From the NCBI GenBank assembly GCA_016215445.1, contig JACRJL010000001.1, positions 1 through 64,000 on the forward strand: DNA of 64,000 bases, read 5' to 3'. The position numbers were made by a program, and so were the translations under genes. This DNA comes from Candidatus Roizmanbacteria bacterium. Lineage in GTDB: Bacteria > Patescibacteriota > Microgenomatia > UBA1406 > GWC2-37-13. Positions 1 to 64,000 of the stretch are shown in pieces; position 1 is the first letter of the stretch; each line of letters starts with the position of its first letter. The notes below the pieces were generated by a model. That model did no database searches and had not been told where the DNA came from. It saw only the letters and a program-made list of their open reading frames with translations.

Positions 1-3000
1 GACTCTCAATGTTTCCCAGTTACCAAGATTAGGATTGGTTGATGTCCATGATCCTTCAAGATTGATAATCAAAACCTCATCGTCAACATTTATACAGGTA
101 GGATATGACGGAGAACTAGTCAGATCAACATAGGTGCCGTCTGAAGCAAATGATGAGACAGAGTAGTTAACTGCATCGCCTCCACCGCCGTCAGGGCATG
201 TTCTTCCTGTGATCCTATTTTGAGTATTGATATTATTTGCTCCAGAAAGAGAAATCGTTCCGTCAGCTCCTGTGCCGAAATTACCCTGACTTCGATTCAA
301 AGATACTGACGTGACTTTTTCTTTCTGGGTAAATTCCGGGTTGAATTCATTGTCGAGCGCCCGTTTTACAGTAGCGGTAAAGTCACTGATTCTTTTCCAG
401 AGATTAGTGATGATGTCCTTGACCCAGCCTGTCAAGCTAATGTCAAATGTATTTTGGTTGTGGGCGATCTCAATGTAACGGGTATTAGCTATATTAGCGC
501 TTGAAGAAGAATACTGCGTCATGTCAAGGGCGATTCTGTGCCAAGCGCTGTCTTGGCCGTAAAGGAATAGATCGCCTGTGGTGACTCCGGCATTTGTGGC
601 ACCGTTTACTCCGTTTAAACCACCTGTGACAGTCGTATTATTATAATAAATCGTTCCCGATACCAGTCCGCCGCCGTTTAAAGAGGTTGGCGCCGTAGTC
701 TGTCCAGCCAAAGTAATGCTCCCGTCGTGATTGACTGTAAATTTAGTGATTCCTGCCGCCGACGCCGTCAATAAAGCCTGGTTACCGGTTTCATTAAACA
801 TTGCTAGTGCTTTTCCAACCACTGCTCCTTGCAAATCGAGTTTGGCGACAGGGGTTTGATTGCCGATTCCAACTAACCCTGAGTCAAAGGCGAGTAGGGC
901 GCCGCCGGTTATTTTCAAAGAAAATCCGCCGAAGTTTGTCGTTCCTGCCGGGTCAAGGCCGTAAGCATTATTTTGATTATCAACATAGTAGTTGGCGCCG
1001 ACGACTCCGGCGACATCCAGCTTATAATTTGGCGTTGTTGTTCCCATTCCGACATTGCCTTGGTCGTTGACGTAAAAGGCTGGTTGAGTATCGCCGTTTT
1101 GGCCATAAACGTAAAAACGACTGCCTGTCGTCGGCGATACTATATAAGCTGTCGGAGCGGTGCTGATTCCCGAATAAGTAATGGAGAAACGAACCCAGTA
1201 TTTGTCGGCGACACCGTTGACGGTTGTAGCTGTCCAGTCGGACGGAGCGGTAAAGGTAATCGTTCCGTCTTGAGCGAAAATATTGGTGTTGTCAGTAACC
1301 GTTAGAGTAACCCAGCCGCCATTGTAGTACTGGCTCACTAAACTGACTCCGGTTCCCGATAGAGCCGTCGCAATGTCAAAATAACTGGTAGCGAATTTAT
1401 GATCCAAACCAACATAAAAAAAGTCATTGCTATCGCTAACAACGGTAAAAGGAGTCCCGCCTATGGTTTTTGCTTCATTCGTATTGTTTGTCCAAGTGGC
1501 AACACCGTCAAAGTTGAAAACATTGTCAAAGGCAGACGATTTAAAAGTAGTTGTGCCGCCGTCGGCAACGAGCATAGAAGTGTTATTGGTTCCGTCATAA
1601 AGACCAAAGATATCAAACGGATTGTCCTGCCTGACGCTGAATTTTTGAGATAGGGAAGTCAGGCCGATGCCGACATTACCGAGATCGTCAATCGTAACCC
1701 GATCGCTGCCGTTGGTGGCGAATCTTAATACGTTACTTGAGGCCAGGTAAAGCCCCGTATTTGTGCTCGAAGTAAATGAATAAGTCGGCGCCGAGACAGT
1801 TCCTGACGCACCAAGAGCTTGAGAAAAATTGCTAAGAGTATCACCGGCAAAACTGATTAGATTTGAAGCCGCGTCAATTGTGATGTCGCCGGCGCTATTT
1901 GTGATCGTTGAGGTTGACCCGCTTATATCCAATCTTCCTTGGGGATTTGTTGTTCCCAACCCCACGTCACCGTTATTTTTTATGAAAAGACGGGAAGCCA
2001 AGCCATCGTCACCGCCGACTGACGTCTGAATATCAAAGGTTCCACCATTATAGATATTTAATTTTGCCGTCGGTTCGGCGCCGGTTGGCACTGCCAAAGC
2101 CAAATTTCCAGATATGCTGGCAGTCGGGTTACCCGAATTCACATTTATGAAGGCAAATTTAGCCGATGAAGTTGATGTTCCTCCTATAAAAAGATCTAAC
2201 GTGGAATTATCAGGATAGATCGAACCACTATTTACCGTCCATGGTCCGGCAGTCAAACTGCTGTCAACGTCATACCAAGACAGAGTACCGGTTCCATTGG
2301 TTTGTAAAACTCCGTTGGCCAATTGCGTAAGTGGCCATGTATAAGTCTGGGTATTAAATGTCGTTGTTCCTGGGACAGTCAGATTTCCGGCGATAACCAG
2401 ATTACCCGAAGAATCAATATGATTTGCGGAAGAAAAGAAGTTGATATCTCCTGTTGTACTTCCGCCTAAGGTCAAAGGTTGCATGTTGGTGGTGGCGAGA
2501 TTGCCGTCACCAGTAATGTACGTTGATACGTTGGCGAGCGATCCGGCAATCGAGGCAGTCGGGACACCGGAGTTCACATTTAAAAAGGCAAATTTAGCCG
2601 AGGACGTCGCCGTTCCTCCTATAAAAGCGTCGAGCGTGCTATTTACAGGATAAAGACCACCGGCAGTCATTGTCCACCAAGAGTCGCCTCCACCGCTCCC
2701 GATTCCAGTCCAAGAACCAGCAGAGTTCTTAAACTCTATATTTCCGCTGTTGTCGCGAAAACCATAACCAGTAGTTCCATCTGTGTCGCCAAAATTTATA
2801 TAACTTCCAGCATCCAAGCCGATATTACCGGCAACGTCGAGTTTGTGGTCTGGCGTTGTGTCGCCGATTCCGATGTTGCCGGAATTTAAAGCAGTAAATA
2901 TTTCCGATAGACCAACATCGCCGCCGACCGAGATGCGGATTCCAAAATTTTCACCGTTTAGGATGTCTATTTTTGGATCGGTAGTTCCCCGAAAAGCCAA

Positions 3001-5412
3001 AGTTCCTGAAGTACTGGCTGATCCGGCAATATCGAGTTTGGCGGTTGGATCCGGAGTGCCAATTCCGATATAACCTGCTCCGGTAATTCGCAGTAATTCG
3101 CTTTCGCCATAAGTATTATTGGCGAAGATAAATGGGGCGGAAGTATTTGAGTTGATAAAAGCAGATCCATTGGCTCCTGTGTTATACAAAATTCCCCGAT
3201 TGGCAGTGAATGAGCCATAAGTAGAGTAGTTTGTTCCGAACATACCCAAGGCAGTGTAGGCTGAGCCATTGCTGGTGATAAGCGACGACAACGCACCGGC
3301 TCCAGTATCGGCATTTGTTATACGTATTGAAGATTCTGAGTTTTTTGTGTCTATTACTGATAGTTTGATATTGGGATTGGTATCGCCGATACCGACGTTG
3401 CCAGCATTATTGACAAAAAATCTAGAAGCCAACCCTGAATCTCCGCCGACTGAAGTACGCAAGTTATAGGTACCGCCATTTAAAATATCATAGGTTGTTG
3501 ATGGATTGCTTCCGGTTGGAGAAGCAATCGCTAAGTTTCCGGAAATGCTGGCAGTCGGGTTACCCGAATTCACATTTATGAAAGCAAATTTAGCCGAGGA
3601 CGTCGCCGTTCCTCCTATAAAAGCGTCGAGCGTGCTATTTATAGGATACAGACCACCGGCATTCATTGTCCACCAAGAACTTCCGGCGGAAAGGGAGGAA
3701 AAATCAGTAACGCAGTTAGTTTCGCCGTCACCCGTACAGAATTTAGTTGCTTCGACAGTATCATCGCTTACGGCATTGTTATAAGTGGTTATTCCCGACC
3801 CGGCATAGATGTCGCCAGTCGTGGTTAGAATTCCGGCTATTGTTAAGTTTCCTGAAGAATCAATATAGTTTGCAGGGTCGTAAAATCTTATTTGTTTCCC
3901 GGTTCCTGGATTTAATAAAATATCGCCTGTATAAATATCGCCGATATTTAATTGATTGTATGCTGTTGAAGAGATTGTTCTTACACCTCCGGCCAAAGTA
4001 AGATTTCCAGAAATACTCGCATTGCCGTTGACGTCTAGTTTTGCCAAAGGATTGATTGTTCCGATGCCGACATTTCCGCCGTTGGCCGAAGTATCGACAA
4101 AAATTCTCGTATAAGTATCAGAATCTCCACCTGTTCTGAATCTTAAGGCGCCGCTTTCTGTAGCTTGAAGAATGATATCTCCGTTTCCGGCTGACTGGAT
4201 TGTTGTTGCATTGGCCGAAGAAATGGTAAAAGTAGCGCTTGAGTATTGAGAGCGGATTCCAGGTGCGGCTGCCGACATCAATATATTTCCGTCGGAGTTT
4301 ATGTAAGGCACGGTTGAAACTGTCGATCCTGGTGGCAGACCTTGAAGAGTCTCGGCGTTTATGGCGTAACCAACATTGGCAATCTGCTGACGGGGTAACA
4401 TCTCACTATCACCGGCAACTGTTATACCTAAATAAACATTAGGATTTTCGGAAAAAATACTCGTGTCAATTTCGCTTCCACAGAGGCTGTTATAAGTTGA
4501 GCTGGGTGGAGTAGGGATATAACCGACGCCTCCAATTAAAACATTAAAAACTCCATCCTGGTCTGGGGTTGTCGAACAGGGCCCGGCAGTATACAAAGCA
4601 CTACCACCTGTTGAGACATTATAAAGTTTATAAGTGACATTAGTCGCGGTTGTTATGGGGTTGGCAAAAGCATCTGTAAGCCGGCCTTGGAAAGATAACA
4701 ACCTGCCTGCAGTAACCGGAGCAGAAGGATAGGCAAAGGTTCTTTCTGATTTAAGAAAGAACTGGTTATAAATTCCTGCTCCTAACGTGGCGACAAAAAT
4801 TAAAAGGATTAAAAAAGCAATATAATATTGAATTCCGAAACCGGGAGTAGAAGGTAGGTTTGGAAGCGGGTTAGGAAATTGGTTGGTAGAGGTTGGTTTC
4901 TTGGTCAGTCGGGATTTGTTTCGGAATCTCAATAATAGATCCTGAAATGAATTTAGGATGACGGACGTTTTATTTTTAGGGCTTTGTTGAGCCTTATTAT
5001 TATCTGTGTTTTCTGGTTCCTGAGCATGTTTTGATATTTGATATTTAACATTTGATATTTCTTTTTGGCCTATATTACTGATTTTTTTAGCCGGATTTTC
5101 TTTTAACCAACCTTGCGAAATGCAAAAAGAACAGAATTTTCTTACCGTTGACAAGCGTCGATTGATGGTTTTATGAGGAAGGCTATTTTCCAAAAGGTAG
5201 CTTCGATATTCTGAAATAAAATTTTCATCTAAAAAAGAAAAATCATTCTCGACTGGTTCAATTTTGTCTGACTTTAACTTTAGATTGCCCCAACCAAAGA
5301 AATGACGAAGGTCAGAAAGATAATTTTTTAAAGTAACAGAAGAAACGTTCTCCGCGGTTAAAAAATTTCTAAATTGGGGCTCAAGATTATAAAGATTATA
5401 CCCTTTTTGCAT
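1..5412 (-). CDS. Giant membrane-anchored fibre-like surface protein with an N-terminal recombinase-type SAM domain (partial)
   Basis: The frame is open from the ATG at 5412 to the left edge, at least 1,804 codons, so the C-terminus lies outside the window. Residues about 10-112 match the core-binding (SAM-like) domain of XerC/XerD tyrosine recombinases (motifs SVTLKNYLSDLRHFF, KTINRRLSTVRKF, WLKENPAKKI), but no catalytic recombinase domain follows. A low-complexity linker contains a palindromic-element insert (about 148-171). A transmembrane segment spans about 194-216, followed by an extracellular FQGRLTD-type domain and many repeats of the form GNxGIGxxxPxxKLDVAG, as in tail fibres and S74-type proteins. 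The predicted topology is N-terminus inside and fibre outside. A TTGACA/TAAGAT promoter lies 8 nt before the ATG. I infer an adhesin or surface fibre; the role of the SAM domain is unknown. Confidence 0.88.
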   Translation of the reverse strand, partial: MQKGYNLYNLEPQFRNFLTAENVSSVTLKNYLSDLRHFFGWGNLKLKSDKIEPVENDFSFLDENFISEYRSYLLENSLPHKTINRRLSTVRKFCSFCISQGWLKENPAKKISNIGQKEISNVKYQISKHAQEPENTDNNKAQQSPKNKTSVILNSFQDLLLRFRNKSRLTKKPTSTNQFPNPLPNLPSTPGFGIQYYIAFLILLIFVATLGAGIYNQFFLKSERTFAYPSAPVTAGRLLSFQGRLTDAFANPITTATNVTYKLYNVSTGGSALYTAGPCSTTPDQDGVFNVLIGGVGYIPTPPSSTYNSLCGSEIDTSIFSENPNVYLGITVAGDSEMLPRQQIANVGYAINAETLQGLPPGSTVSTVPYINSDGNILMSAAAPGIRSQYSSATFTISSANATTIQSAGNGDIILQATESGALRFRTGGDSDTYTRIFVDTSANGGNVGIGTINPLAKLDVNGNASISGNLTLAGGVRTISSTAYNQLNIGDIYTGDILLNPGTGKQIRFYDPANYIDSSGNLTIAGILTTTGDIYAGSGITTYNNAVSDDTVEATKFCTGDGETNCVTDFSSLSAGSSWWTMNAGGLYPINSTLDAFIGGTATSSAKFAFINVNSGNPTASISGNLAIASPTGSNPSTTYDILNGGTYNLRTSVGGDSGLASRFFVNNAGNVGIGDTNPNIKLSVIDTKNSESSIRITNADTGAGALSSLITSNGSAYTALGMFGTNYSTYGSFTANRGILYNTGANGSAFINSNTSAPFIFANNTYGESELLRITGAGYIGIGTPDPTAKLDIAGSASTSGTLAFRGTTDPKIDILNGENFGIRISVGGDVGLSEIFTALNSGNIGIGDTTPDHKLDVAGNIGLDAGSYINFGDTDGTTGYGFRDNSGNIEFKNSAGSWTGIGSGGGDSWWTMTAGGLYPVNSTLDAFIGGTATSSAKFAFLNVNSGVPTASIAGSLANVSTYITGDGNLATTNMQPLTLGGSTTGDINFFSSANHIDSSGNLVIAGNLTVPGTTTFNTQTYTWPLTQLANGVLQTNGTGTLSWYDVDSSLTAGPWTVNSGSIYPDNSTLDLFIGGTSTSSAKFAFINVNSGNPTASISGNLALAVPTGAEPTAKLNIYNGGTFDIQTSVGGDDGLASRLFIKNNGDVGLGTTNPQGRLDISGSTSTITNSAGDITIDAASNLISFAGDTLSNFSQALGASGTVSAPTYSFTSSTNTGLYLASSNVLRFATNGSDRVTIDDLGNVGIGLTSLSQKFSVRQDNPFDIFGLYDGTNNTSMLVADGGTTTFKSSAFDNVFNFDGVATWTNNTNEAKTIGGTPFTVVSDSNDFFYVGLDHKFATSYFDIATALSGTGVSLVSQYYNGGWVTLTVTDNTNIFAQDGTITFTAPSDWTATTVNGVADKYWVRFSITYSGISTAPTAYIVSPTTGSRFYVYGQNGDTQPAFYVNDQGNVGMGTTTPNYKLDVAGVVGANYYVDNQNNAYGLDPAGTTNFGGFSLKITGGALLAFDSGLVGIGNQTPVAKLDLQGAVVGKALAMFNETGNQALLTASAAGITKFTVNHDGSITLAGQTTAPTSLNGGGLVSGTIYYNNTTVTGGLNGVNGATNAGVTTGDLFLYGQDSAWHRIALDMTQYSSSSANIANTRYIEIAHNQNTFDISLTGWVKDIITNLWKRISDFTATVKRALDNEFNPEFTQKEKVTSVSLNRSQGNFGTGADGTISLSGANNINTQNRITGRTCPDGGGGDAVNYSVSSFASDGTYVDLTSSPSYPTCINVDDEVLIINLEGSWTSTNPNLGNWETLRV
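2588..2645. repeat. 58-bp exact internal repeat, copy 1
   Basis: These 58 bases are identical to 3584-3641. The distance is 996 bp, a multiple of three, so both copies encode the same peptide of the fibre protein (around FIGGTATSSAKFAF). A third, diverged copy lies near 2157-2215. This suggests recent internal duplication of fibre modules. Confidence 0.85.
3584..3641. repeat. 58-bp exact internal repeat, copy 2
   Basis: Identical to 2588-2645 and in the same reading frame of the giant surface gene. The surrounding 130 bp are also similar, consistent with duplication or gene conversion between fibre modules. Confidence 0.85.
4904..4962. repeat. Palindromic (REP-like) element inside the giant surface gene
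   Basis: A 59-bp element bounded by GTCAGTC and GGATGAC. It contains a hairpin around AGATCCTGAAAT/ATTTAGGAT and a degenerate TTTCGGAATC half. Read on the minus strand it encodes the linker peptide SVILNSFQDLLLRF in frame, a peptide typical of dispersed palindromic repeats. It lies between the SAM domain and the membrane segment. Confidence 0.7.
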
Positions 5413-5420
5413 ACAATTTC

Positions 5421-5450
5421 ATCTTAAAACAATATTAATAAGGATGTCAA
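5421..5450 (-). promoter_or_regulatory. Promoter of the giant surface gene
   Basis: On the minus strand the -35 box TTGACA (5445-5450) and -10 box TAAGAT (5421-5426) are 18 nt apart. The -10 box ends 8 nt before the ATG at 5412, so transcription should begin at or next to the start codon. No Shine-Dalgarno site is visible. Confidence 0.65.
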
Positions 5451-5907
5451 GAGGTATTTTGACTATATTTTGATATAGTTGCAACATATTTTAAAGTTAA
5501 CCCTATAATATTATTTAATTACGTTTAATAGAATTACCGCAGGTTTTATTTACTTACTTTATAGTATCAAAGTGGATCATTAATCTTATAGTAAAGTTTA
5601 ATTAAAAAAACTTAAAATTTAGAGAACTGTTTAATTTTTTTTCAAGGTCAGATTTTTCAGTTTTAAATTTTCAGTTTTCATTGAGTTTTTAGTTAAACAG
5701 TTTTCAAACTGAAAAATATCTAAATAAAAAATCATTTAAAAATTAAAAATTTAAAGTAAAAATTCAGTTTTCTTATGGTTTTGTCACCTAATAATAGTGA
5801 CTGCTAATTTTTTCTTGTTCGTCTCTAAATTATTTTGACGGCCTAAACGCTATATGCATAGTAGATACTTAAATAAAACGCTACCTATAGTATCAAAAAT
5901 CGCCTTA

Positions 5908-5936
5908 TTGACAATCGTGACTTTTACAGTTAAGAT
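5908..5936 (+). promoter_or_regulatory. Promoter of the small Ig-like gene
   Basis: TTGACA (5908-5913), a 17-nt spacer and TAAGAT (5931-5936). The ATG at 5944 follows the -10 box by 7 nt, which decides the start codon and implies a leaderless mRNA. It would exclude the longer in-frame start at 5854, which lies upstream of the promoter. Confidence 0.7.
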
Positions 5937-5943
5937 AAAAACT

Positions 5944-6357
5944 ATGAAGAAACCAGTGGTTTTTTTACTGCTTTTTTTGATTATTTTGATTGCTTTCGCC
6001 TTATTTTTTGGGCTTTATGAAGTTCAGTTCTTCACAAATAGGGCTTCAATAAAAAGAGTCTCTTTTTCCGTAGATAACTCTTATGTTTTTATTACTCCAT
6101 TGCGAGCTAGAGCCAACGGACAAGAAAAAATCAGAGTAACTGTTTTTATCCTTGATGACCAGGGACTAGGGGTAATGGGTAAAAAAGTGGTTTTGGCTCC
6201 AAATGAAGCCTTAAACATTGAAAATATCCAGGCATTGACAGATAGTTTCGGAAAAGCCTATTTTGACGTTTCTTCGACTAAAGTAGGCGAGTACTTTCTT
6301 GAGGTAACGGTTGATAGTGAGAGCCTAAAACAGACTTCCCATTTGGTATTTAACTAA
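5944..6357 (+). CDS. Membrane-anchored bacterial Ig-like protein
   Basis: The protein has 137 residues. One N-terminal hydrophobic segment (about residues 4-24, with KK before it) acts as anchor or uncleaved signal. It is followed by one compact domain of about 100 residues with the pattern RVTVFILDDQGLGVMGKKV...DSFGKAYFDVSSTKVGEYFLEVTV, which resembles Big_1/invasin-type Ig folds. I chose the start at 5944 because a complete promoter ends 7 nt upstream. The last 33 nt overlap the 3' end of the convergent gene 6325-7290. The likely role is in extracellular matrix or the cell surface; the exact function is unknown. Confidence 0.75.
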   Translation: MKKPVVFLLLFLIILIAFALFFGLYEVQFFTNRASIKRVSFSVDNSYVFITPLRARANGQEKIRVTVFILDDQGLGVMGKKVVLAPNEALNIENIQALTDSFGKAYFDVSSTKVGEYFLEVTVDSESLKQTSHLVFN

Positions 6358-7290
6358 CTCTTGATGGGCCTTCATCAACTCGTGTTTTTCTTCAACAGCA
6401 GGTAGAGGTATTTTGTATAAAGTCAAAACCCGGTTTCGAGCAATATGATATGGTGAAAAGAAAGTGCGAATGAGATAGGCAAGAAGGCCGGCTATTTCCA
6501 ATAAAATTACAATTTCCAGCAATCTTCGGCCGAGAATAGTCCAAATAAAACTGAAAAATCTAATAATAATCATCCAAATTGGCAGAATCTTTAATGACAA
6601 AGCACGACTGTTAGCAGATGGTAGCTCTTGGTAGTCGACCTGGGTGAAAAGACGATAGTCTTGTGCTTGGGAAGAGGGAAGGATAAAGGAGAAGTTGCCT
6701 TTGTCGTCGGAGAGAGCAGAAATTTTCGGCAAGGAAAAAGCTTCTACAGGATTTATCAAAGAAAAGGCAGGAAATTTTGAAGCTTTAGTAAACATGGAAA
6801 GATTGATGGGTGACTCAGGAAGGGTTTGTCCGGTCAAGATTGCTTCGTCACCGACAAAGTAATCAGGTTTGTCAAAAGAAATCGTTGGAGGAATAATAAC
6901 AGGTCCGATAACCACATTAGCCTGAGTTGGGAATGGCGGAAGACAGGTGGGTGAGGAAATTCTGCCAAATTGGTCTTTAGAGCTTAAGCAAGCCTCATGC
7001 GGTGAGAGTGGTAGAAAACGGTTGGTAAACTCAAAATAGCCAGTAACGTCTGCCGTCGTCTGGTCAGCGATTCCTTGACCAACCAGGGTGACTTCAGCTT
7101 GAGGTGAAGTATATCCAAACAACGTAAACTGAAACTCGCCGATAAAAAGTGAGTTTATGATTGTTTTGGGTGTCACTGTCTTTATGCCGGCGACATTACC
7201 CTGATCTAATTTTGAAGAATAGAGGAGACTAAGCTGTAAAGGAATAATCAACAGGAGAGATACTATTAATAATAGAGATCTTTTTGTCAT
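6325..7290 (-). CDS. Surface protein with two membrane segments and an Ig/carboxypeptidase-regulatory-like middle
   Basis: The protein has 321 residues. An N-terminal signal or anchor (about 4-25) is followed by an exported region rich in beta strands with repeating forms FTLFGYTSPQAEVTLVGQG...TTADVTGYFEFTNRF, as in transthyretin-like or Ig-like repeats. C-terminal hydrophobic segments (about 232-272, LLEIVILLEIAGLLAYLIRTFF) are followed by a basic cytoplasmic tail. It is the last gene of a three-gene minus-strand operon after 8352-9848 and 7312-8349, with 21 nt between it and the preceding gene. Its 3' end overlaps the convergent gene by 33 nt. No enzyme motif is visible. Confidence 0.75.
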   Translation of the reverse strand: MTKRSLLLIVSLLLIIPLQLSLLYSSKLDQGNVAGIKTVTPKTIINSLFIGEFQFTLFGYTSPQAEVTLVGQGIADQTTADVTGYFEFTNRFLPLSPHEACLSSKDQFGRISSPTCLPPFPTQANVVIGPVIIPPTISFDKPDYFVGDEAILTGQTLPESPINLSMFTKASKFPAFSLINPVEAFSLPKISALSDDKGNFSFILPSSQAQDYRLFTQVDYQELPSANSRALSLKILPIWMIIIRFFSFIWTILGRRLLEIVILLEIAGLLAYLIRTFFSPYHIARNRVLTLYKIPLPAVEEKHELMKAHQELVKYQMGSLF

Positions 7291-7311
7291 TTAAATTTAA
7301 GTATAAATGAT

Positions 7312-8349
7312 TTAACTATTTTTTTTGCGGAGTTGGGCTTTAAGCTTTTCAATCTCTTCCTGTTCTTTTTTAATTTCGTCTTCTAAATTATTCTCTTTAA
7401 CCACAAATTTTTTGTAATAGTTTGTACCCAGAAGGTAGATAATTATCAGGGACAAAATAATCACAATCGCTACCCGCCAGGGGAAAACCCAAACATAGGT
7501 TGCTGCCGATAGAACCTGGCCAGTTTCTCCATAGGAACCCGTTAGATTGACTTTATAACGGCCGACCATCCATTTAGTGCCAAGATCGGTTTCGAAGCTT
7601 CTTGAGGCATCAGGGAAGACATTTTTTCCATTGATCAATTTTTGGTCGACAACTCCGCTAAATAAGTCAGTCAAACTAATTATTCCTCTGGGAGTAATAT
7701 GATAGTCACCTCGGTTTAAAATGTCAGTGGTGACTTTAACCGGGCCGTACTCGAGAAAATAAGGAGTAAAAAATCTTGATACTAATGCTTTTTCCGATAT
7801 AGGGCCTTTGACTCTTATGTAGATTAACGAAGCAATTCTGATATTGGTTCCCACCCCTGCTTCTTCGTTTTCACCGCTTTGTCCGGAAATATTATTGCCT
7901 TGTTGGAAGAGAACTGCCACGTAGCGGCCGCCTGGATGAGCATTAGATGGAACAGTAATTGTCGCTTGGAGAGAGACCTTATTATGGGCAGGCAGAGTGG
8001 CGCGGTCATATAAAAGACTGAACCAGTTGCTGGCAACGTATTTTGGCGGTGCTTCTTCAATATTTTCAATCAACCTGGGTGTTCCTTGGTTGTCGTCGAC
8101 AATAAAATCACTGGTACGAAAAAATCCAGAGATAGGATCGTCTGATTGATTGTAAAAATTTACTGTCAAGACGGCTTTCTCTCCTGGTTCGACCTCAATC
8201 TGATTTCGAGCAGGCATGACTGTTAAAGGAATAGAAGTTTGGGCGAAGATGACAGTATTCAGTATAGAGTATAGAGTATAGAGTATAAAGACAGCAAAAA
8301 CAGTCTTGATACTGGATACTAAATACTGGATACTAAATACTTTTCTCAT
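7312..8349 (-). CDS. DUF916-like membrane-anchored surface protein
   Basis: The protein has 345 residues. A signal peptide (to about residue 37) is followed by LTVMPARNQIEVEPGEKAV and NFYNQSDDPISGFF, the COG1470/DUF916-like fold of cell-surface proteins that partner WxL proteins in Gram-positive bacteria. A second beta domain follows. A transmembrane helix (about 292-312) and a charged coiled coil ending in LRKKNS form a cytoplasmic tail. The start lies 2 nt after the stop of the upstream gene, so the two are probably translationally coupled. Much of the signal peptide is encoded by tandem repeats. I infer that it holds the upstream gene's product on the cell surface. Confidence 0.75.
   Translation of the reverse strand: MRKVFSIQYLVSSIKTVFAVFILYTLYSILNTVIFAQTSIPLTVMPARNQIEVEPGEKAVLTVNFYNQSDDPISGFFRTSDFIVDDNQGTPRLIENIEEAPPKYVASNWFSLLYDRATLPAHNKVSLQATITVPSNAHPGGRYVAVLFQQGNNISGQSGENEEAGVGTNIRIASLIYIRVKGPISEKALVSRFFTPYFLEYGPVKVTTDILNRGDYHITPRGIISLTDLFSGVVDQKLINGKNVFPDASRSFETDLGTKWMVGRYKVNLTGSYGETGQVLSAATYVWVFPWRVAIVIILSLIIIYLLGTNYYKKFVVKENNLEDEIKKEQEEIEKLKAQLRKKNS
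8261..8340. repeat. Two short tandem repeats forming a signal-peptide coding region
   Basis: At 8261-8287 the 7-bp unit AGTATAG is repeated almost four times. At 8309-8340 the 14-bp unit ATACTGGATACTAA is repeated about 2.3 times. Both lie inside the first 30 codons of the gene 7312-8349 and read as YLVSS and LYTLYSILNT on the minus strand. Confidence 0.85.
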
Positions 8350-8351
8350 AT

Positions 8352-9848
8352 TTAAAATGTTGCCGTTGCCGTCATCTGGACTTTATTGTAATAATAACCA
8401 GCCGGTTGGGTGGCAGAAACATTCAGCCTGTAACAAAGATAGGCTTGACTGGCTGCGACCGGACCACCATTTGCCATAATGTTTTGTTTAGTATTTGAAG
8501 CTTGTTGATCGGCAAACTGACGAGAAGAAAACGTTCGTGCAGATTCATTATAAAGAAAGGAGGCGTCGGTTCCCGAAACATTAGCCATTGAAAATCCAAG
8601 ACCGTATTTTGTTGTCGTTGTCCACTCATCTGATGACGATTCCGAACACAATGTGTTACAGGTCGTGTCTTGAATACAACTGTCGGTTTCATCAGCCGTA
8701 TCAGCGGTTGGAGAATTGCAAGTTTTTCCATCTTTACCCATCTGGTCGTTTTCTTCAGCTTTAACTGAGTAGCCGGCATCAGCATTTGTTGAAACAGTTA
8801 CAGTCTGTACAGCATTTCTAAATGCGGCAAAGGTTGTTATTGTGCCCCAAGGTACAGAGGTTGCCGTACTATCAGGTGAACTTGCATCCCTTGTAACCCC
8901 GCAATAGCTTCCAGAGTCAGCTGAAACTCCAGCGACTGTTACAGTTAAAGTTTCTTGGACTGTTGCCGAAACCAAAACTCCTTCAATAACAGCGACTTTA
9001 ATATTGCTTTGGTCAAGAGTTTGGTCAGATCCGTCCCTGGTTTTGACGTTTATCGTGTAAACGTCGGCGTTCCCCTGGGTATGCCCGGTAGAAATCGGCG
9101 CCGGATTTATGAGTTTATTAGTGCTGCCAACCGTTACAGTTATAGTCGCTCCGGCGGCGCAAGAATCTGTGTTGCGATCTATTCTTATTGTCATATCATT
9201 TGATGCATCTCCATTAGTGAACGTTTCTGTTGAATTCCAATTATTCGTGCAGCCGCTCGAAGATGTGGAAACGTCGGCCGCCACCACTCCTCCTCGGTCA
9301 AAACCATTCGTAGCAATCGACGAATTAGTATCGGGAAAACTATCATTGGTTTTACCGGTGATATCAACCGTTGGAATCGTAATTAGAATATCACCATCTA
9401 AAGGAACAGCACTAGCAAGAGTAAAGGCAACCGTGTGAATAGCTGATTGGCTAGCAATGACATAGTCATTGGCGTCAAGAGCTGTTCCTCCTAAGGCCGG
9501 CGTGAAATTAAAATCGTCAGTATCGATAATATTAGCTACCGTGTATAGTGATTGACTATAACATCCGTCCAAATTCCCGCCAGCAAAACAGACAACGTCT
9601 TTTGGGAATAGGTGATTCGTGTCGTTATCTGCATGACCGGAAGTATCTATTTTGACGGTCGATGAACTGGCAGCCCCGGTATTTACGCCGGCACGATAAG
9701 AGAGGCGGGCATTGCTTAAGGTATCTGAAGCATTGGTGAAATTAGCAGTCTCCCCAGGAATAAGAGTGGGAAGTTTAAAGAAGTAAAAAAAACCCATTTG
9801 ACCAAAAATAAATAAACATAAAATTAATTTACGGGTTTTTTTCACCAT
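8352..9848 (-). CDS. Secreted surface protein with a conserved QPAGYY C-terminal domain
   Basis: The protein has 498 residues from the ATG at 9848 (MVKKTRKL...). A signal peptide (about 5-25) is followed by Thr/Asp-rich beta domains and a Cys-containing domain with several CN/CS pairs. The C-terminus reads LNVSATQPAGYYYNKVQMTATATF. The same C-terminal pattern ends the protein at 14101-14871, so the two are paralogous at that end. An upstream in-frame ATG at 9866 is rejected because it lies in the promoter spacer. The first gene of a three-gene operon with a DUF916-like anchor protein, it is probably a cell-wall or surface-layer component analogous to WxL proteins (inference). Confidence 0.75.
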   Translation of the reverse strand: MVKKTRKLILCLFIFGQMGFFYFFKLPTLIPGETANFTNASDTLSNARLSYRAGVNTGAASSSTVKIDTSGHADNDTNHLFPKDVVCFAGGNLDGCYSQSLYTVANIIDTDDFNFTPALGGTALDANDYVIASQSAIHTVAFTLASAVPLDGDILITIPTVDITGKTNDSFPDTNSSIATNGFDRGGVVAADVSTSSSGCTNNWNSTETFTNGDASNDMTIRIDRNTDSCAAGATITVTVGSTNKLINPAPISTGHTQGNADVYTINVKTRDGSDQTLDQSNIKVAVIEGVLVSATVQETLTVTVAGVSADSGSYCGVTRDASSPDSTATSVPWGTITTFAAFRNAVQTVTVSTNADAGYSVKAEENDQMGKDGKTCNSPTADTADETDSCIQDTTCNTLCSESSSDEWTTTTKYGLGFSMANVSGTDASFLYNESARTFSSRQFADQQASNTKQNIMANGGPVAASQAYLCYRLNVSATQPAGYYYNKVQMTATATF

Positions 9849-9855
9849 ACTATTA

Positions 9856-9883
9856 ATATCATACATAAGAGAATATTTGTCAA
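9856..9883 (-). promoter_or_regulatory. Promoter of the 9848 surface operon
   Basis: On the minus strand: TTGACA (9878-9883), a 16-nt spacer and TGATAT (9856-9861). The -10 box ends 7 nt before the ATG at 9848, implying a leaderless mRNA. Confidence 0.6.
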
Positions 9884-9932
9884 GCCTATCTAACCTATAT
9901 AAAAAAGGTATTAGTTTTCTTTATTTTGCCCC

Positions 9933-9961
9933 TTGACAGATAATTTTTCGTCTGTTAAAGT
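9933..9961 (+). promoter_or_regulatory. Promoter and possible operator of the PaaX-like gene
   Basis: TTGACA (9933-9938), a 17-nt spacer and TAAAGT (9956-9961), ending 9 nt before the ATG at 9971. An inverted repeat ACAGA (9936-9940) / TCTGT (9951-9955) lies across the spacer and could be an autoregulatory operator. The operator idea is inference from position only. Confidence 0.5.
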
Positions 9962-9970
9962 GTAACTTAT

Positions 9971-10708
9971 ATGGGAGTTAAAGAAAGACGGACGAAGATT
10001 TTACTTTCATTATTTATGATAGCGGGCGTTGATTTTTCTGCTATTTCCTTGGACGAAAAAATTCAAAAAGTTTTTGATCTAACTTTAAATCAAAAAACGC
10101 GCGGTACAATCTCGGGGCTGATCAAGGAAAAAATGATTGAAAAAGGCGAAAAAGACGGTCAATACAGGTTGACTAATGAAGGTTTTACTTCACTATCTTT
10201 GGAGTTTCCTTTTTTCAGATTCTTGCAGGATAAATGGGATGGCAAATGGCGTGTAATTTCATATGAAATTCCTGAAAAAAAACGAGAAATTCGCGATCGT
10301 TTACGACGCGAAATGCAAGGATGGGGACTCGGACCGTGGCATAGGTCTTTCTGGTTAACGCCGCATCCAATTCTGCCTACCCTAAAAACCCTTACAGACC
10401 AGAAAGAAGAAGAAAAGTATATCCAAGCTTTTGAGGCCGATCATACTTTTGGCGACCGAACTATTCTAATAGAAAAGGTCTGGGGAAAAGCTAATCTCGA
10501 TAAGCAATATAGAGATCTTTTCAAGAAATGGCACGATGTTCTTTCCTCAAGCGAGGAAAAGCTGGATAAATTTAAGAAAGTAGTTTCTTATTACATTGAC
10601 ATACTCCGTCAGGATCCGGGTTTACCTAAAGAATTAGTAGGCGAAACCTGGATTGGTTTTGAGGGTTGGAATATCTTCAAAGAGATCAAGGGAATACTTT
10701 TAAATTAA
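9971..10708 (+). CDS. PaaX-family-like transcriptional regulator
   Basis: The protein has 245 residues. The N-terminus (about 1-75) has a winged-helix look: RTKILLSLFMIAG, then TISGLIKEKMIEKGEKDGQYRLTNEG. The centre (about 88-125, WRVISYEIPEKKREIRDRLR and GWGLGPWHRSFWLTPHP) matches the Cas2-like ferredoxin-fold domain of PaaX repressors. The C-terminus is helical. Proteins of this type are sometimes labelled Cas2, but no CRISPR array or other cas gene is present. The gene stands alone with its own promoter and overlaps the end of the convergent ComEC-type hydrolase gene by 23 nt. The ligand and target genes are unknown. Confidence 0.72.
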   Translation: MGVKERRTKILLSLFMIAGVDFSAISLDEKIQKVFDLTLNQKTRGTISGLIKEKMIEKGEKDGQYRLTNEGFTSLSLEFPFFRFLQDKWDGKWRVISYEIPEKKREIRDRLRREMQGWGLGPWHRSFWLTPHPILPTLKTLTDQKEEEKYIQAFEADHTFGDRTILIEKVWGKANLDKQYRDLFKKWHDVLSSSEEKLDKFKKVVSYYIDILRQDPGLPKELVGETWIGFEGWNIFKEIKGILLN

Positions 10709-11519
10709 AAATGACGTTACCGTCTTTGTCCGTTCGTTTAATTTTAATTTTTTTGGCCTCAAGTAAGTCTAAAACCTCTTTGTTCGGATGACCATACGAG
10801 TTATTTTTTCCAACACTTATCACAGCGACCTTAGGGTCTGCTAATTCTAAAAAAGTTTCAGTCAGTCCGTTTTTTGAGCCATGATGGGGTATTTTCAAAA
10901 CATCGACTTTAGTTAATGATTTATCTGACAGTCTATTCAAAACTGAAGGCGAAGCGTCGCCAGTAAACAACGCTCTAAAGTTATTTTCTTGAAAAATAAA
11001 AATCAATGAGTAGTCATTTCCTTGATAGGATTTGAAATAACTTGACGGCCAGTATATTCTAAAACTGTCATTTAAAACAACTACTTTGTCTCCGGCAACG
11101 AGATTTTGATAAAAAATCTTTTTTACGTCGAGTTTATTTTTGAGTCTTTTATACGTTTGACTGTCGAAACTATAGTCTATTGTCAAAAATTTCGCGATTT
11201 TATAGCGGTCAATAATGTTAAAAAACCCGCCATAATGATCTTTATCATGATGGCTTAAAAAGGCGAGTTCAATTTTATGGTCCCAAAAAGGCATGTATTT
11301 GCCCAAGCAATTAAGAATGCTTCTATTAGGTCCGGCGTCAATAACCACATCTACTCTGTTTTTGATTCTAATATAGGTAGCGTCGCCCTGACCGACGTTG
11401 CAAAAAACAATCCTTGTCTGTTTATCCTGAATTTGAAAAATTACAATTAAAAAAATTATCGTCAGACTAAAAAAGAATGATCTTATCAAATTCTTTTTTT
11501 CGATTGGTGAAGGGTTCAT
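10686..11519 (-). CDS. ComEC-type metallo-beta-lactamase domain protein
   Basis: The protein has 277 residues. One N-terminal membrane helix (about 12-30) is followed by a metallo-beta-lactamase fold: FCNVGQGDATYI, VIDAGPN, the metal motif HHDKDH (about 89-94), FTGDAS, and KIPHHGSKNG. This matches the C-terminal domain of ComEC, which is thought to be a nuclease acting on the non-transported DNA strand. Here it is a separate protein anchored with the catalytic domain outside. It follows the ComEC channel gene by 3 nt and ComEA before that. The 3' end overlaps the PaaX-like gene. Confidence 0.88.
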   Translation of the reverse strand: MNPSPIEKKNLIRSFFFSLTIIFLIVIFQIQDKQTRIVFCNVGQGDATYIRIKNRVDVVIDAGPNRSILNCLGKYMPFWDHKIELAFLSHHDKDHYGGFFNIIDRYKIAKFLTIDYSFDSQTYKRLKNKLDVKKIFYQNLVAGDKVVVLNDSFRIYWPSSYFKSYQGNDYSLIFIFQENNFRALFTGDASPSVLNRLSDKSLTKVDVLKIPHHGSKNGLTETFLELADPKVAVISVGKNNSYGHPNKEVLDLLEAKKIKIKRTDKDGNVIFNLKVFP

Positions 11520-11522
11520 TTA

Positions 11523-12302
11523 TTAATTAAACTTAATTAAGGCAAACGGGATCTTCGATAAAGTTTCAATAACCCAAACCAAATAGGTTAACAGTCCGTA
11601 ACAGATGTAAGAGGGGATGATACCTAATAGAAAATTTATCTTTCCTAAGATTGCCGTTAAAAACCCAAAAATCATTAACGGTGGGATAATCGGGGCGACC
11701 AAAAGATTAGACAAAGGAGAAATTAGGGAAATCTGTTTAAAATATATAAAAATAATTGGCACTGTAAAAATCTGCGCCGAAAGACTGGTTCGCAGTTCCT
11801 TGACAAAATCACTTTTTGAGTTGGTTTGACCAAAAAGTATGATACCTAAGGTCGCGCCATAAGAAAGTTGAAGAGAAACTGTCGTAATCCAGTCGGGAAA
11901 AATTATTGAAATAAAAATTAGCGATAAAAGTAAACCATACAAGGTAGTATTTTTCCTTCCCAATAAAATTGCTACGAGCGTTAAAATACCCATAAATCCT
12001 GCTCTGATAACTGGGGCTTCTATACCGACGAACAAGATAAAAATAACTATGATCAGTATAGTTATCAGAATAGATAACTGTTTGCTAAAATGCCTAGTAA
12101 TAGACTCGATAAAGACAATGAGCATGGTTATATTCATTCCGGAAAGTACTACAAGATGGAGCAATCCAACAGCCTTAAGCTGTTCATAGAAAGTTTTCGA
12201 AGTCTTCAAGTCTATACCAAGGATAATTCCATTTAAGAGTGAGGATTGCGGTTCAGGTAGATAACTATTTATGACGGAAGCAAAAAAAGAAGAATCTACC
12301 AT
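11523..12302 (-). CDS. comEC: ComEC competence channel core domain
   Basis: The protein has 259 residues and is almost entirely hydrophobic (about seven or eight helices). It carries the competence-domain hallmark GLLHLVVLSGMNITM (about 46-60), plus PEPQSSLLNGIILG at the start. This is the central channel domain of ComEC, which moves single-stranded DNA across the membrane. The usual N-terminal OB/DUF4131 part is absent and the C-terminal hydrolase is encoded by the next gene, so ComEC is split. It lies 3 nt after comEA and 3 nt before the hydrolase gene, forming one operon. Confidence 0.88.
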   Translation of the reverse strand: MVDSSFFASVINSYLPEPQSSLLNGIILGIDLKTSKTFYEQLKAVGLLHLVVLSGMNITMLIVFIESITRHFSKQLSILITILIIVIFILFVGIEAPVIRAGFMGILTLVAILLGRKNTTLYGLLLSLIFISIIFPDWITTVSLQLSYGATLGIILFGQTNSKSDFVKELRTSLSAQIFTVPIIFIYFKQISLISPLSNLLVAPIIPPLMIFGFLTAILGKINFLLGIIPSYICYGLLTYLVWVIETLSKIPFALIKFN

Positions 12303-12305
12303 CTG

Positions 12306-12974
12306 TTAAATTTTTACTAAATTTTTTATCTTTTCAAAGACTGTTTTACTGACAATTTTTTTATCTATAAGTTCTTCCAGAGCCTTAAAAGGTCTTTGTT
12401 CTATTATCTTCTGGGCGGTTATCTTTCCAATACCAGGAAGAGTATCGAGTTCCTCAAGGGAGGAAGAATTGACATTGATAATATTTTTTGTTTTGGTATT
12501 GTTAAGGTCATCAGAATTTGGCGAAATATAATTCAACGTCTGTTGATTTTCTATAAAGTAGCCATTCGTAACGTCCCACATAGAGGGGATATATATCTTT
12601 TCTTGGTCAACAACGATTCGAGCCAGGTTAAAGTTCCTGCTAAAAAAGCTTTTGTCGGCGTCATCAGAAAGTCCACCGGCTTTTTTGATGATCTCTTTGA
12701 GCCTTGTATTAGTTGAGGCTTCATAAAGGTCTGGTTTATTGACTGATCCGGAGACATCAATATAAATTTTCGCTTCTTTACTATAGTCTTGATAAGATTG
12801 AGTTGGAAAACTTTCAATTTCTTCGTTTTCCTGCTGAAAAGTATTAAAATAAATTAACAGTGAAATGCTAGTGATTATAAAACCGGTTAACAAAAGAAAC
12901 GTCTCGACCCGATATTTTTTGAGTTTTTTTAAGTCAGTTTGACTTATTAGTCTCATAAGTCTAATTAGACTCAT
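12306..12974 (-). CDS. comEA: ComEA-like DNA-binding competence protein
   Basis: The protein has 222 residues. A transmembrane helix (about 27-45) is followed by an SLBB-type domain (KIYIDVSGSVNKPDLYEA...TRLKEIIKKAGGLS, about 70-130) and a C-terminal helix-hairpin-helix pair (INVNSSSLEELDTLPGIGKI and KIIEQRPFKALEELI, about 165-220). This is the standard ComEA arrangement, the receptor that hands DNA to ComEC. The first residues come from a palindromic repeat at 12943-12986, so the true start may be one of the internal Met codons. First gene of the com operon. Confidence 0.88.
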   Translation of the reverse strand: MSLIRLMRLISQTDLKKLKKYRVETFLLLTGFIITSISLLIYFNTFQQENEEIESFPTQSYQDYSKEAKIYIDVSGSVNKPDLYEASTNTRLKEIIKKAGGLSDDADKSFFSRNFNLARIVVDQEKIYIPSMWDVTNGYFIENQQTLNYISPNSDDLNNTKTKNIINVNSSSLEELDTLPGIGKITAQKIIEQRPFKALEELIDKKIVSKTVFEKIKNLVKI

Positions 12975-12986
12975 AAGACTTATTAG
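12943..12986. repeat. 44-bp imperfect palindrome over the comEA start
   Basis: The arms CTTATTAGTCTCATAAG and CTCATAAGACTTATTAG flank a perfect centre TCTAATTAGA; 13 of 17 arm positions pair. It covers the first codons of comEA and could act in RNA folding around the start codon or simply be a dispersed repeat. Confidence 0.7.
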
Positions 12987-13054
12987 ATGTCTATAGACTA
13001 TCTGCTACAATAGATAACCTTTAGTTTATTTCAGCAATAAATTTCAAGCGATAT

Positions 13055-14080
13055 CTAATCGTCCTCATCAGGAGAGAATCTTTTAACAATAATGATAGTC
13101 ACGATTAAAACAAAGATGACGGCCAGAGTGAGTTTAAACGGAAAAGCGAAAAAGTTGGTGGCACTGAAAATCGTCGGCGAGTTTTCTCCAAAGGTCAGTT
13201 GGGTTGATAGTCGGTAGAAACCGATAAAAAATCCAGAAAGAATTAATGATGTAGGGGTCAAGCAAGTCTGACCCGAACAATTTATGTTTGCAGATGGGGT
13301 GGCCTCAATCAACCTTTGTGACTCGGACAAAATATTTTTTGGAATTACATCGTATTTTATCTGTTCGCCGAAGTTTCCTGAAAGAGTAACTTTGCCTTCG
13401 GGCTTAATCATGTTTTTTCCTTTATTTTCAACAATGAATATTAAGGGAACCTTATCAAAGCTGTCGAAAACCCTCAATTTCCTCTCGAAAAGATTCAATT
13501 TGGTCAATAAGTCGAATAGAACTACTTTTGGCTTTACTTCAATTGATCCGCTGTCTGTGACTGTGATCAATATATTACTACCTATACTGGCTCGTCCTCG
13601 GGTGCTGGCGACTCCTTCTTTACTATTTGGCGGCGCAGCTTCTGCTAACAAGGTATAATAATAGTCACCTTCTGGAGCTCCTTCTGGCGCGCGAATTCTT
13701 AAAAGAAGTTGTTGGGAAGCTCCTGTTTTTAAAAAAAACGGACGTTCAAGTTCTTGATCGGCATTGTCAAGGTCAAAGCGAATTGGGCCACTGAACTCAT
13801 CTTTAATTCTAATATTCCCCAGGTTATCTTTTGGTTCGAAATTATGTAGTTTAACGGTTAAAATGACAGGGTCGCCGAAATTTTCCACACGGTAGGCGAC
13901 CATAAGCGATTTACCGGGTTTAATGATAAGTTCGAGTAAAGGAGGGGAGATTGAAAGTGAGACTTGTTGAGCGTTAACTGATGAAGTCAAAAGTAAGAAG
14001 TTAAAAATCAAAAATACAAGTAAAAAGGTAAAAGTGTTTGTCATTCCGAAACTTTTTAATTTTAACTTTAACTTTTGCAT
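13055..14080 (-). CDS. DUF916-like membrane-anchored surface protein, second module
   Basis: The protein has 341 residues. A signal peptide (about 14-37) is followed by VSLSISPPLLELIIKPGKSL and YRVENFGDPVILTVKLHNF, the same COG1470/DUF916-like theme as 7312-8349. A later beta domain carries FIVENKGKNMIKPEGKVTL. A C-terminal transmembrane helix (about 313-333) is followed by the short tail KRFSPDEDD. It lies 20 nt after the 14101-14871 gene, repeating the pairing of a secreted QPAG-type protein with a DUF916-like anchor. The signal peptide is encoded within a dispersed AT-rich repeat. Confidence 0.75.
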   Translation of the reverse strand: MQKLKLKLKSFGMTNTFTFLLVFLIFNFLLLTSSVNAQQVSLSISPPLLELIIKPGKSLMVAYRVENFGDPVILTVKLHNFEPKDNLGNIRIKDEFSGPIRFDLDNADQELERPFFLKTGASQQLLLRIRAPEGAPEGDYYYTLLAEAAPPNSKEGVASTRGRASIGSNILITVTDSGSIEVKPKVVLFDLLTKLNLFERKLRVFDSFDKVPLIFIVENKGKNMIKPEGKVTLSGNFGEQIKYDVIPKNILSESQRLIEATPSANINCSGQTCLTPTSLILSGFFIGFYRLSTQLTFGENSPTIFSATNFFAFPFKLTLAVIFVLIVTIIIVKRFSPDEDD

Positions 14081-14102
14081 TTTGACTTTTGAATTCTAAC
14101 TT
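13986..14102. repeat. Dispersed AT-rich repeat, copy A
   Basis: About 117 bp built from AAAGTCAAAAxTACAAxTAAAAAG, a central AACTTTTTAATTTT, and a right end CTTTTGAATTCTAACTT. It shares this order with 14783-14893 and 34893-34983. Here it encodes the N-terminus and signal peptide of the gene at 13055-14080. Confidence 0.75.
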
Positions 14103-14871
14103 AAAAACTCGGCGTTGCCACAAAATTAATAACAGTCTGATAGCTGCCAGCAGGCTGGATAGGAGAAATATTCGCTTTAAAAGTCAAGGTTGCTTGACGA
14201 TCTTTTCCGACGTTGAGGCTTGACATGATTACAGCTGGTGATTCGACATCCGATCGGTCGGGAAAAGGACGATATTGAGTTCCTGAACTGAAATCAGTCG
14301 GAATATCCTCACCAGCCATATTGTAACCAAAGCCATAAGCTGTGCTGGACGACCAGGTTTTTGCTTGTGTTTCGTTACAAGTTTCAACGCCACCATCACA
14401 AGTTGTATCAGGAATGGCATTTCCAGAAAGTGTTTTGAACGGTTCTTCCTCAATGGCTGTAACTTGATATTGGCCGGCGCCGCCAAAGTAGACTGTTAGA
14501 ACTGTATTTGCGGTTGATGGGCTATTAGGAACAATTGGATTAGGGTCAAGAACAACATTTATATTGGAAATGGAAAAACGAAACGGAATAATAGAATGAA
14601 AATATTGAAATCCTGCCTTAACTACATATCCGGTCGAAGAAAATTCTCCGGCCGCCAACTGGCCGATTGTATCGGAAAGCCTATAACCATCAGATGATTT
14701 GTCCCCGGCCGCCGAATTGACATTGCCTCCTTTTATTTGGAATCGCGGTGAACCCATATCAACCGCGAAAACCTTTTGAAAAGTCAAAAGTAATAAATTA
14801 AAAGTCAAAAATACAATTAAAAAGTCAAAAGTAAACAAAAAACTTTTTAATTTTGACCTGAACTTTTGCAT
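14101..14871 (-). CDS. Secreted surface protein with QPAGSY C-terminal domain
   Basis: The protein has 256 residues. After a signal peptide (to about residue 36) comes a segment resembling SSDGYRLSDTIGQLAAGEFSSTGY, a pattern often seen in exported proteins of uncultured bacteria. A region with paired Cys (CDGGVETC) follows, and the C-terminus reads ISPIQPAGSYQTVINFVATPSF. The last 100 residues match the C-terminal part of the protein at 8352-9848, including FGYNMAGEDI versus LGFSMANVSG. It is paired with a downstream DUF916-like anchor. Probably a surface-layer or wall-attached protein; function not proven. Confidence 0.7.
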   Translation of the reverse strand: MQKFRSKLKSFLFTFDFLIVFLTFNLLLLTFQKVFAVDMGSPRFQIKGGNVNSAAGDKSSDGYRLSDTIGQLAAGEFSSTGYVVKAGFQYFHSIIPFRFSISNINVVLDPNPIVPNSPSTANTVLTVYFGGAGQYQVTAIEEEPFKTLSGNAIPDTTCDGGVETCNETQAKTWSSSTAYGFGYNMAGEDIPTDFSSGTQYRPFPDRSDVESPAVIMSSLNVGKDRQATLTFKANISPIQPAGSYQTVINFVATPSF

Positions 14872-14893
14872 TTTGACTTTTGAATTCTAACTT
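14783..14893. repeat. Dispersed AT-rich repeat, copy B
   Basis: Same element as copies A and C. It spans the end of the gene at 14887-15519 and the first 30 codons of the gene at 14101-14871, whose signal peptide it encodes. Confidence 0.75.
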
Positions 14894-15519
14894 TTCTCAA
14901 ACTTCTCAATCAGTTTCTCCATCCGGCTGGCAGACTTTTTTATAATATCTAGTTCATGGTCGCCAACAAAATTCTCTACTGCCTCCTTGATATTTTTTAA
15001 ATGATTTTTCAACATTAATGATATAAATAAGAAAGTGTCTTCTTGTAATTTCTCATTCTTTATTTTTAGCTTTTCATTTTTTTTATGCTCACTTCCTAAA
15101 AATAAGGCAAAAGGAGTGATAAATGCTAATGAGATAATGGGAAGTAGAGTTTTTATATCCTGACTTTGAGGTAAAGAAAGAAGATAAAAAACTATTAAAG
15201 CGATGGTTGTCGTGACGGAAATAAGTGGCTCAAGGAGTAGAGAGAGGGAAAAGAGAAGAAAGTAGATTAAGAAGAAAAACGGCGAAGCTAAGCCGCCTGT
15301 CGTATTGATTATGCTCGTTATTACCAAAGTGAAGATGACAGATTCGATTAATCGGGAAGGTGAGCTTTTTACGATGAAGAATTTTTTGGAAAGATAGAGA
15401 ATGAGAAATAAAAAAGCCGTAATCTGTAGATCATAGTTGGCGAGATTAGTTTTTGGGAAAACAAAACTAAGGACTATGGCAATAATCAATATTGCTGAAT
15501 GAATGATTTCTTTTGGCAT
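14887..15519 (-). CDS. Membrane protein with histidine-kinase-like sensor and helical tail, no ATPase domain
   Basis: The protein has 210 residues. About six hydrophobic helices span residues 5-145. A charged coiled coil (KKNEKLKIKNEKL) and a long amphipathic helical segment ending in MEKLIEKFEKS follow. The layout resembles the membrane sensor plus dimerisation helices of a histidine kinase, but there is no clear H-box and no HATPase domain. It could be a truncated sensor or an unrelated small membrane protein. It may head the minus-strand gene run that continues to 10686. Confidence 0.6.
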   Translation of the reverse strand: MPKEIIHSAILIIAIVLSFVFPKTNLANYDLQITAFLFLILYLSKKFFIVKSSPSRLIESVIFTLVITSIINTTGGLASPFFFLIYFLLFSLSLLLEPLISVTTTIALIVFYLLSLPQSQDIKTLLPIISLAFITPFALFLGSEHKKNEKLKIKNEKLQEDTFLFISLMLKNHLKNIKEAVENFVGDHELDIIKKSASRMEKLIEKFEKS

Positions 15520-15545
15520 AGTTTAAATATACTAAAAAAATTACC

Positions 15546-15575
15546 TTACCGAGTCTCAATAATCTATGTTAAAAT
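15546..15575 (+). promoter_or_regulatory. Promoter of the secE-nusG-rplK-rplA operon
   Basis: TTACCG (15546-15551), an 18-nt spacer and TAAAAT (15570-15575). The -10 box ends 6 nt before the secE ATG, again implying a leaderless mRNA. Confidence 0.5.
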
Positions 15576-15581
15576 ATCAAA

Positions 15582-15779
15582 ATGGCAAATAGACAAGTCA
15601 ACCCTAACTTCGCCACTGATGTCGTGGATGAGTTAAAAAAGGTTAGTTGGCCGACCCGTAAACAAACAACAAGGTTGACGATGGTTGTTCTCGGCGTCTC
15701 CTTGATAATTGGACTTTATGTGGGTATAATAGACATTCTGTTAGCAAAAGGATTAGAGTTTATTACTAAATTCAGATAA
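15582..15779 (+). CDS. secE: Preprotein translocase subunit SecE
   Basis: The protein has 65 residues, normal for the short bacterial form. VVDELKKVSWPTRKQT (about 14-29) is the conserved amphipathic helix of SecE that contacts SecY. One transmembrane helix follows (about 33-53). The position directly before nusG, rplK and rplA is the classical arrangement. Gene starts 6 nt after a -10-like box. Confidence 0.96.
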   Translation: MANRQVNPNFATDVVDELKKVSWPTRKQTTRLTMVVLGVSLIIGLYVGIIDILLAKGLEFITKFR

Positions 15780-15794
15780 ACTACTTTGTAATTT

Positions 15795-16382
15795 ATGGAT
15801 CAAAAGCAGATCAGCGAAGAAAAAAAAGAGGTGGAAAAAGTTGTTCAGGTGACAGGTCCGGATGCTAAGTGGTATGTCATTCATATTCAGACAGGTTATG
15901 AGCAACGGGTAAAACAAGCATTGGAGCAAAGGATTAAATCATTGGGAGTTGAAGACAAAATTTTCAGTGTTGTCATCCCGATGAGAGATATTGTCGTTGT
16001 AAAAAAAGGAAAAAAGACTAAAGCAACAGAGAAAGTTTTTCCTGGATATATTTTGGTAAAAATGATACTAAATGATGATTCTTGGTTGGTTGTTAGAACT
16101 ACAGAAGGCGTAACAGGATTTGTCGGTGCGGGTTTAAAACCAACGGCTATTTCCGAAAAAGAAGTTGACGCCATTATGAAGTTTGTCGATCAGGAGCAGC
16201 CTAAGTTTAAAACAAAGTTTTCTGTTGGTGAGGCTGTTAAAATCACCGAAGGGCCTTTTACAGACTTTTTGGGGACAGTCGAAGCTATAGATGAGGAAAA
16301 AGGTAAGGTTAAGGTTTTGGTCTCAATCTTTGACCGTGAAACACCAGTCGAATTAGACTTTTTACAAGTACAAAAACTATAA
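15795..16382 (+). CDS. nusG: Transcription termination/antitermination factor NusG
   Basis: The protein has 195 residues. The NGN domain begins at about residue 24 ([19 protein letters not shown]) with [14 protein letters not shown] and [11 protein letters not shown]. The C-terminal KOW domain (about 142-190) carries [21 protein letters not shown]. It links RNA polymerase to the ribosome and Rho. It lies 15 nt after secE and 1 nt before rplK. Confidence 0.97.
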
Positions 16383-16383
16383 T

Positions 16384-16809
16384 ATGGCAAAAAAAGTTAA
16401 AACAATTGTAAAGCTCAATCTTCCAGCAGGAGAAGCAACACCAGCTCCACCTGTAGGTCCAGCTTTAGGTCAGCACGGTATTCCGATTATGGATTTTATC
16501 AAGGAATATAATGCACGGACGGCGAAAATGAAAGGTCAGGTTATTCCAGCAGTCATTACTGTTTACGAAGACCGTAGTTTTACATTTATTACCAAACTGC
16601 CTCCGGTTGCCGCTATGATCAAGAAGAAATTGTCACTTGCTAAAGGTTCGGGAAAACCAAACACAGAGAAAGTCGGTAAATTGACAAAAATCCAACTTGA
16701 AGAGATTGCCAAGGAAAAAATGGGTGATTTGAATGCCAATGATATTGAAGCGGCAAAAAAAATTATCGCCGGAACAGCCAGATCAATGGGAATAGACGTT
16801 GAAAATTAA
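16384..16809 (+). CDS. rplK: 50S ribosomal protein L11 (uL11)
   Basis: The protein has 141 residues, the normal length. [20 protein letters not shown] and [15 protein letters not shown] are the N-terminal hallmark, and the C-terminal rRNA-binding domain ends with [16 protein letters not shown]. The gene follows nusG by 1 nt. Confidence 0.98.
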
Positions 16810-16817
16810 AATAAATT

Positions 16818-17621
16818 ATGGGAAAAGTAAAAACTAGGTTATTAGGGATGGAAGAAGTCGAAGAGAAACAAAAAAAAGAGCAGAAAGAAAAATCAACTCA
16901 AAAAAAGGCTACAAAAACAGCCTCTGTGAAGACTACTGTAAACAAAGAAGAAGCTATAAAAAAAACACCTCCTGTCGAGTCTTTAGCCAAGTCAGTTAAA
17001 ACACCGAAACGGGCAAAAGCCGTTGTCGTTAAACCACGTGGTAAACGTTATGAAGTGGCAAAAAAAATGGTCGATAAGAATAAATCTTATCAGGTTAAGG
17101 AAGCGGTCTCTCTTCTTAAGAAAATAAAATCAGCTGGTTTTGATGAATCTGTTGAACTTCATTTGGTCGTTGACCAAATGGGTTTAAAAGGAGAATTGGA
17201 TCTACCTTATTCAACCGGTAAGATCGTCAAAGTGGCTGTAGTCGATGAAAAGGTTTTGACAGAGATTGAAAAAGGCAAGCTTGATTTTGATATTCTGGTT
17301 ACCCATCCTTCTTTTATGCCAAAATTGGCTAAATTTGCCAAGGTTTTGGGGCCAAAAGGATTGATGCCTAATCCAAAATCCGGAACAATTTCGCCCAACC
17401 CGGAAGAACTGGTAAAAAAATTCAGTAAAGGTCTTTTAAGATGGAAAACCGAAGCGAAATCTCCTCTCATTCATCAGATGATCGGTAAATTGTCAATCGA
17501 GGAAAAAAACTTGGTTGCCAATGCAGAAAAATTTATCGAAGCTGTGGGTAAAAAGCACATCCAAAAAGGTTATATAAAATCAACCATGAGTCCTTCTTTT
17601 AAGATTCTGATTCAAGAATAA
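16818..17621 (+). CDS. rplA: 50S ribosomal protein L1 (uL1) with long basic N-terminal extension
   Basis: The protein has 267 residues, about 35-40 more than typical. Residues 1-70 are Lys/Thr/Glu-rich and disordered (KKATKTASVKTT). The L1 core begins near RGKRYEVAKKMVDKNKSYQV and includes KVLGPKGLMPNPKSGTI. The rRNA-contacting segment usually seen as AGRxEYRxDK is altered to KGLLRWKTEAKSPLIH. Last gene of the operon; only 2 nt separate it from the convergent kinase gene. Confidence 0.95.
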   Translation: MGKVKTRLLGMEEVEEKQKKEQKEKSTQKKATKTASVKTTVNKEEAIKKTPPVESLAKSVKTPKRAKAVVVKPRGKRYEVAKKMVDKNKSYQVKEAVSLLKKIKSAGFDESVELHLVVDQMGLKGELDLPYSTGKIVKVAVVDEKVLTEIEKGKLDFDILVTHPSFMPKLAKFAKVLGPKGLMPNPKSGTISPNPEELVKKFSKGLLRWKTEAKSPLIHQMIGKLSIEEKNLVANAEKFIEAVGKKHIQKGYIKSTMSPSFKILIQE

Positions 17622-17623
17622 TC

Positions 17624-18298
17624 TTAAATCTTGAATCTTCTTTTAGCTAGGTCAAAGATGATGTCTGTAGCATCTTCTATGGTCAGGTTCGGTCCGGTGC
17701 GAATAACCATGTCATAATGATGGGATTTTTTTTGGTCGTGATTAAATAGTGTTTGTATAAATATTCGCCTTTCCTCGTCTGAATCCTCAATTCTCTCTAC
17801 TGCTTCAGTCCTTGAAATCCCTTCATGAGTCATCTCCCAGGTGATTCTTTGATTCATATCGGCGATGATTCTTATCTTCAAAGCATGAGGAAAAATAAAA
17901 TTAGCGCCTCGTCCTAAAATAATGGAATGTCCTCGTTGCCCGACCAAAGACAAGACTTTAATCAGGTGTTTATAATAACCTGACATGTTTAAAAATCTCC
18001 TGCCAAAAATTTCGGCGATCAATTCGTCTGCCAAAGGTAGTTTTTTTTCATCAATAGACTTTACTAGTTTTTTTTCCAGATGGGCTTCTTTAGCAATCTC
18101 GTCGATGATTTCCTGGTCAAAGACTTTCCAGCGCTCTCCAAGCCTCTTTGCTACCATATTGGCGATAGGTTTGCCTCCTGACCCCATTTCTCTGGAGATG
18201 GTAATAATAGGTAGAGGGCCTTTGGTTTTTTCTTCTTTGTTGCGGGAAAAGATTTTCTCAAACAGATTTTTTTCAATCAGTTGATAGATTCTTTTCAT
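17624..18298 (-). CDS. Cytidylate-kinase-like protein
   Basis: The protein has 224 residues from the ATG at 18298. ITISREMGSGGKPIANMVAK is the P-loop region, and QEIIDEIAKEAH, HSIILGRGANFIF and VIRTGPNLTIEDATDIIFDL follow. This fits the cytidylate kinase-like family (PF13189 type) rather than canonical Cmk. The substrate is not certain. A longer start at 18340 would run through the divergent promoter region and is less likely. It diverges from the HEPN gene and converges on rplA. Confidence 0.82.
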   Translation of the reverse strand: MKRIYQLIEKNLFEKIFSRNKEEKTKGPLPIITISREMGSGGKPIANMVAKRLGERWKVFDQEIIDEIAKEAHLEKKLVKSIDEKKLPLADELIAEIFGRRFLNMSGYYKHLIKVLSLVGQRGHSIILGRGANFIFPHALKIRIIADMNQRITWEMTHEGISRTEAVERIEDSDEERRIFIQTLFNHDQKKSHHYDMVIRTGPNLTIEDATDIIFDLAKRRFKI

Positions 18299-18345
18299 GA
18301 AAAAATTATAGCAAAATTTTGTTATTATTAATATATACATTATAT

Positions 18346-18843
18346 ATGGATAAACTTAATAGTTTGATCTTGAGGACAAGCGATTTTTGGCAATATCTTT
18401 CCCAAAACCAAAAAGATCTAATAAGAGAAGGTCAGTACTTGATGAATGATATTATAAAAAATCAAGCTTACCAGTTTAAGGACTATTCATTTTTGGTCTT
18501 TCCTTTTGCCAAAGCATACGAAGGATTTTTGAAGCAACTATTTAGAGATTCAAAATTAATCAGCCATTTGGATTATATCTCCGACCATTTACGCTTAGGA
18601 AAGCTGATGTCGCCGAATTTAGTTGCTCGTTTGGGGGATCGGTCATTATATAAAAAAATCAAAGACAAGGTTGGTCAAGGATTGGCAGAAAGAATTTGGA
18701 ATATTTGGAAAATCGGCCGAAATCAAATCTTTCACTACTTTCCTCACAACCTTAAAGCAGTCAGTTTTAGCGAAGCAGATAAGATTGTAGAAGAAATATT
18801 AAAGACAATGGAAGAAGCTTATCAAAAATTAAAAACTCTATAA
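18346..18843 (+). CDS. HEPN-domain protein resembling the RnlA toxin C-terminal domain
   Basis: The protein has 165 residues from the ATG at 18346 and is mostly helical. It contains GRNQIFHYFP with R125 and H130, the Rx4H motif of HEPN RNases; RnlA carries R-x4-H in its DBD/HEPN domain. The N-terminal part resembles the helical frame of the same family (FLVFPFAKAYEGFLKQLF). No antitoxin gene is next to it. It lies 2 nt before the P-type ATPase gene, so the two are co-transcribed. Whether it is an active RNase, a toxin or a repurposed HEPN protein is not shown. Confidence 0.6.
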   Translation: MDKLNSLILRTSDFWQYLSQNQKDLIREGQYLMNDIIKNQAYQFKDYSFLVFPFAKAYEGFLKQLFRDSKLISHLDYISDHLRLGKLMSPNLVARLGDRSLYKKIKDKVGQGLAERIWNIWKIGRNQIFHYFPHNLKAVSFSEADKIVEEILKTMEEAYQKLKTL

Positions 18844-18845
18844 AA

Positions 18846-21272
18846 ATGATAAACAAAGGATTGACAGGTGAACAAGCAGACCAATTTCTAAAACAATACG
18901 GGCTCAATGTTATATCAGAGCCTCCCAGAAAGTCATTTATCGTAAAATTCTTTGAACAGTTTAATAACTTTTTAACGATTCTTTTAATCGGAGCTTCTGT
19001 TTTCTCTTTTTTTCTAGGCGAGACAGTTGATGGTTCTTTAATAATCGCCATTGTTATTCTCAATGCTTTTTTTGGTCTTTATCAAGAGGCAAAAGCTGAA
19101 GAATCTTTAAAGGCTCTCAAAGAAATGACTGTCACCCGTGTTAGAGTAATAAGGGATGGACAACAGATTGAAATTGACAGCAAATTTTTGGTTCCCGGTG
19201 ATATTGTTTATCTTGAAGAAGGTATTAAGGTCTCGGCTGATGGAAAAATTATTGAATCGATTAATCTCGAGGTCAACGAGTCGGCGTTAACAGGTGAATC
19301 TTTGTCAGTATCAAAGAAAGAAAAAGATGAAATTTTCTCGGGAACGATTATCAGTCGAGGAAGAGGAATGATGAAGATAGTTTCAACCGGCGACCTGACA
19401 AAATTCGGCGCTATTGCAAAAAATTTATCTTCAATAAAAGAAGGTTTAACTCCTCTCCAAAAAAAATTGGCCGGACTGACAAGGTTCATTGGTATAGGAG
19501 GAATTGTCCTTTCCCTTTTGGTTTTCTTAATTTCTTTATTGGAGGGGTCTGGTTATTTTCCGGCTTTTTTGTTGGCGATTTCTCTGGCTGTAGCGGTTGT
19601 TCCCGAAGGATTACCGGCTGTCATGACAATCACTTTGGCGATTGGAATGAATACTATGGCTAAAAAAAAGGCGATCGTGAGAAAATTATCAGCTATAGAA
19701 GCTTTGGGAAGCATTACTTTGATCGCAACGGATAAAACCGGGACATTGACGACTAATAAAATGATGGTTAAGGAAGTTTATACAGATACTCAAGAACAAA
19801 AAAAACAGTTGATACTAAATGGAATTTTATGCTCGACCGCCTCTCTTGTCTATATCCATGACCACGGCCGTTGGGATGTCTTGGGTGATCCGACAGAAGG
19901 AGCATTATTGTATTTAGCCCAAAAAGAAGGGATTAATATTGATGAAGAAAGAAAAAAATGGCAACTAATTGAAGAAAAACCGTTTGACAGCGTGAGCAAA
20001 ATGATGTCGGTTGTTGTTGAAAACGTAGGGGTTTTGCGCGCAAAACCCGTACAATATAAATTTTCCAAAGGCGCACCAGAGTCGATTATTAATGTTTGTA
20101 AATTATCAGCTATTAAGAAGCAAGAGATCGAAAACCAGGTTGCTAAATGGGCGAAAAAAGGGTTAAGAGTATTGGCTTTTTCGAGCGGAAATTTATTTTT
20201 GGGAATGGTGGCGATTCACGACGCGCCTCGTCCCGAAGTCAACGAAGCCTTAAGAAAAACAACCAGTGCGGGAATTAAAGTCGTCATGGTCACTGGAGAC
20301 AATGAAAAAACCGCCGAGGCGATCGGAGTTTCCACTGGATTAGTCAAAGAAGGTGACGAGATCTTAACCGGTTTACAGTTGGAAGAGTATAGTGATAAAG
20401 AACTTTTAAAACTTCTACCAAGGGTAAAGATTTTTGCTAGAACTAATCCATTTCAAAAACATAGAATCATCAAGCTTTATCAAGAGTTAGGAGAAATCGT
20501 CGCCGTAACTGGTGACGGAGTTAATGATGCTATAGCTTTGAAACAGGCTGACGTCGGTGTCGCCATGGGGTTAGTTGGTACAGATGTCGCCCGTGAGACA
20601 GCCGACATGGTTATAACAGACGACAATTTCGCTTCGATTGTGACGGCGATTGAAGAGGGCAGGGGAATAATAAACAATATAAAAAATGCCATTAAATATT
20701 TACTATCTTGTAATGTTTCCGAAGCAATTGCTTTGATCGTTGGTCTTCTTTTAGGGTTGCCGACTCTTTTTTACCCGATTCAACTTTTATATATAAATTT
20801 AGTGACAGATGGTCTACCTGCTCTTATGCTTTCTTTCTCACCGCGCGATCCGAATCTAATGAGGATTTCTCCGCAAAAGGAGATGGAACTTTTAAAAAGG
20901 CGGGATCAGGCTTATATTGGAGCTGTTGGAGCTATAGGAGCGGTTCTAGTAATAATTGCCTATTTTTTCTTCAAAGAGCTTGGTACAACAGCGGCGTTTT
21001 CTGTTTTAACTATTATCCAATCCTTTATTTTTATTGATCTTTGGTTGAGTCATCGTCATATACATCAGAATCTCAATCATTTGATTTCACCTCTTTTTGT
21101 CGTCGCTTTCACTATTCCTCTTATTTTACAGTTGGTGATTTTAAGCCATCCTTTTTCAGCCTCTATTTTTAAAGTCAGCCAAGTTTCGCCATTTATCTAT
21201 CTTCAGTTTTTAGCTGTGTCGTTTTTCGTACTTCTAGGGTTGAGAGTGGTTAAAATGCTCGTACGGCCTTAA
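18846..21272 (+). CDS. Cation-transporting P-type ATPase (calcium-type)
   Basis: The protein has 808 residues, somewhat shorter than typical SERCA-like bacterial pumps. Motifs in order: cation_ATPase_N region (about 1-60), TGES (about 147), PEGLPA in helix M4, the phosphorylation motif DKTGTLT (about 295), KGAPE, TGDNEKTA (about 482) and GDGVNDA (about 556), then C-terminal helices. PEGLPA and the overall order fit type II Ca2+ or Na+/K+-like pumps; ion specificity is inferred. A palindrome encodes residues about 393-402 in the nucleotide-binding domain. The 3' end overlaps the convergent transketolase gene by 23 nt. Confidence 0.93.
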   Translation: MINKGLTGEQADQFLKQYGLNVISEPPRKSFIVKFFEQFNNFLTILLIGASVFSFFLGETVDGSLIIAIVILNAFFGLYQEAKAEESLKALKEMTVTRVRVIRDGQQIEIDSKFLVPGDIVYLEEGIKVSADGKIIESINLEVNESALTGESLSVSKKEKDEIFSGTIISRGRGMMKIVSTGDLTKFGAIAKNLSSIKEGLTPLQKKLAGLTRFIGIGGIVLSLLVFLISLLEGSGYFPAFLLAISLAVAVVPEGLPAVMTITLAIGMNTMAKKKAIVRKLSAIEALGSITLIATDKTGTLTTNKMMVKEVYTDTQEQKKQLILNGILCSTASLVYIHDHGRWDVLGDPTEGALLYLAQKEGINIDEERKKWQLIEEKPFDSVSKMMSVVVENVGVLRAKPVQYKFSKGAPESIINVCKLSAIKKQEIENQVAKWAKKGLRVLAFSSGNLFLGMVAIHDAPRPEVNEALRKTTSAGIKVVMVTGDNEKTAEAIGVSTGLVKEGDEILTGLQLEEYSDKELLKLLPRVKIFARTNPFQKHRIIKLYQELGEIVAVTGDGVNDAIALKQADVGVAMGLVGTDVARETADMVITDDNFASIVTAIEEGRGIINNIKNAIKYLLSCNVSEAIALIVGLLLGLPTLFYPIQLLYINLVTDGLPALMLSFSPRDPNLMRISPQKEMELLKRRDQAYIGAVGAIGAVLVIIAYFFFKELGTTAAFSVLTIIQSFIFIDLWLSHRHIHQNLNHLISPLFVVAFTIPLILQLVILSHPFSASIFKVSQVSPFIYLQFLAVSFFVLLGLRVVKMLVRP
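20025..20052. repeat. 28-bp near-perfect palindrome inside the P-type ATPase gene
   Basis: The sequence runs from GTAGGGGTTTTG to CAAAACCCGTAC around the centre GCGC; 26 of 28 bases are in palindromic pairs. It adds about nine residues (VGVLRAKPV) in frame just before the KGAPE segment, at a place where related ATPases usually have a short loop. Confidence 0.8.
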
Positions 21273-23163
21273 TGATGGCTTCGGAATCAATTTCTTCATA
21301 ATGGAGTAGTTCTTCAGGCGATCCTGACATAGGAGTTTTTTTAACAGCGAGATGTACAAAATTTGAAATTTGAAGTTTGAAGTTTGAAATTAAACTTGAT
21401 ATTACTTCGCCAATTCCTCCATATGGATAGTGGTCCTCAACAACGACAACATTATTAGTTTGTTTTATAAGTTCTACCAGGGTTTTTTCATCTATGGGTT
21501 TGATTGAATAAAGATCAACAATAGTTGTTTCAATATTCTCTTTTTCCAGCTCTTTTTGGGCTTTTAATGCTTCGTGCAAAGTAATTCCGGCGGCGATAAT
21601 TAAAGTTTCTGATTTCTGATTTTTTAATTTTGATTTATGAATTTTACAGCCACCTATTTCAAATTCTTCTTTTTCGTCATAGATAATCGGTGTTTTCAAG
21701 CGGGCCGTGCGAAGATATGAAAGGCCTTGGTGATTTGATATCAAACGGGTTAGTTTTCTGCCAGAAACACCATCTGCAGGATAAAGGACAATACTATTTA
21801 AGATAGATCTCATCATAGTAATATCTTCGAGACCCATCTGCGAAGGTCCGTCTTGGCCGATAGAAACTCCGGCGTGGGAGCCGACTACTTTAAGATCGGC
21901 TCGGGAATACTGAGCCATTCTTAGTTGGTCAAAGCTTCTCGTTAAAAAAGCGGCGAAGGTCGAAATAAAAGGAAGAAAGCCTATTTTCTGCAGACCTACG
22001 GCTACCGAGGTCAAGTTTTGTTCGGCAATGAACATTTGGAAAAATCTTTCGGGAAATTTCTTGGCGAATTTATTTTGATAGGTGGAATTCCCGATTTCTC
22101 CGTCCAAAACGACAATGTTCGGGTTTTCTTCTCCAAGCTCAACCAAGGCATCTCCATAAGCTTCACGGGTAGCTATTTCAAGCGGCGGGGCCTGTCTCGG
22201 GTTTCCTCCCGTCGGTGCTCGCTTCGAAAATACCCCTCGACTGCGCGCCGCCGGGAGCCCTCCACCCTCAATACCCGCCTCTAAATCCGGCAAGCTGATT
22301 TTGCCTTTTAAACTTAAATCGAGCTCTCCCAATTCTTTTAAAGCCTTTTCTAATTCTTCCTGGTTGAGGGGTTTTCCGTGCCAGTTGTCCCTGTTTTCTA
22401 TAAATGAAACGCCTTTGCCTTTTATAGTTTTGGCGATGATCATTTGAGGTTGTTTTTCGGTTTGACCGGAAGCTCTATTTAAAGCGGAAAATACCTGTTT
22501 TATATCGTTTCCGTCTTCAACAACAATCGGTTCCCAGCCGAAAGCCTCTGCTTTTTTGGCATAATATTGCAGATCCCAGCCAGCCATAGTCTGGCCGTTT
22601 TGGCCAAGGCGGTTGACGTCGATAATTCCTATTAAATTATTGAGTTTGTAAAAAGAAGCGATTTCCATTGCTTCCCAGATTTGGCCTTCAGCCATCTCGC
22701 TGTCACCCAGTAAAACCCAGACTTTTGGACTTCTTTTGATTTTTAACTCTTCATTCTTCATTCTTAATCTAATCCCCAATGCCATTCCTACTCCGATTGA
22801 GAGCCCTTGCCCCAAGCTGCCGGTTGCGACATCGACATAAGGAAAACGGGGAGTGGGGTGGCCTTCCAGAACGCTTGCGAATTTTCTCAAAGTCATTAGT
22901 TTCTTACTGTCGATGCCCCTGGCCCTGTGATACAATGAATACAAAAGTGGACTGGCATGACCTTTTGAGAAAATCAGATGGTCGTTGCCGAGATTTTTTG
23001 GATTGTTAATATCGAAATGATAAAATCCAGCGAAAAAAAGAGTTGTCAACAGTTCAACGGCAGAGAGGCTTGATGTCGGGTGGCCGCTTTCGGCCTCGGT
23101 TGTTGAAGTAAGAATGTCATAGCGGATTGCCTGGCAGAGTTTTCCCAGATTTTTTTCGTCCAT
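21250..23163 (-). CDS. tkt: Transketolase
   Basis: The protein has 637 residues, full length, joining the TPP-binding half (ESGHPTSSLSAVELL, FSKGHASPLLYS, GDSEMAEGQIWEAMEIASFY) and the pyrimidine/C-terminal halves (IAEQNLTSVAVGLQKIGFLP, VVVVEDHYPYGGIGE). It moves two-carbon units in the non-oxidative pentose phosphate pathway. Residues about 296-324 are an insert encoded by a palindromic element (GGLPAARSRGVFSKRAPTGG). A short repeat near the C-terminus encodes ISNFKLQISNF. It diverges from the GGDEF gene by 29 nt and overlaps the ATPase gene at the 3' end. Confidence 0.95.
   Translation of the reverse strand: MDEKNLGKLCQAIRYDILTSTTEAESGHPTSSLSAVELLTTLFFAGFYHFDINNPKNLGNDHLIFSKGHASPLLYSLYHRARGIDSKKLMTLRKFASVLEGHPTPRFPYVDVATGSLGQGLSIGVGMALGIRLRMKNEELKIKRSPKVWVLLGDSEMAEGQIWEAMEIASFYKLNNLIGIIDVNRLGQNGQTMAGWDLQYYAKKAEAFGWEPIVVEDGNDIKQVFSALNRASGQTEKQPQMIIAKTIKGKGVSFIENRDNWHGKPLNQEELEKALKELGELDLSLKGKISLPDLEAGIEGGGLPAARSRGVFSKRAPTGGNPRQAPPLEIATREAYGDALVELGEENPNIVVLDGEIGNSTYQNKFAKKFPERFFQMFIAEQNLTSVAVGLQKIGFLPFISTFAAFLTRSFDQLRMAQYSRADLKVVGSHAGVSIGQDGPSQMGLEDITMMRSILNSIVLYPADGVSGRKLTRLISNHQGLSYLRTARLKTPIIYDEKEEFEIGGCKIHKSKLKNQKSETLIIAAGITLHEALKAQKELEKENIETTIVDLYSIKPIDEKTLVELIKQTNNVVVVEDHYPYGGIGEVISSLISNFKLQISNFVHLAVKKTPMSGSPEELLHYEEIDSEAIIKAVRAF
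22190..22275. repeat. GC-rich palindromic element inside transketolase
   Basis: About 85 bp, clearly richer in GC than the surrounding gene, with GGGAGGGCTCCCGGCGGC and GAAGCGAGCACCGACGGGAGG on the minus strand. It adds about 29 residues in frame at the linker between the two transketolase halves. The part CGAAGCGAGCAC is shared with the nadE element; the acs copy has one mismatch. Confidence 0.72.
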
Positions 23164-23192
23164 ATCTATAGATTAACAAAAATCAAAAATAT

Positions 23193-24854
23193 ATGCTTAA
23201 TCAACCACAGGAAAATTTAAAAAAAATAGGAGAACCAGCAAATTTTCCGATAATACTAGCAAATATTCACCGATTGGTCAGCTATGACCCGGGTTTGGCA
23301 CGAGAGACTAAATATAGGAAACGGGCTTTAACCAAATCTCTTGCTGAGGGGCCGGTTCTTATATTAAACCGTTCAGCGTTTATCGCCGAACGACTTGAAG
23401 ATTTTAATAAAGATAAAACTGCCAAAGGAGTATTTTTTATGTTTGATTTAGCTGATATGCACTTCGCCGATAAGGCCGGTGCAGGTGACTTGGTCTTAAA
23501 TAGATTTGCCCGTGATCTGCGATCAGTCATAGAAGAATTTAGGAGCAGAAAAAGCTCAGATCTAGGTGATGCTAAAGTAAGTTTGTGCCGTTATGGTGGA
23601 GACGAGTTCTGTATTTCTTTAACTGGACAGTTTGATCATAAATTAGTTTCAGAACTAAAAGAAGCAGTTGAAACCAGATATAAGCAGAATGATCTTCATG
23701 GGTTTTTCAAAAAAGGATTGAAGCCTGACGATCCGACAGTCGAGCGGCCAATTAAACTCAAAGAAAGAGCCGATGGGGAAGCAGTTGAAATTATTGAGAG
23801 GCCGCATGATGTCAAAGGGAAAGAAATCTTCGATTCGTTTATGAAAAGAGGTCAAATATTACCTCTATCACAGATAAATAAAGCTTTAAGAAATCCCGAT
23901 TTTGTCAAATTTATAGAAAAACCCGTTGAATTTTTCTGGGGAACTGAATTCATTTCAGCGATCGAAAAACTTAGTTATTTGGCTAAACGGTTTCCTGAAC
24001 TTCAACCGGAAATTGAAAAACTTAAAAATAATCAAATAACTGATTTTCAAAGATTAGAAGCAGTAGATTTTCTCCAAGCAAGGTTATTTGACAAGCTTTT
24101 TGGCGATATTGTTTTTTCCAATCCGGAATTCGTCAAAAGAATTAAAAATTACAGTGACATCTTTTGTTTTGACATTAAGCTAATCAGGGAGATGAACGAG
24201 ATTGTCAGTTTTCCCGAGGCTGATATGGTGATAAACAAGCTTTATGAGGAAATTAATTCTAGATTAGGTCGTGATCTGGCGGGTAGCGTAGATATTGGTA
24301 GAAGAGGTGGAACGTTTTTTATTGGGATAAAAAAGGATATATTGACTCAAGTTATAAAAGCTGAAAGAATCAGACAAGCTTTAAGCGGAATAACGGGAAT
24401 GTCTTTGAATCTCAGAGGACAGATAGTTAATCTGGAAATAGGCATAGATTCTATTCGTGGCGATAAAGAATTCTCAGACGATGATTTTAGAAGATTAAAT
24501 GACAATGCTGAAATTGATTTCTTTAATAAGACAGCTAGATATTTAGGTAATACTGATGAAACGGGAATAACTAACGCTCAGAGGATTTTTATGTTTAAGG
24601 ATTTTAAAAAAGATAGTGGACAGATTAACTTTGTCGATTCTCTATTGCAAGAATTTTTTATTTCCAAGCGGTCGCTCTTGAGAACAAACAAAATGCTTCA
24701 GGTGATCCAATCGGATGAGGATTTTTACGGCAAAGAATATAACCAATTAAGACAAATTATGAATATTATTTACAAATATGCAGACGAAAGAATTGATAGC
24801 GGTAAAATCGATCAAGATGAACTTCTTCAGTTACTCCAATCTGTATTTCAATAA
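23193..24854 (+). CDS. Tandem GGDEF protein (one intact-looking, one degenerate domain)
   Basis: The protein has 553 residues and no membrane helix, so it is cytoplasmic. The first GGDEF-like domain (about 65-170) has FFMFDLADMHFADKAGAGD in the metal/nucleotide region and an exact RYGGDEF signature (R133). The second (about 325-445) has the corresponding RRGGTFFIG, so it lacks the acidic residues. A helical insert joins them. It may be a diguanylate-cyclase-like enzyme with an inactive partner domain, or a signalling protein that only binds nucleotide. The first-domain metal loop is about two residues shorter than usual, so activity is uncertain. Divergent from tkt. Confidence 0.72.
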   Translation: MLNQPQENLKKIGEPANFPIILANIHRLVSYDPGLARETKYRKRALTKSLAEGPVLILNRSAFIAERLEDFNKDKTAKGVFFMFDLADMHFADKAGAGDLVLNRFARDLRSVIEEFRSRKSSDLGDAKVSLCRYGGDEFCISLTGQFDHKLVSELKEAVETRYKQNDLHGFFKKGLKPDDPTVERPIKLKERADGEAVEIIERPHDVKGKEIFDSFMKRGQILPLSQINKALRNPDFVKFIEKPVEFFWGTEFISAIEKLSYLAKRFPELQPEIEKLKNNQITDFQRLEAVDFLQARLFDKLFGDIVFSNPEFVKRIKNYSDIFCFDIKLIREMNEIVSFPEADMVINKLYEEINSRLGRDLAGSVDIGRRGGTFFIGIKKDILTQVIKAERIRQALSGITGMSLNLRGQIVNLEIGIDSIRGDKEFSDDDFRRLNDNAEIDFFNKTARYLGNTDETGITNAQRIFMFKDFKKDSGQINFVDSLLQEFFISKRSLLRTNKMLQVIQSDEDFYGKEYNQLRQIMNIIYKYADERIDSGKIDQDELLQLLQSVFQ

Positions 24855-24862
24855 TTACCATG

Positions 24863-26332
24863 TCAATCTTTTTTATTAGACGCTTTTAAGTAGTCAAGAG
24901 TGACGTTTTCTCCTGTGAAATGATGGAAAAAAACCTTAGGTAGAATACTATCTTGGACAGGTTCATCAGCAATAATTTCTTGAACAGATTTATATATTAC
25001 TTGAGCAATAATAAGTGCTAGTTCTTCCGGCATGGATACAGAGGGTTGTTTGAGATCTATAATATCTTCTCTTGTTGGTTTTTGTTCAATGTTTGGTGAT
25101 TCCATAGCCTTTAAGAGAAAGTTATAAATAATATAAACAGTTGCCTTATCGCTTTCACTTATCTTTTCTAAATCAATGTCTTCGATTTTACCCAAGGCTC
25201 TAATTCTATCTAAAAAATGAAGAAATTCTCGGGATGAATATTGCATTAATTCCCAAATAAAAGGATATATTTTTTCAATCCTGAAACCAAAAGCGTTTTC
25301 CGCCAACTGTAATAAAAATTCATTTTCGTCTGTATCTAGAGTTTGTACGCCCCTTGTTTCGAGTAGTTTTAAGAGAATTTCTTTTTGGTGGTTGGTCAAT
25401 TTTGTTCCGGTTGTATTCCCAGGATTTGATTCATCAGAAAAGTAATCAATAAAGCCCTTGCATACATCCATAATTATTGGATAACTATTCTCGGTTTGTT
25501 TAGCTGAAATTAATTTCATTGCTTCTTCGATAAGAGGGGTAAAGCTTTCAACAAACGTCATTAAACTATCTACCAAATCTCTGGAAAGTGTTACTTCAGA
25601 TCTAAATCTGGTCATTAAAGCAGAAAATCCTTGAGTGATTAGATGTTGTTTATTTTTTGTAATTCTTTGGTTGTCCCAGTTTTGTTGAAATTTATCACTC
25701 CATTCTTGACCTAAATGGTTCATAGCTTCTTTAACACCAAATTCAAAGTTCCGTCGATCTTCATGGTTAGTGAAAGTGTCTCTGTTAATAATTGGTGTAG
25801 CTAAAAATACCTGGCATTCTCTTATAAATTCAGAGATAATCATCCTCGTACGAGAATCGGCTGAATTTGTAAAATGAATAGGTTTAGTTAAATAAAGTTT
25901 GTCTTCAGGGGCATCTTCGACTACAATTGGTTTTGTTGTTAGTCTTTTTTTGACAATAGGAGCAGCTTGTAATAAGGACTTCAGTAATTTAGATCGTTTA
26001 TTTTTGGTTTTTTGTTGTACTTCAGATTCTCTATTATTTTTAGCTTCAGCCGCAAATTTTTCTTTTCTTTTTTTTTCTGAGTGTAAATATCTATACCAAA
26101 ATTTACCTACGTCTACGACGACTGTCGGCGGATTTTGGAAAATAGATTCAACAACTTGTTCTGGCGTACCTAGAACTTTAACTAATGTAGCTAACGCATC
26201 TATTTTAGGCGTTATTTTTTTAGGTAAGGGATTTTTGTACGGACGAAGCGGATTAGTTGCTGTGTAAAGAGTAATATAATCATTAACTGCTTGTTGAAGC
26301 CTGACTACCTCTGGTCCTTTTATTTCTGTCAT
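24863..26332 (-). CDS. Large helical protein of unknown function
   Basis: The protein has 489 residues. I do not recognise a family. It has no signal peptide or membrane helix. A strongly basic, Lys-rich stretch (about 88-135, SEKKRKEKFAAEAKNN and KNKRSKLLKSLLQ) precedes a mostly helical C-terminal half with regularly spaced hydrophobic residues. The basic region might contact nucleic acid, but no motif shows it. It lies between the GGDEF gene (convergent, 8 nt apart) and acs (18 nt downstream of acs on the same strand), so it may be co-transcribed with acs. Confidence 0.72.
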   Translation of the reverse strand: MTEIKGPEVVRLQQAVNDYITLYTATNPLRPYKNPLPKKITPKIDALATLVKVLGTPEQVVESIFQNPPTVVVDVGKFWYRYLHSEKKRKEKFAAEAKNNRESEVQQKTKNKRSKLLKSLLQAAPIVKKRLTTKPIVVEDAPEDKLYLTKPIHFTNSADSRTRMIISEFIRECQVFLATPIINRDTFTNHEDRRNFEFGVKEAMNHLGQEWSDKFQQNWDNQRITKNKQHLITQGFSALMTRFRSEVTLSRDLVDSLMTFVESFTPLIEEAMKLISAKQTENSYPIIMDVCKGFIDYFSDESNPGNTTGTKLTNHQKEILLKLLETRGVQTLDTDENEFLLQLAENAFGFRIEKIYPFIWELMQYSSREFLHFLDRIRALGKIEDIDLEKISESDKATVYIIYNFLLKAMESPNIEQKPTREDIIDLKQPSVSMPEELALIIAQVIYKSVQEIIADEPVQDSILPKVFFHHFTGENVTLDYLKASNKKD

Positions 26333-26350
26333 TTGACCAATTATACCGTT

Positions 26351-28285
26351 TTAATCCTCCAAAGTCGAGACGTCACCAACAGGCTGGCCGAGTTCTTGAG
26401 CTTTGAGGACGCGTCTCATGATTTTGCCCGAGCGAGTTTTAGGAAGTTTTTCAACAAAATCGATCTCGTCCGGAGTAGCAATCGGGCCGATGGATTTGCG
26501 GACGGTCTGTACCAACTCGGCCTTTAATTCATCAGACGGCTGAATTCCGACTTTCAGAATGATAAAAGCCTTGATTGATTCACCTTTGACTTCGTGGGGT
26601 TTACCAATGACAGCAGCCTCGGCGACTTTCGGATTGGATACAAAGGCCGATTCAAGCTCAGCCGATCCCAAACGATGACCTGATACTTTAATGACGTCGT
26701 CGTTTCTGCCTGTGATCCAATAATAGCCATCCTCGTCGATTTTTGCCGAGTCTCCGGCAAAATAAACGTTCGGGATCTTTTCAAAATAAGTCTCCTTGTA
26801 GCGAGCCGGATTATTATAAACATCAAGAAACATTGCCGGCCAGGGTTTTTTTATAATCAAATATCCTTGAGTATTGATGGGAACTTTATTTCCCTTGTCG
26901 TCAACAACATCGGCGTCTATCCCGAAAAAAGGTTTAAAGGCGCTTCCTGGTTTTAGTCCAACCGAGGGAACCGGCGTAATCATAAACATGCCTGTCTCGG
27001 TCTGCCACCAAGTATCCATAATTGGTATTTGTTCACGACCGACGTTTTTATAATACCAAAGCCAGGCTTCCGGGTTAATTGGTTCTCCAACACTTCCCAA
27101 AATTTTCAAAGACGACAGGTCGTGTTTTTTAACTGCTTCTTCGCCGAATTTCATCAGAGCACGGATGGCCGTGGGAGCCGTGTAAAATTTTGTCACCTTA
27201 TATTTCTCGATCAATTTCCACCAGATTTCAATATCAGGATAGTCAGGGGTGCCTTCATAGACAAAAGTGGTCACTCCGTTTATAAGAGGTGAGTAGAGAA
27301 TATAGGAGTGACCCGTGATCCAGCCGGCATCGGCTGTTGACCAGAAAATGTCATCAGGTTTAATGTCAAAAACCCATTTTAAAGTTGTATAGATTCCGAC
27401 CATGTAGCCGGCATGGGCGTGAATGATTCCCTTTGGTTTGCCCGTAGTTCCGGAAGTATAGAGAATGAAGGCAGTGTCGGTTGCTTCCATGATTTCTGTC
27501 AAACAGATGGTATCTTGTTTGGAAACGAGTTCGTGCCACCAGAGATAACTTTGTAGACTTTGGTCGCTCGATACCGTGTTTTTCACTCCGTGGGCGTGCT
27601 CGCTACGCTGCGCACCTCCCAAGTCGTTCAAAACAGGTATCGTCGCTCCCTCAATTCTTTTTACAACAATCACATTTTTAACAGTTTTATTATCTTTCAA
27701 AGCTTCCTTGACGTTTTTAAAAGATTCAATGGTTTTTTTACCGTAAGGATAAGCGTTTGAACAGACGACGACTTTAGCCTGGGCGTCGTCTATCCGGTTT
27801 TTCAAGGCGTCAGCAGAGAAACCCGAATAGACAACCGAGTGAACGGCGCCGATTTTCAAGCAACCGAGCATAGCAATAAACTGTTCTGGAATGCGCGGCA
27901 GATAAATGGTTACTTTATCTCCTTTTTTTACACCTAAAGATTTTAGTCCGTTGGCAAAACGACTTACTTCTTCATTTAGCTCCTTATAAGTAAATTTTTT
28001 GTCTGTTCCGTCTTGGGAAACCCAGATTAAAGCAGTCTTTTCGCTGACGTCTGTTTTAAGCCAGCGGTCTAAGGCATTGTAGACGATGTTTGTTTGACCG
28101 CCAGTAAACCAGCGGGCATAAGGGTATTTCCAGTCCAGAACCTTGTCCCAAGGCTTAAACCAGAAAAGCTCTTTGGCAATATTTCCCCAAAACGCTTCCG
28201 GATTCTCAATCGAGTCTTTGTAAAGTTTTTCATAGTCTTTGACGTAGGACCCTTCAACTGTTACTGGTTTAGGGTTAATTAGCAT
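26351..28285 (-). CDS. acsA: Acetyl-CoA synthetase
   Basis: The protein has 644 residues, full length. It contains the AMP-binding motif TSGTTGKPKG (about 273-282), STADAGWITGHSY, DTWWQTETG, GRNDDVIKVSGHRLG, and the C-terminal RSGKIMRR whose Lys is acetylated in the family. It makes acetyl-CoA from acetate, ATP and CoA through acetyl-AMP. Residues about 220-232 (GGAQRSEHAHGV) are encoded by a palindromic element that also occurs in nadE. The intergenic region upstream is shared with the divergent gene at 28367. Confidence 0.96.
   Translation of the reverse strand: MLINPKPVTVEGSYVKDYEKLYKDSIENPEAFWGNIAKELFWFKPWDKVLDWKYPYARWFTGGQTNIVYNALDRWLKTDVSEKTALIWVSQDGTDKKFTYKELNEEVSRFANGLKSLGVKKGDKVTIYLPRIPEQFIAMLGCLKIGAVHSVVYSGFSADALKNRIDDAQAKVVVCSNAYPYGKKTIESFKNVKEALKDNKTVKNVIVVKRIEGATIPVLNDLGGAQRSEHAHGVKNTVSSDQSLQSYLWWHELVSKQDTICLTEIMEATDTAFILYTSGTTGKPKGIIHAHAGYMVGIYTTLKWVFDIKPDDIFWSTADAGWITGHSYILYSPLINGVTTFVYEGTPDYPDIEIWWKLIEKYKVTKFYTAPTAIRALMKFGEEAVKKHDLSSLKILGSVGEPINPEAWLWYYKNVGREQIPIMDTWWQTETGMFMITPVPSVGLKPGSAFKPFFGIDADVVDDKGNKVPINTQGYLIIKKPWPAMFLDVYNNPARYKETYFEKIPNVYFAGDSAKIDEDGYYWITGRNDDVIKVSGHRLGSAELESAFVSNPKVAEAAVIGKPHEVKGESIKAFIILKVGIQPSDELKAELVQTVRKSIGPIATPDEIDFVEKLPKTRSGKIMRRVLKAQELGQPVGDVSTLED
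27590..27626. repeat. 37-bp element inside acs, shared with nadE
   Basis: Starts GTGGGCGTGCTCGCTACGCT and ends CACCTCCCAAGTCG. It matches 34581-34617 at 36 of 37 positions. On the minus strand it is read in a different frame from the nadE copy. Similarity is weaker in the adjoining bases to the left. Confidence 0.9.
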
Positions 28286-28328
28286 AGATTCATTTTGGAG
28301 GAAAGAAAATTAAAATGCAATGGGAAAG

Positions 28329-28356
28329 TTGACAATAATAATTGGATTGTTATAAT
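28329..28356 (+). promoter_or_regulatory. Consensus promoter of the 28367 gene
   Basis: TTGACA (28329-28334), a 16-nt spacer and TATAAT (28351-28356). The ATG follows the -10 box by 10 nt, leaving a leader of only about 3 nt. Both boxes match the sigma-70 consensus exactly. Confidence 0.75.
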
Positions 28357-28366
28357 TTGATAAATT

Positions 28367-28903
28367 ATGACAGCTATGGCGACGGAAACAAGAAAATTGA
28401 ATGTCTTTGAAAAAGCGGCTTATGTCTGGAATATGAGAGTAATAAAACCGACTAATAAAAATCATATTCCAAAAAACGGGGTCCGGGAACCAAGACACGA
28501 AGAAAGACTGAACTCCCTTGTTGAAATCTTGATACATACGCCTTCCAGAGATAATCTATATCAATTATTAAATTTTGGAGTCGATTTGGGCGATGAAAAG
28601 GCATTGATTGAAGCAGATAGATCAATTGGAACTTTTCCAAAGACCCATTTTTGGATGGAACACAACGATCCCCATAGAAGATTATTATATTTACAGACTC
28701 TATCCGAAGGTTATCTAAATAGCGCCGAATTCTATAAGCGAAGATACAATCATAATCTAGGATTGAAAGACGAAGCGAAAAACTTAAAAGATATTGATCC
28801 AAGAGGAAGCGCTGATAAAGCATTGGAACTATATAGAAAACATCAGGAGACAGAAACAGAAATTCTTCAACTTAAAGAACAATTTCCTGCTTTAATAAAA
28901 TAA
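28367..28903 (+). CDS. Small soluble helical protein of unknown function
   Basis: The protein has 178 residues and no signal peptide. I do not recognise the family. The middle has LVEILIHTPSRDNLYQLLNF and the C-terminal 60 residues are charged and helical (KHQETETEILQLKEQF). A second Met at 28376 is a possible start, but the ATG at 28367 fits the promoter better. The gene has a perfect-consensus promoter, so it is probably well expressed. It is followed by the first leader-ORF and terminator unit. Confidence 0.7.
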   Translation: MTAMATETRKLNVFEKAAYVWNMRVIKPTNKNHIPKNGVREPRHEERLNSLVEILIHTPSRDNLYQLLNFGVDLGDEKALIEADRSIGTFPKTHFWMEHNDPHRRLLYLQTLSEGYLNSAEFYKRRYNHNLGLKDEAKNLKDIDPRGSADKALELYRKHQETETEILQLKEQFPALIK

Positions 28904-28908
28904 TTCAA

Positions 28909-28936
28909 TTGCATTGTTAATTTTTCGGTGTATAAT
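28909..28936 (+). promoter_or_regulatory. Promoter of leader ORF 1
   Basis: TTGCAT (28909-28914), a 16-nt spacer and TATAAT (28931-28936). The leader ATG follows at 28949, 12 nt after the -10 box. Confidence 0.6.
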
Positions 28937-28948
28937 TATTATTATCTT

Positions 28949-29020
28949 ATGAAAAATTTGAATCCCAATTTTTACTTTTATTTTACCCGCGAAGGCGGCG
29001 GAGAAGGTTGTGACTGTTAA
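28949..29020 (+). CDS. 23-residue aromatic leader peptide 1
   Basis: ATG to TAA, 24 codons. The peptide contains NFYFYFTREGGGEG and ends CDC: five Phe/Tyr codons in a row (28968-28982) just before a Gly-rich part. The ORF sits between its own promoter and a Rho-independent terminator. This is the layout of amino-acid attenuation leaders such as pheL. The aromatic codons are also the left arm of a 16-bp perfect hairpin. Alternative: a small functional or modified peptide. It is too short for homology to be judged by eye. Confidence 0.5.
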   Translation: MKNLNPNFYFYFTREGGGEGCDC

Positions 29021-29036
29021 GTAAAATAAAAGTAAA
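28971..29036 (+). promoter_or_regulatory. Attenuator-like hairpin overlapping leader ORF 1
   Basis: The left arm TTTACTTTTATTTTAC (28971-28986) and right arm GTAAAATAAAAGTAAA (29021-29036) are perfect complements over 16 bp, with a 34-nt loop. The left arm consists of the Phe/Tyr codons of the leader. Inside the loop CGGCGG (28996-29001) can pair with CCGCCG (29043-29048) of the terminator, an alternative antiterminator. Confidence 0.6.
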
Positions 29037-29040
29037 CCAA

Positions 29041-29063
29041 CCCCGCCGAAAGGCGGGGTTTTT
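29041..29063 (+). terminator. Rho-independent terminator after leader ORF 1
   Basis: CCCCGCC (29041-29047), loop GAAA, GGCGGGG (29052-29058), then TTTTT. The stem is 7 GC-rich pairs with a GNRA-type loop. The same terminator occurs at 29465-29487. Confidence 0.9.
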
Positions 29064-29074
29064 AAGTTATATAT

Positions 29075-29356
29075 ATGGAAATTAGAACAGCAGTTGGAGC
29101 AAAAGCAGCAGAAAATTATCGAAAAATGAAGGACAAATTAACAGACCATCAAGTTCTTGTCCCGAAATTAAAATCAGTTCCGCACCACGGTGCTGGGGAA
29201 ATACCGGTGATAACTGGTTGGACTGTAAAAAATATTAGGAAGATGAACCTAAGCCAAATATCAATGGTTATGGAATATGCGTCGGCCCAGCTTGATGAAC
29301 CTAAAAGAGGGTTACTGACAGGTAGGGAAGAAAGGTTAAGAGGAATGAGAAATTAA
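29075..29356 (+). CDS. Small protein of unknown function behind the first attenuator
   Basis: The protein has 93 residues. It starts 12 nt after the terminator's T-run. I do not recognise the family. It is soluble, basic at the end (LTGREERLRGMRN), with an apparent helical C-terminal half (WTVKNIRKMNLSQISMVMEY). Its expression should depend on read-through of the terminator at 29041-29063 unless it has a hidden promoter. Eight nucleotides separate it from the second leader ORF. Confidence 0.6.
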   Translation: MEIRTAVGAKAAENYRKMKDKLTDHQVLVPKLKSVPHHGAGEIPVITGWTVKNIRKMNLSQISMVMEYASAQLDEPKRGLLTGREERLRGMRN

Positions 29357-29364
29357 AAAATAAC

Positions 29365-29448
29365 ATGAGAAACAAAAGATTTCTGATAAAACAGACGAGC
29401 TATTACTATCGAGAACTGCTTTACGGCGGGGTGCCGTTTCATGCCTGA
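29365..29448 (+). CDS. 27-residue tyrosine-rich leader peptide 2
   Basis: ATG to TGA, 28 codons. The peptide includes KQTSYYYRELLYGGVPFHA, with three consecutive Tyr codons (29401-29409) and a fourth at 29422-29424. It ends 16 nt before a terminator identical to the one after leader 1. A 9-nt segment inside the ORF is complementary to the terminator's 5' arm, so translation could control termination. Likely a regulatory leader of the 29511-31452 genes; an independent peptide function is possible. Confidence 0.5.
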   Translation: MRNKRFLIKQTSYYYRELLYGGVPFHA

Positions 29449-29472
29449 ATTTATACTTAACCGACCCCGCCG
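29424..29472 (+). promoter_or_regulatory. Antiterminator pairing of leader 2
   Basis: CGGCGGGGT (29424-29432, inside the leader ORF) is a perfect 9-nt complement of ACCCCGCCG (29464-29472, the 5' arm of the terminator). It can also form a local hairpin ACGGC/GCCGT. A ribosome stalled on the Tyr codons would leave this segment free; a ribosome at the stop codon would cover it. Confidence 0.6.
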
Positions 29473-29487
29473 AAAGGCGGGGTTTTT
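29465..29487 (+). terminator. Rho-independent terminator after leader ORF 2
   Basis: CCCCGCC (29465-29471), loop GAAA, GGCGGGG (29476-29482), then TTTTT. Identical in stem and loop to the terminator at 29041-29058. Confidence 0.9.
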
Positions 29488-29510
29488 ATTAATAATTTAT
29501 TTATTTAAAT

Positions 29511-30437
29511 ATGTCAGAAACTATAAAGATTACTGGTTTTAGTGATGGTCATCAATTTAGAAATGCGAATCGTTATATAGACACCCAAAAGCTTTTCCAG
29601 GAATTGGGTTTGACCAATGAGGTGGAAAATAGGACGCCAACCGTAGGGGTGAACGTTGCTCATTTGGCGAGAATGGATGCTGTCCAAGGGCTAAACAAAG
29701 ACATTAACGGACGTGATTTATCAGTAACAATTTTAGGCATATCGACGGCTGAAGGCCCGAGTGATTTTCAAAAATTATTGAAAGGATTGGGTGCAAGTCA
29801 TATCTCGACGACGGCGATAGATATAAGCGACGGAATTTTCTCCGAGATTGCGAAAACAGACTTGGATGAAGTAACCTGTCTTTTAAAAGACGCTAGAGAA
29901 ACGGGTTTACCGGGATCGAGTCAAGATTTCAATCTTCGCGATCATATCGCCAATTGTTGTCCTCCGGAGATTGATCGAGAAATTAACGCCGAGGCAGTAA
30001 AAATTCTCAAACCAGGAGGTATTTCCATTGTCAATATTACCAGTAGCGATCTATTATCTAATTCTCAAGGTAGGGAGGTAGTTGATTTTTTTCAACTAAG
30101 ATCAACTATAGGAGAAGAAATAATTCGTGCATTGCAGACTAATATATATGATCTAAAAGAATTAGCCGAAGCATTCCCAGAGGTTGATGTCGAATCGTTG
30201 CGAGGATTAATTTTGGAAATAGAACCCGGGGGGAGTTTTGTGGTTTTTGGAGAAGACGAACAGGGTCACGGCGAATGGTTCCGGTCCATAGATGACCATA
30301 AAAAACTCTGGAAAAAAGATAGGTTTGAAATTGTCGAAATTGCCACCCGAGAAGGTAAAGATAGTCACAGTCCGCCGCTTGAGTGTATGAGGCACAATGT
30401 TGTCCTCAAAAAAAAATTATCAGTTGATGAGAAATAA
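29511..30437 (+). CDS. SAM-dependent-methyltransferase-like protein
   Basis: The protein has 308 residues and is soluble. The middle resembles a class I methyltransferase: DLSVTILGISTAEGPSDF as a possible motif I region and INAEAVKILKPGGISIVNIT as the late strand motif. A Cys pair (NCCPP) lies between them. The glycine-rich motif I is not classical (ISTAEG), so the SAM site is uncertain. It starts 24 nt after the second terminator, and its stop is 1 nt before the PLP enzyme gene, so the two form an operon probably controlled by leader 2. Confidence 0.6.
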   Translation: MSETIKITGFSDGHQFRNANRYIDTQKLFQELGLTNEVENRTPTVGVNVAHLARMDAVQGLNKDINGRDLSVTILGISTAEGPSDFQKLLKGLGASHISTTAIDISDGIFSEIAKTDLDEVTCLLKDARETGLPGSSQDFNLRDHIANCCPPEIDREINAEAVKILKPGGISIVNITSSDLLSNSQGREVVDFFQLRSTIGEEIIRALQTNIYDLKELAEAFPEVDVESLRGLILEIEPGGSFVVFGEDEQGHGEWFRSIDDHKKLWKKDRFEIVEIATREGKDSHSPPLECMRHNVVLKKKLSVDEK

Positions 30438-30438
30438 T

Positions 30439-31452
30439 ATGAAAAAAAATAATCTAAAACCGATCAACGAGCCGATATTTCTATCAACCACTTCTGCCCA
30501 GAGTGAACCAAGTCAGTGGGGTTACAGCCGGGTCGATAATCCGACCCGGCTGGCGCTCGAAGGAAAGTTGGCAGAAATTGAAAAAGGCAAGTTTGCTTTG
30601 GCTTTTTCTTCAGGATCATCGGCAATAGCCTGTCTTTTTGCTCTTTTTAAAGGAGGCGATCATATTTTATGCCATCGGGAAATATATGAAGGGACTCATA
30701 GATTATTGGAAAAAATATTCAAAAGATTCAAAATAAAATTTGACTTAGTAGATTTTAATGACCCTGGAGAAGTTAAGAAAAGTATCAGGACCAATACAAA
30801 ACTAATCTTTTTCGAGAATATTACAAATCCGAATCTAGAAAAAATTAATATAAAGAAAATTAGGCGGTCTGTCCCAAAAAAAATTATTGTCGCTATTGAC
30901 AGTACCGTATGTACACCGGTTTTTGAAAACCCGTTAGAGTTGGGTGCCGATATTGTTGTTCACAGTCTGACAAAGTTTATTTCCGGCCACCATGATGTTC
31001 TTGCCGGGGCTGTCATGACGAATAAAATCGACCTATTTAATCAACTTAAGTTTATTCAACAAACCATGGGTTTAGTTTTAGATCCTTTCAGCTGCTATTT
31101 GATTAGTCGGGGTTTAAAAACTCTTGATTTGAGAATGGAAAAACATACGGCTAACGCCAAAAAAGTTGCTGAATTTCTGGAAAAGGAGCGGGAGGTTGAA
31201 AAAGTTATTTTTCCTGGAGTTTCCGGAGTTGTTTCTTTTCAATTGGATCGTAAAATTGATCCGATAGGTTTCTTAAAGAAGTTGAAGTTTATAAAAATCG
31301 CCCAGAGTTTTGGAGGAGCGGAATCGACCATTTTACATCCAGTTTCAATGATGAAGCTGGCCATTCCAGTTAATATTAACTTGTTCCGATTGTCAGTCGG
31401 TTTTGAAAATGTCGAAGATATTATCAATGATTTAACTCGAGCTTTAAAGTGA
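30439..31452 (+). CDS. PLP-dependent Cys/Met-metabolism enzyme (cystathionine gamma-synthase/lyase-like)
   Basis: The protein has 337 residues from the ATG at 30439, shorter than the usual 380-400. SRVDNPTRLALEGKLAEIE, LAFSSGSSAIACLFALFKGG and the PLP-lysine segment VVHSLTKFISGHHDVLAGAV are family hallmarks (Cys_Met_Meta_PP). The C-terminal substrate domain has SFGGAESTILHP. The exact reaction (lyase, synthase or sulfhydrylase) cannot be told. I chose 30439 because it follows the upstream stop by 1 nt; an earlier start at 30397 would overlap the upstream gene. Confidence 0.85.
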   Translation: MKKNNLKPINEPIFLSTTSAQSEPSQWGYSRVDNPTRLALEGKLAEIEKGKFALAFSSGSSAIACLFALFKGGDHILCHREIYEGTHRLLEKIFKRFKIKFDLVDFNDPGEVKKSIRTNTKLIFFENITNPNLEKINIKKIRRSVPKKIIVAIDSTVCTPVFENPLELGADIVVHSLTKFISGHHDVLAGAVMTNKIDLFNQLKFIQQTMGLVLDPFSCYLISRGLKTLDLRMEKHTANAKKVAEFLEKEREVEKVIFPGVSGVVSFQLDRKIDPIGFLKKLKFIKIAQSFGGAESTILHPVSMMKLAIPVNINLFRLSVGFENVEDIINDLTRALK

Positions 31453-31464
31453 ATTATAAATTTG

Positions 31465-31470
31465 TATAAT
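31465..31470 (+). promoter_or_regulatory. -10 box of tyrS
   Basis: TATAAT with 7 nt to the tyrS ATG; the -35 region is weak. tyrS therefore probably has its own leaderless transcript as well as possible read-through from upstream. Confidence 0.5.
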
Positions 31471-31477
31471 AAATCTT

Positions 31478-32596
31478 ATGAATATCGAAGATCGTTTGAA
31501 ACTTATAAAACAGGTTGGTGAGGAAATTATTCAAGAGGATGAGTTGAGGAAGTTGTTGGAAAGTGGTGAGGAATTGATTGCCTATGACGGATTTGAGCCG
31601 TCGGGGCAGATTCACATTGCCCAAGGAATATTGCGCGCCATTAACGTCAATAAGATGATTAAAGCGGGAGTAAAGTTTCGGATGTGGGTAGCTGATTGGC
31701 ATGCTATGGCTAACAATAAAATGGGAGGAGATTTGGAAAAAATAAAAATCGTCGGTAAATATTTTATTGAAGTTTGGCGGGCAAGTGGTATGGACCTATC
31801 AAAAGTTGAGTTTATGTGGGCGAGTGATATGGCAAAAAACCCAGACTATTGGAAGTTAGTTCTTCAGGTTGGAAAGTCCAATGCCTTAAAAAGATTCATC
31901 AGGACCGCCGAGATGATGGGTCGGGAAGAATCGCTTGATAAGTTGACTGGCGCTCATATTATTTATTCTTGTATGCAGGTGGCTGACATCTTTATGCTTA
32001 AGGCTAATATTACTCAGCTTGGAATGGATCAAAGAAAGGTTAACATGTTGGCCCGCGAAGTCGGTCCAATTCTTGGATTTTGGAAGCCGGTGGTAGTTTC
32101 CCACCACATGCTTATGGGTCTTTCTAAGGCCCCGGGTACAACTGAAGCGGTTGTACAGGGCTCGTCAGAAAGTGCTATTCAGCGAACAATTGAGAGAAAA
32201 ATGAGTAAGTCGATGCCTGATTCGGCGATTTTTATGACCGACACAAAAGAAGATATAAAAAGGAAAATAAATAAGGCTTATTGTTTAGAGGGGGATATTA
32301 AAGAAAATCCGATACTTGAATATTATAAATATATAATATTTGAATCCCTCGACAAGCTTGGGATAAACGAGTTGCGGGTTGAGAGACCGGAAAAATTCGG
32401 AGGCGATTTATCATTCAAAACATACGCCGAATTGGAAAAAATCTTTTCCGAAAAAAAGGTCCATCCGATGGATATAAAAGCCACTTTGTCCAAATTACTT
32501 GACCAGTTGATTGAGCCGGTCCGACGCCATTTCGAACAAGATCCTGAAGCCAAAAAACTCTTGGAGCAAGTGCGAAGCTTTCAGGTGACAAGATAG
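31478..32596 (+). CDS. tyrS: Tyrosyl-tRNA synthetase, archaeal/eukaryotic type
   Basis: The protein has 372 residues. FEPSGQIHIAQGI carries the class I HIGH-like motif and KMSKSMPDSAIFM the KMSKS motif. MWVADWHAMANNKMGGDLEKI and LGMDQRKVNMLAREVG match the archaeal/eukaryotic TyrRS branch rather than the usual bacterial one, and the bacterial C-terminal S4 domain is absent. It charges tRNA-Tyr. It lies about 2 kb behind the Tyr-rich leader ORF, which is suggestive but not proof of joint control. Confidence 0.92.
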   Translation: MNIEDRLKLIKQVGEEIIQEDELRKLLESGEELIAYDGFEPSGQIHIAQGILRAINVNKMIKAGVKFRMWVADWHAMANNKMGGDLEKIKIVGKYFIEVWRASGMDLSKVEFMWASDMAKNPDYWKLVLQVGKSNALKRFIRTAEMMGREESLDKLTGAHIIYSCMQVADIFMLKANITQLGMDQRKVNMLAREVGPILGFWKPVVVSHHMLMGLSKAPGTTEAVVQGSSESAIQRTIERKMSKSMPDSAIFMTDTKEDIKRKINKAYCLEGDIKENPILEYYKYIIFESLDKLGINELRVERPEKFGGDLSFKTYAELEKIFSEKKVHPMDIKATLSKLLDQLIEPVRRHFEQDPEAKKLLEQVRSFQVTR

Positions 32597-32604
32597 GTTT
32601 CAAT

Positions 32605-32632
32605 TTGACAAAGAGTTTTTGTTTGTTATACT
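32605..32632 (+). promoter_or_regulatory. Strong promoter of the RRM gene
   Basis: TTGACA (32605-32610), a 16-nt spacer and TATACT (32627-32632). It is followed by an untranslated leader of about 95 nt, unusual in this window. The leader includes T-rich segments and ends in a Shine-Dalgarno site. Confidence 0.7.
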
Positions 32633-32716
32633 TTTATCTGTTATTTATTTCGTTTTTCGTTTTCACGGTGAATATTTTTTCTTCCAATTTTGTTTATCCA
32701 TTTATAATATCTTGCG

Positions 32717-32727
32717 AAAGGTGGTGA
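32717..32727 (+). promoter_or_regulatory. Shine-Dalgarno site of the RRM gene
   Basis: AAAGGTGGTGA, one mismatch from AAAGGAGGTGA, 6 nt before the ATG. One of the few clear ribosome-binding sites here. Confidence 0.7.
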
Positions 32728-32733
32728 GAATTA

Positions 32734-33129
32734 ATGAGTAAAAAGCTATACGTAGGCAATCTTTTGTATGAAGTGACTGATGAGGATTTGAAAACTCATT
32801 TTTCAACCGTAGGTAACGTCGTATCTTCGACAGTTATCCGTTTTAGAGATTCCGGCCGATCAAAGGGGTTTGGTTTTGTTGAGATGTCAACCGAAGAGGA
32901 GGCTCAAAAAGCCATCGAAACCATGAATGGTCAGGACTTTAAAGGTAGAAAATTGGTAGTTTCTGAAGCTAGACCGCCTAAGGAAAGTCGTTTTGACTCC
33001 GAAGGTCAGACTGCGGCTCCGAGCGAACCAGCTCCAACCGCCCCTAGTGAAGAGAAATCCGATGCTCCAACAGAAAGCACACCGGCTCCAACAGAACCGG
33101 TTGCAGATGAAGAGCAGCCAAAAATGTAA
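32734..33129 (+). CDS. RRM-type RNA-binding protein with Pro/Ala/Glu tail
   Basis: The protein has 131 residues. One RNA-recognition motif spans residues 3-82, with RNP2 (LYVGNL) and RNP1 (KGFGFVEM) intact including the aromatic residues. The acidic tail (about 85-131, APSEPAPTAPSEEKS, TPAPTEPVADEEQ) is disordered. It resembles cyanobacterial Rbp and glycine-rich cold-inducible RNA-binding proteins, with an acidic instead of a glycine-rich tail. A strong promoter, long leader, Shine-Dalgarno site and terminator suggest high, possibly regulated expression. It probably acts as an RNA chaperone. Confidence 0.93.
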   Translation: MSKKLYVGNLLYEVTDEDLKTHFSTVGNVVSSTVIRFRDSGRSKGFGFVEMSTEEEAQKAIETMNGQDFKGRKLVVSEARPPKESRFDSEGQTAAPSEPAPTAPSEEKSDAPTESTPAPTEPVADEEQPKM

Positions 33130-33153
33130 AATTCGTAATTTTATATTAAAAAT

Positions 33154-33180
33154 CCCGCACCCGATAAGGTGCGGGGTTTT
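33154..33180 (+). terminator. Rho-independent terminator of the RRM gene
   Basis: CCCGCACC (33154-33161), loop CGATAA, GGTGCGGG (33168-33175), then GTTTT. Eight paired bases. Confidence 0.9.
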
Positions 33181-33205
33181 ATTTGTAAGAAATGATTCGG
33201 GTTGA

Positions 33206-33211
33206 TATAAT
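33206..33211 (+). promoter_or_regulatory. -10 box of the 33223 gene
   Basis: TATAAT ending 11 nt before the ATG; no clear -35 box, but TG at 33203-33204 lies close upstream. Confidence 0.45.
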
Positions 33212-33222
33212 AAGACCTTTAT

Positions 33223-34131
33223 ATGGCAATACAACAAGAAAGATTAGATAGAAGGGTGTCGAATCTTAAACTGGCTGGGGTTTTACAGCCTGGGGAACCA
33301 TCACCTTTTAAACTAAAATCCTCGTTTAGATTTTTGAGAGAAAACTGTCCGGATATAGAAGGTTTTTTGGATTTTCTTTACAGACCGGATTTTTTGCCGT
33401 TAGTCTCTTTAACGGTCGATCTTCATAAAGACGAAAAAAGAAAAGCAACGGACGATCCGTATATGAAACATATTTTACTGGCTACTTACTATGTATATAA
33501 AGGGATGCAAAAAGAGCGGCTAACCGATTCACAAAAAAGAGTCATTTTAGGTGGTTCCTTGCTGCACGATTATATAGAGATTAAACAGAAAGAAGATGTT
33601 GAATATAATGATAATGATTTACACAAAAAGCTGTCGGGGGTAGGAATAGACCAACTTGAGGCAAATGAAATATTTTTAGTTGCCCGACTTGATACTCCGA
33701 AACCCAAGCCAGATAGCATGCCTGGAAAGGAAAGAATTAAGATAAAAAGAGAGGATTTCGACCGAATTATGAACATTACTCCATCAGACGTTTTTGAGAA
33801 TTACGGAGTGACATTTCCCTTGATAGAAGCTCCTTACATGGATTATACGGACGCTGAATTATTGAGTCGGTATATCAAAGAAATTAAAATTGCCGATATG
33901 GCGGCCATACTTAAGGAAACATACGAAGACATGTTGACCAATTCAGACGGAAACAATATCGAAAGCAGGAATGACTTGAGGCCATTGCGTGAAAGAATAA
34001 TAGTTTTTCAAGAAAGACTGGACATGCTAAAAAACATAGTTGGCGAACATCCGTTATTTTTTTCCATGAAAATGGATCTTTCCTATATGGCATCAATACT
34101 GGCTATACACGATATGGGACTGTATGTTTGA
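33223..34131 (+). CDS. HD-like protein, possibly related to RelA/SpoT-type hydrolases
   Basis: The protein has 302 residues, soluble and helical. HILLATYYVYKG (about 87-98), GGSLLHDYIEIK (about 110-121) and EIKIADMAAILKETYEDM (about 223-240) have the spacing of an HD phosphohydrolase core: an H, the HD pair and a later D. The order resembles the hydrolase part of RelA/SpoT, but no synthetase domain is present and the match is only by pattern. The substrate is unknown. Its last 29 nt overlap the convergent nadE gene. Confidence 0.55.
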   Translation: MAIQQERLDRRVSNLKLAGVLQPGEPSPFKLKSSFRFLRENCPDIEGFLDFLYRPDFLPLVSLTVDLHKDEKRKATDDPYMKHILLATYYVYKGMQKERLTDSQKRVILGGSLLHDYIEIKQKEDVEYNDNDLHKKLSGVGIDQLEANEIFLVARLDTPKPKPDSMPGKERIKIKREDFDRIMNITPSDVFENYGVTFPLIEAPYMDYTDAELLSRYIKEIKIADMAAILKETYEDMLTNSDGNNIESRNDLRPLRERIIVFQERLDMLKNIVGEHPLFFSMKMDLSYMASILAIHDMGLYV

Positions 34132-34873
34132 ACTGATTTTTTAACGACCGGGTAATTATTTTTTTTGCATTTGGGAGTCCAAGATCCCTGATTTTTTCAG
34201 CCCTCATTTTTTTCTCGTAATATAAATAGAGTACAATGTCAGCCTCTTTATAAGTGAATCCGAATTCTCCTTCGTCAGTTTGATTTTTCCAAAGACCTGC
34301 CGTAGGTTTGGCGTTAATAATTTTTTTGGGGACGTTTAAATATTCAGCCAGTTGGTACACATGGTTTTTGTAAAGATGAGAAATTGGTTCTATATCGGAG
34401 GCGGCGTCCCCGTATCGGGTGAAGTAACCCAGTAGTTGTTCTGATTTGTTTTCCGTGCCGCAGACCAAGGCATTATATTTTTTTGCCAGATCAAAAAGTA
34501 TGATCATTCGGACGCGCGCCATAATATTACCCAGTCTTATCTTGTTATCTAAAAGTTCGGTATCGAAATTTTTTGTCTCAGTGGGCGTGCTCGCTTCGCT
34601 GCGCACCTCCCAAGTCGAAAAAAATTTGATACTCTCACTTTTTTTTAACAATGAATTCGATAGAGATTCAATTTTTTCTTTATCTAAACTAACCCCAATG
34701 ATATTTTCCGGTTTGTAAACTTTTTTCAATAGATAATGAACCGTTGTTGAGTCAATTCCACCGGATAAACCAATAACAACCTTATTGATTTTGGTATTTT
34801 TCTGGACTGATTTTAAGAAATTGACGATCTTTTCTGTTTCATGCTTTGGATTGATCTTAGGCAGAGTTATCAT
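34103..34873 (-). CDS. nadE: NH3-dependent NAD+ synthetase
   Basis: The protein has 256 residues, the normal length for the ammonia-dependent type without a glutaminase domain. The P-loop is VIGLSGGIDSTTVHYLL (about 34-50). CGTENKSEQLLGYFTRYGD, EPISHLYKNHVYQLAEYLNV and KPTAGLWKNQTDEGEFGF are characteristic. It converts nicotinate adenine dinucleotide to NAD+. Residues about 85-98 (WEVRSEASTPTETK) are encoded by a palindromic element shared with acs. It is divergent from the NMNAT-PPAT-DPCK gene, which makes its substrate. Confidence 0.95.
   Translation of the reverse strand: MITLPKINPKHETEKIVNFLKSVQKNTKINKVVIGLSGGIDSTTVHYLLKKVYKPENIIGVSLDKEKIESLSNSLLKKSESIKFFSTWEVRSEASTPTETKNFDTELLDNKIRLGNIMARVRMIILFDLAKKYNALVCGTENKSEQLLGYFTRYGDAASDIEPISHLYKNHVYQLAEYLNVPKKIINAKPTAGLWKNQTDEGEFGFTYKEADIVLYLYYEKKMRAEKIRDLGLPNAKKIITRSLKNQFKHTVPYRV
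34581..34617. repeat. 37-bp element inside nadE, shared with acs
   Basis: Matches 27590-27626 with one difference (T for A in the centre). It is in frame in nadE but read one base shifted relative to the acs copy, so the peptides differ. It lies at a surface-loop position before the conserved RVRMIILFDLAKK helix. Confidence 0.9.
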
Positions 34874-34879
34874 GATTAT

Positions 34880-34885
34880 AGTATA
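34880..34885 (-). promoter_or_regulatory. -10 box of nadE
   Basis: TATACT on the minus strand ends 6 nt before the nadE ATG at 34873, again a leaderless arrangement. Confidence 0.5.
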
Positions 34886-34892
34886 CTAAAGA

Positions 34893-34983
34893 AAGTAAAA
34901 ACTCAAAAGGCAAAAGTCAAAAATACAAGTAAAAAGTCATAAGTATTAAAACTTTTTAATTTTGACTTTTGAATTATTAACTT
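34893..34983. repeat. Dispersed AT-rich repeat, copy C
   Basis: The third copy of the element at 13986-14102 and 14783-14893, here between nadE and the CoA/NAD fusion gene. It ends exactly at the ATG (34984) of that gene. In this orientation it encodes no signal peptide. Confidence 0.75.
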
Positions 34984-36441
34984 ATGAAATATCCTGTTGC
35001 CTTGCTCATCGGCCGCTTCCAACCCTTTCATCTTGGCCACCTTTATCTGCTCAAAAAAACCTTGGAAATTAGCGATAAAGTTATTATCGGTATTGGTAGC
35101 GCCAATATAAACGATGACAATAATCCGATCGACTATGACACCAGAAGAAAAATAATCAAGGCGGTTTTTTATAAGGAAAAAATAGAGGAAAAACTCGTCA
35201 AAATTGTTCCTTTGGATGATTTTTTCAACGACAAAAAATGGCTTAACAATATCAAAAAACAAGTTGGTAGTTTTGATCTGGTTGTCGGCAACAATGAGTG
35301 GACCAATAAGATACTTGAAAGAGCTCATTACGATGTCAAAACTTATCCTTATTACAAGCGCCAGCTCTATGAAGGATGGAGAATCAGAAAATTAATACGA
35401 GACGGTAAGTCTTGGGAAGATAGAGTGCCTGATTATTTGGTTTCCAAAATAAAAATTTTATTGACTAAATTCCAGAAAGTAGTTCTAGGTGGGACATTTG
35501 ATCATTTTCACAAAGGTCACGAGGAATTGATCAAGAAGGCTTTTGAGATAGGGGAAAAGGTAATAATCGGCATCGCCAAAGAAAAACTTTATAAAAATAA
35601 ACTTTTATCGGAAGCGATTGAGTCTTTTAATTCACGAAAAAAATCCGTCAGTGATTTTTTGATCAAAAAAGGCTGGTTAAATAGGGCGAAGTTGATTTCT
35701 TTTGCTGACTTTAAAGGTGGAGCAGATAAAAGCAAAGACATCGATGCCATGGTAGTCTCAAGATTAACTTACCCGAACGCTTTAAGAATTAATGAACTTC
35801 GTAAAAAAAACAAACTTAAACCGCTTTTAATTACTGTTATTAAAGACGTTTTAACCGAAGATGGGACTCTTTTGTCTTCAGAAAGAATCCGCACAGGAGA
35901 GATTGACAGGGAAGGAAGAATTTATCTGAATTATTTCAAAAAAACATTGATAATGCCTGAAAATTTGAGGGAGAAATTGAGAAAACCTTTGGGAAAAGTA
36001 TTTAAAGGAGTTCATAAAGTTATAAAGTTCATAAAGTTTATAAAGCCGATAAAAGTAATTGCAGTTGGGGACATTATTGTTGATTCACTTTTGAAAAATG
36101 GGGTAGAGCCAGATGTAAAAGTAATTGACTTTCGTTCTCGCCGAGAAATATTACCGAATGTCATTTCGAGCGCAACCAGAAATCTAGCGAAGCGCAAATT
36201 CATTAATCAACCAGGGACAATCAACTTTGAAACAGCAGAAAAACTAGATAATTTAATTAAAAAAGGTCAAAGATGGTTAGTTGTTGACGGAGAGGAAGAC
36301 CTTTTAGCCCTTCCGGCGATTTTGTTAGCGCCTTTGAATTCATTGATTTTATATGGTCATTGGCAGTTGGGGATTATCGTGGTTGAAGTAACGGAAAAAA
36401 CCAAAGAAAAAATCATTACTCTTATCAAAAAATTCGATTAA
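34984..36441 (+). CDS. Three-domain NMN adenylyltransferase / archaeal-type PPAT / GTP-dependent dephospho-CoA kinase fusion
   Basis: The protein has 485 residues. Domain 1 (about 1-155) is an archaeal NadM-type NMN adenylyltransferase (GRFQPFHLGH, residues 10-19, and the later RRKII region). Domain 2 (about 160-325) is an archaeal CoaD-type phosphopantetheine adenylyltransferase (GGTFDHFHKGH, KDVLTEDGTLLSSERIRTGE). Domain 3 (about 330-485) matches DUF359, the archaeal GTP-dependent dephospho-CoA kinase (VGDIIVDSLLKNGVEPD, WLVVDGEEDLLALPAILLAP, YGHWQLGIIVV). Together they could finish CoA and make the NadE substrate. Residues about 392-404 come from a palindromic element. It has its own start right after an AT-rich repeat. 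Confidence 0.85.
   Translation: MKYPVALLIGRFQPFHLGHLYLLKKTLEISDKVIIGIGSANINDDNNPIDYDTRRKIIKAVFYKEKIEEKLVKIVPLDDFFNDKKWLNNIKKQVGSFDLVVGNNEWTNKILERAHYDVKTYPYYKRQLYEGWRIRKLIRDGKSWEDRVPDYLVSKIKILLTKFQKVVLGGTFDHFHKGHEELIKKAFEIGEKVIIGIAKEKLYKNKLLSEAIESFNSRKKSVSDFLIKKGWLNRAKLISFADFKGGADKSKDIDAMVVSRLTYPNALRINELRKKNKLKPLLITVIKDVLTEDGTLLSSERIRTGEIDREGRIYLNYFKKTLIMPENLREKLRKPLGKVFKGVHKVIKFIKFIKPIKVIAVGDIIVDSLLKNGVEPDVKVIDFRSRREILPNVISSATRNLAKRKFINQPGTINFETAEKLDNLIKKGQRWLVVDGEEDLLALPAILLAPLNSLILYGHWQLGIIVVEVTEKTKEKIITLIKKFD
36160..36194. repeat. Palindromic element inside the CoA/NAD fusion gene
   Basis: About 35 bp starting GTCATTTCGAGCGCAACCAG and ending CTAGCGAAGCG. It encodes VISSATRNLAKR in frame inside the dephospho-CoA kinase domain, between the VIDFRSRRE strand and PGTINFET. 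Confidence 0.72.
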
Positions 36442-36459
36442 TTTGATAGAATTTCTTTT

Positions 36460-36942
36460 ATGACGACAAAATATCAACCCCAGGAATTCGAAAAAAAATG
36501 GGCTGCAAAATGGGATAAGGAAAAGATTTATTCTGTAAGGATAGGCCATGACCTGTCCAAACAAAAAAAACAGTATGTTTTAGCGATGTTTCCGTATCCG
36601 TCAGGAGCCGGTCTTCATGTTGGTCACGTCCGTGTATATACAGGTACTGATGTTACCGCCAGGTTTTTTAGAATGAATGGTAAAAGCGTGTTACATCCAA
36701 TGGGATTTGACGCTTTTGGGCTGCCAGCGGAAAATGCCGCCGTCAAAGCCAAAAAAAACCCTATGGATATGGTTCCCGAACATATCGATACTTTCAGACG
36801 TCAGATGAAGTCTCTAGGTTTTTCTTACGATTGGGACAGGGAATTTTCCACAACTGATCCTAATTATTACAAATGGACTCAATGGCTTTTTATTCAATTC
36901 TATAAAATGGGTTTACTGTATAAAAAAAAATACGCCGATTAA
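36460..36942 (+). CDS. leuS: Leucyl-tRNA synthetase, 5' part (frameshifted)
   Basis: 160 codons of a normal LeuRS start: [35 protein letters not shown] (HIGH motif HVGH) and [16 protein letters not shown]. The frame ends at TAA 36940-36942 directly after an A9 run at 36922-36930. Removing one A makes the protein continue as [20 protein letters not shown] into the next ORF, exactly the expected zinc-domain sequence. So this is one gene with a +1 frameshift, either a sequencing/assembly error or slippage. Confidence 0.93.
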
Positions 36943-36967
36943 TTATTGCCCAGTTTGTAAAACAGGT

Positions 36968-38938
36968 TTGGCCGAAGAAGAAGTTTTGCCGAATGGTACT
37001 CATGAAAGATGTGGAAATAAGATTATCAAAAAAGATTTGCCACAATGGATCTTTAAAATTACTAAATACGCCGACCGTTTATTATCTGATCTGGAAGGAT
37101 TGGATTGGCCGGAAGGAATCCTAGCCATGCAGAGAAACTGGATAGGGAAGAAAGAAGGAATTAATATTAATTATCCGGTAAAAGATATAAAAGAAGTGAT
37201 AACGTGTTTTACCACTGCGCCAGTAAATTTCGGAATGACATTTATTGTCGTTTCTCCAGAGCATGAATTTATTAAAAAAATTTTAAAAGGGGAAATAAAA
37301 GTTCAAAAAGATCGATTAGAAGAGATAAAAGAATATGTCAAATTGGCCTCAGAGAAAACAGAACAAGAAAGATTAAACGAGCGAAGGGAAAAAACTGGAG
37401 TATTTACAGGTTTATACGCACATAATCCAGTTGCAGAATGGGACGTACCAATTTACATTACAGACTTTGTTTTGGCGAATGTCGGTACAGGCGCTGTCCA
37501 AGGTTGTCCAGGACATGATTATAAAGATTTTGAATTCGCAAAAAAATTTAATTTACCAATAAAAAGAGTGGTTGTTGGTCCAGACGGTGACGTTTCTCCG
37601 ATTGAAAAAGAAAAACAAATAATAGTCAAAGGAATGCCTGGAAAAATGATTAATTCAAAGTTTTTGGATGGTCTAGATTTCTCCGATGGATTAGAAAAGA
37701 CAATGGATTACATTGAAGAAAAAGGTTGGGGAAAAAGAATTGTTTCTTATCATCTTCGCGATTGGATTTTTTCGAGACAACGTTATTGGGGAGAGCCGAT
37801 TCCGATGATCTATTGTGAAAAATGCCAGTGGCAGCCAGTTTCTGAGAATGAACTGCCCTTGAAGCTTCCTTATATAAAATCATATGAACCGACTTTAACA
37901 GGTGAATCACCATTGTCAGAAGTAAAAGACTGGGTAAATACAAAGTGTCCCAACTGTGGCGGTGTTGCTAAAAGAGAAACAGACACTATGCCTAATTGGG
38001 CAGGCTCTTGTTGGTATTTTTTGCGATTCGCTGATCCGAAAAACGAAAAAAAAGCCTGGAGTACAGAGGCTATGAAAAAATGGGAGCCGGTTGATCGCTA
38101 TTTAGGTGGGGCAGAACATGCGGTCTTACATCTTTTATATGCCCGTTTCTGGGTGAAAGCATTATATGATCTAAAGCTTTTGGACTTTAAGGAACCATTC
38201 ATGAAATTAAGCAACGTTGGCATGATTTTGGCTGAAGATCACCGCAAGATGAGTAAATCTTGGGGTAATGTCATTAATCCCGACGACGTCACAAAAGAAT
38301 ATGGCGCCGACGCTTTGAGAATCTATGAAATGTTTATGGCTCCTTTCAATACGGAAATTCCTTGGTCGACAAAAGCCTTACAGGGAAGTTATCGGTTTGT
38401 GAAAAGGGTTTGGGAAATCTATCAGAAGCAAAATCAAAGATCAAAGATCAAAGATCAAAACGAAGATAAACAATTAATATCAAAATTATATAAAACAATA
38501 AGAAAAGTCACTTTAGATATTCTAGAGGTAAAATTCAATACTTCGATTGCGGCGATGATGGAATTTTTAAATTATTGGGAGAAGAGTCCGTCTGGATTAT
38601 CAAAAGAAAACGCGAAAAGGTTTTTGAAAATTTTGGCTCCTTTCGCACCTTACCTGACAGAGGAAATTTGGCACAACGTTTTTGAGGAAAAACAATCAAT
38701 TCATTTATCAGAATGGCCTAAAGTAGAAGGAGAATTAGTCGAAGAAGAACTGATAATTCCGGTCCAAGTCAATGGAAAACTGCGAGATACTATAAAAGTT
38801 CAAAGTTCAAATGTCAAAGACCAAAAAGAAGTAGAAAAATTGGTAATGAAAAGTGAAAAAGTAAAGAAATATCTGGAAGGAAAAGAATATAAAGTGATTT
38901 ATGTTCCAGGTAAAATTATCAATTTTATTATTAATTAG
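36968..38938 (+). CDS. leuS: Leucyl-tRNA synthetase, 3' part (frameshifted)
   Basis: 656 codons counted from a TTG that is not a true start; the frame is open from 36932. It contains the CP1 editing domain (TTAPVNFGMTFIVVSPEH, GTGAVQGCPGHDYKDFEF), the catalytic half (FSRQRYWGEPIPMIYCEKC, SGSCWYFLRF-like AGSCWYFLRF), KMSKSWGNVINPDDV, the anticodon-binding domain and the C-terminal VQVNGKLRD. Two short inserts come from simple repeats (RSKIKDQNEDK and VQSSNVKDQK). All catalytic motifs are present across the two parts. Confidence 0.93.
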   Translation: MAEEEVLPNGTHERCGNKIIKKDLPQWIFKITKYADRLLSDLEGLDWPEGILAMQRNWIGKKEGININYPVKDIKEVITCFTTAPVNFGMTFIVVSPEHEFIKKILKGEIKVQKDRLEEIKEYVKLASEKTEQERLNERREKTGVFTGLYAHNPVAEWDVPIYITDFVLANVGTGAVQGCPGHDYKDFEFAKKFNLPIKRVVVGPDGDVSPIEKEKQIIVKGMPGKMINSKFLDGLDFSDGLEKTMDYIEEKGWGKRIVSYHLRDWIFSRQRYWGEPIPMIYCEKCQWQPVSENELPLKLPYIKSYEPTLTGESPLSEVKDWVNTKCPNCGGVAKRETDTMPNWAGSCWYFLRFADPKNEKKAWSTEAMKKWEPVDRYLGGAEHAVLHLLYARFWVKALYDLKLLDFKEPFMKLSNVGMILAEDHRKMSKSWGNVINPDDVTKEYGADALRIYEMFMAPFNTEIPWSTKALQGSYRFVKRVWEIYQKQNQRSKIKDQNEDKQLISKLYKTIRKVTLDILEVKFNTSIAAMMEFLNYWEKSPSGLSKENAKRFLKILAPFAPYLTEEIWHNVFEEKQSIHLSEWPKVEGELVEEELIIPVQVNGKLRDTIKVQSSNVKDQKEVEKLVMKSEKVKKYLEGKEYKVIYVPGKIINFIIN

Positions 38939-38995
38939 ATTATTATAATAAGCCGAAATACAACCTCCGGGGTTAATAAACGGCTCTATAAAATT

Positions 38996-39592
38996 ATGGA
39001 AAATCAAGACAGACAGAAGTATGTTGACGCGGCAAGACAACAGTTGGAACCTAATGTTTTTAAACATTCTTTGGCACTTGAAGCCTGTATGGGTGGGTTA
39101 TATGATTATTTTGATTCTCAAAATCAAATAGTCAGCGAACCTTCAAAAGAAGATTGGATGCTGGCAGGATTTCTACACGACATTGATTATTCCGGTGAGT
39201 TTAAACCGACTCATCCCCAAAAAACTCTTGAAGCCTTGGCCAAATACGATTTGACGATTTCCGAAACTATTCATAATCTTATAAAAGCTCATGCTCCTGA
39301 CTTAACCGGTTATAAGCCAAAATCAAAAGCTGAGTGGTCAATATTCTGTGCTGACAGCCTAACTGGATTAATAACGGCCGTAGCTTTAGTATATCCAAGT
39401 AAAAAACTTGCTGACGTTAAACTATCTTCGGTAATAAAAAGATTATTGAAAGAGCCGAAATTTGCCGCCGGAACTCGACGCGAAGATATTAAAAAATGTA
39501 TTGATCCGAATGGTTTAAATCTTCCTGTAGAAAAATTCGTCGAAATCTGTCTCGATTCAATGAAGGCAATTGCCGGGGAAATCGGGTTATAG
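38996..39592 (+). CDS. HD-superfamily hydrolase
   Basis: The protein has 198 residues. KHSLALEACMGGLYDYF (His about 24), MLAGFLHDIDYSG (HD about 61-62), HNLIKAHAPDLTGY and FCADSLTGLITAVAL form the HD phosphohydrolase core common in small proteins of this type. The substrate is unknown, perhaps a nucleotide. A -10-like TATAAT lies at 38943-38948 with an untranslated leader of about 45 nt containing a small GGTT/AACC hairpin. Confidence 0.8.
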   Translation: MENQDRQKYVDAARQQLEPNVFKHSLALEACMGGLYDYFDSQNQIVSEPSKEDWMLAGFLHDIDYSGEFKPTHPQKTLEALAKYDLTISETIHNLIKAHAPDLTGYKPKSKAEWSIFCADSLTGLITAVALVYPSKKLADVKLSSVIKRLLKEPKFAAGTRREDIKKCIDPNGLNLPVEKFVEICLDSMKAIAGEIGL

Positions 39593-39626
39593 TTGAATAT
39601 TTTTTGCTATAATTACATACTTCTAT

Positions 39627-40211
39627 ATGTTTGAAGACGTAGTTGAGAAAATAAAAAACTGGTATAACGCTTTGCCTGACAAAAAACGGCACGTTGAATT
39701 TATCACTGCCGTTTTAACTGTTCCGGTTCTTCTGACTGTACTTATTACCAATTTAAGTAATATAAACAATAATAAAAAAAGCGAACCAACTCCGACAGCG
39801 ACGCCAACTGAAAAAGTTATCATTGTCACAACTCCCGTTAGTCCGGTTCCTTCGGAAAGTCCGACTTTGACACCAACGATTCCGGAGTGTAAAAAAGAAG
39901 TCGGACCTGTAAAAATACTAACTCCAGCTGAAAGTCAGCTCGTCAACAAAGACCCGGTCTGCCTAAATATCAGTTATCAAGTAGGCGAGTACTGTTCGGT
40001 AGTTTATTCATATCGTATAGATGAGGGTGATTGGTCAGATTATACGGATAAACAGATCTGTCTTTATAATCTTGAACCTGGGCCTAAAACTTTGGAATTA
40101 AAAGTAAAAAACAGTCAATCTGATGACGAAGTCACCTTAATTCGCAACTTCTACTACAAAACAAAAGACGTGCCAACTCCAACTTTAGCAATTACGTCAA
40201 CTCCTCAATAA
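39627..40211 (+). CDS. Membrane-anchored extracellular protein with Pro/Thr stalk
   Basis: The protein has 194 residues. One transmembrane helix (about 25-45, ITAVLTVPVLLTVLITNL) is followed by a Thr/Pro-rich stalk (PTPTATPTEK) and an exported beta-type domain with four Cys (EYCSVVYSYRIDEGDWSDYTD, KQICLYNLEPGPKTLELKV) and a second Thr/Pro tail. No catalytic motif. It abuts the convergent small gene with no gap. Probably a cell-surface protein. Confidence 0.7.
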   Translation: MFEDVVEKIKNWYNALPDKKRHVEFITAVLTVPVLLTVLITNLSNINNNKKSEPTPTATPTEKVIIVTTPVSPVPSESPTLTPTIPECKKEVGPVKILTPAESQLVNKDPVCLNISYQVGEYCSVVYSYRIDEGDWSDYTDKQICLYNLEPGPKTLELKVKNSQSDDEVTLIRNFYYKTKDVPTPTLAITSTPQ

Positions 40212-40472
40212 TTAAATTTTCTTTTCAACTTTAGGTAAAGGCAATGTTTCTAGTGGCGGTTTAACTTGGCTAAATTCTCCTTGAGCAATCGATCCTAAAA
40301 GATTTGGTAATCTGGCTGCTTGAACAGTATTAATTAAAAATTGTGTATAAACTTCAAGAAATCTTGGATTAAATATATATCCTAATTGCCTGGCAATTAG
40401 AGGAGCATTTTGTTCTGTCCAAGTTTCTCTAATTCTTAAATCTAATAATATTCTTCCGTCAGGTTGAGCCAT
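40212..40472 (-). CDS. Small soluble protein of unknown function
   Basis: The protein has 86 residues; I do not recognise it. Helical N-terminal 60 residues (RETWTEQNAPLIARQLGYIF, FLINTVQAARLPNLLGSI) and a proline-rich end (PPLETLPLPKVEKKI). No signal peptide. It abuts the end of the gene at 39627-40211 and lies 38 nt after the start-side CNNM gene on the same strand, so it may be its downstream partner. Confidence 0.6.
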   Translation of the reverse strand: MAQPDGRILLDLRIRETWTEQNAPLIARQLGYIFNPRFLEVYTQFLINTVQAARLPNLLGSIAQGEFSQVKPPLETLPLPKVEKKI

Positions 40473-40510
40473 TTTATCAAAATTTTATAGAAAATTTTTT
40501 CAAAGTCAAA

Positions 40511-41545
40511 TTACTTACGACTCTTTAATACTTTATCAACAATATCAGTCAAACTGACTATTCCCATCGTCTTTTTATGGTCATCGTGGACAACAGCAAG
40601 ATAAACTTCCTTTTGTTTCATCCTGACCATGAGTTTTTCTGCAGTTTCATCTTCATGAATATATAAGACCTTTCTTAAGAAGTTTCCTTTGGCTAGAGAA
40701 ATTTCATTATTTTCTGATCGAAAAAGATCGGTAATATGGAAAAAACCCACTATATTGTCGAGTGTTTTTTTATAGACTGGGTAACGATTGTAAGTCATTC
40801 CTAGCTTTGCTATTTTATTTTTTACCTGTTTAAGTGTGGATTTATTTTCAAAAGCAATCAGTTTATCTATTGGAATCATAATCGTGTCGACCTTAATTTT
40901 TTTTAATTTAAAAACGTTGTAGGCCATCTCCATCTCGGTTGTCGAAATCTCTCCGACTTTGCCGCTATGGCTCAAAATCATTTTTATCTCCTCTTCAGAA
41001 TATGGACGGTCGTGAAAAACATTTTTTATCCCTAAAAGGGAAATGATTTTGTAGGTTGTCATATTGACGAGCCAGGTTAAAGGCCAGAAAAGACCGACAA
41101 AGACAAAAAGGGGCGGAATGACCCAAAGGCTGTATTTTTCCGGTTTTCGAAGGGTCAAAGTCTTTGGAAGCAGTTCCCCAAAAACCAGTTGGAAATAGGT
41201 AAGGATTAAAAATGAAATTAATGATAGGGGGCCGACAAGTTGGGGAAACCAAACCGCCTGTCTGACAAAAATTGGCAACAACGACTCTAGAAATTTCTCA
41301 AGCCAAGGAGAGCCAATTAAACCCAAGGCAATACTTGTAACTGTTACTCCTACCTGAATCGTTGGCAGGAATATTTTTAGGTGTTTTATAGCGAATTTGA
41401 CGAGTCTTGCCCGCCTCCGGCCTGCTTTTACCCACTCTGATATCTTAGTTTTCCTGACAGAAATAAGAACAATTTCGCAGACAACAAAATAAGCATTAAG
41501 ACTAATCAGCAGAGTTGTCCAAATTAAAGCTTCGGATATTCTCAT
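40511..41545 (-). CDS. CNNM/CorC-HlyC family membrane protein (DUF21 plus CBS pair)
   Basis: The protein has 344 residues. DUF21 membrane domain with three or four helices (about 1-145: NAYFVVCEIVLISVRKTKI, FGELLPKTLTLRKPEKYS), then a CBS pair (about 205-340: VDTIMIPIDKLIAFENK, YNRYPVYKKTLDNIVGFFHI, KTMGIVSLTDIVDKVL). Family members are linked to Mg2+/Co2+ handling. The usual C-terminal CorC_HlyC domain is missing. Confidence 0.9.
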   Translation of the reverse strand: MRISEALIWTTLLISLNAYFVVCEIVLISVRKTKISEWVKAGRRRARLVKFAIKHLKIFLPTIQVGVTVTSIALGLIGSPWLEKFLESLLPIFVRQAVWFPQLVGPLSLISFLILTYFQLVFGELLPKTLTLRKPEKYSLWVIPPLFVFVGLFWPLTWLVNMTTYKIISLLGIKNVFHDRPYSEEEIKMILSHSGKVGEISTTEMEMAYNVFKLKKIKVDTIMIPIDKLIAFENKSTLKQVKNKIAKLGMTYNRYPVYKKTLDNIVGFFHITDLFRSENNEISLAKGNFLRKVLYIHEDETAEKLMVRMKQKEVYLAVVHDDHKKTMGIVSLTDIVDKVLKSRK

Positions 41546-41601
41546 AAAATTTATACAAAATGGTATAGGTTTACTTAAGTTTTTTCAAGGAGAAAAGATA
41601 G

Positions 41602-41646
41602 TTGTGAGTCCGTCGGGACTCGAACCCGAAACCAATAGCTTAAAAG
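41602..41646. repeat. 45-bp direct repeat, left copy
   Basis: Identical to 41953-41997; the two copies are 351 bp apart and bracket the GIY-YIG ORF like attachment sites. Confidence 0.92.
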
Positions 41647-41674
41647 TCCGCCTACGGCGGATCTACCAGTTGAG
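41602..41674 (-). pseudogene. Broken tRNA-Lys copy
   Basis: The first 45 bp (41602-41646) are identical to the 3' half of the intact tRNA-Lys (41953-41997). The anticodon stem side is then replaced by the palindrome TCCGCC-TAC-GGCGGA (41647-41661). A 13-bp D-arm remnant CTACCAGTTGAG follows, and the acceptor 5' strand is missing, so it cannot fold as a tRNA. It forms the 3' flank of the GIY-YIG ORF, whose stop codon lies inside it. Confidence 0.85.
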
Positions 41675-41951
41675 ATTTAATAATCCATTCTTTTAGATTT
41701 TTATGGACAAAACTTCTTCCAATACCGCTTTTTAGCCATTTTTCTCTTTTTATTGCTTCTTTTCTATTAATATATGATTCTCTATATATTAGTGACCACA
41801 ACCCTTTATTTTTACTTGTAAAAGAAGATTTTTTTGAAGGTAAATATTTATTATGTCGAAGTAATCTTATAGTCAAATTATTTGTATATCCGATGTAGAT
41901 TTTATTGCCAATCTTGTTATATAAAACGTAAACAAAGAAGTTATTTTCCAC
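41652..41951 (-). CDS. GIY-YIG nuclease-like ORF between two tRNA-Lys copies
   Basis: The protein has 99 residues and starts with GTG. VYVLYNKIGNKIYIGYTNNL is the GIY-YIG core (here VYV...IYIGYT), followed by RLLRHNK and the conserved SFTSKNKGLWSLIYRESY and EAIKREKWLKSGIGR region of the UvrC/URI-type single-domain nucleases. It begins 4 nt after the intact tRNA-Lys and its last codons (SQLVDPP) read into the broken tRNA copy. Such small GIY-YIG genes are common in CPR genomes and may be homing or DNA-repair nucleases; substrate unknown. Confidence 0.85.
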   Translation of the reverse strand: MENNFFVYVLYNKIGNKIYIGYTNNLTIRLLRHNKYLPSKKSSFTSKNKGLWSLIYRESYINRKEAIKREKWLKSGIGRSFVHKNLKEWIIKSQLVDPP

Positions 41952-41952
41952 T

Positions 41953-41997
41953 TTGTGAGTCCGTCGGGACTCGAACCCGAAACCAATAGCTTAAAAG
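41953..41997. repeat. 45-bp direct repeat, right copy
   Basis: Inside the intact tRNA-Lys gene (3' half up to the anticodon loop). Identical to 41602-41646. Confidence 0.92.
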
Positions 41998-42028
41998 GCT
42001 ACTGCTCTACCAGTTGAGCTACGGACCC
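41956..42028 (-). tRNA. tRNA-Lys (UUU)
   Basis: 73 nt. Acceptor stem GGGTCCG pairs with CGGACTC, D arm GCTC...GAGC, anticodon stem GTAGC/GCTAT with loop CTTTTAA giving anticodon TTT, and T arm TCGGG-TTCGAGT-CCCGA. The discriminator is A and CCA is not encoded. All arms pair. Only tRNA in the window. Confidence 0.95.
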
Positions 42029-42136
42029 TTTATATAAAACCTTCAAGTTTCCAAATAGCTTTAAATAAGCTATTGATTCTTGATTTAAGAATTAAATTTT
42101 ATCAATCCAGAGGTTATTTAGCAAGCTTATTAGTTA

Positions 42137-42952
42137 TTAGTCTCTATTTTGCCCCGGAGCGTTTTCACTGTGACCGGGAAGATCAGGCGTTGGTGTATTG
42201 TTTTGAGAAGTGGTCGGAGTCGGTGGTTGAGTTGGTACGGATGTAGGAGGGACTATGATTTCGGTCGTCGGAGTTGGAGTAACAGTAGGTTGGATAGTGC
42301 TGTCCTGAAGTTGGATTTGGTTCATATCATTGATGGTCTCCTGGATAGTTGCCTGGGTTTCATCGATTTGATTAGATATTGAAGCGGATTGAGTTTGGGT
42401 AATCAGTGGGGGAGTCGGCGTCGGATATGTATTTTCCGGTTGGTTTTGAGGTGTTTGAGTGGCTGGTGGAGAGTAAGAATTGGTTCCAGTGTTTGTTGTT
42501 GGAGCATTATAGACATATTGGGGTTGATTGCCAATAGGTCTACTGACAATTTTTTGTTTTTCGTTGGCTAGACCTGAAGAGATAGAGCTTAGTTGGGCGA
42601 CGTATTTAGCTGCTGCCTCTTTTCTTTCCACTGGGTCCTTGATGTTAGTTATTGTTTCTGCGGTTTCAACTACTTGACCATCCAGCCTTTCCAGACTCTC
42701 GGTACCGTATTTAGAGGCTAGGACTTTGGTGACTTCATCGAAGCGCCTGGCGACAAAGTTGATCTGGAAGTCAACCTGTTTATATAACACTGAACTTGAA
42801 GCGATCAAAATCTTTTCCGCAGCCAATTTTGCTCCATAAAGCTTGTCTCCGGGGAGAGAGTCTTTGGTGACGTAAAAAAGCGATGAGTAGCCGAAAAAGA
42901 CAAAAAAAATCACCCACACTCCGTAATCAATGATTTTTTTGACTATAGTCAT
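42137..42952 (-). CDS. DUF5667-domain membrane protein with Pro/Thr-rich exported tail
   Basis: The protein has 271 residues. One N-terminal membrane helix (about 10-28) is followed by the DUF5667 pattern (KDSLPGDKLYGAKLAAEKIL, then helical repeats with FVARRFDEVTKVLASKYG). The C-terminal 120 residues are Thr/Pro/Gln-rich and disordered (TPTPPLITQTQS, PTVTPTPTTEI), ending GHSENAPGQNRD. Similar proteins sit at the cell surface of many uncultured bacteria, sometimes next to sigma factors; none is seen here. It has a leaderless promoter and is divergent from the transporter operon. Confidence 0.75.
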   Translation of the reverse strand: MTIVKKIIDYGVWVIFFVFFGYSSLFYVTKDSLPGDKLYGAKLAAEKILIASSSVLYKQVDFQINFVARRFDEVTKVLASKYGTESLERLDGQVVETAETITNIKDPVERKEAAAKYVAQLSSISSGLANEKQKIVSRPIGNQPQYVYNAPTTNTGTNSYSPPATQTPQNQPENTYPTPTPPLITQTQSASISNQIDETQATIQETINDMNQIQLQDSTIQPTVTPTPTTEIIVPPTSVPTQPPTPTTSQNNTPTPDLPGHSENAPGQNRD

Positions 42953-42958
42953 TACTTA

Positions 42959-42987
42959 TTTTTAAATGTTTTTTACGACGGTGTCAA
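42959..42987 (-). promoter_or_regulatory. Promoter of the DUF5667 gene
   Basis: TTGACA (42982-42987), a 17-nt spacer and TAAAAA (42959-42964) on the minus strand, ending 6 nt before the ATG at 42952. The region overlaps the divergent promoter of the transporter operon. Confidence 0.55.
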
Positions 42988-42995
42988 GTTTTTGT

Positions 42996-43001
42996 TATAC
43001 T
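42996..43001 (+). promoter_or_regulatory. -10 box of the transporter operon
   Basis: TATACT ends 6 nt before the ATG at 43008. This decides the start in favour of MTWFYFSIG rather than the in-frame codon at 42966. Confidence 0.55.
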
Positions 43002-43007
43002 TTCAAG

Positions 43008-43856
43008 ATGACTTGGTTCTATTTTTCTATAGGAACAGCATTGAGTTTTACTGCCTTATATCTTTTTTCAAGAACAGCTTCTGTAAAAAGTAAGAACCCT
43101 CGGGCAATGTCATTGGTTTTTAACTTTATCGGTGCTTTAATGGCAATAGCGCTTTTTTTACTGACAGGTGCTTATAAAAATTTTTCTTTGCCAAAAGGCA
43201 ACGAGCCATATATTTTTCTTCTTATCGCTGTTTTATTTTTCGGGTTGTTCGAAAGAGTGAGGTTCTATGCCGCGGCGGCCTTGGAAGCATCTCTTTTAGG
43301 AATAGTTAATAATTTTTCTTTGGTAGTCGCCGTCGTAATTGCCTTTTTTCTATATCGAGAACCGTTTACAACAAATAAAACATTTGGTTTTTTGTTGATC
43401 TTGGTAAGCCTAATTTTAGTCAGTCTGGATAGAGTAAAAAAAATCAACTGGCGAGGTATTTATCTTGGATTGTTGGCTAATTTTCTTCTCGGAGTTGCCT
43501 GGGCTCTTGACAAAAAGGGTGCATTATTTTTTAAACCAGAGATCTACAATGTTTTTGTATGGACTCTGCCTATGGTCATACTTTATTTTCCATATATCAA
43601 ATTTAACGATATAAAAAGAGAGATAAAGATTTCTTCTTGGAAAATTGTTTTACTTTCCTTTTTTAATGTTCTAGGTTATTATTTACAGCTTAAGGCCTTT
43701 TCTTTTGGTGAGGCCACCCGGGTTATTCCTGTAATACAAACTTCGACATTATTCACTGTTTTACTTGGGGGGTTTTTTATGAATGAAAGAGAAAATCTAT
43801 TAAGAAAAATCCTCGCCGCAGTTATCGCCGTTGTCGGAGTTTATCTGCTAGTTTAA
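43008..43856 (+). CDS. EamA-family transporter
   Basis: The protein has 282 residues from the ATG at 43008, with about ten membrane helices in two five-helix halves. AALEASLLGIVNNFSLVVAVV and FSFGEATRVIPVIQTSTLFT are the duplicated EamA signatures (DMT superfamily), with LAAVIAVVGVYLLV at the end. The substrate is unknown. First gene of a tight operon with an MFS transporter, a second EamA protein, an M16 peptidase and a prepilin peptidase. Confidence 0.85.
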   Translation: MTWFYFSIGTALSFTALYLFSRTASVKSKNPRAMSLVFNFIGALMAIALFLLTGAYKNFSLPKGNEPYIFLLIAVLFFGLFERVRFYAAAALEASLLGIVNNFSLVVAVVIAFFLYREPFTTNKTFGFLLILVSLILVSLDRVKKINWRGIYLGLLANFLLGVAWALDKKGALFFKPEIYNVFVWTLPMVILYFPYIKFNDIKREIKISSWKIVLLSFFNVLGYYLQLKAFSFGEATRVIPVIQTSTLFTVLLGGFFMNERENLLRKILAAVIAVVGVYLLV

Positions 43857-43858
43857 TT

Positions 43859-45070
43859 ATGTTAAGCATCTTTAAGAAAGAGGTATTTCATTTCAAGTCT
43901 CTATCTTCTCAGATGAGGCAGTTATTAATTTCATTTTTTCTCTACTCAACAGCCTATCCGATTATTTCCATATTTATTAATGCTTATATCTGGAGAAATA
44001 ATAATAATCTTTCTTCTTTAGTTTTTTTTCGGATGGGACAGTTTATGATGGTGCCAATAATTTTTTATATAAATGGTCTGTTGCTAAAAAAATTTAAGAT
44101 TAACAAACTGTATTTTTTTGGTTCGGTTGTTATATCTGTAAGCGTAGTCTTAATTGTTTTTATAAAAAATAACACTTTATTAGGTTTTTTAATAATGGGG
44201 GTATTACTTGGAGCTGGTACTGGTTTTTACTGGTCAAACAGAAACTATCTTACCATAAAAGAAACGGACGAAAAAAATAGAAGTTATTTTTTAGGTTTAC
44301 TTTTTTCTTATGCGACTTTAGTTGGCTTGGTGGTGACTTTTTCAGTTGGTTGGCTGATAGTCTTTGGTCTTTCTTACCAATTACTTGTCACAGCAGCCTT
44401 TGTCTTGATTACAATGTCAGGTTTTATGGTTTTAAAGAATAGTTTCTCAACCCCGAAAATTAAAAAACTCTTGATTAATCGACCATCAGCTGCCTGGCAG
44501 AAAAAAAGATTAGTTCATCTGGGGCTAGGTCTTGTTGAAGGGTTGTCATTTTTCATTCCCAGTTTATTGATTCTGTCCCTTCTTGGTAACGAAGGAATCT
44601 TGGGGACTTTAACCGCCTTGTCTTCAATACTTTCTGCCGTTCTCATTTACTACTACGGAAGAAAGTCAAAGATCGGTGACCATAAAAAGTATTTTATTTT
44701 CTTTGTTATTGTTAATTTTGTCCTTTCTTTGTTGTTGGCATTGTTTTTTCAAAAATACGTCGTGATATTATTTACATTATTAAATGGGTTGATCATAAAC
44801 TTTCTTTGGTTAACAGCGATGCCGCTCGTGATGAAAAATATCGATCTAGATTCTTTTAATAGGGAAGAAATCAGATTCAGCTATATTTTTGACAGCGAGA
44901 TTTTTTTAAATATTGGCCGAGTGTCTGGTTGTCTTTTATGTCTTTTTATAGCTTTTGAGTTTAATGATCTGTTTGCTTTGCGCTACAGTCCGTTAATTTT
45001 GGCTGTCATACAGTTCTTTTTATTTGTCACTCTTGAAAAAAAGAGTCTCCCCGTGAAAACTTTGATATAA
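43859..45070 (+). CDS. MFS-type transporter
   Basis: The protein has 403 residues and about 12 membrane helices. FLIMGVLLGAGTGFYWSNRN (about 110-129) resembles the helix 4-5 region of YitG/putative MFS proteins, and NSFSTPKIKKLLI lies in the central loop. No substrate motif is visible. It starts 2 nt after the upstream stop. Confidence 0.78.
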   Translation: MLSIFKKEVFHFKSLSSQMRQLLISFFLYSTAYPIISIFINAYIWRNNNNLSSLVFFRMGQFMMVPIIFYINGLLLKKFKINKLYFFGSVVISVSVVLIVFIKNNTLLGFLIMGVLLGAGTGFYWSNRNYLTIKETDEKNRSYFLGLLFSYATLVGLVVTFSVGWLIVFGLSYQLLVTAAFVLITMSGFMVLKNSFSTPKIKKLLINRPSAAWQKKRLVHLGLGLVEGLSFFIPSLLILSLLGNEGILGTLTALSSILSAVLIYYYGRKSKIGDHKKYFIFFVIVNFVLSLLLALFFQKYVVILFTLLNGLIINFLWLTAMPLVMKNIDLDSFNREEIRFSYIFDSEIFLNIGRVSGCLLCLFIAFEFNDLFALRYSPLILAVIQFFLFVTLEKKSLPVKTLI

Positions 45071-45079
45071 TCAGCAGAT

Positions 45080-45970
45080 ATGTCGTGGATATTCTATACG
45101 TTTCTAGCGGTAAATTTTTTTTCAATCACAAATGTCTTTGACAAATACTTTGTTTCTAAGAAATATAAGAGTATCTATTCTTTTGCGGTTGTTATTAATA
45201 TCGTTTATTTAATCTTCTTTGCCATAGTGGCATTTTTTATCCGTAATTCTTTTATCTTAAACTTGGGGCTACTTTGGACTTTTATTGCCAGTATGGCCTA
45301 TTTTTTGATGTGGATTTTTTGGTGGAAAGCCTTGACAACAGGCGAAGTTTCCCGGGTAATCGCCATATTTTTTACCAATCCAATCTTCAACGCTCTTTTA
45401 GCGGTTTTCTTTTTAAAAGAATCACTTTCGGTTTTCAAATGGTTGGCGATTATTTTAATTGTTGTCGGTGCGATCATGTCGACCTGGGAGGGAAAGAAAG
45501 CGAAGCAAGGTATTAATAGAGCTTATATTTTTGCTTTATTGGCAGCTTTATTTTCTTCGATAGGAAATGTTTTGTCAAAGCAGGCGATGCTTTATTGGCA
45601 GCCTTTGACAGTCCAGGTAGTCGGTTATTTAGTGGCATTGCCGTTATTTTTATTACTACTCGTTAATAAACAGGTTTCTATTGAAGCCAAAAAAACCTTT
45701 ACCAATTTCCGTTCGTTTTTGCTCATTCTATTGAGAGGTTTTATGGGTTTTCTGGCGATTTGCAGTTTCACACTTTCCGTTGGAGCCGGTCCGGTTTCAT
45801 TGGTTGTAGCGCTAAATGGTACTCAACCTTTATTAATATTGGTCTATTCGACATTAATAAGCAGATTCTTTCCCAAATATATAAAAGAAGAAATTTCAAA
45901 AAGCGTTCTTTTATTTAAGGCAGTTGCCATATTATTAATCGCCTCCGGCGCCGTAATAATTAGTCTATAA
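45080..45970 (+). CDS. EamA-family transporter, second copy
   Basis: The protein has 296 residues and about ten membrane helices. WWKALTTGEVSRVIAIFFTN and LSVGAGPVSLVVALNGTQPL are the two EamA repeat ends. It is only distantly similar to the first EamA gene in this operon. The substrate is unknown. Confidence 0.85.
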   Translation: MSWIFYTFLAVNFFSITNVFDKYFVSKKYKSIYSFAVVINIVYLIFFAIVAFFIRNSFILNLGLLWTFIASMAYFLMWIFWWKALTTGEVSRVIAIFFTNPIFNALLAVFFLKESLSVFKWLAIILIVVGAIMSTWEGKKAKQGINRAYIFALLAALFSSIGNVLSKQAMLYWQPLTVQVVGYLVALPLFLLLLVNKQVSIEAKKTFTNFRSFLLILLRGFMGFLAICSFTLSVGAGPVSLVVALNGTQPLLILVYSTLISRFFPKYIKEEISKSVLLFKAVAILLIASGAVIISL

Positions 45971-45977
45971 TTAACAA

Positions 45978-47255
45978 ATGCAACCAGAATTTTTCACTCT
46001 AAAAAACGGCTTGCGCGTGATTTTTATCGATACAAAAACCTTTCCAACCATGACAACCTTGCTTTTGATCGGGGCCGGGAGTCGTTATGAGAACAAAAAA
46101 AATAACGGCGTTGCCCATTTTTTTGAACACATGGCTTTTAAGGGTAGTAAAAAATATTCAAATTCGTTTATTATTTCTTCGACTATTGAGGGAAAGGGCG
46201 GAGTTTTCAACGCTTTTACCTCAAAAGACCATACTGGTTATTGGATAAAATCTACGGTCGAGCATTTTCCAACAGTAATAGACGTAATCTCCGATATGGT
46301 TTTAAACCCGCTCCTCGATAAAAAAGAAATTGAAAGGGAAAAAGGCGTAATAAGCGAGGAAATTAATATGTATGAAGACACGCCGCAACGCAAAGTAGGG
46401 GAGATTTTTGAAGAGCTTCTTTATAAAGGCAATCCACTTGGGTTTGATATTGCCGGAACAAAAGAAACTGTCGCTAAATTTGATCGGGAAACGTTTGTCA
46501 GTTATATAAAAAATCTTTATCATCCGGAAAATGCGGTATTAATTTTAGCGGGTGGGTTAAAGGACACTAAGAAATACTTACAGATTGTGGAAGAAAAATT
46601 TAAGGATTGGAAAAACGGCCAGCTTGATAAATTTATTCCTATTAAGGAGAGTCAAGCTAGTCCGCAAATTCTTGTTAAGTACAAAAAAACCGAGCAGGCT
46701 CACCTGACTTTAGGTTTTCGAGCCTTTTCTTTTAAAGATGATAGAAAATACAGCCTCAATGTTCTATCAGCTATTTTAGGCGGAGGAATGTCTTCTCGCT
46801 TATTTATGCAGGTTAGAGAGAGGCGGGGACTGTGTTACTATATTTCAACCGGAGCTGAACTTTATCATGACTGTGGAAACATTGTCACTCAGGCCGGTGT
46901 CACTATTGATTTAGACAAGGTCAAGGAAGCCATTAGAACGATCCTTGAAGAGCACAAGAAGATTATTGGTGGCGAGATTAAGGAAGACGAACTAAAACGC
47001 GCCAAAGAGCTTATAAAAGGCCGTTTGCTCCTTTCTCTTGAGGATTCGGCTAATATTGCTTCTTTTTTTGGTAATAAAAAGCTCCTTCTTAACACAGTTG
47101 AAACGCCCCAAGAAGTTATAGAAAAGATTGATAAGGTGACAAGCAAAGAGATATTAATTCTGGCCAAACAGATATTTGTTGCTAAGGGTCTAAATTTTGC
47201 CTTAATCGGACCGTTTAAAGACAAAAATTCATTTGTAGACGTTGTCAATATATAA
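45978..47255 (+). CDS. M16-family zinc peptidase
   Basis: The protein has 425 residues. The inverted zinc motif HFFEH (about 46-50) and the downstream Glu in VISEEINMYEDTP are intact, with SRLFMQVRERRGLCYYIS in the second half. This is the single-chain processing-peptidase type. No signal peptide is seen, so it may be cytoplasmic. Its stop overlaps the ATG of the prepilin peptidase gene by 1 nt. Confidence 0.93.
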   Translation: MQPEFFTLKNGLRVIFIDTKTFPTMTTLLLIGAGSRYENKKNNGVAHFFEHMAFKGSKKYSNSFIISSTIEGKGGVFNAFTSKDHTGYWIKSTVEHFPTVIDVISDMVLNPLLDKKEIEREKGVISEEINMYEDTPQRKVGEIFEELLYKGNPLGFDIAGTKETVAKFDRETFVSYIKNLYHPENAVLILAGGLKDTKKYLQIVEEKFKDWKNGQLDKFIPIKESQASPQILVKYKKTEQAHLTLGFRAFSFKDDRKYSLNVLSAILGGGMSSRLFMQVRERRGLCYYISTGAELYHDCGNIVTQAGVTIDLDKVKEAIRTILEEHKKIIGGEIKEDELKRAKELIKGRLLLSLEDSANIASFFGNKKLLLNTVETPQEVIEKIDKVTSKEILILAKQIFVAKGLNFALIGPFKDKNSFVDVVNI

Positions 47256-48013
47256 TGACCACTCTTTTTCTATTTATACTCGGATCTGCTGTTGGGTCTT
47301 TCTTAAATGTTTTAATCGATAGGCTCCCCCACGAGGAATCAATCACAGGTCGGTCTCACTGTGACTACTGTAAAAAAAAGATTGCCTGGTACGACTTGAT
47401 TCCAATAATTTCTTTTTTTGTTTTGAGAGGTAGAGCTCGTTGTTGTAACAAGAAATTATCCATTCAATATCCGTCTGTAGAATTATTAACCGGAATAGTG
47501 TTCGCAGTAATTTTCATTGAGTTTTCAATTTTCAATTTTCAATTTTCAAGACTGCTAATTCTTTTCGGGATCGCGTCGTGTTTAATAGTTATCTTTTTTT
47601 CCGACTTAAAATATCACCTTATTTCTGATTATATTCTCATTGCTTTATCTATTTTTTCCATTTTGTACAACTTTCAGTCAATTCCACGTCTGCCTTTTTT
47701 AATAGCTTCTGCCATAATTGTCAGTGGTCCTATATACATTATTTATAATCTGTCAAAGGAACGGGCGATGGGACTTGGAGACGTTTATTTATCGGCTATT
47801 ATGGGATTTTTATTAGGTTGGAAATACGGCTATATTGCTCTATATATTGCATTTGTCACGGGCGCAATTTTTGGGATTTTCTTAATGATCTTGAATAAAA
47901 AGAAACTAAAAAGCAAGATTGCTTTTGGTCCATTTATTGTTTTTGGTCTACTAGTTATGTTATTTTTCGGAGAGAAGATTCTTTCTTTAATTACACTTTT
48001 ATATAGTAGGTAG
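47255..48013 (+). CDS. Prepilin peptidase (type IV leader peptidase)
   Basis: The protein has 252 residues, polytopic. GSFLNVLIDRLPHEESITGR and the zinc Cys pairs (HCDYC about 36-40, CC about 63-64) are followed by FFSDLKYHLISDY and AMGLGDVYLSAIMGFLLG, the two catalytic aspartates of the family. It processes type IV pilin precursors. Together with comEA/comEC it points to DNA uptake through a type IV pilus; no pilin gene is in the window. Its end overlaps the convergent Fic-like gene by 23 nt. Confidence 0.93.
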   Translation: MTTLFLFILGSAVGSFLNVLIDRLPHEESITGRSHCDYCKKKIAWYDLIPIISFFVLRGRARCCNKKLSIQYPSVELLTGIVFAVIFIEFSIFNFQFSRLLILFGIASCLIVIFFSDLKYHLISDYILIALSIFSILYNFQSIPRLPFLIASAIIVSGPIYIIYNLSKERAMGLGDVYLSAIMGFLLGWKYGYIALYIAFVTGAIFGIFLMILNKKKLKSKIAFGPFIVFGLLVMLFFGEKILSLITLLYSR

Positions 48014-48926
48014 ATCTGCCTTTTCCGATTGTCAAAAGAAGTCCTAAATTTGCCAACTTAGACAGGTCTCTTGACGCTGTTACAGAAGAAATTTTGAATC
48101 GTTTCATGACAGTTTTGTTGCTGATTTTGTTATCGGGCTTGTCGAATAATGACAGAATGTTCTTTTGTCTCTCGTTTAATTCGAAAAAATTTATATTGAT
48201 CTGATCATCTTTTTCTTTAAAATCTATGTCTCTAATGGTTTTTTGTAGTTGGTAGCTTATGGCTTGGCTGATGTATTCGAGCCAGTCGGTTAAATTTTGT
48301 TTTTTAACTGACGTCGAAAAAACCTCTTTATATTTTTTCGTATTTTCAAAAAAATACTCTTCTGGAACTGCTAAACGACGAAAATCATAGCCGTTTTTGT
48401 AAAGAAAAAGCAAAAATACCAAAAAAGAAAATAGTTCATTTTCAGACGTAGTAGGAAGGAGAGTTTGTATGATAATTAGAGCCAGGGAGGCTTGGATTAT
48501 TGGATGCTCTGTGCTTATTTGGAAGTATTTGAGGCTTTCTTCAAGATTATCATAACTTATCGCTAATTTTTTGTTAAAAGCAATCTTGTAAAGGTGAATG
48601 AGCTCTTCGGGCGTGACAGTTTTATTGTTGACCAACCAGTTTTGATATAAAAAATCTAAAGCTTCTTTATAACTAAGGACTTCTTTTTCAAGGTAAGTTA
48701 AATTTGTTTTTCCTCCTGTTGAAAATAATTTTTTTATTATTTCTAGAGTTACTGGTTTATTGACAATTAAGAATGAAGAATGGATTCGTTTTATTAAAGC
48801 AAACCATCGTAGTTTAGTTTTTTCCTTAGGAGACAAAGGTTTAAGTAAAATTGCTTTTTTCAAATCCTCAATTATGGAAATTTGTTCGTTTAAAACTTGC
48901 GATTTGGCGTAAAAGAAACTTTTCAT
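47991..48926 (-). CDS. Fic-fold protein with degenerate active site and C-terminal winged helix
   Basis: The protein has 311 residues from the ATG at 48926. The layout fits Fic proteins with a C-terminal wHTH: helical N-terminus, then a core where the catalytic HPFxxGNGR is replaced by HPIIQASLALIIIQ, followed by DWLEYISQAISYQL and the DNA-binding end NERQKNILSLFDKP...TASRDLSKLANLGLLL. The His-Pro is kept, but the Gly/Asn/Arg residues are lost, so AMPylation is unlikely. It may be a transcription regulator derived from a Fic protein. The start at 48926 fits the promoter; 48941 lies in the -10 box. Confidence 0.6.
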   Translation of the reverse strand: MKSFFYAKSQVLNEQISIIEDLKKAILLKPLSPKEKTKLRWFALIKRIHSSFLIVNKPVTLEIIKKLFSTGGKTNLTYLEKEVLSYKEALDFLYQNWLVNNKTVTPEELIHLYKIAFNKKLAISYDNLEESLKYFQISTEHPIIQASLALIIIQTLLPTTSENELFSFLVFLLFLYKNGYDFRRLAVPEEYFFENTKKYKEVFSTSVKKQNLTDWLEYISQAISYQLQKTIRDIDFKEKDDQININFFELNERQKNILSLFDKPDNKISNKTVMKRFKISSVTASRDLSKLANLGLLLTIGKGRSTYYIKV

Positions 48927-48936
48927 AGTCAAAATA

Positions 48937-48965
48937 ATCATATCTTAATCTTTTCATCATGTCAA
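48937..48965 (-). promoter_or_regulatory. Promoter of the Fic-like gene
   Basis: TTGACA (48960-48965), a 17-nt spacer and TATGAT (48937-48942) on the minus strand; the ATG at 48926 follows by 10 nt. The alternative ATG at 48941 is inside this -10 box. Confidence 0.7.
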
Positions 48966-49046
48966 GAGGTAATTATCATGACAATATAAACATAAATAAA
49001 GTTAAAGATAGACTATTTTGAAGAGATAAACACTTAAATTTACCTA

Positions 49047-49075
49047 TTGACAAAGTATTTTTCTCTCTTTATTAT
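49047..49075 (+). promoter_or_regulatory. Promoter of the large SH3 surface gene
   Basis: TTGACA (49047-49052), a 17-nt spacer and TATTAT (49070-49075). Unlike most promoters here it is followed by an untranslated leader of about 55 nt. Confidence 0.7.
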
Positions 49076-49136
49076 AAATGTATATCATATGTAATGATAA
49101 TGATATGATTATTTTACTAATAACAAAGCCTTAAAC

Positions 49137-51749
49137 ATGAAAAACCCTAAACTGTTCGTAACAATCAGCGCGGTTTTTATTGTTTTAGTGCTTATTGGTA
49201 ATCTAAATTCAGTATCTGCTTATAATGAATATCAGAAGTGTGATAAGGATACAACCTGCACAGTTGGTGAGTTTTTGTACGACGATTCATATGACCCGAT
49301 TTCATCAGCCGAATGTAGATTAACAAGTCGTTATCCGAATGGAGACATTTTTATTAATGGCGATCTTATGGATAGTGAGACAGACGGTTGGTATTCTTAT
49401 GCAGTTGAGGCGACAGGTGCAGCTGGTCTTTACAGGTCTCAAGTATGTTGTTTAGCTGGTAGTGACTATCTTTGTCTCGATAAAAGCTTTAAGATCGAAG
49501 CGACAACTTCGGCATTAACAAAAACTGACGTCGCCAACGCAGTCTGGGACGAGCCAAGAGCTTCTCATACTCAATCAGGTAGTTTTGGCCAAGCTTTGCA
49601 AAATATCGTTCCTTCAGCGTCTGACATAGCATTGGCAGTCTGGGGATATTCGGGTCGAACTCTATCTAATTTCGGCTCATTACCATCGGATATCTGGAAC
49701 TATACAACGAGGACAATGACTTCTTTCGGGGACCTGATTGCTAACATCTGGAATAGTTCTAACAGAACTTTGACAAGCGGCGGATCAACGAGTACCACAA
49801 ATAATACGACCAATAATTACACTGTTGATACGAGCTCATTTGCCAAGAAATCCGACGTTGACAGTTTAAAAAACGAAGTCTTATACAATCAGTCTCTTCT
49901 GGAAAAATTGGCCAACAAACCAGTTATAAAAAATTTCTTGGAAGAAGAACCTGATGTCAACCTGGAATCAAAGTTAAACCAATCACAACTTTTATTGACA
50001 AAGCTTTTTGCCGATAGTTATTCGATGGACAGCAAATTAGGAATGATTGATATTAAATGGAAAGATTTGGAAGGAAAGAAAATCGGTTTGGTCCTAAAAG
50101 AAGTGGCTGATCTTAATCTATCAATTGCCGACAATGCCAAGAAAATCAGTGGATTTTGGAACTTACCTGTTGCTGAAAATATCAATACCCAAGCTGAAGC
50201 CTTGAAAGGTAGAGTTGCCATGATTCAAACCGAGTTGAGAGTTGATGAAAAGTCAAAGATGGCTTTGGAAGATATTAATAGTCTGAATTATTCACTGGAC
50301 AGTTTTATTGACACGCTTGGTTCGGCTAAAGACGCACCTGGTAAAGAAACTCTTTATGGGAAAATCAACGAAATAAAACAACTCGCTGATACCTTTGACC
50401 TTTATTCGTCAGATGCCGACCGTCTTTTGGCCGATTGGAAGAAATACCAGCTTTCCGATATTCAGAAAAAAACTAACGTCATGGCTGAAAATTTGGCAAA
50501 GGTCAATCGGTTACCAAAGTCAATCACAATTATTTCCTCGCTTCCGGAAGACAGCCTCGCTAAGAAACTAAAAAATAGAATTTTGTCGATAAAGGCGACT
50601 ATAGACGCCAATAAGAAATTGCTGGCAAAAAAATCCAGTAAGCCTTTCAGCAACAGCTGGCTTGAAGAGGGAAGCGTCATTTTTAAAACCCTTTTGACCA
50701 ATCCGTCAACGCGAATAAGCCAGGCAGTGCCTTTGAAATATTATCTACCAGCCGAGATAAAAAAAGAAGACATTATTAGTTTTGACGAAGGTTTAAAGGT
50801 CAACTATGATGTCGAAAAAAAACAACTTTATGTTGAGGGAGAATTTACGTTGGCTCCATATGATTCAAAAGTCGTTTCGGTCAGGGTCCAGGATATTTGG
50901 GCGATAAGTACAGAGAGCATTGAGAGTTTGCGTCGTCAGGCAGAAGAACTGAGTAAACCTTTGGCTAAAACCGCTTTTTTTGGCCAGGGAGTAACAATAA
51001 AAAGCAATATAGACGTTGCTTTGGACAAAATTCTTGCCGACCAAAAATCCGCCATCACACCTGAGGCTAAGATAAAAAATTATTATGAAGCCCAGATCTC
51101 CTTAAAGTCAGTCCGAGATCAAATTGACAAACTGCAGGATTTGGTTACCCAGTCAGGCTCTTTTAGCTCGATGGCCGGATTCGTCGGTGGCGCCCAGGCT
51201 GTGGCTGTTTGGGGGTTGATCATAATTATGGTCGCTGGATTTGTTTTCTTAGTTATCTATATGAGAGTTTTGCGACCAAAAGAAATGTTAACTGAAAAAC
51301 CAAAAACCAAAAAAAAGAAACAACTCAAAATTCTGCCAAAAAACGAAATAGGACATGGACTGGGACGGGGGGAATTAATTAGATTCGCCAGTATTTTCTT
51401 TGTCCTTGGTTCGCTTGTTTCGTTTTTGACCAGTTTTGCCGTATTTAAGGCAGTTACTTACAATCAAAATCCAGTTAAGGTTATTGCTCAAACTGAGGAA
51501 AAAACCATCAGTCCGATTCCAGACAATGTCTTGGGTGTAACAGAAGAAAAACCCCCTGTTTTTGTGACAGTGATAGACTTGAAAGGGGATATCCTCAGAA
51601 TCAGGGAAACACCTCAAGGAAAGGTCATCAGCGAGGCTAAAACAGGTGATAAATTTACGTTTGTCAAAGAAACAGACGGTTGGACACAGATAGAACTTAC
51701 AGATGGCACTGGTTGGGTTTCTTCCGAATTTATCTCAAAGAATGAATAA
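49137..51749 (+). CDS. Large surface protein with coiled coil, two membrane helices and C-terminal SH3 domain
   Basis: The protein has 870 residues. A signal peptide (about 5-28) is followed by a Cys-rich beta domain (about 30-120), repeats of AVWDEPRASHT/AVWGYSGRT/IWNYTTRTMTSFG (about 135-215), a long coiled coil (about 230-540) and a beta domain. Transmembrane helices lie at about 685-710 and 749-775, with a basic loop between. An SH3_3-type domain (about 811-870, ILRIRETPQGKVISEAKTG, GWVSSEFI) ends the protein and should face the wall, possibly binding peptidoglycan. The AVW repeats also occur at the end of the 53577 fibre protein. It overlaps the convergent PrsW-like gene by 15 nt. Confidence 0.78.
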   Translation: MKNPKLFVTISAVFIVLVLIGNLNSVSAYNEYQKCDKDTTCTVGEFLYDDSYDPISSAECRLTSRYPNGDIFINGDLMDSETDGWYSYAVEATGAAGLYRSQVCCLAGSDYLCLDKSFKIEATTSALTKTDVANAVWDEPRASHTQSGSFGQALQNIVPSASDIALAVWGYSGRTLSNFGSLPSDIWNYTTRTMTSFGDLIANIWNSSNRTLTSGGSTSTTNNTTNNYTVDTSSFAKKSDVDSLKNEVLYNQSLLEKLANKPVIKNFLEEEPDVNLESKLNQSQLLLTKLFADSYSMDSKLGMIDIKWKDLEGKKIGLVLKEVADLNLSIADNAKKISGFWNLPVAENINTQAEALKGRVAMIQTELRVDEKSKMALEDINSLNYSLDSFIDTLGSAKDAPGKETLYGKINEIKQLADTFDLYSSDADRLLADWKKYQLSDIQKKTNVMAENLAKVNRLPKSITIISSLPEDSLAKKLKNRILSIKATIDANKKLLAKKSSKPFSNSWLEEGSVIFKTLLTNPSTRISQAVPLKYYLPAEIKKEDIISFDEGLKVNYDVEKKQLYVEGEFTLAPYDSKVVSVRVQDIWAISTESIESLRRQAEELSKPLAKTAFFGQGVTIKSNIDVALDKILADQKSAITPEAKIKNYYEAQISLKSVRDQIDKLQDLVTQSGSFSSMAGFVGGAQAVAVWGLIIIMVAGFVFLVIYMRVLRPKEMLTEKPKTKKKKQLKILPKNEIGHGLGRGELIRFASIFFVLGSLVSFLTSFAVFKAVTYNQNPVKVIAQTEEKTISPIPDNVLGVTEEKPPVFVTVIDLKGDILRIRETPQGKVISEAKTGDKFTFVKETDGWTQIELTDGTGWVSSEFISKNE

Positions 51750-52163
51750 GTTATAAAGATAGTGGATTAAAACCGCAATTATTATTCCTAATGGCAAAAG
51801 CTTCTTATTGACGAAAGTCGGCATAAGAATGGTAATCATTGTTAGGGAGTGTAAAACAGCCGTCAGGATAAAACGCAAATAAATAGGGGAAAGCGAGTCT
51901 GTCATAAAAAAATTAAAAAGATAAAGAATGGTTTCTGACAAAGAAAACAATATTCCGATCATGGCTGCCAGTTTTATCTGCTTCATCTTGCCCGGTATTT
52001 TTAAAATAAAAAGGATAAACACTACTTTAACTAATTCTTCGATGAGGTAAGGGTAGGGGAGAAAATATTCAATTGGCCAGACCAAAAATGGCGCCATAAG
52101 CGCCATTAATGGTAATAAAATAGCTATAAATATTTTATCTTCAAAGAGATCATTTGTCATCAT
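51735..52163 (-). CDS. PrsW-like intramembrane protease
   Basis: The protein has 142 residues, shorter than usual PrsW, with about five helices. The EExxK motif (IEELVKV), GILFSLSETI, AVLHSLTMI and IHYLYN fit the PrsW/CPBP-type metalloprotease pattern. It starts inside the last codons of tatA (14-nt overlap), so it is translationally coupled to the Tat genes. Its function there is unknown; it may process a membrane or Tat-exported protein. The 3' end overlaps the SH3 surface gene. Confidence 0.7.
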   Translation of the reverse strand: MMTNDLFEDKIFIAILLPLMALMAPFLVWPIEYFLPYPYLIEELVKVVFILFILKIPGKMKQIKLAAMIGILFSLSETILYLFNFFMTDSLSPIYLRFILTAVLHSLTMITILMPTFVNKKLLPLGIIIAVLIHYLYNLFIL

Positions 52164-52299
52164 CTTTGGCGGATTTTTTAAATTCGCGAATGGCTTCTCC
52201 TATTCCTCTTGCCAATTCAGGTATCTTTTTTCCTCCAAAAAATATTATGATGACGACAAAGATTATGACGATTTCTGTTGTGCCGATATTTTGGAACAT
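52150..52299 (-). CDS. tatA: TatA/E-like protein, copy 1 (downstream of tatC)
   Basis: The protein has 49 residues. One N-terminal helix (about 9-22), then the hinge FFGGKKIPELARGIGEAI and a charged amphipathic tail ending DDDK. This is the TatA fold that forms the Tat export pore with TatC. It has a strong Shine-Dalgarno site at 52311-52318 and overlaps the PrsW-like gene by 14 nt. Confidence 0.93.
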   Translation of the reverse strand: MFQNIGTTEIVIIFVVIIIFFGGKKIPELARGIGEAIREFKKSAKDDDK

Positions 52300-52310
52300 A
52301 AATTTAATAT

Positions 52311-52318
52311 CACCTCCT
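52311..52318 (-). promoter_or_regulatory. Shine-Dalgarno site of tatA copy 1
   Basis: AGGAGGTG 11 nt before the ATG, overlapping the stop codon of tatC. Confidence 0.85.
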
Positions 52319-53039
52319 ATCGATATTTCCTATTTAATAATAAGGTAATTTCAAATAAAAAAGCAAGTGGAAAAAAAATCAAAGCATCGGAAACAATGTC
52401 TGTCGCCGGCATCAAAACAGTCAGAATCAAAAGTGCCAAATAAATTGTCAGTCTTGAGTCGACGAGCGTTTGGTATTTAATCACTTTCAAGCGTATTAAT
52501 GGCGTCATAATAACTGGAAATTGAAAGAGAATTCCCATGAAAAGAGACGTCATAAAGATATTTTGCAAGAAGTTTTCGATATCCCAAAGGTTTTGGACGT
52601 TTAAAGAGCTTGACTGCCTGGAAAAGATTGAAACGACGAATTTCATCATCCAGCTGCCAAAGCCAAAGCCGGCAATGAATAAAAAAAGGCTGGCAGGTAT
52701 AGAAGATAGAAGAAGTTTGTATTCTTGTTCTCTCAAAGCGGGTTTTAAAAACGATATTAATTGATAGATGATCAATGGAAAGGCTGTCATGATTCCGATT
52801 GTTATTGCCGAGTTTATGGATATATTGATAAACTGAAATGGAGAGGTAAAGACGATATTCAGACCCTTAAGGTTATAAAATTTCATCACTGCTTTAATTA
52901 TCGGTTCGAAAAAAATAAAGCCAACACTAGCTCCAATCAAAAAAAAAGCCACTATAAAAAGAAGTCTTTTTCTAATTTCTATTAGATAAGGCATGTATTG
53001 GGTGATGGCTGCCTGAAGCGGCAGTGTGTCTTTTTTCAT
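52317..53039 (-). CDS. tatC: Sec-independent translocase TatC
   Basis: The protein has 240 residues and six membrane helices. YLIEIRKRLLFIVAFFLIG (about 18-36), SPFQFINISINSAITIGIM, FPLIIYQLISFLKPALREQE and FQFPVIMTPLIRLKVI match TatC. TatC recognises twin-arginine signal peptides. It lies between two tatA genes in a five-gene operon. Confidence 0.95.
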   Translation of the reverse strand: MKKDTLPLQAAITQYMPYLIEIRKRLLFIVAFFLIGASVGFIFFEPIIKAVMKFYNLKGLNIVFTSPFQFINISINSAITIGIMTAFPLIIYQLISFLKPALREQEYKLLLSSIPASLFLFIAGFGFGSWMMKFVVSIFSRQSSSLNVQNLWDIENFLQNIFMTSLFMGILFQFPVIMTPLIRLKVIKYQTLVDSRLTIYLALLILTVLMPATDIVSDALIFFPLAFLFEITLLLNRKYR

Positions 53040-53053
53040 AACTTAAGAATTTA

Positions 53054-53191
53054 TTACTTTGAAGCTTTTTTAAACTCTTTGATGGCTTGACCAATACCCC
53101 TGATAAATTCAGGAATTTTTTTCGCGCCAAAAAGAACAATAATAATTAGACTAATAAGTGACAGTTCAGTTAAACCAATATTTCCAAACAT
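53054..53191 (-). CDS. tatA: TatA/E-like protein, copy 2 (upstream of tatC)
   Basis: The protein has 45 residues: helix LTELSLISLIIIVLFGAKKI followed by PEFIRGIGQAIKEFKKASK. The start is preceded by the ribosome site AAGGAGGTG at 53199-53207. Its stop is 14 nt before the tatC ATG. Confidence 0.93.
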   Translation of the reverse strand: MFGNIGLTELSLISLIIIVLFGAKKIPEFIRGIGQAIKEFKKASK

Positions 53192-53198
53192 ATATTTT

Positions 53199-53207
53199 CA
53201 CCTCCTT
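53199..53207 (-). promoter_or_regulatory. Shine-Dalgarno site of tatA copy 2
   Basis: AAGGAGGTG 7 nt before the ATG at 53191. Confidence 0.85.
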
Positions 53208-53225
53208 CTAAATTTTAAATGATAT

Positions 53226-53375
53226 TTAGTCATCTTTTAACTCTTTTTTGACTTTGCCGAGTTCTTTTTTGGCTTCACCCAAACCGCGGGCGAATTCAAC
53301 GATTTTCTGGCTGCCGAAAAGGACTAATAAGACAACTGCGATTAAGATAATTTCTTTAGTATCGAGTCCGAACAT
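53226..53375 (-). CDS. tatA: TatA/E-like protein, copy 3 (first gene of the tat operon)
   Basis: The protein has 49 residues: MFGLDTKEIILIAVVLLVLF, then GSQKIVEFARGLGEAKKELG and a charged tail. The hinge has SQKIVEFA in place of the AKKIPE/GKKIPE of copies 1 and 2, so it could be a TatB-like or specialised subunit. It has the ribosome site GAGGAGGTG at 53385-53393. Confidence 0.92.
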   Translation of the reverse strand: MFGLDTKEIILIAVVLLVLFGSQKIVEFARGLGEAKKELGKVKKELKDD

Positions 53376-53384
53376 TTATTTTTT

Positions 53385-53393
53385 CACCTCCTC
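53385..53393 (-). promoter_or_regulatory. Shine-Dalgarno site of tatA copy 3
   Basis: GAGGAGGTG 9 nt before the ATG at 53375; all three tatA genes have near-perfect sites. Confidence 0.85.
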
Positions 53394-53576
53394 AGGTTTT
53401 TTTAAATTTGTAAGTATTAATTAATCATATAATACTGTCAGAACAAAATGCAATAGGATAATTAACTAAATTGACCTAATTAACCTAATTTCTAATTGAT
53501 CTAAATAATTTCCCAATTACCCAATTGGTACTTGGACATTTTTTAGGTCAATTAGGTTAATTAGAAATTTGGATTA
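53394..53576. other. Intergenic region with CCTAATT repeats
   Basis: It separates the tat operon from the end of the fibre cluster. It contains several copies of ACCTAATT and its complement AATTAGGT (about 53476-53565), able to form imperfect hairpins, and an AT-rich promoter-like tract (TAATCATATAAT near 53420-53433). No gene is seen. Confidence 0.55.
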
Positions 53577-54908
53577 TTACTTGAGTGACGCCAAAGTGGC
53601 TTTTGTTTTGGCGTCTTTGAGAGTTTTTCCTGTAGTTCCGGCACCAGTGTAACCGGAGATAGCCGCATTCCAGACTGCATTGGCGACCTGCGTTTCGTTG
53701 AGTCCGCCAGCCTGGGTTTCGACAAACGTATCATAGCCGGCAGGATAGTTGGTGTCGCCGCTGGTATTTTTGGAAAAAGTGTGCCCGCGCCTGACGTGAG
53801 TCCGCAAAGGCCCGGCGGCAATTGTAATACCATATCCAGCGTGATTGTATATGAGGTTATTTTCCAAAATATTATCAGCGCTGTTGCTTCCGGAAATTGA
53901 GACGCCGTTGGGACTATCAGAAATAATGCAGGTGTCGATCATTGTTTGAGTTGTGTAGTCACCAATCGTAATTCCATTACCACTGGCATTTCCGCAGTTT
54001 TCAATGACTGATTTTTCAATTCTTGTTCGCGCCGAAGCCGTCTCCAACGAACCAGCAATACTAATACCGCTTCCACGGACGTTAGAAATCCAGCAGTTTT
54101 CAATGTTGGCATTGTCACCGATAATAGTGACGGCGTTATCTGATCCGGTTGCTTGGGTTGTGACGTAAAATCCCGAGAGTTCAACATTATCTGCAGAGAC
54201 TGTTACTGTAGGTGATCCGACTGTTCCTGCAAGTTTAAATAGATAACCAGGACCTCTGATTTTTAAGTTAGGGACAGTAATGTTTAATGGGGTAGTGACC
54301 GTAACACCAGCGCCTGCGGTGGCGAGAGCAAAAATAATATCGCCAACTCCTCCGGCGTTTGCCGATAATGTTTGCGCCTGGGCAAAAGTCTGGACAGCTG
54401 TTGCCGGCGTTGTTCCGTTGTTACTATCATTTCCCGATGTTGGATTCCAGTACCAGATATTTCCAAGAGATCTGTTTTTACCGCGCAAAGACTCAAGCAT
54501 GTATAAAGCGGCATAGTCAGATGGCGCCTGGATGATAGTTGGGGATGATGACTGGGCGATGACAACCTGCGTAAATGCAGTCGGGTAGATTGGATTGTTT
54601 TCATAATCGTTTATTGCCACAAGATTTCCTCCGGAAACAGTACATAAAATATAAGTTGATGGTGGACGCGCTTCAAAAGCCAGACGCCAGTTATTAATCA
54701 ATTCCAGAGTAATTCCGATATAAGTACCTCCACCTAATGGCTGTTTACCATAAGCGTTGGCAATTGTTCCGTAGTCCAGATTTATCAGTTGTTCTTCGTA
54801 TAATCTTATTTGGTTTAATAGATCCTGAATATCCAATGATGTCTGGTCCGCATCGACCTGGATGATCCTTTCGTATTTTTTAAAAGTTAAAGCGGCTATT
54901 GCTGGCAT
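53577..54908 (-). CDS. Beta-helix (pectate-lyase-like) fibre protein without signal peptide
   Basis: The protein has 443 residues. An N-terminal helical segment with LINNWRLAFEARPPSTYIL (about 78-96) resembles the segment LINGWRLDKNSLKYLKG of the 59997-60239 protein. A right-handed beta helix (about 150-395) follows, with NIENCWISNVRGSGISIAG, KSVIENCGNASGNGITIGD and DNILENNLIYNHAGYGITIA. The end has VANAVWNAAISGYTGAG. There is no signal peptide or anchor, so it is likely assembled inside the cell as in phage tails. Last gene of the minus-strand cluster. Confidence 0.72.
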   Translation of the reverse strand: MPAIAALTFKKYERIIQVDADQTSLDIQDLLNQIRLYEEQLINLDYGTIANAYGKQPLGGGTYIGITLELINNWRLAFEARPPSTYILCTVSGGNLVAINDYENNPIYPTAFTQVVIAQSSSPTIIQAPSDYAALYMLESLRGKNRSLGNIWYWNPTSGNDSNNGTTPATAVQTFAQAQTLSANAGGVGDIIFALATAGAGVTVTTPLNITVPNLKIRGPGYLFKLAGTVGSPTVTVSADNVELSGFYVTTQATGSDNAVTIIGDNANIENCWISNVRGSGISIAGSLETASARTRIEKSVIENCGNASGNGITIGDYTTQTMIDTCIISDSPNGVSISGSNSADNILENNLIYNHAGYGITIAAGPLRTHVRRGHTFSKNTSGDTNYPAGYDTFVETQAGGLNETQVANAVWNAAISGYTGAGTTGKTLKDAKTKATLASLK

Positions 54909-54909
54909 A

Positions 54910-55782
54910 TTAGTTGTCTAAAAAAATTGAAATCGTCAATTTAGGTAGGAGTTTTCCGCGTTTTTTTTCAAAGTGAACTTCTCGACCGATCTTAACAACA
55001 AGATAGTCTTTTAATTTCAAAATTTTTTGCAGGCTTTGCCCTTTTTTTATTTCGACTCCGGGCGGCGAATTTCCTTGAATAAAATTTTGATTCGGCAGAT
55101 CAAGGTGAAAATAGATCGGTTCTATAATGACGCTTTCTTTAAAAGGATTAGTACTTAGGCCGTTTAAATTAAAGATATTAGTAGCGTTTTCACGGCATTT
55201 ATAAAAGGAAAGGGGAATTAAACCTCGGTCATAAATAGCCACAAAATGACCTATATCGACGGCAACTGGAATGGAAAAATCATTTTTAGAAACTTTTTTT
55301 TCAGGTTGTTCGCTTAAATGTCTTAACAAATCCTGATTTATTAAAAAAATCTTGCCTATTTTATCCTTGGCAAAAAATGTGAAACTGTTTCTGTAAAGAA
55401 AGAGGGGAGTTAGTCCGTGTTTTTTAATGATTGATAAAACTTTCTGGTCGGCATGAGTAGGAGTTGCCTCAAGTAAATTAGGGTCATTGACTAAGAATGA
55501 TTTTGTCCTTGTACTGAAGATCCGGCGGCCAATTCTACCAGTAACGTTTTTAATCAAGTTCACCGAGACTTCATCACGATCTTCACAGGCCAAAATAATT
55601 TCACCGTTGTTATCTATTTTTAAACCGGCGACCATTGGCGTCTCCGAATAACCAATGACGACGGATTTTTCATTTAATCTTTCGATCGTAATATCACCGA
55701 CAAAGGTGAGAAGATAGTCAATAATTCTTTTAAAATCAGATTGGGGATCGCCATTTTCACGGATTAAGCGGTAGGAAACCAT
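54910..55782 (-). CDS. Unknown protein of the fibre cluster
   Basis: The protein has 290 residues. I do not recognise the family. It is soluble, with mixed alpha/beta pattern and no signal peptide (RLIRENGDPQSDFKRIIDYL, KVLSIIKKHGLTPLFLYRNS, IGHFVAIYDRGLIPLSFYK). It lies 1 nt upstream of the beta-helix gene and 12 nt after the 55795 gene, so it is part of the same transcript. Possibly a tail or assembly component. Confidence 0.65.
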   Translation of the reverse strand: MVSYRLIRENGDPQSDFKRIIDYLLTFVGDITIERLNEKSVVIGYSETPMVAGLKIDNNGEIILACEDRDEVSVNLIKNVTGRIGRRIFSTRTKSFLVNDPNLLEATPTHADQKVLSIIKKHGLTPLFLYRNSFTFFAKDKIGKIFLINQDLLRHLSEQPEKKVSKNDFSIPVAVDIGHFVAIYDRGLIPLSFYKCRENATNIFNLNGLSTNPFKESVIIEPIYFHLDLPNQNFIQGNSPPGVEIKKGQSLQKILKLKDYLVVKIGREVHFEKKRGKLLPKLTISIFLDN

Positions 55783-55794
55783 ATAAAAATTCTA

Positions 55795-56037
55795 TCATTT
55801 TTTTTTGAGGAGTTTGAACTGTTTTGCCTGGCGGATATCATCTTTTAGGACTTTGATCATTCCTTCCACCCTTTTCATCTCGGTTTTTTCTTTGCCAATC
55901 GCTTCTTTGAAAACCTCGATATTTTTTTTTATCTTTTCAAGATATTTTTTTAGGTCTTTTACTCCAAAGGAGCGTTGGATGATTACCGTTTCTGGATTAT
56001 AAGTAGGATTTACATTAACGTTGATTTTTTTACTCAT
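55795..56037 (-). CDS. Small coiled-coil protein, paralogue of the neighbouring gene
   Basis: The protein has 80 residues: a short extended start (NVNPTYNPETVIIQ), then one long coiled coil (KKNIEVFKEAIGKEKTEMKR). This helix aligns with KKNIELFKGEINKEEAEIQR of the upstream protein, so the two are paralogues. Its ATG overlaps the upstream stop by 4 nt. Perhaps a structural or assembly protein of the fibre cluster. Confidence 0.68.
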   Translation of the reverse strand: MSKKINVNVNPTYNPETVIIQRSFGVKDLKKYLEKIKKNIEVFKEAIGKEKTEMKRVEGMIKVLKDDIRQAKQFKLLKKK

Positions 56038-56222
56038 TTATTAGCATCTATTATAGCAATTATTTGGAAGAGTCGCTGTATCTCCGCTTCTTCTTTATTA
56101 ATTTCACCTTTAAAAAGCTCGATATTTTTTTTCCGTCTTTCAATATCAGTCTGGAGAGCTGTTTTGTCATATTTGAGTGCTTCTTCTTTAGTGATGGGAG
56201 GAATTGAGTTGGTAGGATTCAT
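56034..56222 (-). CDS. Small coiled-coil protein, paralogue of the next gene
   Basis: The protein has 62 residues: PITKEEALKYDKTALQTDIE followed by a coiled coil KKNIELFKGEINKEEAEIQR. Paralogous to the protein at 55795-56037, with the reading frames overlapping by 4 nt (ATGA). Confidence 0.66.
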   Translation of the reverse strand: MNPTNSIPPITKEEALKYDKTALQTDIERRKKNIELFKGEINKEEAEIQRLFQIIAIIDANK

Positions 56223-56396
56223 ATTAAATATTATACATTAATTTTACTAGTCAACGTATTAATAGTTTCTAGATAGCCTAAAGGGTTAGTATTCTTGTTA
56301 TGATGGGCTAGATTAATTGATTTGTAGGATATAGTCCGTTGACAAAAATAATAATAAATGACAAATTATAAATAACAATTGAATCACAAAAAACAA

Positions 56397-56756
56397 ATGA
56401 TTAATGATAAGACTAAACATAAGTTTGATTTAGAAGAAAGAACTGCTAGATTTGGTGAGAATGTTCTGATTTTTTGCAAAAATATAAGATTAAACTCTAT
56501 CAACGAATCTTTAATAAAACAACTAATAAGAAGTTCTACTTCAGTAGGAGCAAATTATATGGAAGCCAATGGAAGTGATTCAAGAAAAGATTTTAAAAAC
56601 AAAATTAGTATTTGTAAAAAGGAATCTAAAGAAACCACCCACTGGTTAAGAATGTTATCAGTTGTTTTACCAGAATACAAAGAAAAACTTAGAAATTTAT
56701 GGAAAAAGGCTCAAGAATTTGTTTTAATTTTTTCCTCAATTGTTAAGAAGGTTTAA
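56397..56756 (+). CDS. Four-helix-bundle protein (S23/IVP type)
   Basis: The protein has 119 residues from the ATG at 56397. RTARFGENVLIFCKNIR, QLIRSSTSVGANYMEANGS and SICKKESKETTHWLRML match the four-helix-bundle family (TIGR02436 type, first seen in 23S rRNA intervening sequences). It is the only plus-strand gene in the fibre cluster and separates its two halves, suggesting later insertion. Function unknown; many are near mobile or variable regions. Confidence 0.85.
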   Translation: MINDKTKHKFDLEERTARFGENVLIFCKNIRLNSINESLIKQLIRSSTSVGANYMEANGSDSRKDFKNKISICKKESKETTHWLRMLSVVLPEYKEKLRNLWKKAQEFVLIFSSIVKKV

Positions 56757-56822
56757 TTATTGAAGATTAATTATTTATTATTCAATAATCATTTGATATT
56801 TGTGGATTTGATATTAGTAAGA

Positions 56823-57227
56823 TTAGCCTTTTAGTTTTTCCCAAAAGCTTGACTTTTTTGGTTCTTGGTGCTTTTGAGAGTCATCGGCTACGGCTTGTGT
56901 TCTGCTAACAAATTTTCCAGATGAATCACGGTCAATAGGTGGCTGTTGTTGTTCTTTTAATTTCTTCGCAAGGTCTTTTTCTTTTTTTATTTTAGCTTCT
57001 AAGGTCTTTTTCTTTTTACTGGCAATTTCTTGGGCTTTTTTTTCTTTGGCGAGCTCTTCAGCCTGATGGGTTTTTAATTCTAAAGCATCATCAATTGCTT
57101 GTTTTAATTTTTTTTCCGATACTGCTCGAAAAATAATATTACCCGCTTTATTTCTTGCCAAAAAGGTTACAACTCCTACATTTGTCGAGAGAGATATTTC
57201 ATAACTTTTATAAGTTTTATCAGCCAT
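56823..57227 (-). CDS. Small protein with charged coiled coil in the fibre cluster
   Basis: The protein has 134 residues. A beta-rich start (YKSYEISLSTNVGVVTFLA, about 7-25) is followed by a Lys/Glu coiled coil (about 45-105) and a Gln/Ser tail (KSSFWEKLKG). The start lies 3 nt after the upstream 872-residue fibre gene. Function unknown; possibly an assembly or capping component. Confidence 0.65.
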   Translation of the reverse strand: MADKTYKSYEISLSTNVGVVTFLARNKAGNIIFRAVSEKKLKQAIDDALELKTHQAEELAKEKKAQEIASKKKKTLEAKIKKEKDLAKKLKEQQQPPIDRDSSGKFVSRTQAVADDSQKHQEPKKSSFWEKLKG

Positions 57228-57230
57228 AGA

Positions 57231-59849
57231 TTATGGTACAAATATTGAATCACTGGTGCGGACAACGCTTACTGATGCCGATGTTGTTCCTGTTACATTT
57301 CCGTCCTGTTCAAAAGGTAATATCGAGCCGGCTTGTCTGGCGCGTACCCTAAAGTAAATGATTGCGTCAGTGGTTGCACGGGTTATTTGAACTGCTTCAG
57401 TACCAGGTGTTGTGTTATCTCCGGTGGTTTCATAAACATCGATAAAAGGCAAATACCATGTGTCAGAAGTTGTCGTCGCCACTGGAATAGTATTTATTTC
57501 ATATGAATCACCAGTCCAATCGGTGACAGGAGTCGTTGTTAACTCGGTATCAGAAACAACCACCGTGACATAGGCAACTACACCTTCGGTAACATTTCTG
57601 ACTAAATCTCCCACTTTTACTGTCGTTAAAAAGGATGTTCCGGAGTCAGTCAATGTGTCTGAATCTGTTCCGCTTGCAACTAAACCTGTTTGACTAGCCA
57701 GAGTAATGTCTGCGTTTGGGGTGCTGGCACCGCTGTTTGTCCAAGTTGAATATCTTAATCGATACTCTTTATTAGCACTGACATCAACTAATCTTATACT
57801 TGTCATACTTCCGTCTGATTTGCCCGGTTCATCACTTGCGAGCGGGTCGCTTAAAATAATGGTCGTTGCTCCTGCAGACTGAACTGTGGCATTATAAGCT
57901 CCTCTGGCCGGACTTCCGCTGGGTGTTTTTTTAATATCTGCGCCAGAACCAGTCAGCCTAAAGACGGCGATTTTATCACCGGCTCTCGTGTTACCGACAG
58001 TTATTGTTGCTTTCAAAGGAGCGGTTACAACATTACCATCATCATCGGTAAGCTGAAAGTTATTTGTGTCCGAAGTTCGATAATTTGTTAGAACGATACC
58101 TGGTGCGCAGAAAAATTTGCCTCCGGCGAAAGTACCAAAAGATGCAGCAGCTATTGGTGTAATTGCTGTTGCAGTTGCACCAGCCGCTGTTTCCATTTCA
58201 AAATTGCCTCCGCTTGTTGCCGTTACGGTGCGATCGGTCGCCGACCCGGTTGTAAACGTCCCTCGGGAGTTTCTAACAATAACTATTTTATCAGTAGAAT
58301 TAACATTTACCACATATCCTGTTGCACCGGTATTTTCTTGTGTGAGTTTGTCTCCAACTGCAACGGTAGCGGTGAGCGTGCCTTTATATTTTAATCTGTA
58401 ATCGCTTCCTATATAAAACTGACCTTGTTGTACTGGTGTTCCCGAATCAATATCTGTCGAATTTCCCCGTCTGGTGATATATTTTGTCCATTCGTAGACG
58501 CTTGGTAAAAGATTTTGGTTAGGTGCAGTACCACCGCAGTCAATAGAAATTGAATAATTTTCTATAGTTCCATCTTCATTAATATCATAAGATCCACCGG
58601 TCGTGAATCCACCAAAAGTTATTACTGGATTATTGGAAAGGGCAGCAGGCCCAGCAGTTGTTACTGCCGATGCTGTACATGTACCAGTCCCAGAGTTTAT
58701 AATCGTATCGTTGCCAATATTGACAATTGGGTCACCAATCAGATAGTAATAAATATAGCTATTGCCGGTATCGATTGAAGTAATTACACCTCTTATATTG
58801 GCATAACTAACAGAGTCCTTATACAAGACATCATTGACGGCAAAATTTGCCGTACTAGTGGCAGTGAATCTACCATACCCTGTTTGGTTATCAAGGTCTT
58901 TACCAGTTTGAAGCGGGATCGGGTTTCGTCCACCTGATGTTAGATCCACAATGTAGTATGAATAAGTTTTTGAATATTGGCGGGCATAGACTGTGATTAC
59001 TCCTTCATCTATTTCTCCAGGAGTTGTACCATCTCCACCTTCTTTAACGCAAACTAAAACATCGATATGTCCGTCACCCCACCAATCAGTGTTGCTATCA
59101 TCGACGTATGAATATCTAACTAATAGTGTATTGGTTTGTTGTTGGATATAGATATGAGTGTTGGCTTCGATTGTACCTAGGGTATAGACGTTTGCCCAAA
59201 GTGACTCTCCGGTTTCCCAAGTAACGCCAGGTGGAGTAACATCGTAAGTTAAGGTAGCGGTAAAAGCGCCTCTTGCTGAAGTCAGGGTGCAGGAAGCAGC
59301 AAAACTATTTGAAGCAGCTGCATTAGTGGGGCGGATCCAAAGTATAGCGTTTCCACTTCCTTGATTTTGAATAGCTAAAAGAGTTCCTGTAGATGATGCT
59401 CCAGCTGAAGCAGTAATAGTATATCCGATATCAGCAGCAACCATCGTGTTTGATGTTACAGTTAATTTTATTATCCCGATGTTATCTGTTCCCCCGGTAC
59501 CGTCATCATTTCTCGCCCAAGATGCAGTTTTTAAAGCGCCGCCTTTTAAGTGTTCAACTGTAGTTCTGTCAATAAACCAAGGGTCTTTGTCTCCCGGGTC
59601 AATGATTCCGATAGTGTACTCGGTCGGGGTCTGGGCGCTCATTGGTACGCCGTCGTCCATCTGGGTGAGTTCGTCAAAAAGATTTTGGAGAGCAGAGTAG
59701 AGTTGGTTTACTGTGGCGACACCGCTTCCAGTACCACCGGTGACCCATTCAATCCTTTTTTGACGGTTATCAGCGCCGTAATAAACATTAAAAAGTTCGT
59801 AATTATTGGCTGACGGAGTGTTAGTTACTACTTGAATTTGATCAGACAT
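57231..59849 (-). CDS. Large fibre/tail-like protein without signal peptide
   Basis: The protein has 872 residues, rich in Gly, Thr, Ser and Asn, with many beta repeats and no membrane helix. The first 110 residues (VNQLYSALQNLFDELTQMDD, FIDRTTVEHLKGGALKTASW) match the small upstream protein. The rest has phage-fibre-like repeats (VGDKLTQENTGATGYVVNVN, GDLVRNVTEGVVAYVTVVVS) and ends FRVRARQAGSILPFEQDGNVTGTTSASV, a form also found at the end of the 1014-residue protein. Cytoplasmic synthesis without a signal suggests a phage-tail or tailocin fibre, not a Sec-exported adhesin. Confidence 0.72.
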   Translation of the reverse strand: MSDQIQVVTNTPSANNYELFNVYYGADNRQKRIEWVTGGTGSGVATVNQLYSALQNLFDELTQMDDGVPMSAQTPTEYTIGIIDPGDKDPWFIDRTTVEHLKGGALKTASWARNDDGTGGTDNIGIIKLTVTSNTMVAADIGYTITASAGASSTGTLLAIQNQGSGNAILWIRPTNAAASNSFAASCTLTSARGAFTATLTYDVTPPGVTWETGESLWANVYTLGTIEANTHIYIQQQTNTLLVRYSYVDDSNTDWWGDGHIDVLVCVKEGGDGTTPGEIDEGVITVYARQYSKTYSYYIVDLTSGGRNPIPLQTGKDLDNQTGYGRFTATSTANFAVNDVLYKDSVSYANIRGVITSIDTGNSYIYYYLIGDPIVNIGNDTIINSGTGTCTASAVTTAGPAALSNNPVITFGGFTTGGSYDINEDGTIENYSISIDCGGTAPNQNLLPSVYEWTKYITRRGNSTDIDSGTPVQQGQFYIGSDYRLKYKGTLTATVAVGDKLTQENTGATGYVVNVNSTDKIVIVRNSRGTFTTGSATDRTVTATSGGNFEMETAAGATATAITPIAAASFGTFAGGKFFCAPGIVLTNYRTSDTNNFQLTDDDGNVVTAPLKATITVGNTRAGDKIAVFRLTGSGADIKKTPSGSPARGAYNATVQSAGATTIILSDPLASDEPGKSDGSMTSIRLVDVSANKEYRLRYSTWTNSGASTPNADITLASQTGLVASGTDSDTLTDSGTSFLTTVKVGDLVRNVTEGVVAYVTVVVSDTELTTTPVTDWTGDSYEINTIPVATTTSDTWYLPFIDVYETTGDNTTPGTEAVQITRATTDAIIYFRVRARQAGSILPFEQDGNVTGTTSASVSVVRTSDSIFVP

Positions 59850-59996
59850 AAATCGGTTTTCTTATATATACAATACTATAAATATTCTTGTATTAAATTC
59901 ATTATTGTATGAGTTAAACAGTTTGTCAAGAGCATGTCGAAAATTGATACATTTTGCCGCGATTTGATCCACTTTTACGCGGATTTTTCTCTGTTT

Positions 59997-60239
59997 TTAT
60001 TCAATATTTCCTTTTAAATATTTAAGAGAATTTTTGTCTAGTCTCCAACCATTAATAAGTTTAAAATTAGTTTTTGATTTGGCGACGAGGGGAATATCAT
60101 ATTTAAGATTGACAGGCTCGTCAAATAGATCTTGAATATAAGAATAAAGTTCCTGGGCAGTGTAGACATTTTTATTAGAATTATTTGTATAAGATATTTT
60201 TTTATTTTCAAAATCAATTTTAAAATCGTCTTTAATCAT
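59997..60239 (-). CDS. Short protein matching the N-terminal domain of the large fibre proteins
   Basis: The protein has 80 residues from the ATG at 60239, 1 nt after the upstream stop. VYTAQELYSYIQDLFDEPVN and LINGWRLDKNSLKYLKG align with the first 100 residues of the 872-residue protein and with part of the 443-residue protein. It is this domain alone, without a fibre. It could be an adaptor or remnant of a larger gene. Confidence 0.68.
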   Translation of the reverse strand: MIKDDFKIDFENKKISYTNNSNKNVYTAQELYSYIQDLFDEPVNLKYDIPLVAKSKTNFKLINGWRLDKNSLKYLKGNIE

Positions 60240-60240
60240 A

Positions 60241-63200
60241 TTAAGCAATCGTGTCAGTAATTTGATTAACAACTAATGAAAATCCAGTAGCTTCAATGGT
60301 TCCGGTTGTTTCGTATGGTAGGTACTTTGGTGCACTGGATGATTTGCGAACTCTAACGGTAATATCTAAATCTCCAAGGTAATTATAACCGAAAGAAACA
60401 GTTGTTCCGACAGTTAAATCGGTTTGGTTTAGAACATTGGTTGGATTACTTGTTTGATAAATCGTCACACGAGAACCGGTGACAATATTTGACAGGGCAA
60501 CCGTGACGCTGTTATTGATAGTCGTGTCGGCGATAAAACCTTGAGTAGCTAGAGGAGCGGTCGTGACAGACTGGCTGGCTGACCAGGAAGTTCTAGCCCT
60601 GATCCAAAACCTACAGACTGAATTTGCATAAGCGATAGTCCAGTCGCTCGGTTTAGTAAAACTAATTGTTTGGGTTCCGGAAGTTTTAAAGCTGTTTGAG
60701 GTGTCTGTCACAGTCAAGGCTGTCCAGGTGGAACCATTATAATATTCCCAGTTAAGAGTAATGTTTGAATAATTTCCGGCCGTACCGATGTTGAGGGTGA
60801 CACCGTCAAACTGCAGGTTATGGCCAAAGTAAATGAGATCACCTTGAGTTGTGGCCTGGATTGGAACCAGGGCAACATCATTGGCGCCGGCGCTATTAAT
60901 ATCAGTTGTTTCGTCGACAAAAGTTGATGTGTTGGCATTGTAACTGTAGCAGCTCGTGGTATCAAAAGTACCGGCCGTACATATATATGTCCCAGGGTTA
61001 CTTCCGGCAGTAGCATTAACGACGATTTCCGCTCCGGTGAAAACATAGAAACTGGCGTCTTTGGCTGAATCAGCCGTCCAAGTGGTTCCATTATATGTCG
61101 AATAGTTGCCTCCGTGACCATTGGTTGTTTCATAACCAACCTGGATATTATTTGATCCGTCACCGCCTGAATATTCTAAAGTGACGACGTAATTAGTGGT
61201 ATTGATTAGAGATATTTTGTTACTTCCGGAAAAATTTAAAGGCACTTGAGCCTGTGTCGTTGAAAGTAAGGCAACATTAAGATTATCTGAAGTAGCTAAG
61301 GCCGTACCAGTTGGGACTGATGAAGTGCCATAGGTGCCTGAGTGGGTATAAATTTTTGCCACGGCATTACCAGTCGGTGAGTTGGTTTTTTTTAGGAAAA
61401 ACCTGACCGCGGAAAGAAAACCTCCTGACCCGGTAAAAGATTGGCCGACACCGACCGTACCACCGGAGTTAAGCGTAGTACTAGCAGAAGCCGCCACAGT
61501 ATCGGAGGCATAGGTGGCAAAATTAGTGGCGTTTTCTATATCGTAGCTATTGGCGGAAAAAGTTAAATTATTAAAAGTAAATGATCCGGATCCACTAATC
61601 TTAAGAGCCCGGTTGCAGGCGATAAATTTGGAGTTAGTGATGCGATTGCCTTCGGTGGTTGAGGTAACGATAATGGCATAACTGGCACTAATTGGTGCTC
61701 CGGTTTTAACATTCTGAAATGTGCAGTTATCAATGACGCAGCAGTTGGTGGTGATGGCGCCGGAGTTAGAGAAGGTACAGCCACGAATTTCATTGTTATG
61801 GGTAAAGTTGGCCGTACCGGCAATATCACCGGTGGCGTTTTTATCCATAGTCAGTGAAGTGGCACTGGCAATTGAGGAAACATAAGTATTGGCCGGGATA
61901 TTGGTTCCGGTGACCTTCATGCCAACAACAATGCCGCTGGTATCAAAACTACCTGTTGTCGTCAGAGTCGGAGAACCGTTAGAGCTTGTACAGTTGGTGA
62001 CATTAATGGAAATGGCATTGTAGGCCAGCGCTGCACTCAACATCTCGGTGAAGTTACTGTTATAGAGCTTAGTTACCTGATTGGCAGCTGAGGCTGTGAA
62101 AGTCCATCTGGAGTGGGCGACACCGGCAACGCCATCAGTACGAGCTGTTCCTGAAACGTTACCAGATCCCCTTATTGTACATCCGTTAGAAGTTAGATTA
62201 GTAGCAGGGTTATACGATCCAAGCTGGAAAGTCGTCTCTTGGCCGCTGGCACCAACAACTTTCCACTCGTAATGACTACTTGATACCGGGAAGTCTTGCC
62301 AAACAAAAGTTTGATTTCTATCCCAGAAAATAGTTTCGGCAGACTGGCCGGTAGTGCCAAAGTTAAGTTTACCTGCTAGAAAATAAATTCCTTCCTGTTG
62401 GACAACAATACCCCAGGCTCGAGCATTGGCATTATCAAAGGCAACATAGTCTGCCATAGTGACAGGAGCTCGACCGGTTCCGTCATTGATGGTTGAACCT
62501 GTGCCGTAACGGCTAACGTCATAGACGACAGTTCCGACTTTGTTTGAAATTGTACCTGAGGCTCGGGCAGTAACTCCGAGCCTGTCAACACTGGTCAAAA
62601 CAGGGCTTTGAGTAGTAAGATCTGGTGTTCCATTTATGTCGATGGCGTAATTTGTCCAACCTCTTATGCTTTCAGTGTCGCTACCTCCAAGAAACCAGGA
62701 TTTTGAATTTGATGTTGCTTCCAGGAATAATAACGTGATCGAAGCTCCGGTGCCGGTACCTCCTGTAACAGTGTTAGGTGTAGTGGGTTTGGCAGTGTAA
62801 AGACCTTGGGTTATAACAGAGACGGCCGTAATGACACCACCGGAAACGGTATCGACCCTGATCGTCGCGGCTGTACCAGTACCGCCGGCGACCGTCAAGG
62901 TATCGCCAACTGTGTAACCTGTGCCACCGGCAGAAACAGAGACAGTATCAACTCGGCTTACAAGAGTTGGGGACGAATCTGACGAGACTACATACCCAAC
63001 GCCTTGTTTTGCCTTGGTTTGGTGGGATGGCCAGGCAATATTTTTAATCCAGACAAAGACGTGAGTAGTCGAGGCGGAAAGGTCAAGGTTGGCGGAGGCG
63101 GTGGCGGCGAGCATCATGGCAGTATTGGGAGATGTCGCGCTAAAATATGTTGCGTTAGTTCCTTCTACTTTAAGATCGTCATTAAGCGCTGCTTTGTAGA

Positions 63201-63285
63201 CAAAAGAACCAAGGCTGGTATAGTCAGTAGTAGTCGCCTCGGCGGCTTTTATAAGGGTGAGATCGGTGGTAAATGAACCTGGCAT
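60241..63285 (-). CDS. Giant phage-tail-like fibre protein
   Basis: The protein has 1,014 residues, without signal peptide or membrane helix. It has GGTGYTVGDTLTVAGGTGT and TGLYTAKPTTPNTV-like repeats typical of phage tail or tail-associated proteins, and beta-helix-like regions (EIRGCTFSNSGAITTNCCVI). A lectin-like domain with SLINTTNYVVTLEYSGGDGS lies at about 690-760, and a C-terminal domain (WEYYNGSTWTALTVTDTSNS) also occurs in the giant membrane-anchored protein at 1-5412. The end, VRVRKSSSAPKYLPYETTG, repeats in the 872-residue protein. The largest gene of the fibre cluster. Confidence 0.75.
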   Translation of the reverse strand: MPGSFTTDLTLIKAAEATTTDYTSLGSFVYKAALNDDLKVEGTNATYFSATSPNTAMMLAATASANLDLSASTTHVFVWIKNIAWPSHQTKAKQGVGYVVSSDSSPTLVSRVDTVSVSAGGTGYTVGDTLTVAGGTGTAATIRVDTVSGGVITAVSVITQGLYTAKPTTPNTVTGGTGTGASITLLFLEATSNSKSWFLGGSDTESIRGWTNYAIDINGTPDLTTQSPVLTSVDRLGVTARASGTISNKVGTVVYDVSRYGTGSTINDGTGRAPVTMADYVAFDNANARAWGIVVQQEGIYFLAGKLNFGTTGQSAETIFWDRNQTFVWQDFPVSSSHYEWKVVGASGQETTFQLGSYNPATNLTSNGCTIRGSGNVSGTARTDGVAGVAHSRWTFTASAANQVTKLYNSNFTEMLSAALAYNAISINVTNCTSSNGSPTLTTTGSFDTSGIVVGMKVTGTNIPANTYVSSIASATSLTMDKNATGDIAGTANFTHNNEIRGCTFSNSGAITTNCCVIDNCTFQNVKTGAPISASYAIIVTSTTEGNRITNSKFIACNRALKISGSGSFTFNNLTFSANSYDIENATNFATYASDTVAASASTTLNSGGTVGVGQSFTGSGGFLSAVRFFLKKTNSPTGNAVAKIYTHSGTYGTSSVPTGTALATSDNLNVALLSTTQAQVPLNFSGSNKISLINTTNYVVTLEYSGGDGSNNIQVGYETTNGHGGNYSTYNGTTWTADSAKDASFYVFTGAEIVVNATAGSNPGTYICTAGTFDTTSCYSYNANTSTFVDETTDINSAGANDVALVPIQATTQGDLIYFGHNLQFDGVTLNIGTAGNYSNITLNWEYYNGSTWTALTVTDTSNSFKTSGTQTISFTKPSDWTIAYANSVCRFWIRARTSWSASQSVTTAPLATQGFIADTTINNSVTVALSNIVTGSRVTIYQTSNPTNVLNQTDLTVGTTVSFGYNYLGDLDITVRVRKSSSAPKYLPYETTGTIEATGFSLVVNQITDTIA

Positions 63286-63309
63286 ATATTTAGATTATTA
63301 AAAAACCTT

Positions 63310-63987
63310 TCAAAGCGCAAGTGCTGACTCAGCCTGTTTTAGGGATTCTTTCTCGGCTTCGGAAAGTGTTTTTAACTTTCGTCCGATATTGATCAGGTCT
63401 TTTAAAGTTTTTTTGGCGGCTTTGTGGCGTAAAAGTTTTTCCTGGGCCGCCGCAATTGAAACCATACTTCTTAAATAATCCCCGCGTCTAGTATCTTTAA
63501 GGTAGTTTTTGATGGTCTTGATATAGTCAAGGTAGCGTTTTTGCTGCCAGTAAAGTTCTCCCAGGTAGGCGTTAGCCAAAAAGCTTTTTTGGTCAGCTGC
63601 TTTTTTAAAAAATTTCTCGGCCTCTTCTAACTTTCCTTTTTCCTGTGCAGCTTTTCCTTTAATTAAATAGTAATAAATCCCCACCGTGTGTCCGTACTTT
63701 TCGAGAAGCAAGTTAACATAAAGAGCAGCATCTTGAAAAAAATTGGCTTGAAGCAAAAAAAGAGCGAGATTATTGATTAATAGATAGTCGTTTTTTACTT
63801 TTTTGGCTAAAGAGTGGTAAAGTTTGTTTATTTTTTCGGACTTTTGTTCTTGCCCCTCGGAACTTTTGAAAAGAATTGTTTTTACAATTTCCAGAAAGCT
63901 TGTGACGCGTTCTTGTAAATCGCCAACAGATTCTTTCTTAAATAGACTCTCCATCTGGGTATCATTGCCGAAACTATCAATTAACAT
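63310..63987 (-). CDS. TPR-like helical repeat protein (5' end uncertain)
   Basis: The protein has 225 residues from the ATG at 63987, but the frame stays open to the right edge (four more codons), so the true start may lie outside. Helical pairs such as LINNLALFLLQANFFQDAAL, GIYYYLIKGKAAQEKGKLEE and AYLGELYWQQKRYLDYIKTI have TPR spacing. It lies 24 nt upstream of the 1,014-residue fibre gene on the same strand and probably belongs to the same operon as an assembly or scaffold protein. Confidence 0.7.
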   Translation of the reverse strand: MLIDSFGNDTQMESLFKKESVGDLQERVTSFLEIVKTILFKSSEGQEQKSEKINKLYHSLAKKVKNDYLLINNLALFLLQANFFQDAALYVNLLLEKYGHTVGIYYYLIKGKAAQEKGKLEEAEKFFKKAADQKSFLANAYLGELYWQQKRYLDYIKTIKNYLKDTRRGDYLRSMVSIAAAQEKLLRHKAAKKTLKDLINIGRKLKTLSEAEKESLKQAESALAL

Positions 63988-64000
63988 TTCTTGTGGATAT

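Follow-up and report, generated by a model that had tools for sequence, protein, structure and literature searches.

Leader-peptide systems had been shown until 2010 only in Proteobacteria and Actinobacteria, according to a survey of that year, which added Firmicutes (PMC2965389). The proteobacterial Phe leader (pheA/pheST; Rfam RF01859) has an outer hairpin with Phe-rich codons as its 5′ arm, and the 3′ arm of this hairpin lies before the terminator. A review of Corynebacterium glutamicum aroR describes a Phe-Tyr-Phe leader peptide before a DAHP-synthase operon that is induced by Phe limitation (PMC11802643), and a survey of Actinobacteria saw no conserved elements for Phe/Tyr (PMC1262725). 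Two leader ORFs can share one mRNA, as in Salmonella mgtCBR, where ATP and proline signals act additively (PMC3641672). A study of Flavobacterium psychrophilum reports strong clues that leader-peptide attenuators precede amino-acid operons (PMC9723704). For Patescibacteria, the Candidate Phyla Radiation, Microgenomates and Roizmanbacteria, no described case of leader-peptide attenuation was found among the open-licence papers listed, in agreement with the preliminary description of this locus, which had known of none in the lineage; the word attenuation is absent from a Patescibacteria perspective (PMC11665869). Patescibacteria have small genomes and their gene regulation is little studied, and the source bacterium of the DNA analyzed here is uncultivated.

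The DNA is a 64-kb stretch (64,000 nucleotides; the window) of contig 2 of a Candidatus Roizmanbacteria bacterium, whose genome comprises 940 kb in 3 contigs. The locus consists of the following features:

28909-28936, + strand: probable promoter from comparison with relatives, TTGCAT (28909-28914), 16 nt, TATAAT (28931-28936)
28949-29020, + strand: leader ORF 1, MKNLNPNFYFYFTREGGGEGCDC, 23 aa, from translation; FYFYF leaders also occur in relatives
28970-28984, + strand: putative regulatory codons Phe-Tyr-Phe-Tyr-Phe, from the sequence and the relatives' leaders
28971-28986, + strand: 5′ arm of a perfect 16-bp codon hairpin
28996-29010, + strand: proposed antiterminator, 5′ strand (28996-29001 and 29006-29010), which codes the Gly tail
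29021-29036, + strand: 3′ arm of the codon hairpin, from the first base past the stop codon
29038-29048, + strand: proposed antiterminator, 3′ strand, common with the terminator 5′ arm
29039-29063, + strand: intrinsic terminator 1 with its T-run; stem 29039-29060, 9 pairs, loop GAAA
29075-29356, + strand: 93-aa ORF of unassigned function; one homologue, 42-48% identical, at the same place in genome G004
29365-29448, + strand: leader ORF 2, MRNKRFLIKQTSYYYRELLYGGVPFHA, Tyr-rich, 8 nt past the 93-aa ORF
29463-29484, + strand: intrinsic terminator 2
29511-30437, + strand: 308-aa protein without a Pfam, NCBIfam or PDB match
30397-31452, + strand: Cys/Met-metabolism PLP enzyme; start more likely 30439 from homologue comparison
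31478-32596, + strand: tyrosine--tRNA ligase (TyrRS; NF006330, above cut-off), end of the proposed regulated operon

The preliminary description had proposed a 23-residue ORF with consecutive Phe/Tyr codons, a perfect 16-bp inverted repeat with these codons as its left arm, a Rho-independent terminator and a short antiterminator candidate. The first three are borne out by the translation of 28949-29020, by the repeat at 28971-28986/29021-29036, and by the 9-pair stem and T-run of terminator 1; the last takes shape as an 11-pair interaction of the Gly tail with the terminator 5′ arm that is kept in relatives. The left arm of the codon hairpin takes in the final two bases of the first Phe codon and extends as far as the second base of the Thr codon. 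It belongs to the one perfect inverted repeat of at least 16 bp (loop 3-60) in the window, and none was present in 20 first-order Markov sequences of the window's length and dinucleotide make-up.

A 17-base N-F-Y-F-Y-F pattern was matched in 10 of the 20 genus genomes, and leaders with terminators were present in 8 of these 10. A broad scan over the contigs of 84,980 species, which asked for FYFYF codons and, behind them, a CCCGC..GCGGG hairpin, returned 91 stretches, of which 57 were leader-like by fixed criteria (23 in Microgenomates, 30 in Bacteroidota and 4 in others) and 34 were set aside as not leader-like. Since both scans demanded FYFYF, and the broad one also the hairpin, conservation of these parts in the matches is partly selection; the company of Phe/Tyr genes is not. 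Reading of 24 distinct Microgenomates loci, some of them found by routes other than the broad scan, revealed a recurring element made of aromatic codons, a Gly-rich tail and a terminator. It precedes shikimate-pathway operons in 18 loci and TyrRS operons in four (the window, G003, G004 and G008); one leader (L104) stands before a PEP-mutase-like gene and an aminotransferase-like ORF, and one (L052) runs into the contig end. The first gene matches DAHP_synth_1 in 13/24 loci, 11 of them over the curated cut-off, and that of L161 is DAHP-synthase-like without a Pfam match. The first gene is a transaldolase in L149 and a PfkB-like kinase in L157 (by Pfam) and L175 (by likeness), ahead of a DAHP synthase. 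Leader sequences could be used in this way to predict gene function, the transaldolase and PfkB-like genes being placed with the aromatic pathway. In L086 a DeoC-family aldolase comes first and further shikimate-like genes follow; in this locus (L086, 1165-2964) tandem FYFYF leaders stand before the aldolase and a 335-aa ORF, which may be an archaeal-type route to dehydroquinate. The G005 leader heads an operon that includes DAHP synthase, chorismate synthase (AroC) and TyrRS, together with genes that by likeness we take to be AroB, AroA, AroK, AroE, chorismate mutase, an aminotransferase and TyrA. The tRNA-Tyr gene of G008 starts 21 bases past the last base of the terminator, and is followed by an aminotransferase and TyrRS. 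Outside Microgenomates, FYFYF leaders with terminators precede prephenate dehydratase in 10/10 tested loci among the 30 leader-like stretches of Bacteroidota (L080, L081, L084, L088, L091, L093, L095, L123, L148 and L153).

The codon hairpin, perfect in the window, is weak in many relatives. Among 28 leaders, the window's included, 12 had a hairpin as strong in at most 10 of 300 shuffles. Aromatic codons did pair better with their own post-stop stretch than with foreign ones (-5.3 and -3.9, respectively; 0/20,000 permutations, 28 leaders), and the excess was found in the home genus (0/20,000) as well as in the others (18/20,000). The hairpin was rejected as the conserved core of the switch because it is strong in under half of the leaders, though own partners beat swapped ones. 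It is not the antiterminator, but an outer hairpin of the kind present in the Rfam Phe leader.

The Gly tail and the terminator 5′ arm are the better conserved switch. In the window, 28996-29001 pair with 29043-29048 and 29006-29010 with 29038-29042, so that the 3′ strand is made of the terminator 5′ arm and the bases immediately 5′ of the terminator. The tail of each of 28 leaders was folded with its own arm and with the arm of every other leader; for this set, a chance ORF on the other strand (L119) that is in the hairpin set was removed by hand, and the G006 leader (L052) was added. Own duplexes gave -16.1 kcal/mol and swapped ones -13.4 kcal/mol, with 0/20,000 permutations as good. The excess persisted (0/20,000) in a comparison restricted to each leader's own 8 bases outside the terminator, joined to a constant arm, and it was observed in the 14 home-genus leaders (5/20,000) and in the 14 others (0/20,000). 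Control segments slid upstream by 4, 8 and 12 nt gave a weaker excess (1,877, 726 and 83 of 20,000, respectively), and its presence even at 12 nt indicates that relatedness or composition accounts for some of the signal. RNAalifold predicted no pair on the 23-sequence MAFFT leader alignment, which omits L104, L175 and, apart from the G005 one (L056), the second leaders of tandem pairs; the terminator stems align out of register there, and the per-sequence swapped-partner duplexes were used instead. The spacing is also conserved, with the antiterminator starting 10-14 nt past the last aromatic codon in 26/28 leaders, and 16 and 7 nt past it in the other two. A ribosome positioned with its A site on the last aromatic codon covers about this distance. 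The spacing is kept even in some second leaders whose stop codon lies upstream of the tail, hence RNA geometry, and not peptide sequence, seems to be conserved. Relatives keep the aromatic codons, the antiterminator and the terminator before Phe/Tyr genes; the preliminary description had named the loss of both codons and pairing as fatal to its reading, which at the level of sequence has therefore survived that test.

Competition between the two structures was also followed by masking the RNA under the ribosome, up to 9 nt beyond the A-site codon (a chosen value), and folding the remainder as far as the terminator loop. With the A site on FYFYF, and the terminator 3′ arm not yet made, the antiterminator of the window had a probability of 0.86-0.87. 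It fell to 0.42-0.44 once the A site had moved to the Glu codon and first Gly codon of the tail, and to ≤0.04 from the second Gly codon onward. At full-length equilibrium with the ribosome on FYFYF, the terminator of the window was favoured (0.87-0.97), so antitermination here would have to depend on kinetics. In several relatives (e.g., L003, the first leader of L046, L061, L077 and L161), equilibrium favours the antiterminator or gives a tie on all or most aromatic codons.

The preliminary description had given leader 1 its own promoter. TTGCAT and TATAAT, the latter ending 12 nt upstream of the ATG, are supported by the relatives, but the TTGTTA-17-TATTAT that a simple promoter scan picks out is no commoner than chance (3 such sites found, 3.1 expected). 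A TATAAT-like box was observed in 21/28 leaders; it ends 6-14 nt upstream of the ATG and is itself preceded, at a distance of 16-17 nt, by a -35-like box. The remaining seven comprise five second leaders of tandem pairs, which have SD-like stretches or nothing clear at that place, plus L119 and L175, which are not known as second leaders. A box before first leaders and none before second ones points to a single near-leaderless transcript through both, and the 5′ UTR of leader 1 would be only a few nt long.

The gene at 29075, proposed earlier as the target, stays within the putative unit, but the unit does not end there: it continues through leader 2 and terminator 2 (29365-29484) and on through 29511-32596. 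No counterpart of the 93-aa ORF was seen in G003, where the leader still heads the same operon. The 308-aa protein is 67-71% identical in G003 and G004, and all three genomes carry it in the TyrRS operon. Leader 2 is a member of a highly conserved family of Tyr leaders, RQTSYYYYxLLYGG/RR, present in six genomes (G000, the window's, and G003, G004, G006, G017 and G026). The G006 member stands before a beta-eliminating lyase gene (PF01212), with tRNA-Tyr and TyrRS further downstream; leader 2 starts within ~20 nt of terminator 1 in G006 (L057) and G026 (L026). In the window, terminators 1 and 2 (29039-29060 and 29463-29484) show 97% identity over 29 bases, as though one were a copy of the other.

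Other explanations of the locus have to be weighed against this body of evidence. In Firmicutes the T-box often controls TyrRS genes, and a T-box or metabolite riboswitch could read tyrosine or tRNA-Tyr directly; a default Rfam scan of the window, however, returned tRNA only, with no T-box or riboswitch over threshold, and the sole weak aptamer match in the region consists of 17 terminator bases, so that the probability of such an element is close to nil. An ordinary terminator of the upstream gene (28367-28903) might simply lie next to a chance short ORF, as a terminator 140 nt past a gene end is unremarkable and short ORFs are common. Against it, the combination of FYFYF leader and terminator is found again before Phe/Tyr genes in other genomes, and a promoter-like box lies immediately upstream of the ATG, which renders the coincidence highly improbable. 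It is also very unlikely that the nascent peptide itself stalls the ribosome, irrespective of codon starvation: Gly-Gly and Cys are often present in the tail and the N-terminus MKNL is common to several relatives, but there is wide variation in the residues on either side of the aromatic run, RNA pairing accounts for the tail, and a stop codon precedes it in some second leaders. The plain-terminator, T-box and arrest-peptide readings were rejected on the evidence against each. Finally, the product might act in trans, as a small RNA ending at terminator 1 or as a functional small peptide. A precedent exists in the Sinorhizobium meliloti leader peptide peTrpL, for which a role in trans is reported (PMC7298713); here the cis position before Phe/Tyr genes is kept in 22/24 loci read, and we judge action in trans to be extremely improbable.

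We are highly confident that the element is a ribosome-mediated transcription attenuator that senses charged tRNA-Phe and tRNA-Tyr. The preliminary description was right in kind, as recurrence before Phe/Tyr genes, tail/arm pairing and spacing all indicate. Three features by which an attenuator is recognized are present: the leader codons match the downstream genes, with FYFYF before DAHP synthase or TyrRS; an intrinsic terminator lies between the leader and the first gene; and a mutually exclusive antiterminator is indicated by the conserved pairing and spacing and by folding under the ribosome mask. In the proposed mechanism, a transcript starting a few nt before the ATG would be translated at once. 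When charged tRNA-Phe or tRNA-Tyr is short, the ribosome would stall on FYFYF and open the 16-bp codon hairpin. The Gly-rich tail, which begins at the ribosome's front edge, could then pair with the terminator 5′ arm, so that the terminator would fail to form and RNA polymerase would read on. When both charged tRNAs are plentiful, the ribosome would reach the stop codon and cover the tail, so that the terminator could form. If the leader is left untranslated, the codon hairpin would enclose the tail, and termination would again be favoured. Read-through would lead into the 93-aa gene, then to the second, Tyr-rich leader and its terminator, and then into the operon ending in TyrRS. The switch very probably turns on the tyrosine-tRNA charging operon when Phe or Tyr is short.

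The reach of the element was estimated with R1, a sequence model of 23 leaders without base pairs. At a best E ≤1e-9, R1 matched 34/83 genomes of the order and 13/20 in the genus, where the other 7/20 had no match at this threshold; among 379 genomes drawn from the phylum it matched three, two of them in the home family. At the reach of R1, the element is thus a family or order trait, and not a phylum trait. At E 0.01, weak matches appeared in 80/83 order genomes; as many of these may be no more than terminators, they were kept out of the counts. Twenty stretches with weaker R1 matches, read by eye and without a controlled count, contained leaders rich in Ile/Leu/Val, in Phe alone, in Trp or in His. 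Ile/Leu/Val-rich leaders of the same design, often in tandem, were noted in L215, L216, L217, L220, L221, L223 and L228; that of L221 stands before an aminotransferase class IV gene, which is followed by an acetolactate-synthase-like ORF. A Trp-rich leader, NWQNWNPCSW, precedes a PLP-enzyme gene resembling TrpB (L214, G004:C36), and a leader with SFHH precedes an aromatic amino acid lyase (L219, G035:C50). The window's own genome carries further leader-plus-terminator candidates at C3:65322-65421 and C3:335481-335559 (L231 and L232; MSLNKPFFLLINLIAA; MKINNIYSRIIFLFTAYRRR). At C2:162497-162558 (L235), a short ORF, MIINLFEK, and a terminator stand directly before an aspartate/ornithine carbamoyltransferase gene, a layout that we take to be reminiscent of pyrB attenuation.

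Many relatives carry a Phe/Tyr leader before a DAHP-synthase operon, and the window's genome has no match to DAHP_synth_1. It also lacks a match to chorismate synthase, which is present in 7/20 genus members. With neither marker matched, gene content predicts no Phe or Tyr synthesis by the usual route, and the switch appears to have outlived the pathway. Tentatively, and as a proposal that we consider slightly more apt to fail than to stand, Roizmanbacteria and their kin may possess a lineage-wide attenuator regulon for many amino acids, with attenuators often placed two in series on a near-leaderless transcript. In the window, such series logic would express the 93-aa gene upon shortage of Phe or Tyr, and the TyrRS operon only upon shortage of Tyr; the switch would have been kept after the loss of shikimate genes as a sensor of outside amino-acid supply, perhaps from a host or neighbours. 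If this is true, a biosynthesis switch has turned into a sensor of external amino-acid supply. An amino-acid sensing switch that is traceable in many genomes and apparently kept past the loss of its pathway offers a handle on what these cells sense, and extends leader-peptide attenuation to another deep branch.

Among known systems, the best match is Rfam Phe_leader (RF01859), at 36.7 bits and E 7e-5, with model positions 1-125 (full length) aligned on 28957-29066. The gathering cut-off of 55 bits is not reached, either in the window or in relatives (best 41.3). In the loci of 20 relatives (60.7 kb), 11 Phe_leader matches at E ≤0.5 were obtained in 10 loci, all of them on leaders. The locus shares with the proteobacterial leader the aromatic codons in the 5′ arm of the outer hairpin and the 3′ arm before the terminator. 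In contrast to it, Tyr codons here alternate with Phe, the score is under the cut-off, the phylum is different, DAHP synthase or TyrRS operons are headed, and the start would be near-leaderless. With the aroR-aroF attenuator of C. glutamicum, likened by description only, many relatives share a Phe/Tyr leader before a DAHP-synthase operon, whereas here the leaders are often in tandem and the copy in the window would serve TyrRS, its genome having no DAHP synthase match. Salmonella mgtCBR likewise has two leader ORFs per mRNA, but here two amino-acid leaders stand in series, each with its own terminator. The F. psychrophilum attenuators are likewise inferred outside Proteobacteria, Actinobacteria and Firmicutes, but in Bacteroidota. 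We conclude that: i) the mechanism is a known one, as in the Phe leader of Proteobacteria and aroR of C. glutamicum, in an element that by cut-off falls outside the Rfam family, and ii) the novelty lies in the lineage, in the tandem and apparently near-leaderless layout, and in the retention of the switch for TyrRS in a genome where two marker genes give no sign of the shikimate pathway.

Follow-up and report, generated by a model that had tools for sequence, protein, structure and literature searches.

Leader 2, a short open reading frame with a run of tyrosine codons in a Candidatus Roizmanbacteria genome, is very probably a ribosome-mediated attenuator of the trp type that senses charged tRNA-Tyr and acts as the second of two units in series. 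The host is a Microgenomates (CPR) bacterium with a small genome (940 kb). Positions below are those of the window, the whole 64-kb stretch of DNA that was analysed, and all features given by such positions lie on its forward strand. We describe the parts of the leader, their conservation in related genomes and the folding switch predicted for the nascent RNA, before turning to the upstream leader, to the genes behind the pair and to other ways of reading the locus.

Results

The leader 2 antiterminator pairs with both arms of its terminator

The leader 2 ORF (29365-29448) encodes the peptide MRNKRFLIKQTSYYYRELLYGGVPFHA. Its control codons, TAT TAC TAT (Tyr13-15, 29401-29409), are followed by an antiterminator strand (29416-29432) that consists of an outer segment, CTGCTTT (29416-29422), and a core, CGGCGGGGT (29424-29432). 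Terminator 2 (29464-29487) is built from the arms CCCCGCC (29465-29471) and GGCGGGG (29476-29482), a GAAA loop and a U-run (29483-29487). The core complements ACCCCGCCG (29464-29472) exactly, and the outer segment pairs with AAGGCGG (29474-29480), so that both arms of the terminator are taken up by the antiterminator. A preliminary description of this DNA had reported the ORF, its TAT TAC TAT run and a perfect 9-nt antiterminator; we re-derived the coordinates and the exact complementarity, and found the antiterminator to be longer than those 9 nt, the outer CTGCTTT having been overlooked there. In most loci no clear Shine-Dalgarno site was seen for leader 2 on inspection by eye.

The 18 nt of terminator 2 (CCCCGCC-GAAA-GGCGGGG) recur at 29041-29058, 424 bp upstream and behind leader 1, just as the preliminary description had stated. 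Even with up to 3 mismatches this 18-mer occurs only these 2 times in the 64-kb window; in shuffled sequence the mean is 0.01. There are few strong canonical GC-rich terminators: a scripted scan covering both strands of the window and 20 genome stretches yielded 20 of them in 464 kb of the window's genome, 3 of which carry leader ORFs with antiterminators. When all 20 were ranked by antiterminator score, leader 2 came first (26), leader 1 second (18) and a leader at C3:65366 third (15); no shuffled upstream region reached 22 (0/60), and a score of 18 was reached by about one terminator's worth of them.

Leader 2 is conserved as a peptide, together with its control codons

The preliminary description had proposed a search of other genomes, and this recovered the leader pair, always in the order leader 1 then leader 2, in 11 of the 72 genomes of the family, spread over 3 genera; at every one of the 11 loci a leader 1 with its own terminator lies upstream of leader 2. 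An exact DNA pattern of leader 2 was too narrow for this purpose (matches in 3 of 372 genomes of the class, and in 2 of 372 for a pattern of the type-3 leaders described below). The leader 2 peptides of the first two relatives, G004 and G003, are MENKNFWIRQTSYYYYELLYGGEPFIA and MKIRQFLIRITGHYYYQLLYGGVPFNA. A profile built from 3 leader 2 peptides gave 4 more loci in the 372 class genomes (E 3e-10 to 3e-6), and one built from 7 gave a further 4 among the family genomes (E 4e-14 to 4e-8); the 11-row profile then matched 7 of the 372 class genomes at E <= 0.001, all of them within the family. Of the weak profile matches, those at L104, L105, L108, L111, G392 and G349 were read individually and set aside, no leader with a terminator being found; the E values of the other weak matches to the three-peptide profile run from 0.0085 to 0.1. 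A looser pattern search returned 12 matches in 8 of the 72 genomes. Six are leaders (3 leader 1 and 3 type 3), the 2 in G022 resemble simple terminators, and L043, L044, L048 and L050 were left out of the classification; of these four, the one in G006 sits on the opposite strand at its tandem leaders.

All 11 leader 2 copies contain an aromatic run of at least 3 codons, with Tyr at column 14 in 11/11 and at column 15 in 10/11, which makes tyrosine the likely signal, as had been suggested from the window alone. Five of the 11 runs start with Phe, and G006 carries Trp codons; some loci read FYFY, FYYY or YYYW. Y14, L18, L19 and Y20 are invariant in all 11 copies while their codons vary (for example CTN to TTG at L19), position 9 is K or R in 11/11, and Q10 and S12 are each kept in 10/11, S12 being encoded by both AGY and TCG. 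Since these residues persist while their codons change, the leader 2 peptide itself is conserved, in part outside the paired RNA. For 10 of the 11 sequences (G400 was omitted as near-identical to G399), pN/pS over codons 2-20 is 0.35, a comparative value that points to a translated leader. By segment it is 0.51 for codons 2-7, 0.44 for codons 8-12, 0.14 for the run (codons 13-16) and 0.13 for the Q/E-L-L-Y segment (codons 17-20), and by this comparison of sequences the aromatic codons are under purifying selection.

The preliminary description had named free drift of the Tyr codons and the antiterminator beside a preserved terminator as the pattern that would speak against it; instead, Tyr14 and Tyr15 are kept in 11 and 10 of the 11 loci and the antiterminator is retained. 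In G281 the terminator is altered (CCCTCC/GGAGGG) together with a matching antiterminator, GGAGGG, so that both strands and the other arm change in concert. When antiterminators and terminators were re-paired at random, pairings as stable as the real ones arose in 313/20000 trials for leader 2 and in 849/20000 for leader 1, which gives modest support for matched pairs in a test that ignores relatedness and is driven largely by G281.

Leader 2 is predicted to switch at its aromatic run

In the model a ribosome was stepped along the leader codon by codon; the RNA was treated as free from the base 12 nt beyond the first A-site base, and this free part was folded to obtain the probability of the terminator stem. 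In all 11 leader 2 copies this probability is 0.00-0.36 when run codon 1 or 2 occupies the A site, and 0.88-1.00 once the stop codon is reached. In the window's own leader 2 it jumps from 0.09 to 1.00 between Tyr14 and Tyr15. After the ORF, terminator and antiterminator are mutually exclusive. If the ribosome edge is moved back by 3 nt, run codon 2 still gives at most 0.34 in 11/11; if it is moved forward by 3 nt, run codon 1 stays at or below 0.36 in 11/11 and run codon 2 shuts in most loci. Synonymous recodings of leader 2 with the real tail, drawn from the codon usage of nine genes of the window, matched the observed opening in 0/300 cases for the window, in 0-5/300 for nine other loci and in 22/300 for G155. 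Folded without a ribosome, leader 2 is predicted to be open in 8/11 loci, and the terminator is favoured in G017, G145 and G408, where it opens around the run.

Leader 1 lies behind a promoter-like element and is a less certain gate

A TATAAT hexamer at 28931-28936, the candidate -10 element of a promoter shared by both leaders, begins 18 nt before the ATG of leader 1, leaving a very short 5' end. The leader 1 ORF (28949-29020) encodes MKNLNPNFYFYFTREGGGEGCDC, and terminator 1 (29041-29063) consists of CCCCGCC-GAAA-GGCGGGG and a U-run. In all 11 loci the 45 nt before leader 1 contain a -10-like hexamer (TATAAT in 10, TAAAAT in 1), 12-18 nt from the ATG, and none was found in the 45 nt before the leader 2 ATG (0/11), so that a single transcript running through both leaders is the simplest reading.

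The start codons of the two leaders are 105 to 416 nt apart in the 11 loci. The spacing is widest in the window's genome (G000) and in G004, both with a small protein gene between the leaders. In the window this gene (29075-29356) encodes a 93-aa protein to which no function was assigned and for which Pfam and NCBIfam gave no match; a relative at 41% identity lies between the leaders of G004, and none lies between those of G003.

In leader 1 the run is YYY in both of the other genera; within the window's genus it reads FYFYF, FYFYFY, LYFYF or WYY. As a separate observation, the leader 1 peptides of the window's genus finish in C-D-C or D-C-C, and the codons of C-D-C change synonymously. In the folding model leader 1 behaves as a clear switch in 6/11 loci (G003, G004, G006, G017, G145 and G408), opening at run codon 1 or 2 and shut at the stop codon. 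For G155 the outcome is borderline, with a terminator probability of 0.55 at run codon 1 and 0.96 at run codon 2. In G399, G400, G281 and the window the terminator probability is at least 0.90 at both run codons, and because of this the window's leader 1 shows no clear folding switch; its recoding control is a weak pass (21/500 recodings as good, with an opening of almost nil). Without a ribosome, termination is favoured in 9/11 leader 1 copies. By this modelling, the leader 1 gate is less certain than that of leader 2.

The genes behind the leaders differ, and tyrS is nearly constant

The first gene predicted to be controlled in the window (29511-30437) encodes an SAM-methyltransferase-like protein with a weak match to Methyltransf_11, below the cut-off. 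Relatives at 62-71% identity lie behind the same leaders in G004, G003 and G155. Its predicted structure matches the folds of SAM methyltransferases, matches that mean little because the model is poor (mean pLDDT 55). The second predicted target (30439-31452) is a PLP enzyme of the Cys/Met-metabolism type, and tyrS, the tyrosine--tRNA ligase gene (31478-32596; NF006330), follows and may also be reached by read-through. The claim that leader 2 is a second attenuator, serving the methyltransferase-like and PLP-enzyme genes, gains support from its conservation and its predicted folding switch.

A comparison of downstream genes, proposed earlier as a check, showed that they differ from locus to locus, with tyrS present in 10/11; the G400 contig stops before a possible tyrS. 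Four loci (G000, G003, G004 and G155) carry the methyltransferase-like gene, the Cys/Met-type PLP enzyme and tyrS. Three others (G006, G399 and G400) have an enzyme of the tryptophanase/tyrosine phenol-lyase family. Of these proteins, those of G006 and G399 were compared with family models, and both clear the cut-off of the tryptophanase subfamily model NF009709. Neither reaches the cut-off of an equivalog model, but of the three equivalogs the one for tyrosine phenol-lyase gives a higher score than the two for tryptophanase; the best solved relatives of the G006 enzyme are tyrosine phenol-lyases. In G281, G145 and G408 one unnamed protein family sits between the leaders and tyrS (L113 7976-9040, L115 8148-9209, L131 1399-2523). 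Its G281 member is 56% and 48% identical to the other two, and the family had no Pfam or NCBIfam match and no relation to the methyltransferase by BLASTP. G017 alone has DAHP synthase, an aminotransferase and a prephenate dehydrogenase-dehydratase fusion behind its leaders. Genes of the amino acid encoded in the run are thus found downstream: tyrS in 10/11 loci, and in some also DAHP synthase, prephenate dehydrogenase or the tyrosine phenol-lyase family. We know of no link between tyrosine and either the methyltransferase or the unnamed family. PF02153 (prephenate dehydrogenase) is present in 7/20 genomes of the genus and absent from G000, G003 and G004, the three members of the genus that have the window's operon, which suggests, though it does not prove, that these three do not make tyrosine by that route.

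The leaders may perhaps also control tyrS itself, a possibility that the preliminary description had raised. Its position behind the leaders in 10/11 loci speaks for control; against it, a separate TATAAT lies just 5' of tyrS (31465-31470 in the window), and this element is conserved about 13 nt before the tyrS start in the window and in the nine other operons with tyrS in view, so that control by the leaders may be largely confined to the genes that precede it.

Discussion

Proposed mechanism

Transcription would start upstream of leader 1. When charged tRNA-Tyr is short, we infer, a ribosome would stall at the Tyr run of leader 2, leaving CUGCUUU and CGGCGGGGU free to pair with AAGGCGG and ACCCCGCCG in the two terminator arms; with the terminator blocked, RNA polymerase would continue into the tyrosine-related genes. 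When charged tRNA-Tyr is plentiful, the ribosome would move on and mask the antiterminator strand, and the terminator would form. Leader 1, with its Phe/Tyr or Tyr run, may be a similar upstream gate, in which case both gates would have to open for the genes beyond, and the small gene between the gates in G000 and G004 would need the first alone.

A further idea, which we hold only tentatively and rather doubt, is that the conserved chain of K/R-Q-x-S, aromatic run and Q-L-L-Y in the leader 2 peptide sharpens stalling at the Tyr codons, the two leaders together making a steep, portable gate for tyrosine shortage in front of unrelated enzyme genes. If so, the unnamed family and the methyltransferase and PLP-enzyme pair could be unrecognised ways to obtain or spare tyrosine.

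Alternative readings

The signal may be wider than tyrosine. The Phe-first leader 2 runs and the Trp codons of G006 suggest that the leaders may sense aromatic amino acids more generally (Phe and Tyr, and in G006 also Trp), with leaders 1 and 2 tuned to different mixtures, and the mixed runs of leader 1 in the window's genus point the same way; yet tyrS is the constant gene downstream (10/11) and Tyr the constant codon (column 14, 11/11), and we regard this wider sensing as a genuine possibility that is still the weaker bet. We consider it unlikely that the ribosome is halted or slowed by the nascent leader 2 peptide, somewhat as with TnaC, whether by the peptide alone or together with a lack of Tyr-tRNA. 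TnaC controls a tryptophanase-class gene in E. coli, and such a reading would account for the conserved residues before the run, outside the antiterminator (K/R9, Q10 and S12, the last with both AGY and TCG codons), and for the tryptophanase/tyrosine phenol-lyase family gene in three loci. But pN/pS is 0.44 before the run against 0.14 within it, tRNA sensing would be expected to use just such runs of 3-4 aromatic codons, the peptides of leader 1 have the run without this motif, and the targets include biosynthetic genes, which fits switching on in shortage.

The shared 18-nt terminator of the window had been taken to suggest that the two units arose by duplication. Over the 11 loci, however, each leader 1 resembles other leader 1s and not the leader 2 beside it, so that the leaders fall into two distinct kinds, and the paired terminators differ at most other loci; an origin of leader 2 from leader 1 is therefore very improbable. 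It is barely conceivable that the terminators serve upstream genes in the ordinary way and that small ORFs happen to lie close by: canonical GC-rich terminators do exist elsewhere in the genome (the 20 in 464 kb), but here the ORFs are conserved under selection, all 11 loci keep the antiterminator aligned with the aromatic run, and a -10 element stands right before leader 1. Sensing of charged tRNA-Tyr by leader 2 is the reading that we favour.

Relation to known systems

Attenuators of the trp, his and phe type combine a short ORF rich in codons for the sensed amino acid, an antiterminator competing with an intrinsic terminator, and downstream genes of the same amino acid. The tandem leaders share all of these, and differ in having a Tyr run, two units in series, a leader 2 antiterminator that pairs with both terminator arms and a CPR host. 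They also depart from the textbook trp leader in that, when no ribosome is present, leader 2 is predicted to be open at most loci.

T-boxes (RF00230) sense tRNA by direct binding, and no leader has to be translated. Like them, the leaders would place a sensor of tRNA charging upstream of amino-acid genes, and the window has no RF00230 match at the gathering threshold. T-boxes below the Rfam cut-off occur in 12/20 genomes of the genus (L011 66-297, G016:C20:1625-1852, G017:C7:26612-26841 and L089 were noted), those of G006, G016 and G017 in the tyrS operon; in G006 and G017 this operon has the tandem leaders as well. Behind the G006 T-box lie an aminotransferase-like gene and a tRNA whose anticodon loop contains GTA, and the sole match in G000 (C3:437657) lies outside the window before an unrelated frame. 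A relative's tyrS locus also contains a TPP riboswitch match (L014 3859-3970).

Free Trp is the signal for TnaC, which works by way of Rho. The resemblance is that in three loci a tryptophanase-family gene is preceded by a leader peptide in which some residues are conserved; the codon runs and intrinsic terminators seen here set the leaders apart from it.

In Salmonella mgtCBR (PMC3641672), two leader ORFs with tandem attenuators on one leader mRNA respond to ATP and proline; the arrangement is similar, whereas here both units bear Tyr or Tyr/Phe runs in place of two different signals. Two further studies report attenuators for trp, trpS and leuS with candidate leaders for ilvB in a comparison of Actinobacteria, and His-codon attenuators of histidine genes in Firmicutes. 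Among the matches listed in open-licence papers there was no report of leader-peptide attenuation in CPR/Patescibacteria, nor, judged partly by title, of a Tyr-codon attenuator.

The type of mechanism is known, and the pair of Tyr-run leaders in series in a CPR bacterium appears, from sequence comparison, to be a new variant. CPR/Patescibacteria have tiny genomes and few known regulators; if correct, our reading would extend trp-style attenuation to this group and add a rare example of two leader peptides in series that answer to the same signal. Since the leaders stay put at loci whose downstream genes vary, they could also help to mark out tyrosine-related genes of unknown function.

A third kind of leader

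Type-3 leaders, whose peptides are rich in Phe, Leu and Ile (MSLNKPFFLLINLIAA, MKINNIYSRIIFLFTAYRRR and MKLNPNHFTFRILITAYRRR) and whose antiterminator is GGCGGAGG, were seen at C3:65366 (L039) and C3:335537 (L007) in G000 and at C10:22318 (L038) in G004. One of these, T3_G000a, fails the recoding control (405/500 recodings as good) because its antiterminator is placed after the stop codon. Each type-3 leader precedes a small orphan protein, of 67, 115 and 82 aa.

Follow-up and report, generated by a model that had tools for sequence, protein, structure and literature searches.

A putative family of minimal, homing-type GIY-YIG elements with palindrome-split tRNA copies at tRNA genes of Patescibacteria

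Described systems with related features

Both halves of the arrangement reported here have precedents: tRNA cutting with amplification in SegB, and gene-end duplication in the mobile ORFs of fungal mitochondria. SegB of phages T4 and T6 is a free-standing GIY-YIG homing endonuclease located among tRNA genes of many isotypes; it cuts inside tRNA genes and drives the tandem amplification of a segment with tRNA and nuclease (PMC13096335). The elements from Patescibacteria (CPR) described below share with it the free-standing GIY-YIG gene, the tRNA linkage and the tandem amplification (here at loci L040, L190 and L267). SegB, in contrast, is encoded by phages, the motif RAWTSGAAC that it recognises corresponds in our own reading to the T-loop consensus whereas the D or anticodon arm is affected here, and the consulted passages report neither a palindrome nor a partial tRNA copy (PMC13096335). 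No close sequence relation to SegB emerged from comparisons with PHROGs, which gave weak homing-endonuclease matches, and with 50,697 phage records, which gave one weak match. A phage origin was likewise unsupported, the signs of it being a single viral contig and this one weak match.

In these fungal systems (Allomyces atp6; Glomus atp6, atp9, cox2 and nad3), as in the CPR elements, an endonuclease ORF sits in an essential gene, the end of the gene is duplicated, which leaves one complete gene, and the displaced end is found beyond the insert (PMC3630166). The fungal systems differ in that they involve protein genes and other nuclease families (LAGLIDADG in Glomus atp6), and the consulted part of the source mentions no palindrome inside the displaced copy. 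The new, intact gene end is foreign in fungi according to the same part, whereas here the two copies match the local tRNA exactly, and pairs of elements at different isotypes suggest duplication of the target.

By sequence, the closest solved structures are GIY-YIG proteins of the UPF0213/YazA type (PDB 1zg2 and 1ywl; E ~1e-5), which are single-domain, similar in size to the element ORF and annotated as hypothetical. To our knowledge, no tRNA linkage has been noted for them. Small GIY-YIG genes may also occur near tRNA or rRNA genes in Bacteroidota. In REP/RAYT and palindromic MITE systems, palindromic repeats are tied to a small DNA-cleaving enzyme and dispersed copies exist without it. The RAYT enzymes are Y1 tyrosine transposases, whereas the CPR elements combine a GIY-YIG nuclease with tRNA-gene targeting, and no Y1 transposase was found in the element, whose sole protein is the GIY-YIG one. 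The searchable literature, outside subscription papers and preprints, gave no bacterial description of such elements; chromosomal, CPR-wide tRNA-targeting GIY-YIG ORFs with palindrome-split tRNA copies seem to be undescribed. We file them with the free-standing homing endonucleases, as presumed homing elements.

The tRNA-Lys locus

The window is the whole 64-kb stretch of DNA that was analysed; it belongs to a 0.94 Mb genome in three contigs with 46 tRNAs. ARAGORN calls a single tRNA in it, tRNA-Lys(ttt). On the minus strand, the intact tRNA-Lys(UUU) (42028-41955; Rfam RF00005, 72 bits) is followed after 3 bases by a free-standing, single-domain GIY-YIG nuclease ORF (41951-41652; Pfam PF01541, E=8.2e-12) and then by a broken tRNA-Lys copy. 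The preliminary description had reported a 45-nt direct repeat bracketing this ORF, and the repeat is indeed exact: tRNA positions 32-74 plus 2 nt recur with 100% identity, on the minus strand, at 41953-41997 in the intact tRNA and at 41602-41646 in the broken one, the copies being spaced 351 bp apart. It was also right about a GTG start, which lies 3 nt past the tRNA end, and about a stop inside the broken copy. That copy is more than the 3' half of the tRNA: besides the exact positions 32-74 it has a D-arm remnant, positions 11-23 (41662-41674, minus strand, 13/13 identical), and an overlooked perfect palindrome, TCCGCCGTAGGCGGA (TCCGCC-GTA-GGCGGA, 41647-41661), that replaces positions 24-31 in the anticodon arm. 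The TAG stop of the ORF lies within the palindrome, so that tRNA remnant and palindrome together supply the codons for the C-terminal residues SQLVDPP. The remnant, earlier taken as the trace of a once-full tRNA, is real, but it is part of a recurring architecture and does not reflect decay alone.

A sister element in another genus (L108) carries TCCGCCAGCTGGCGGA at the same tRNA position as the window palindrome. Judged by the ORF of the element, the nearest named relatives of the genome (L158, L159, L171 and L181) are Candidatus Roizmanbacteria, which belong to the Microgenomates group within Patescibacteria/CPR. The window tRNA-Lys has no second close match in its genome, the next best being 85% identical. 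When 190 distinct ORFs are pooled, the intact tRNA lies downstream in 81 (form A) and upstream in 24 (form B, the window type); the window layout is thus the rarer form, and its mirror image (5' fragment, ORF, intact tRNA) is the commonest.

Several further features surround the locus. An AT-rich palindrome (42054-42074), absent in relatives and weakly similar (11/12) to tRNA positions 33-44, lies between a -10-like TGATAAAAT (42096-42104) and tRNA-Lys; it may be what is left of an earlier insertion at the opposite side of the tRNA. The -10-like TGATAAAAT is found about 10-25 nt before tRNA-Lys in relatives and about 68 nt before it in the window (42029-42104). The gene directly 3' of tRNA-Lys(UUU) differs between species of the genus, being CNNM-like, cation-efflux-like or EamA-like (40511-41545 in the window; L128, L130, L131), which suggests a gene-exchange hotspot at this flank. 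Elsewhere in the window, the palindrome CCGCCGAAAGGCGG is present twice, at 29043-29056 and 29467-29480, 424 bp apart.

Linkage with tRNA genes and empty sites

Seven PF01541 matches were identified in the source genome, one in a 431-aa frame and six in small free-standing ORFs. Five of these six have a same-strand tRNA (Asp, Asn, Phe, Ser or Lys) no more than 150 bp away; the probability of five in six falling within 150 bp of 46 tRNAs is P ~3.7e-8, smaller still when strand is counted, and chance is therefore excluded. The tRNA-Phe locus is built like the window, with an intact tRNA-Phe, an ATG immediately after it, the ORF, positions 19-29, the palindrome TCCTCCGAATCGGAGGA and positions 43 to the end. 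PF01541 matches were present in 56 of 57 genomes, with 0-16 matches per genome (UvrC-type matches included in both counts). Among relatives, 55 of the 117 distinct free-standing GIY-YIG ORFs at fetched loci are located at most 200 bp from a tRNA, all 55 codirectional with it, and the adjoining tRNAs span most isotypes. A GTDB scan with a tRNA-associated clade returned 80 loci from many CPR lineages, 52 of which lie at most 250 bp from a tRNA (51 of the 52 on the same strand) compared to 22 of 819 random windows; this set describes spread and not an unbiased rate, because the query clade was picked from tRNA-associated members. No tRNA linkage was seen at loci with a clear non-CPR name (Acidobacteria, Cloacimonadota, Omnitrophota, Deltaproteobacteria and others), bar one 'PVC group' record.

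Empty sites, which the preliminary description had proposed to seek, are present in relatives, and the arrangement recurs at other tRNAs, so that the proposal withstood the refuting condition which that description had set. In four species of the same genus (G004, G005, G017 and G019), tRNA-Lys is 97-100% identical to that of the window and has neither the ORF nor a second copy; G004 and G019 retain both the upstream gene of the window (42137-42952) and the downstream HD-type gene. The tRNA-Asp site is more precise. The tRNA-Asp of G017 and G004 is 100% identical to that of G000, both sites are empty, and the promoter regions (95% identity to G000 in G017, 87% in G004) align up to tRNA position 13; the insert in G000 is 307 bp long and lies between the copies of a 15-bp direct duplication, AAGGAGTCATAGCTC. 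Exact boundaries are given by tRNA-Asp only, because the 3' flank of relatives is unalignable at form-B loci such as the window. Synteny of the CNNM gene as an anchor yielded distant paralogues only, with no tRNA beside them, and the tRNA itself is the better anchor.

An old tandem duplication of the tRNA, followed by decay of one copy and with a GIY-YIG gene lying between the two as a chance passenger, would account for a broken copy that closely matches the intact one and is decayed at its 5' end. It leaves unexplained the single, ORF-free and nearly identical tRNA-Lys of the four congeneric species, the recurrence of the arrangement at many isotypes with invariable codirectionality in relatives (55/55), and the splitting of otherwise exact tRNA segments by palindromes. 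We regard this explanation as highly improbable, and a plain tandem duplication as ruled out by the empty sites and the recurrence. Insertion at tRNA genes is well supported, and this part of the earlier proposal of a minimal mobile unit stands; cleavage and homing by the nuclease are inferred.

At three loci (L043, L142 and L149), tRNA-Arg(tcg) and tRNA-Lys(ctt) are a few bases apart, and at four others (L012, L021, L024 and L156) an ORF lies between them. At L141:1422-1500, a 3' fragment of a different tRNA-Arg is located between tRNA-Arg(tcg) and tRNA-Lys(ctt), which suggests that a foreign tRNA-Arg has taken the place of the resident one. In L043 (1113-1188, minus strand; a Gottesmanbacteria genome), a tRNA with the anticodon CTA, called tRNA-Pyl by ARAGORN, adjoins tRNA-Gly and a GIY-YIG element and is a candidate amber suppressor tRNA.

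Element anatomy, proposed mechanism and significance

Form-A loci follow the order of host tRNA promoter, tRNA positions 1 to ~19, palindrome, positions ~20-31, ORF and intact tRNA, and the ORF stop codon often overlaps the tRNA 5' end. A recognisable upstream tRNA fragment was found at 49 of the 81 form-A loci, 39 of them starting exactly at tRNA position 1. At 26 loci, two exact tRNA segments are split by an insert and mostly abut (1-18/19-29, 1-20/21-32, 1-11/12-23); here the palindrome is located in the D-loop (20 loci), the anticodon arm (5) or the T arm (1). It replaces 8-13 nt of the tRNA at L004, L006 and L108, and elsewhere is a plain insertion into a complete portion. Palindromes just upstream of form-A ORFs occur at 46 loci versus 12 expected, with no excess 600 bp away.

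The preliminary description had pointed to tRNA 3' ends as integration sites, which does not hold here, as most target sites are in the 5' D arm. tRNA genes are common targets of group I introns and integrases alike, and group I introns can contain GIY-YIG proteins. However, Rfam showed only tRNA and no intron at the searched element sites, and the insert of ~300 bp holds the GIY-YIG ORF only and no recombinase gene. With the D-arm position of the targets, these results leave an intron or integrase-type insertion with a negligible probability, and both the group I intron and the integrase island were rejected.

Tandem arrays were found at several loci. At L040 (G023), at least 12 identical 357-bp units, each with the ORF and a palindrome-split 5' fragment of tRNA-Ser, stand at a contig end, where an assembly loop is possible; at L190 and L267 the tandem units differ in sequence, one L267 unit retaining the ORF tail only. 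A single tRNA-Glu in L042 has ORFs on both sides, and L248 and L256 contain palindrome-split tRNA copies without an ORF.

The last two loci bear on a view in which two parasites act independently, MITE-like palindromes entering the loops of redundant tRNA copies and GIY-YIG genes homing near tRNAs separately. One palindrome family, CCCGCCCGCAACGCCTGAGC...GCTTGCGATGGCGGGCGGG, turns up in different CPR lineages and in either orientation and is also found away from GIY-YIG ORFs and tRNAs, and palindromes reach up to 12 copies in one genome; they could thus be mobile repeats of their own that insert into tRNA copies without function. Against independence, the palindrome position agrees with the ORF clade at 38 of 39 loci, although the anticodon-arm cases represent three clades and the agreement is weaker than it appears; the ORF tail kept in L267 indicates that copies without an ORF can be deletion derivatives; and in the pair L002/L081 palindrome and ORF are jointly homologous while the tRNA fragment differs. 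We consider two independent parasites unlikely.

The pair L002/L081 is also the clearest case (L213 versus L174 being another) in which the tRNA fragment matches the local tRNA although the remainder is homologous, and the tRNA piece is therefore more likely a duplication of the target than element cargo, judging from these alignments. The earlier idea that the element carries tRNA sequence with it is thus unproven, and an element moving its own tRNA piece between isotypes was unsupported by cross-isotype alignments. Nearest ORF neighbours share the tRNA isotype in 36 of 105 cases versus 11.7 expected, which could partly reflect vertical descent; close relatives are also found at different isotypes (Asp/Val, 81% identity; Lys/Thr, 77%).

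The catalytic residues Y, Y, R, H and E are kept in 189-190 of 190 ORFs (the glutamate in 188/188) and pairwise dN/dS values are 0.02-0.19; the nuclease is therefore under strong purifying selection. Such selection would also be expected of a domesticated repair or regulatory nuclease co-expressed in tRNA operons, for example in cruciform resolution or in sensing attack on tRNAs, and the codirectional ORFs near tRNA ends, with stops overlapping the tRNA 5' end, would suit this host function. A selfish element better explains why presence is patchy, why isotype and copy number vary, and why arrays and precise empty sites exist, and named defence systems gave no match beyond weak domain hits, on which grounds a defence system was rejected. 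A host function appears quite improbable to us.

We favour, with reasonable though not high confidence, the reading that places the window locus in a family of homing-type minimal elements of Patescibacteria (CPR) that target tRNA genes, break the D or anticodon arm and duplicate part of the tRNA. Each unit combines a partial tRNA copy, whose D-loop or anticodon arm carries a GC-rich palindrome, with one GIY-YIG ORF of 80-100 aa codirectional with the tRNA, and an intact tRNA remains at one end. A broader proposition, whose truth we judge to be evenly poised, is that previously undescribed elements of ~300-350 bp insert CPR-wide with their palindrome at tRNA loops, duplicate part of the tRNA so that one gene stays intact, and multiply into tandem arrays through self-cutting and repair, the MITE-like palindromes being their non-autonomous partners.

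In the proposed mechanism, the nuclease would break the conserved D arm of a tRNA gene; in three clades the target would be the anticodon arm. An element-bearing locus would serve as the repair template, so that palindrome and ORF are copied and part of the tRNA is duplicated, and selection would keep only outcomes that leave one intact, essential tRNA. The palindrome would both mark and destroy the cut site in the broken copy. If the intact neighbour were cut again, its 5' end could pair with the upstream repeat and an extra unit would be copied, giving a tandem array as in the amplification driven by phage SegB. The element is probably driven by the tRNA's own promoter, and the tRNA would be released by RNase P/Z. 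Several findings count against the homing-type reading, among them the palindromes located away from ORFs and tRNAs: the intact tRNA still has the presumed cut site, leaving self-immunity unaccounted for; the tRNA duplications begin at the 5' end and end variably, unlike a fixed target-site duplication; and 24 related ORFs form a clade without any member close to a tRNA.

Large mobile elements are considered scarce in the streamlined genomes of the CPR. With GIY-YIG genes in nearly every searched relative, many wedged in tRNA genes, tRNA loci would be a main battleground there. At ~300-350 bp, the element appears to rank among the smallest known genetic parasites that encode a protein, and a DNA parasite whose sole protein has 80 aa would be near the lower size limit for autonomy. 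The elements suggest that bacterial chromosomes, too, harbour GIY-YIG nucleases that target tRNA genes and amplify in tandem, as known from phage SegB. The hairpin-split tRNA copies provide a direct record, readable from sequence, of where the nuclease may cut. Caution is advised in tRNA annotation, as palindrome-bearing pseudo-tRNAs can be miscalled; the one in L096 was called tRNA-Asn(att).

Many members of the clade never near tRNAs adjoin REP-like palindromes, TGTCATCCCG... (L041, L045, L106, L107, L111 and L112), and L041 contains a 462-bp tandem duplication of ORF and palindromes. This clade is possibly a GIY-YIG counterpart of RAYT/REP, and its palindromes hint that the link between GIY-YIG ORF and palindrome is older than the link with tRNA. 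In another GIY-YIG clade, represented in several genera (L001, L014, L027, L029, L030 and L037), tRNA-Gln is located 0.5-1.3 kb upstream of the ORF, with other sequence between them.
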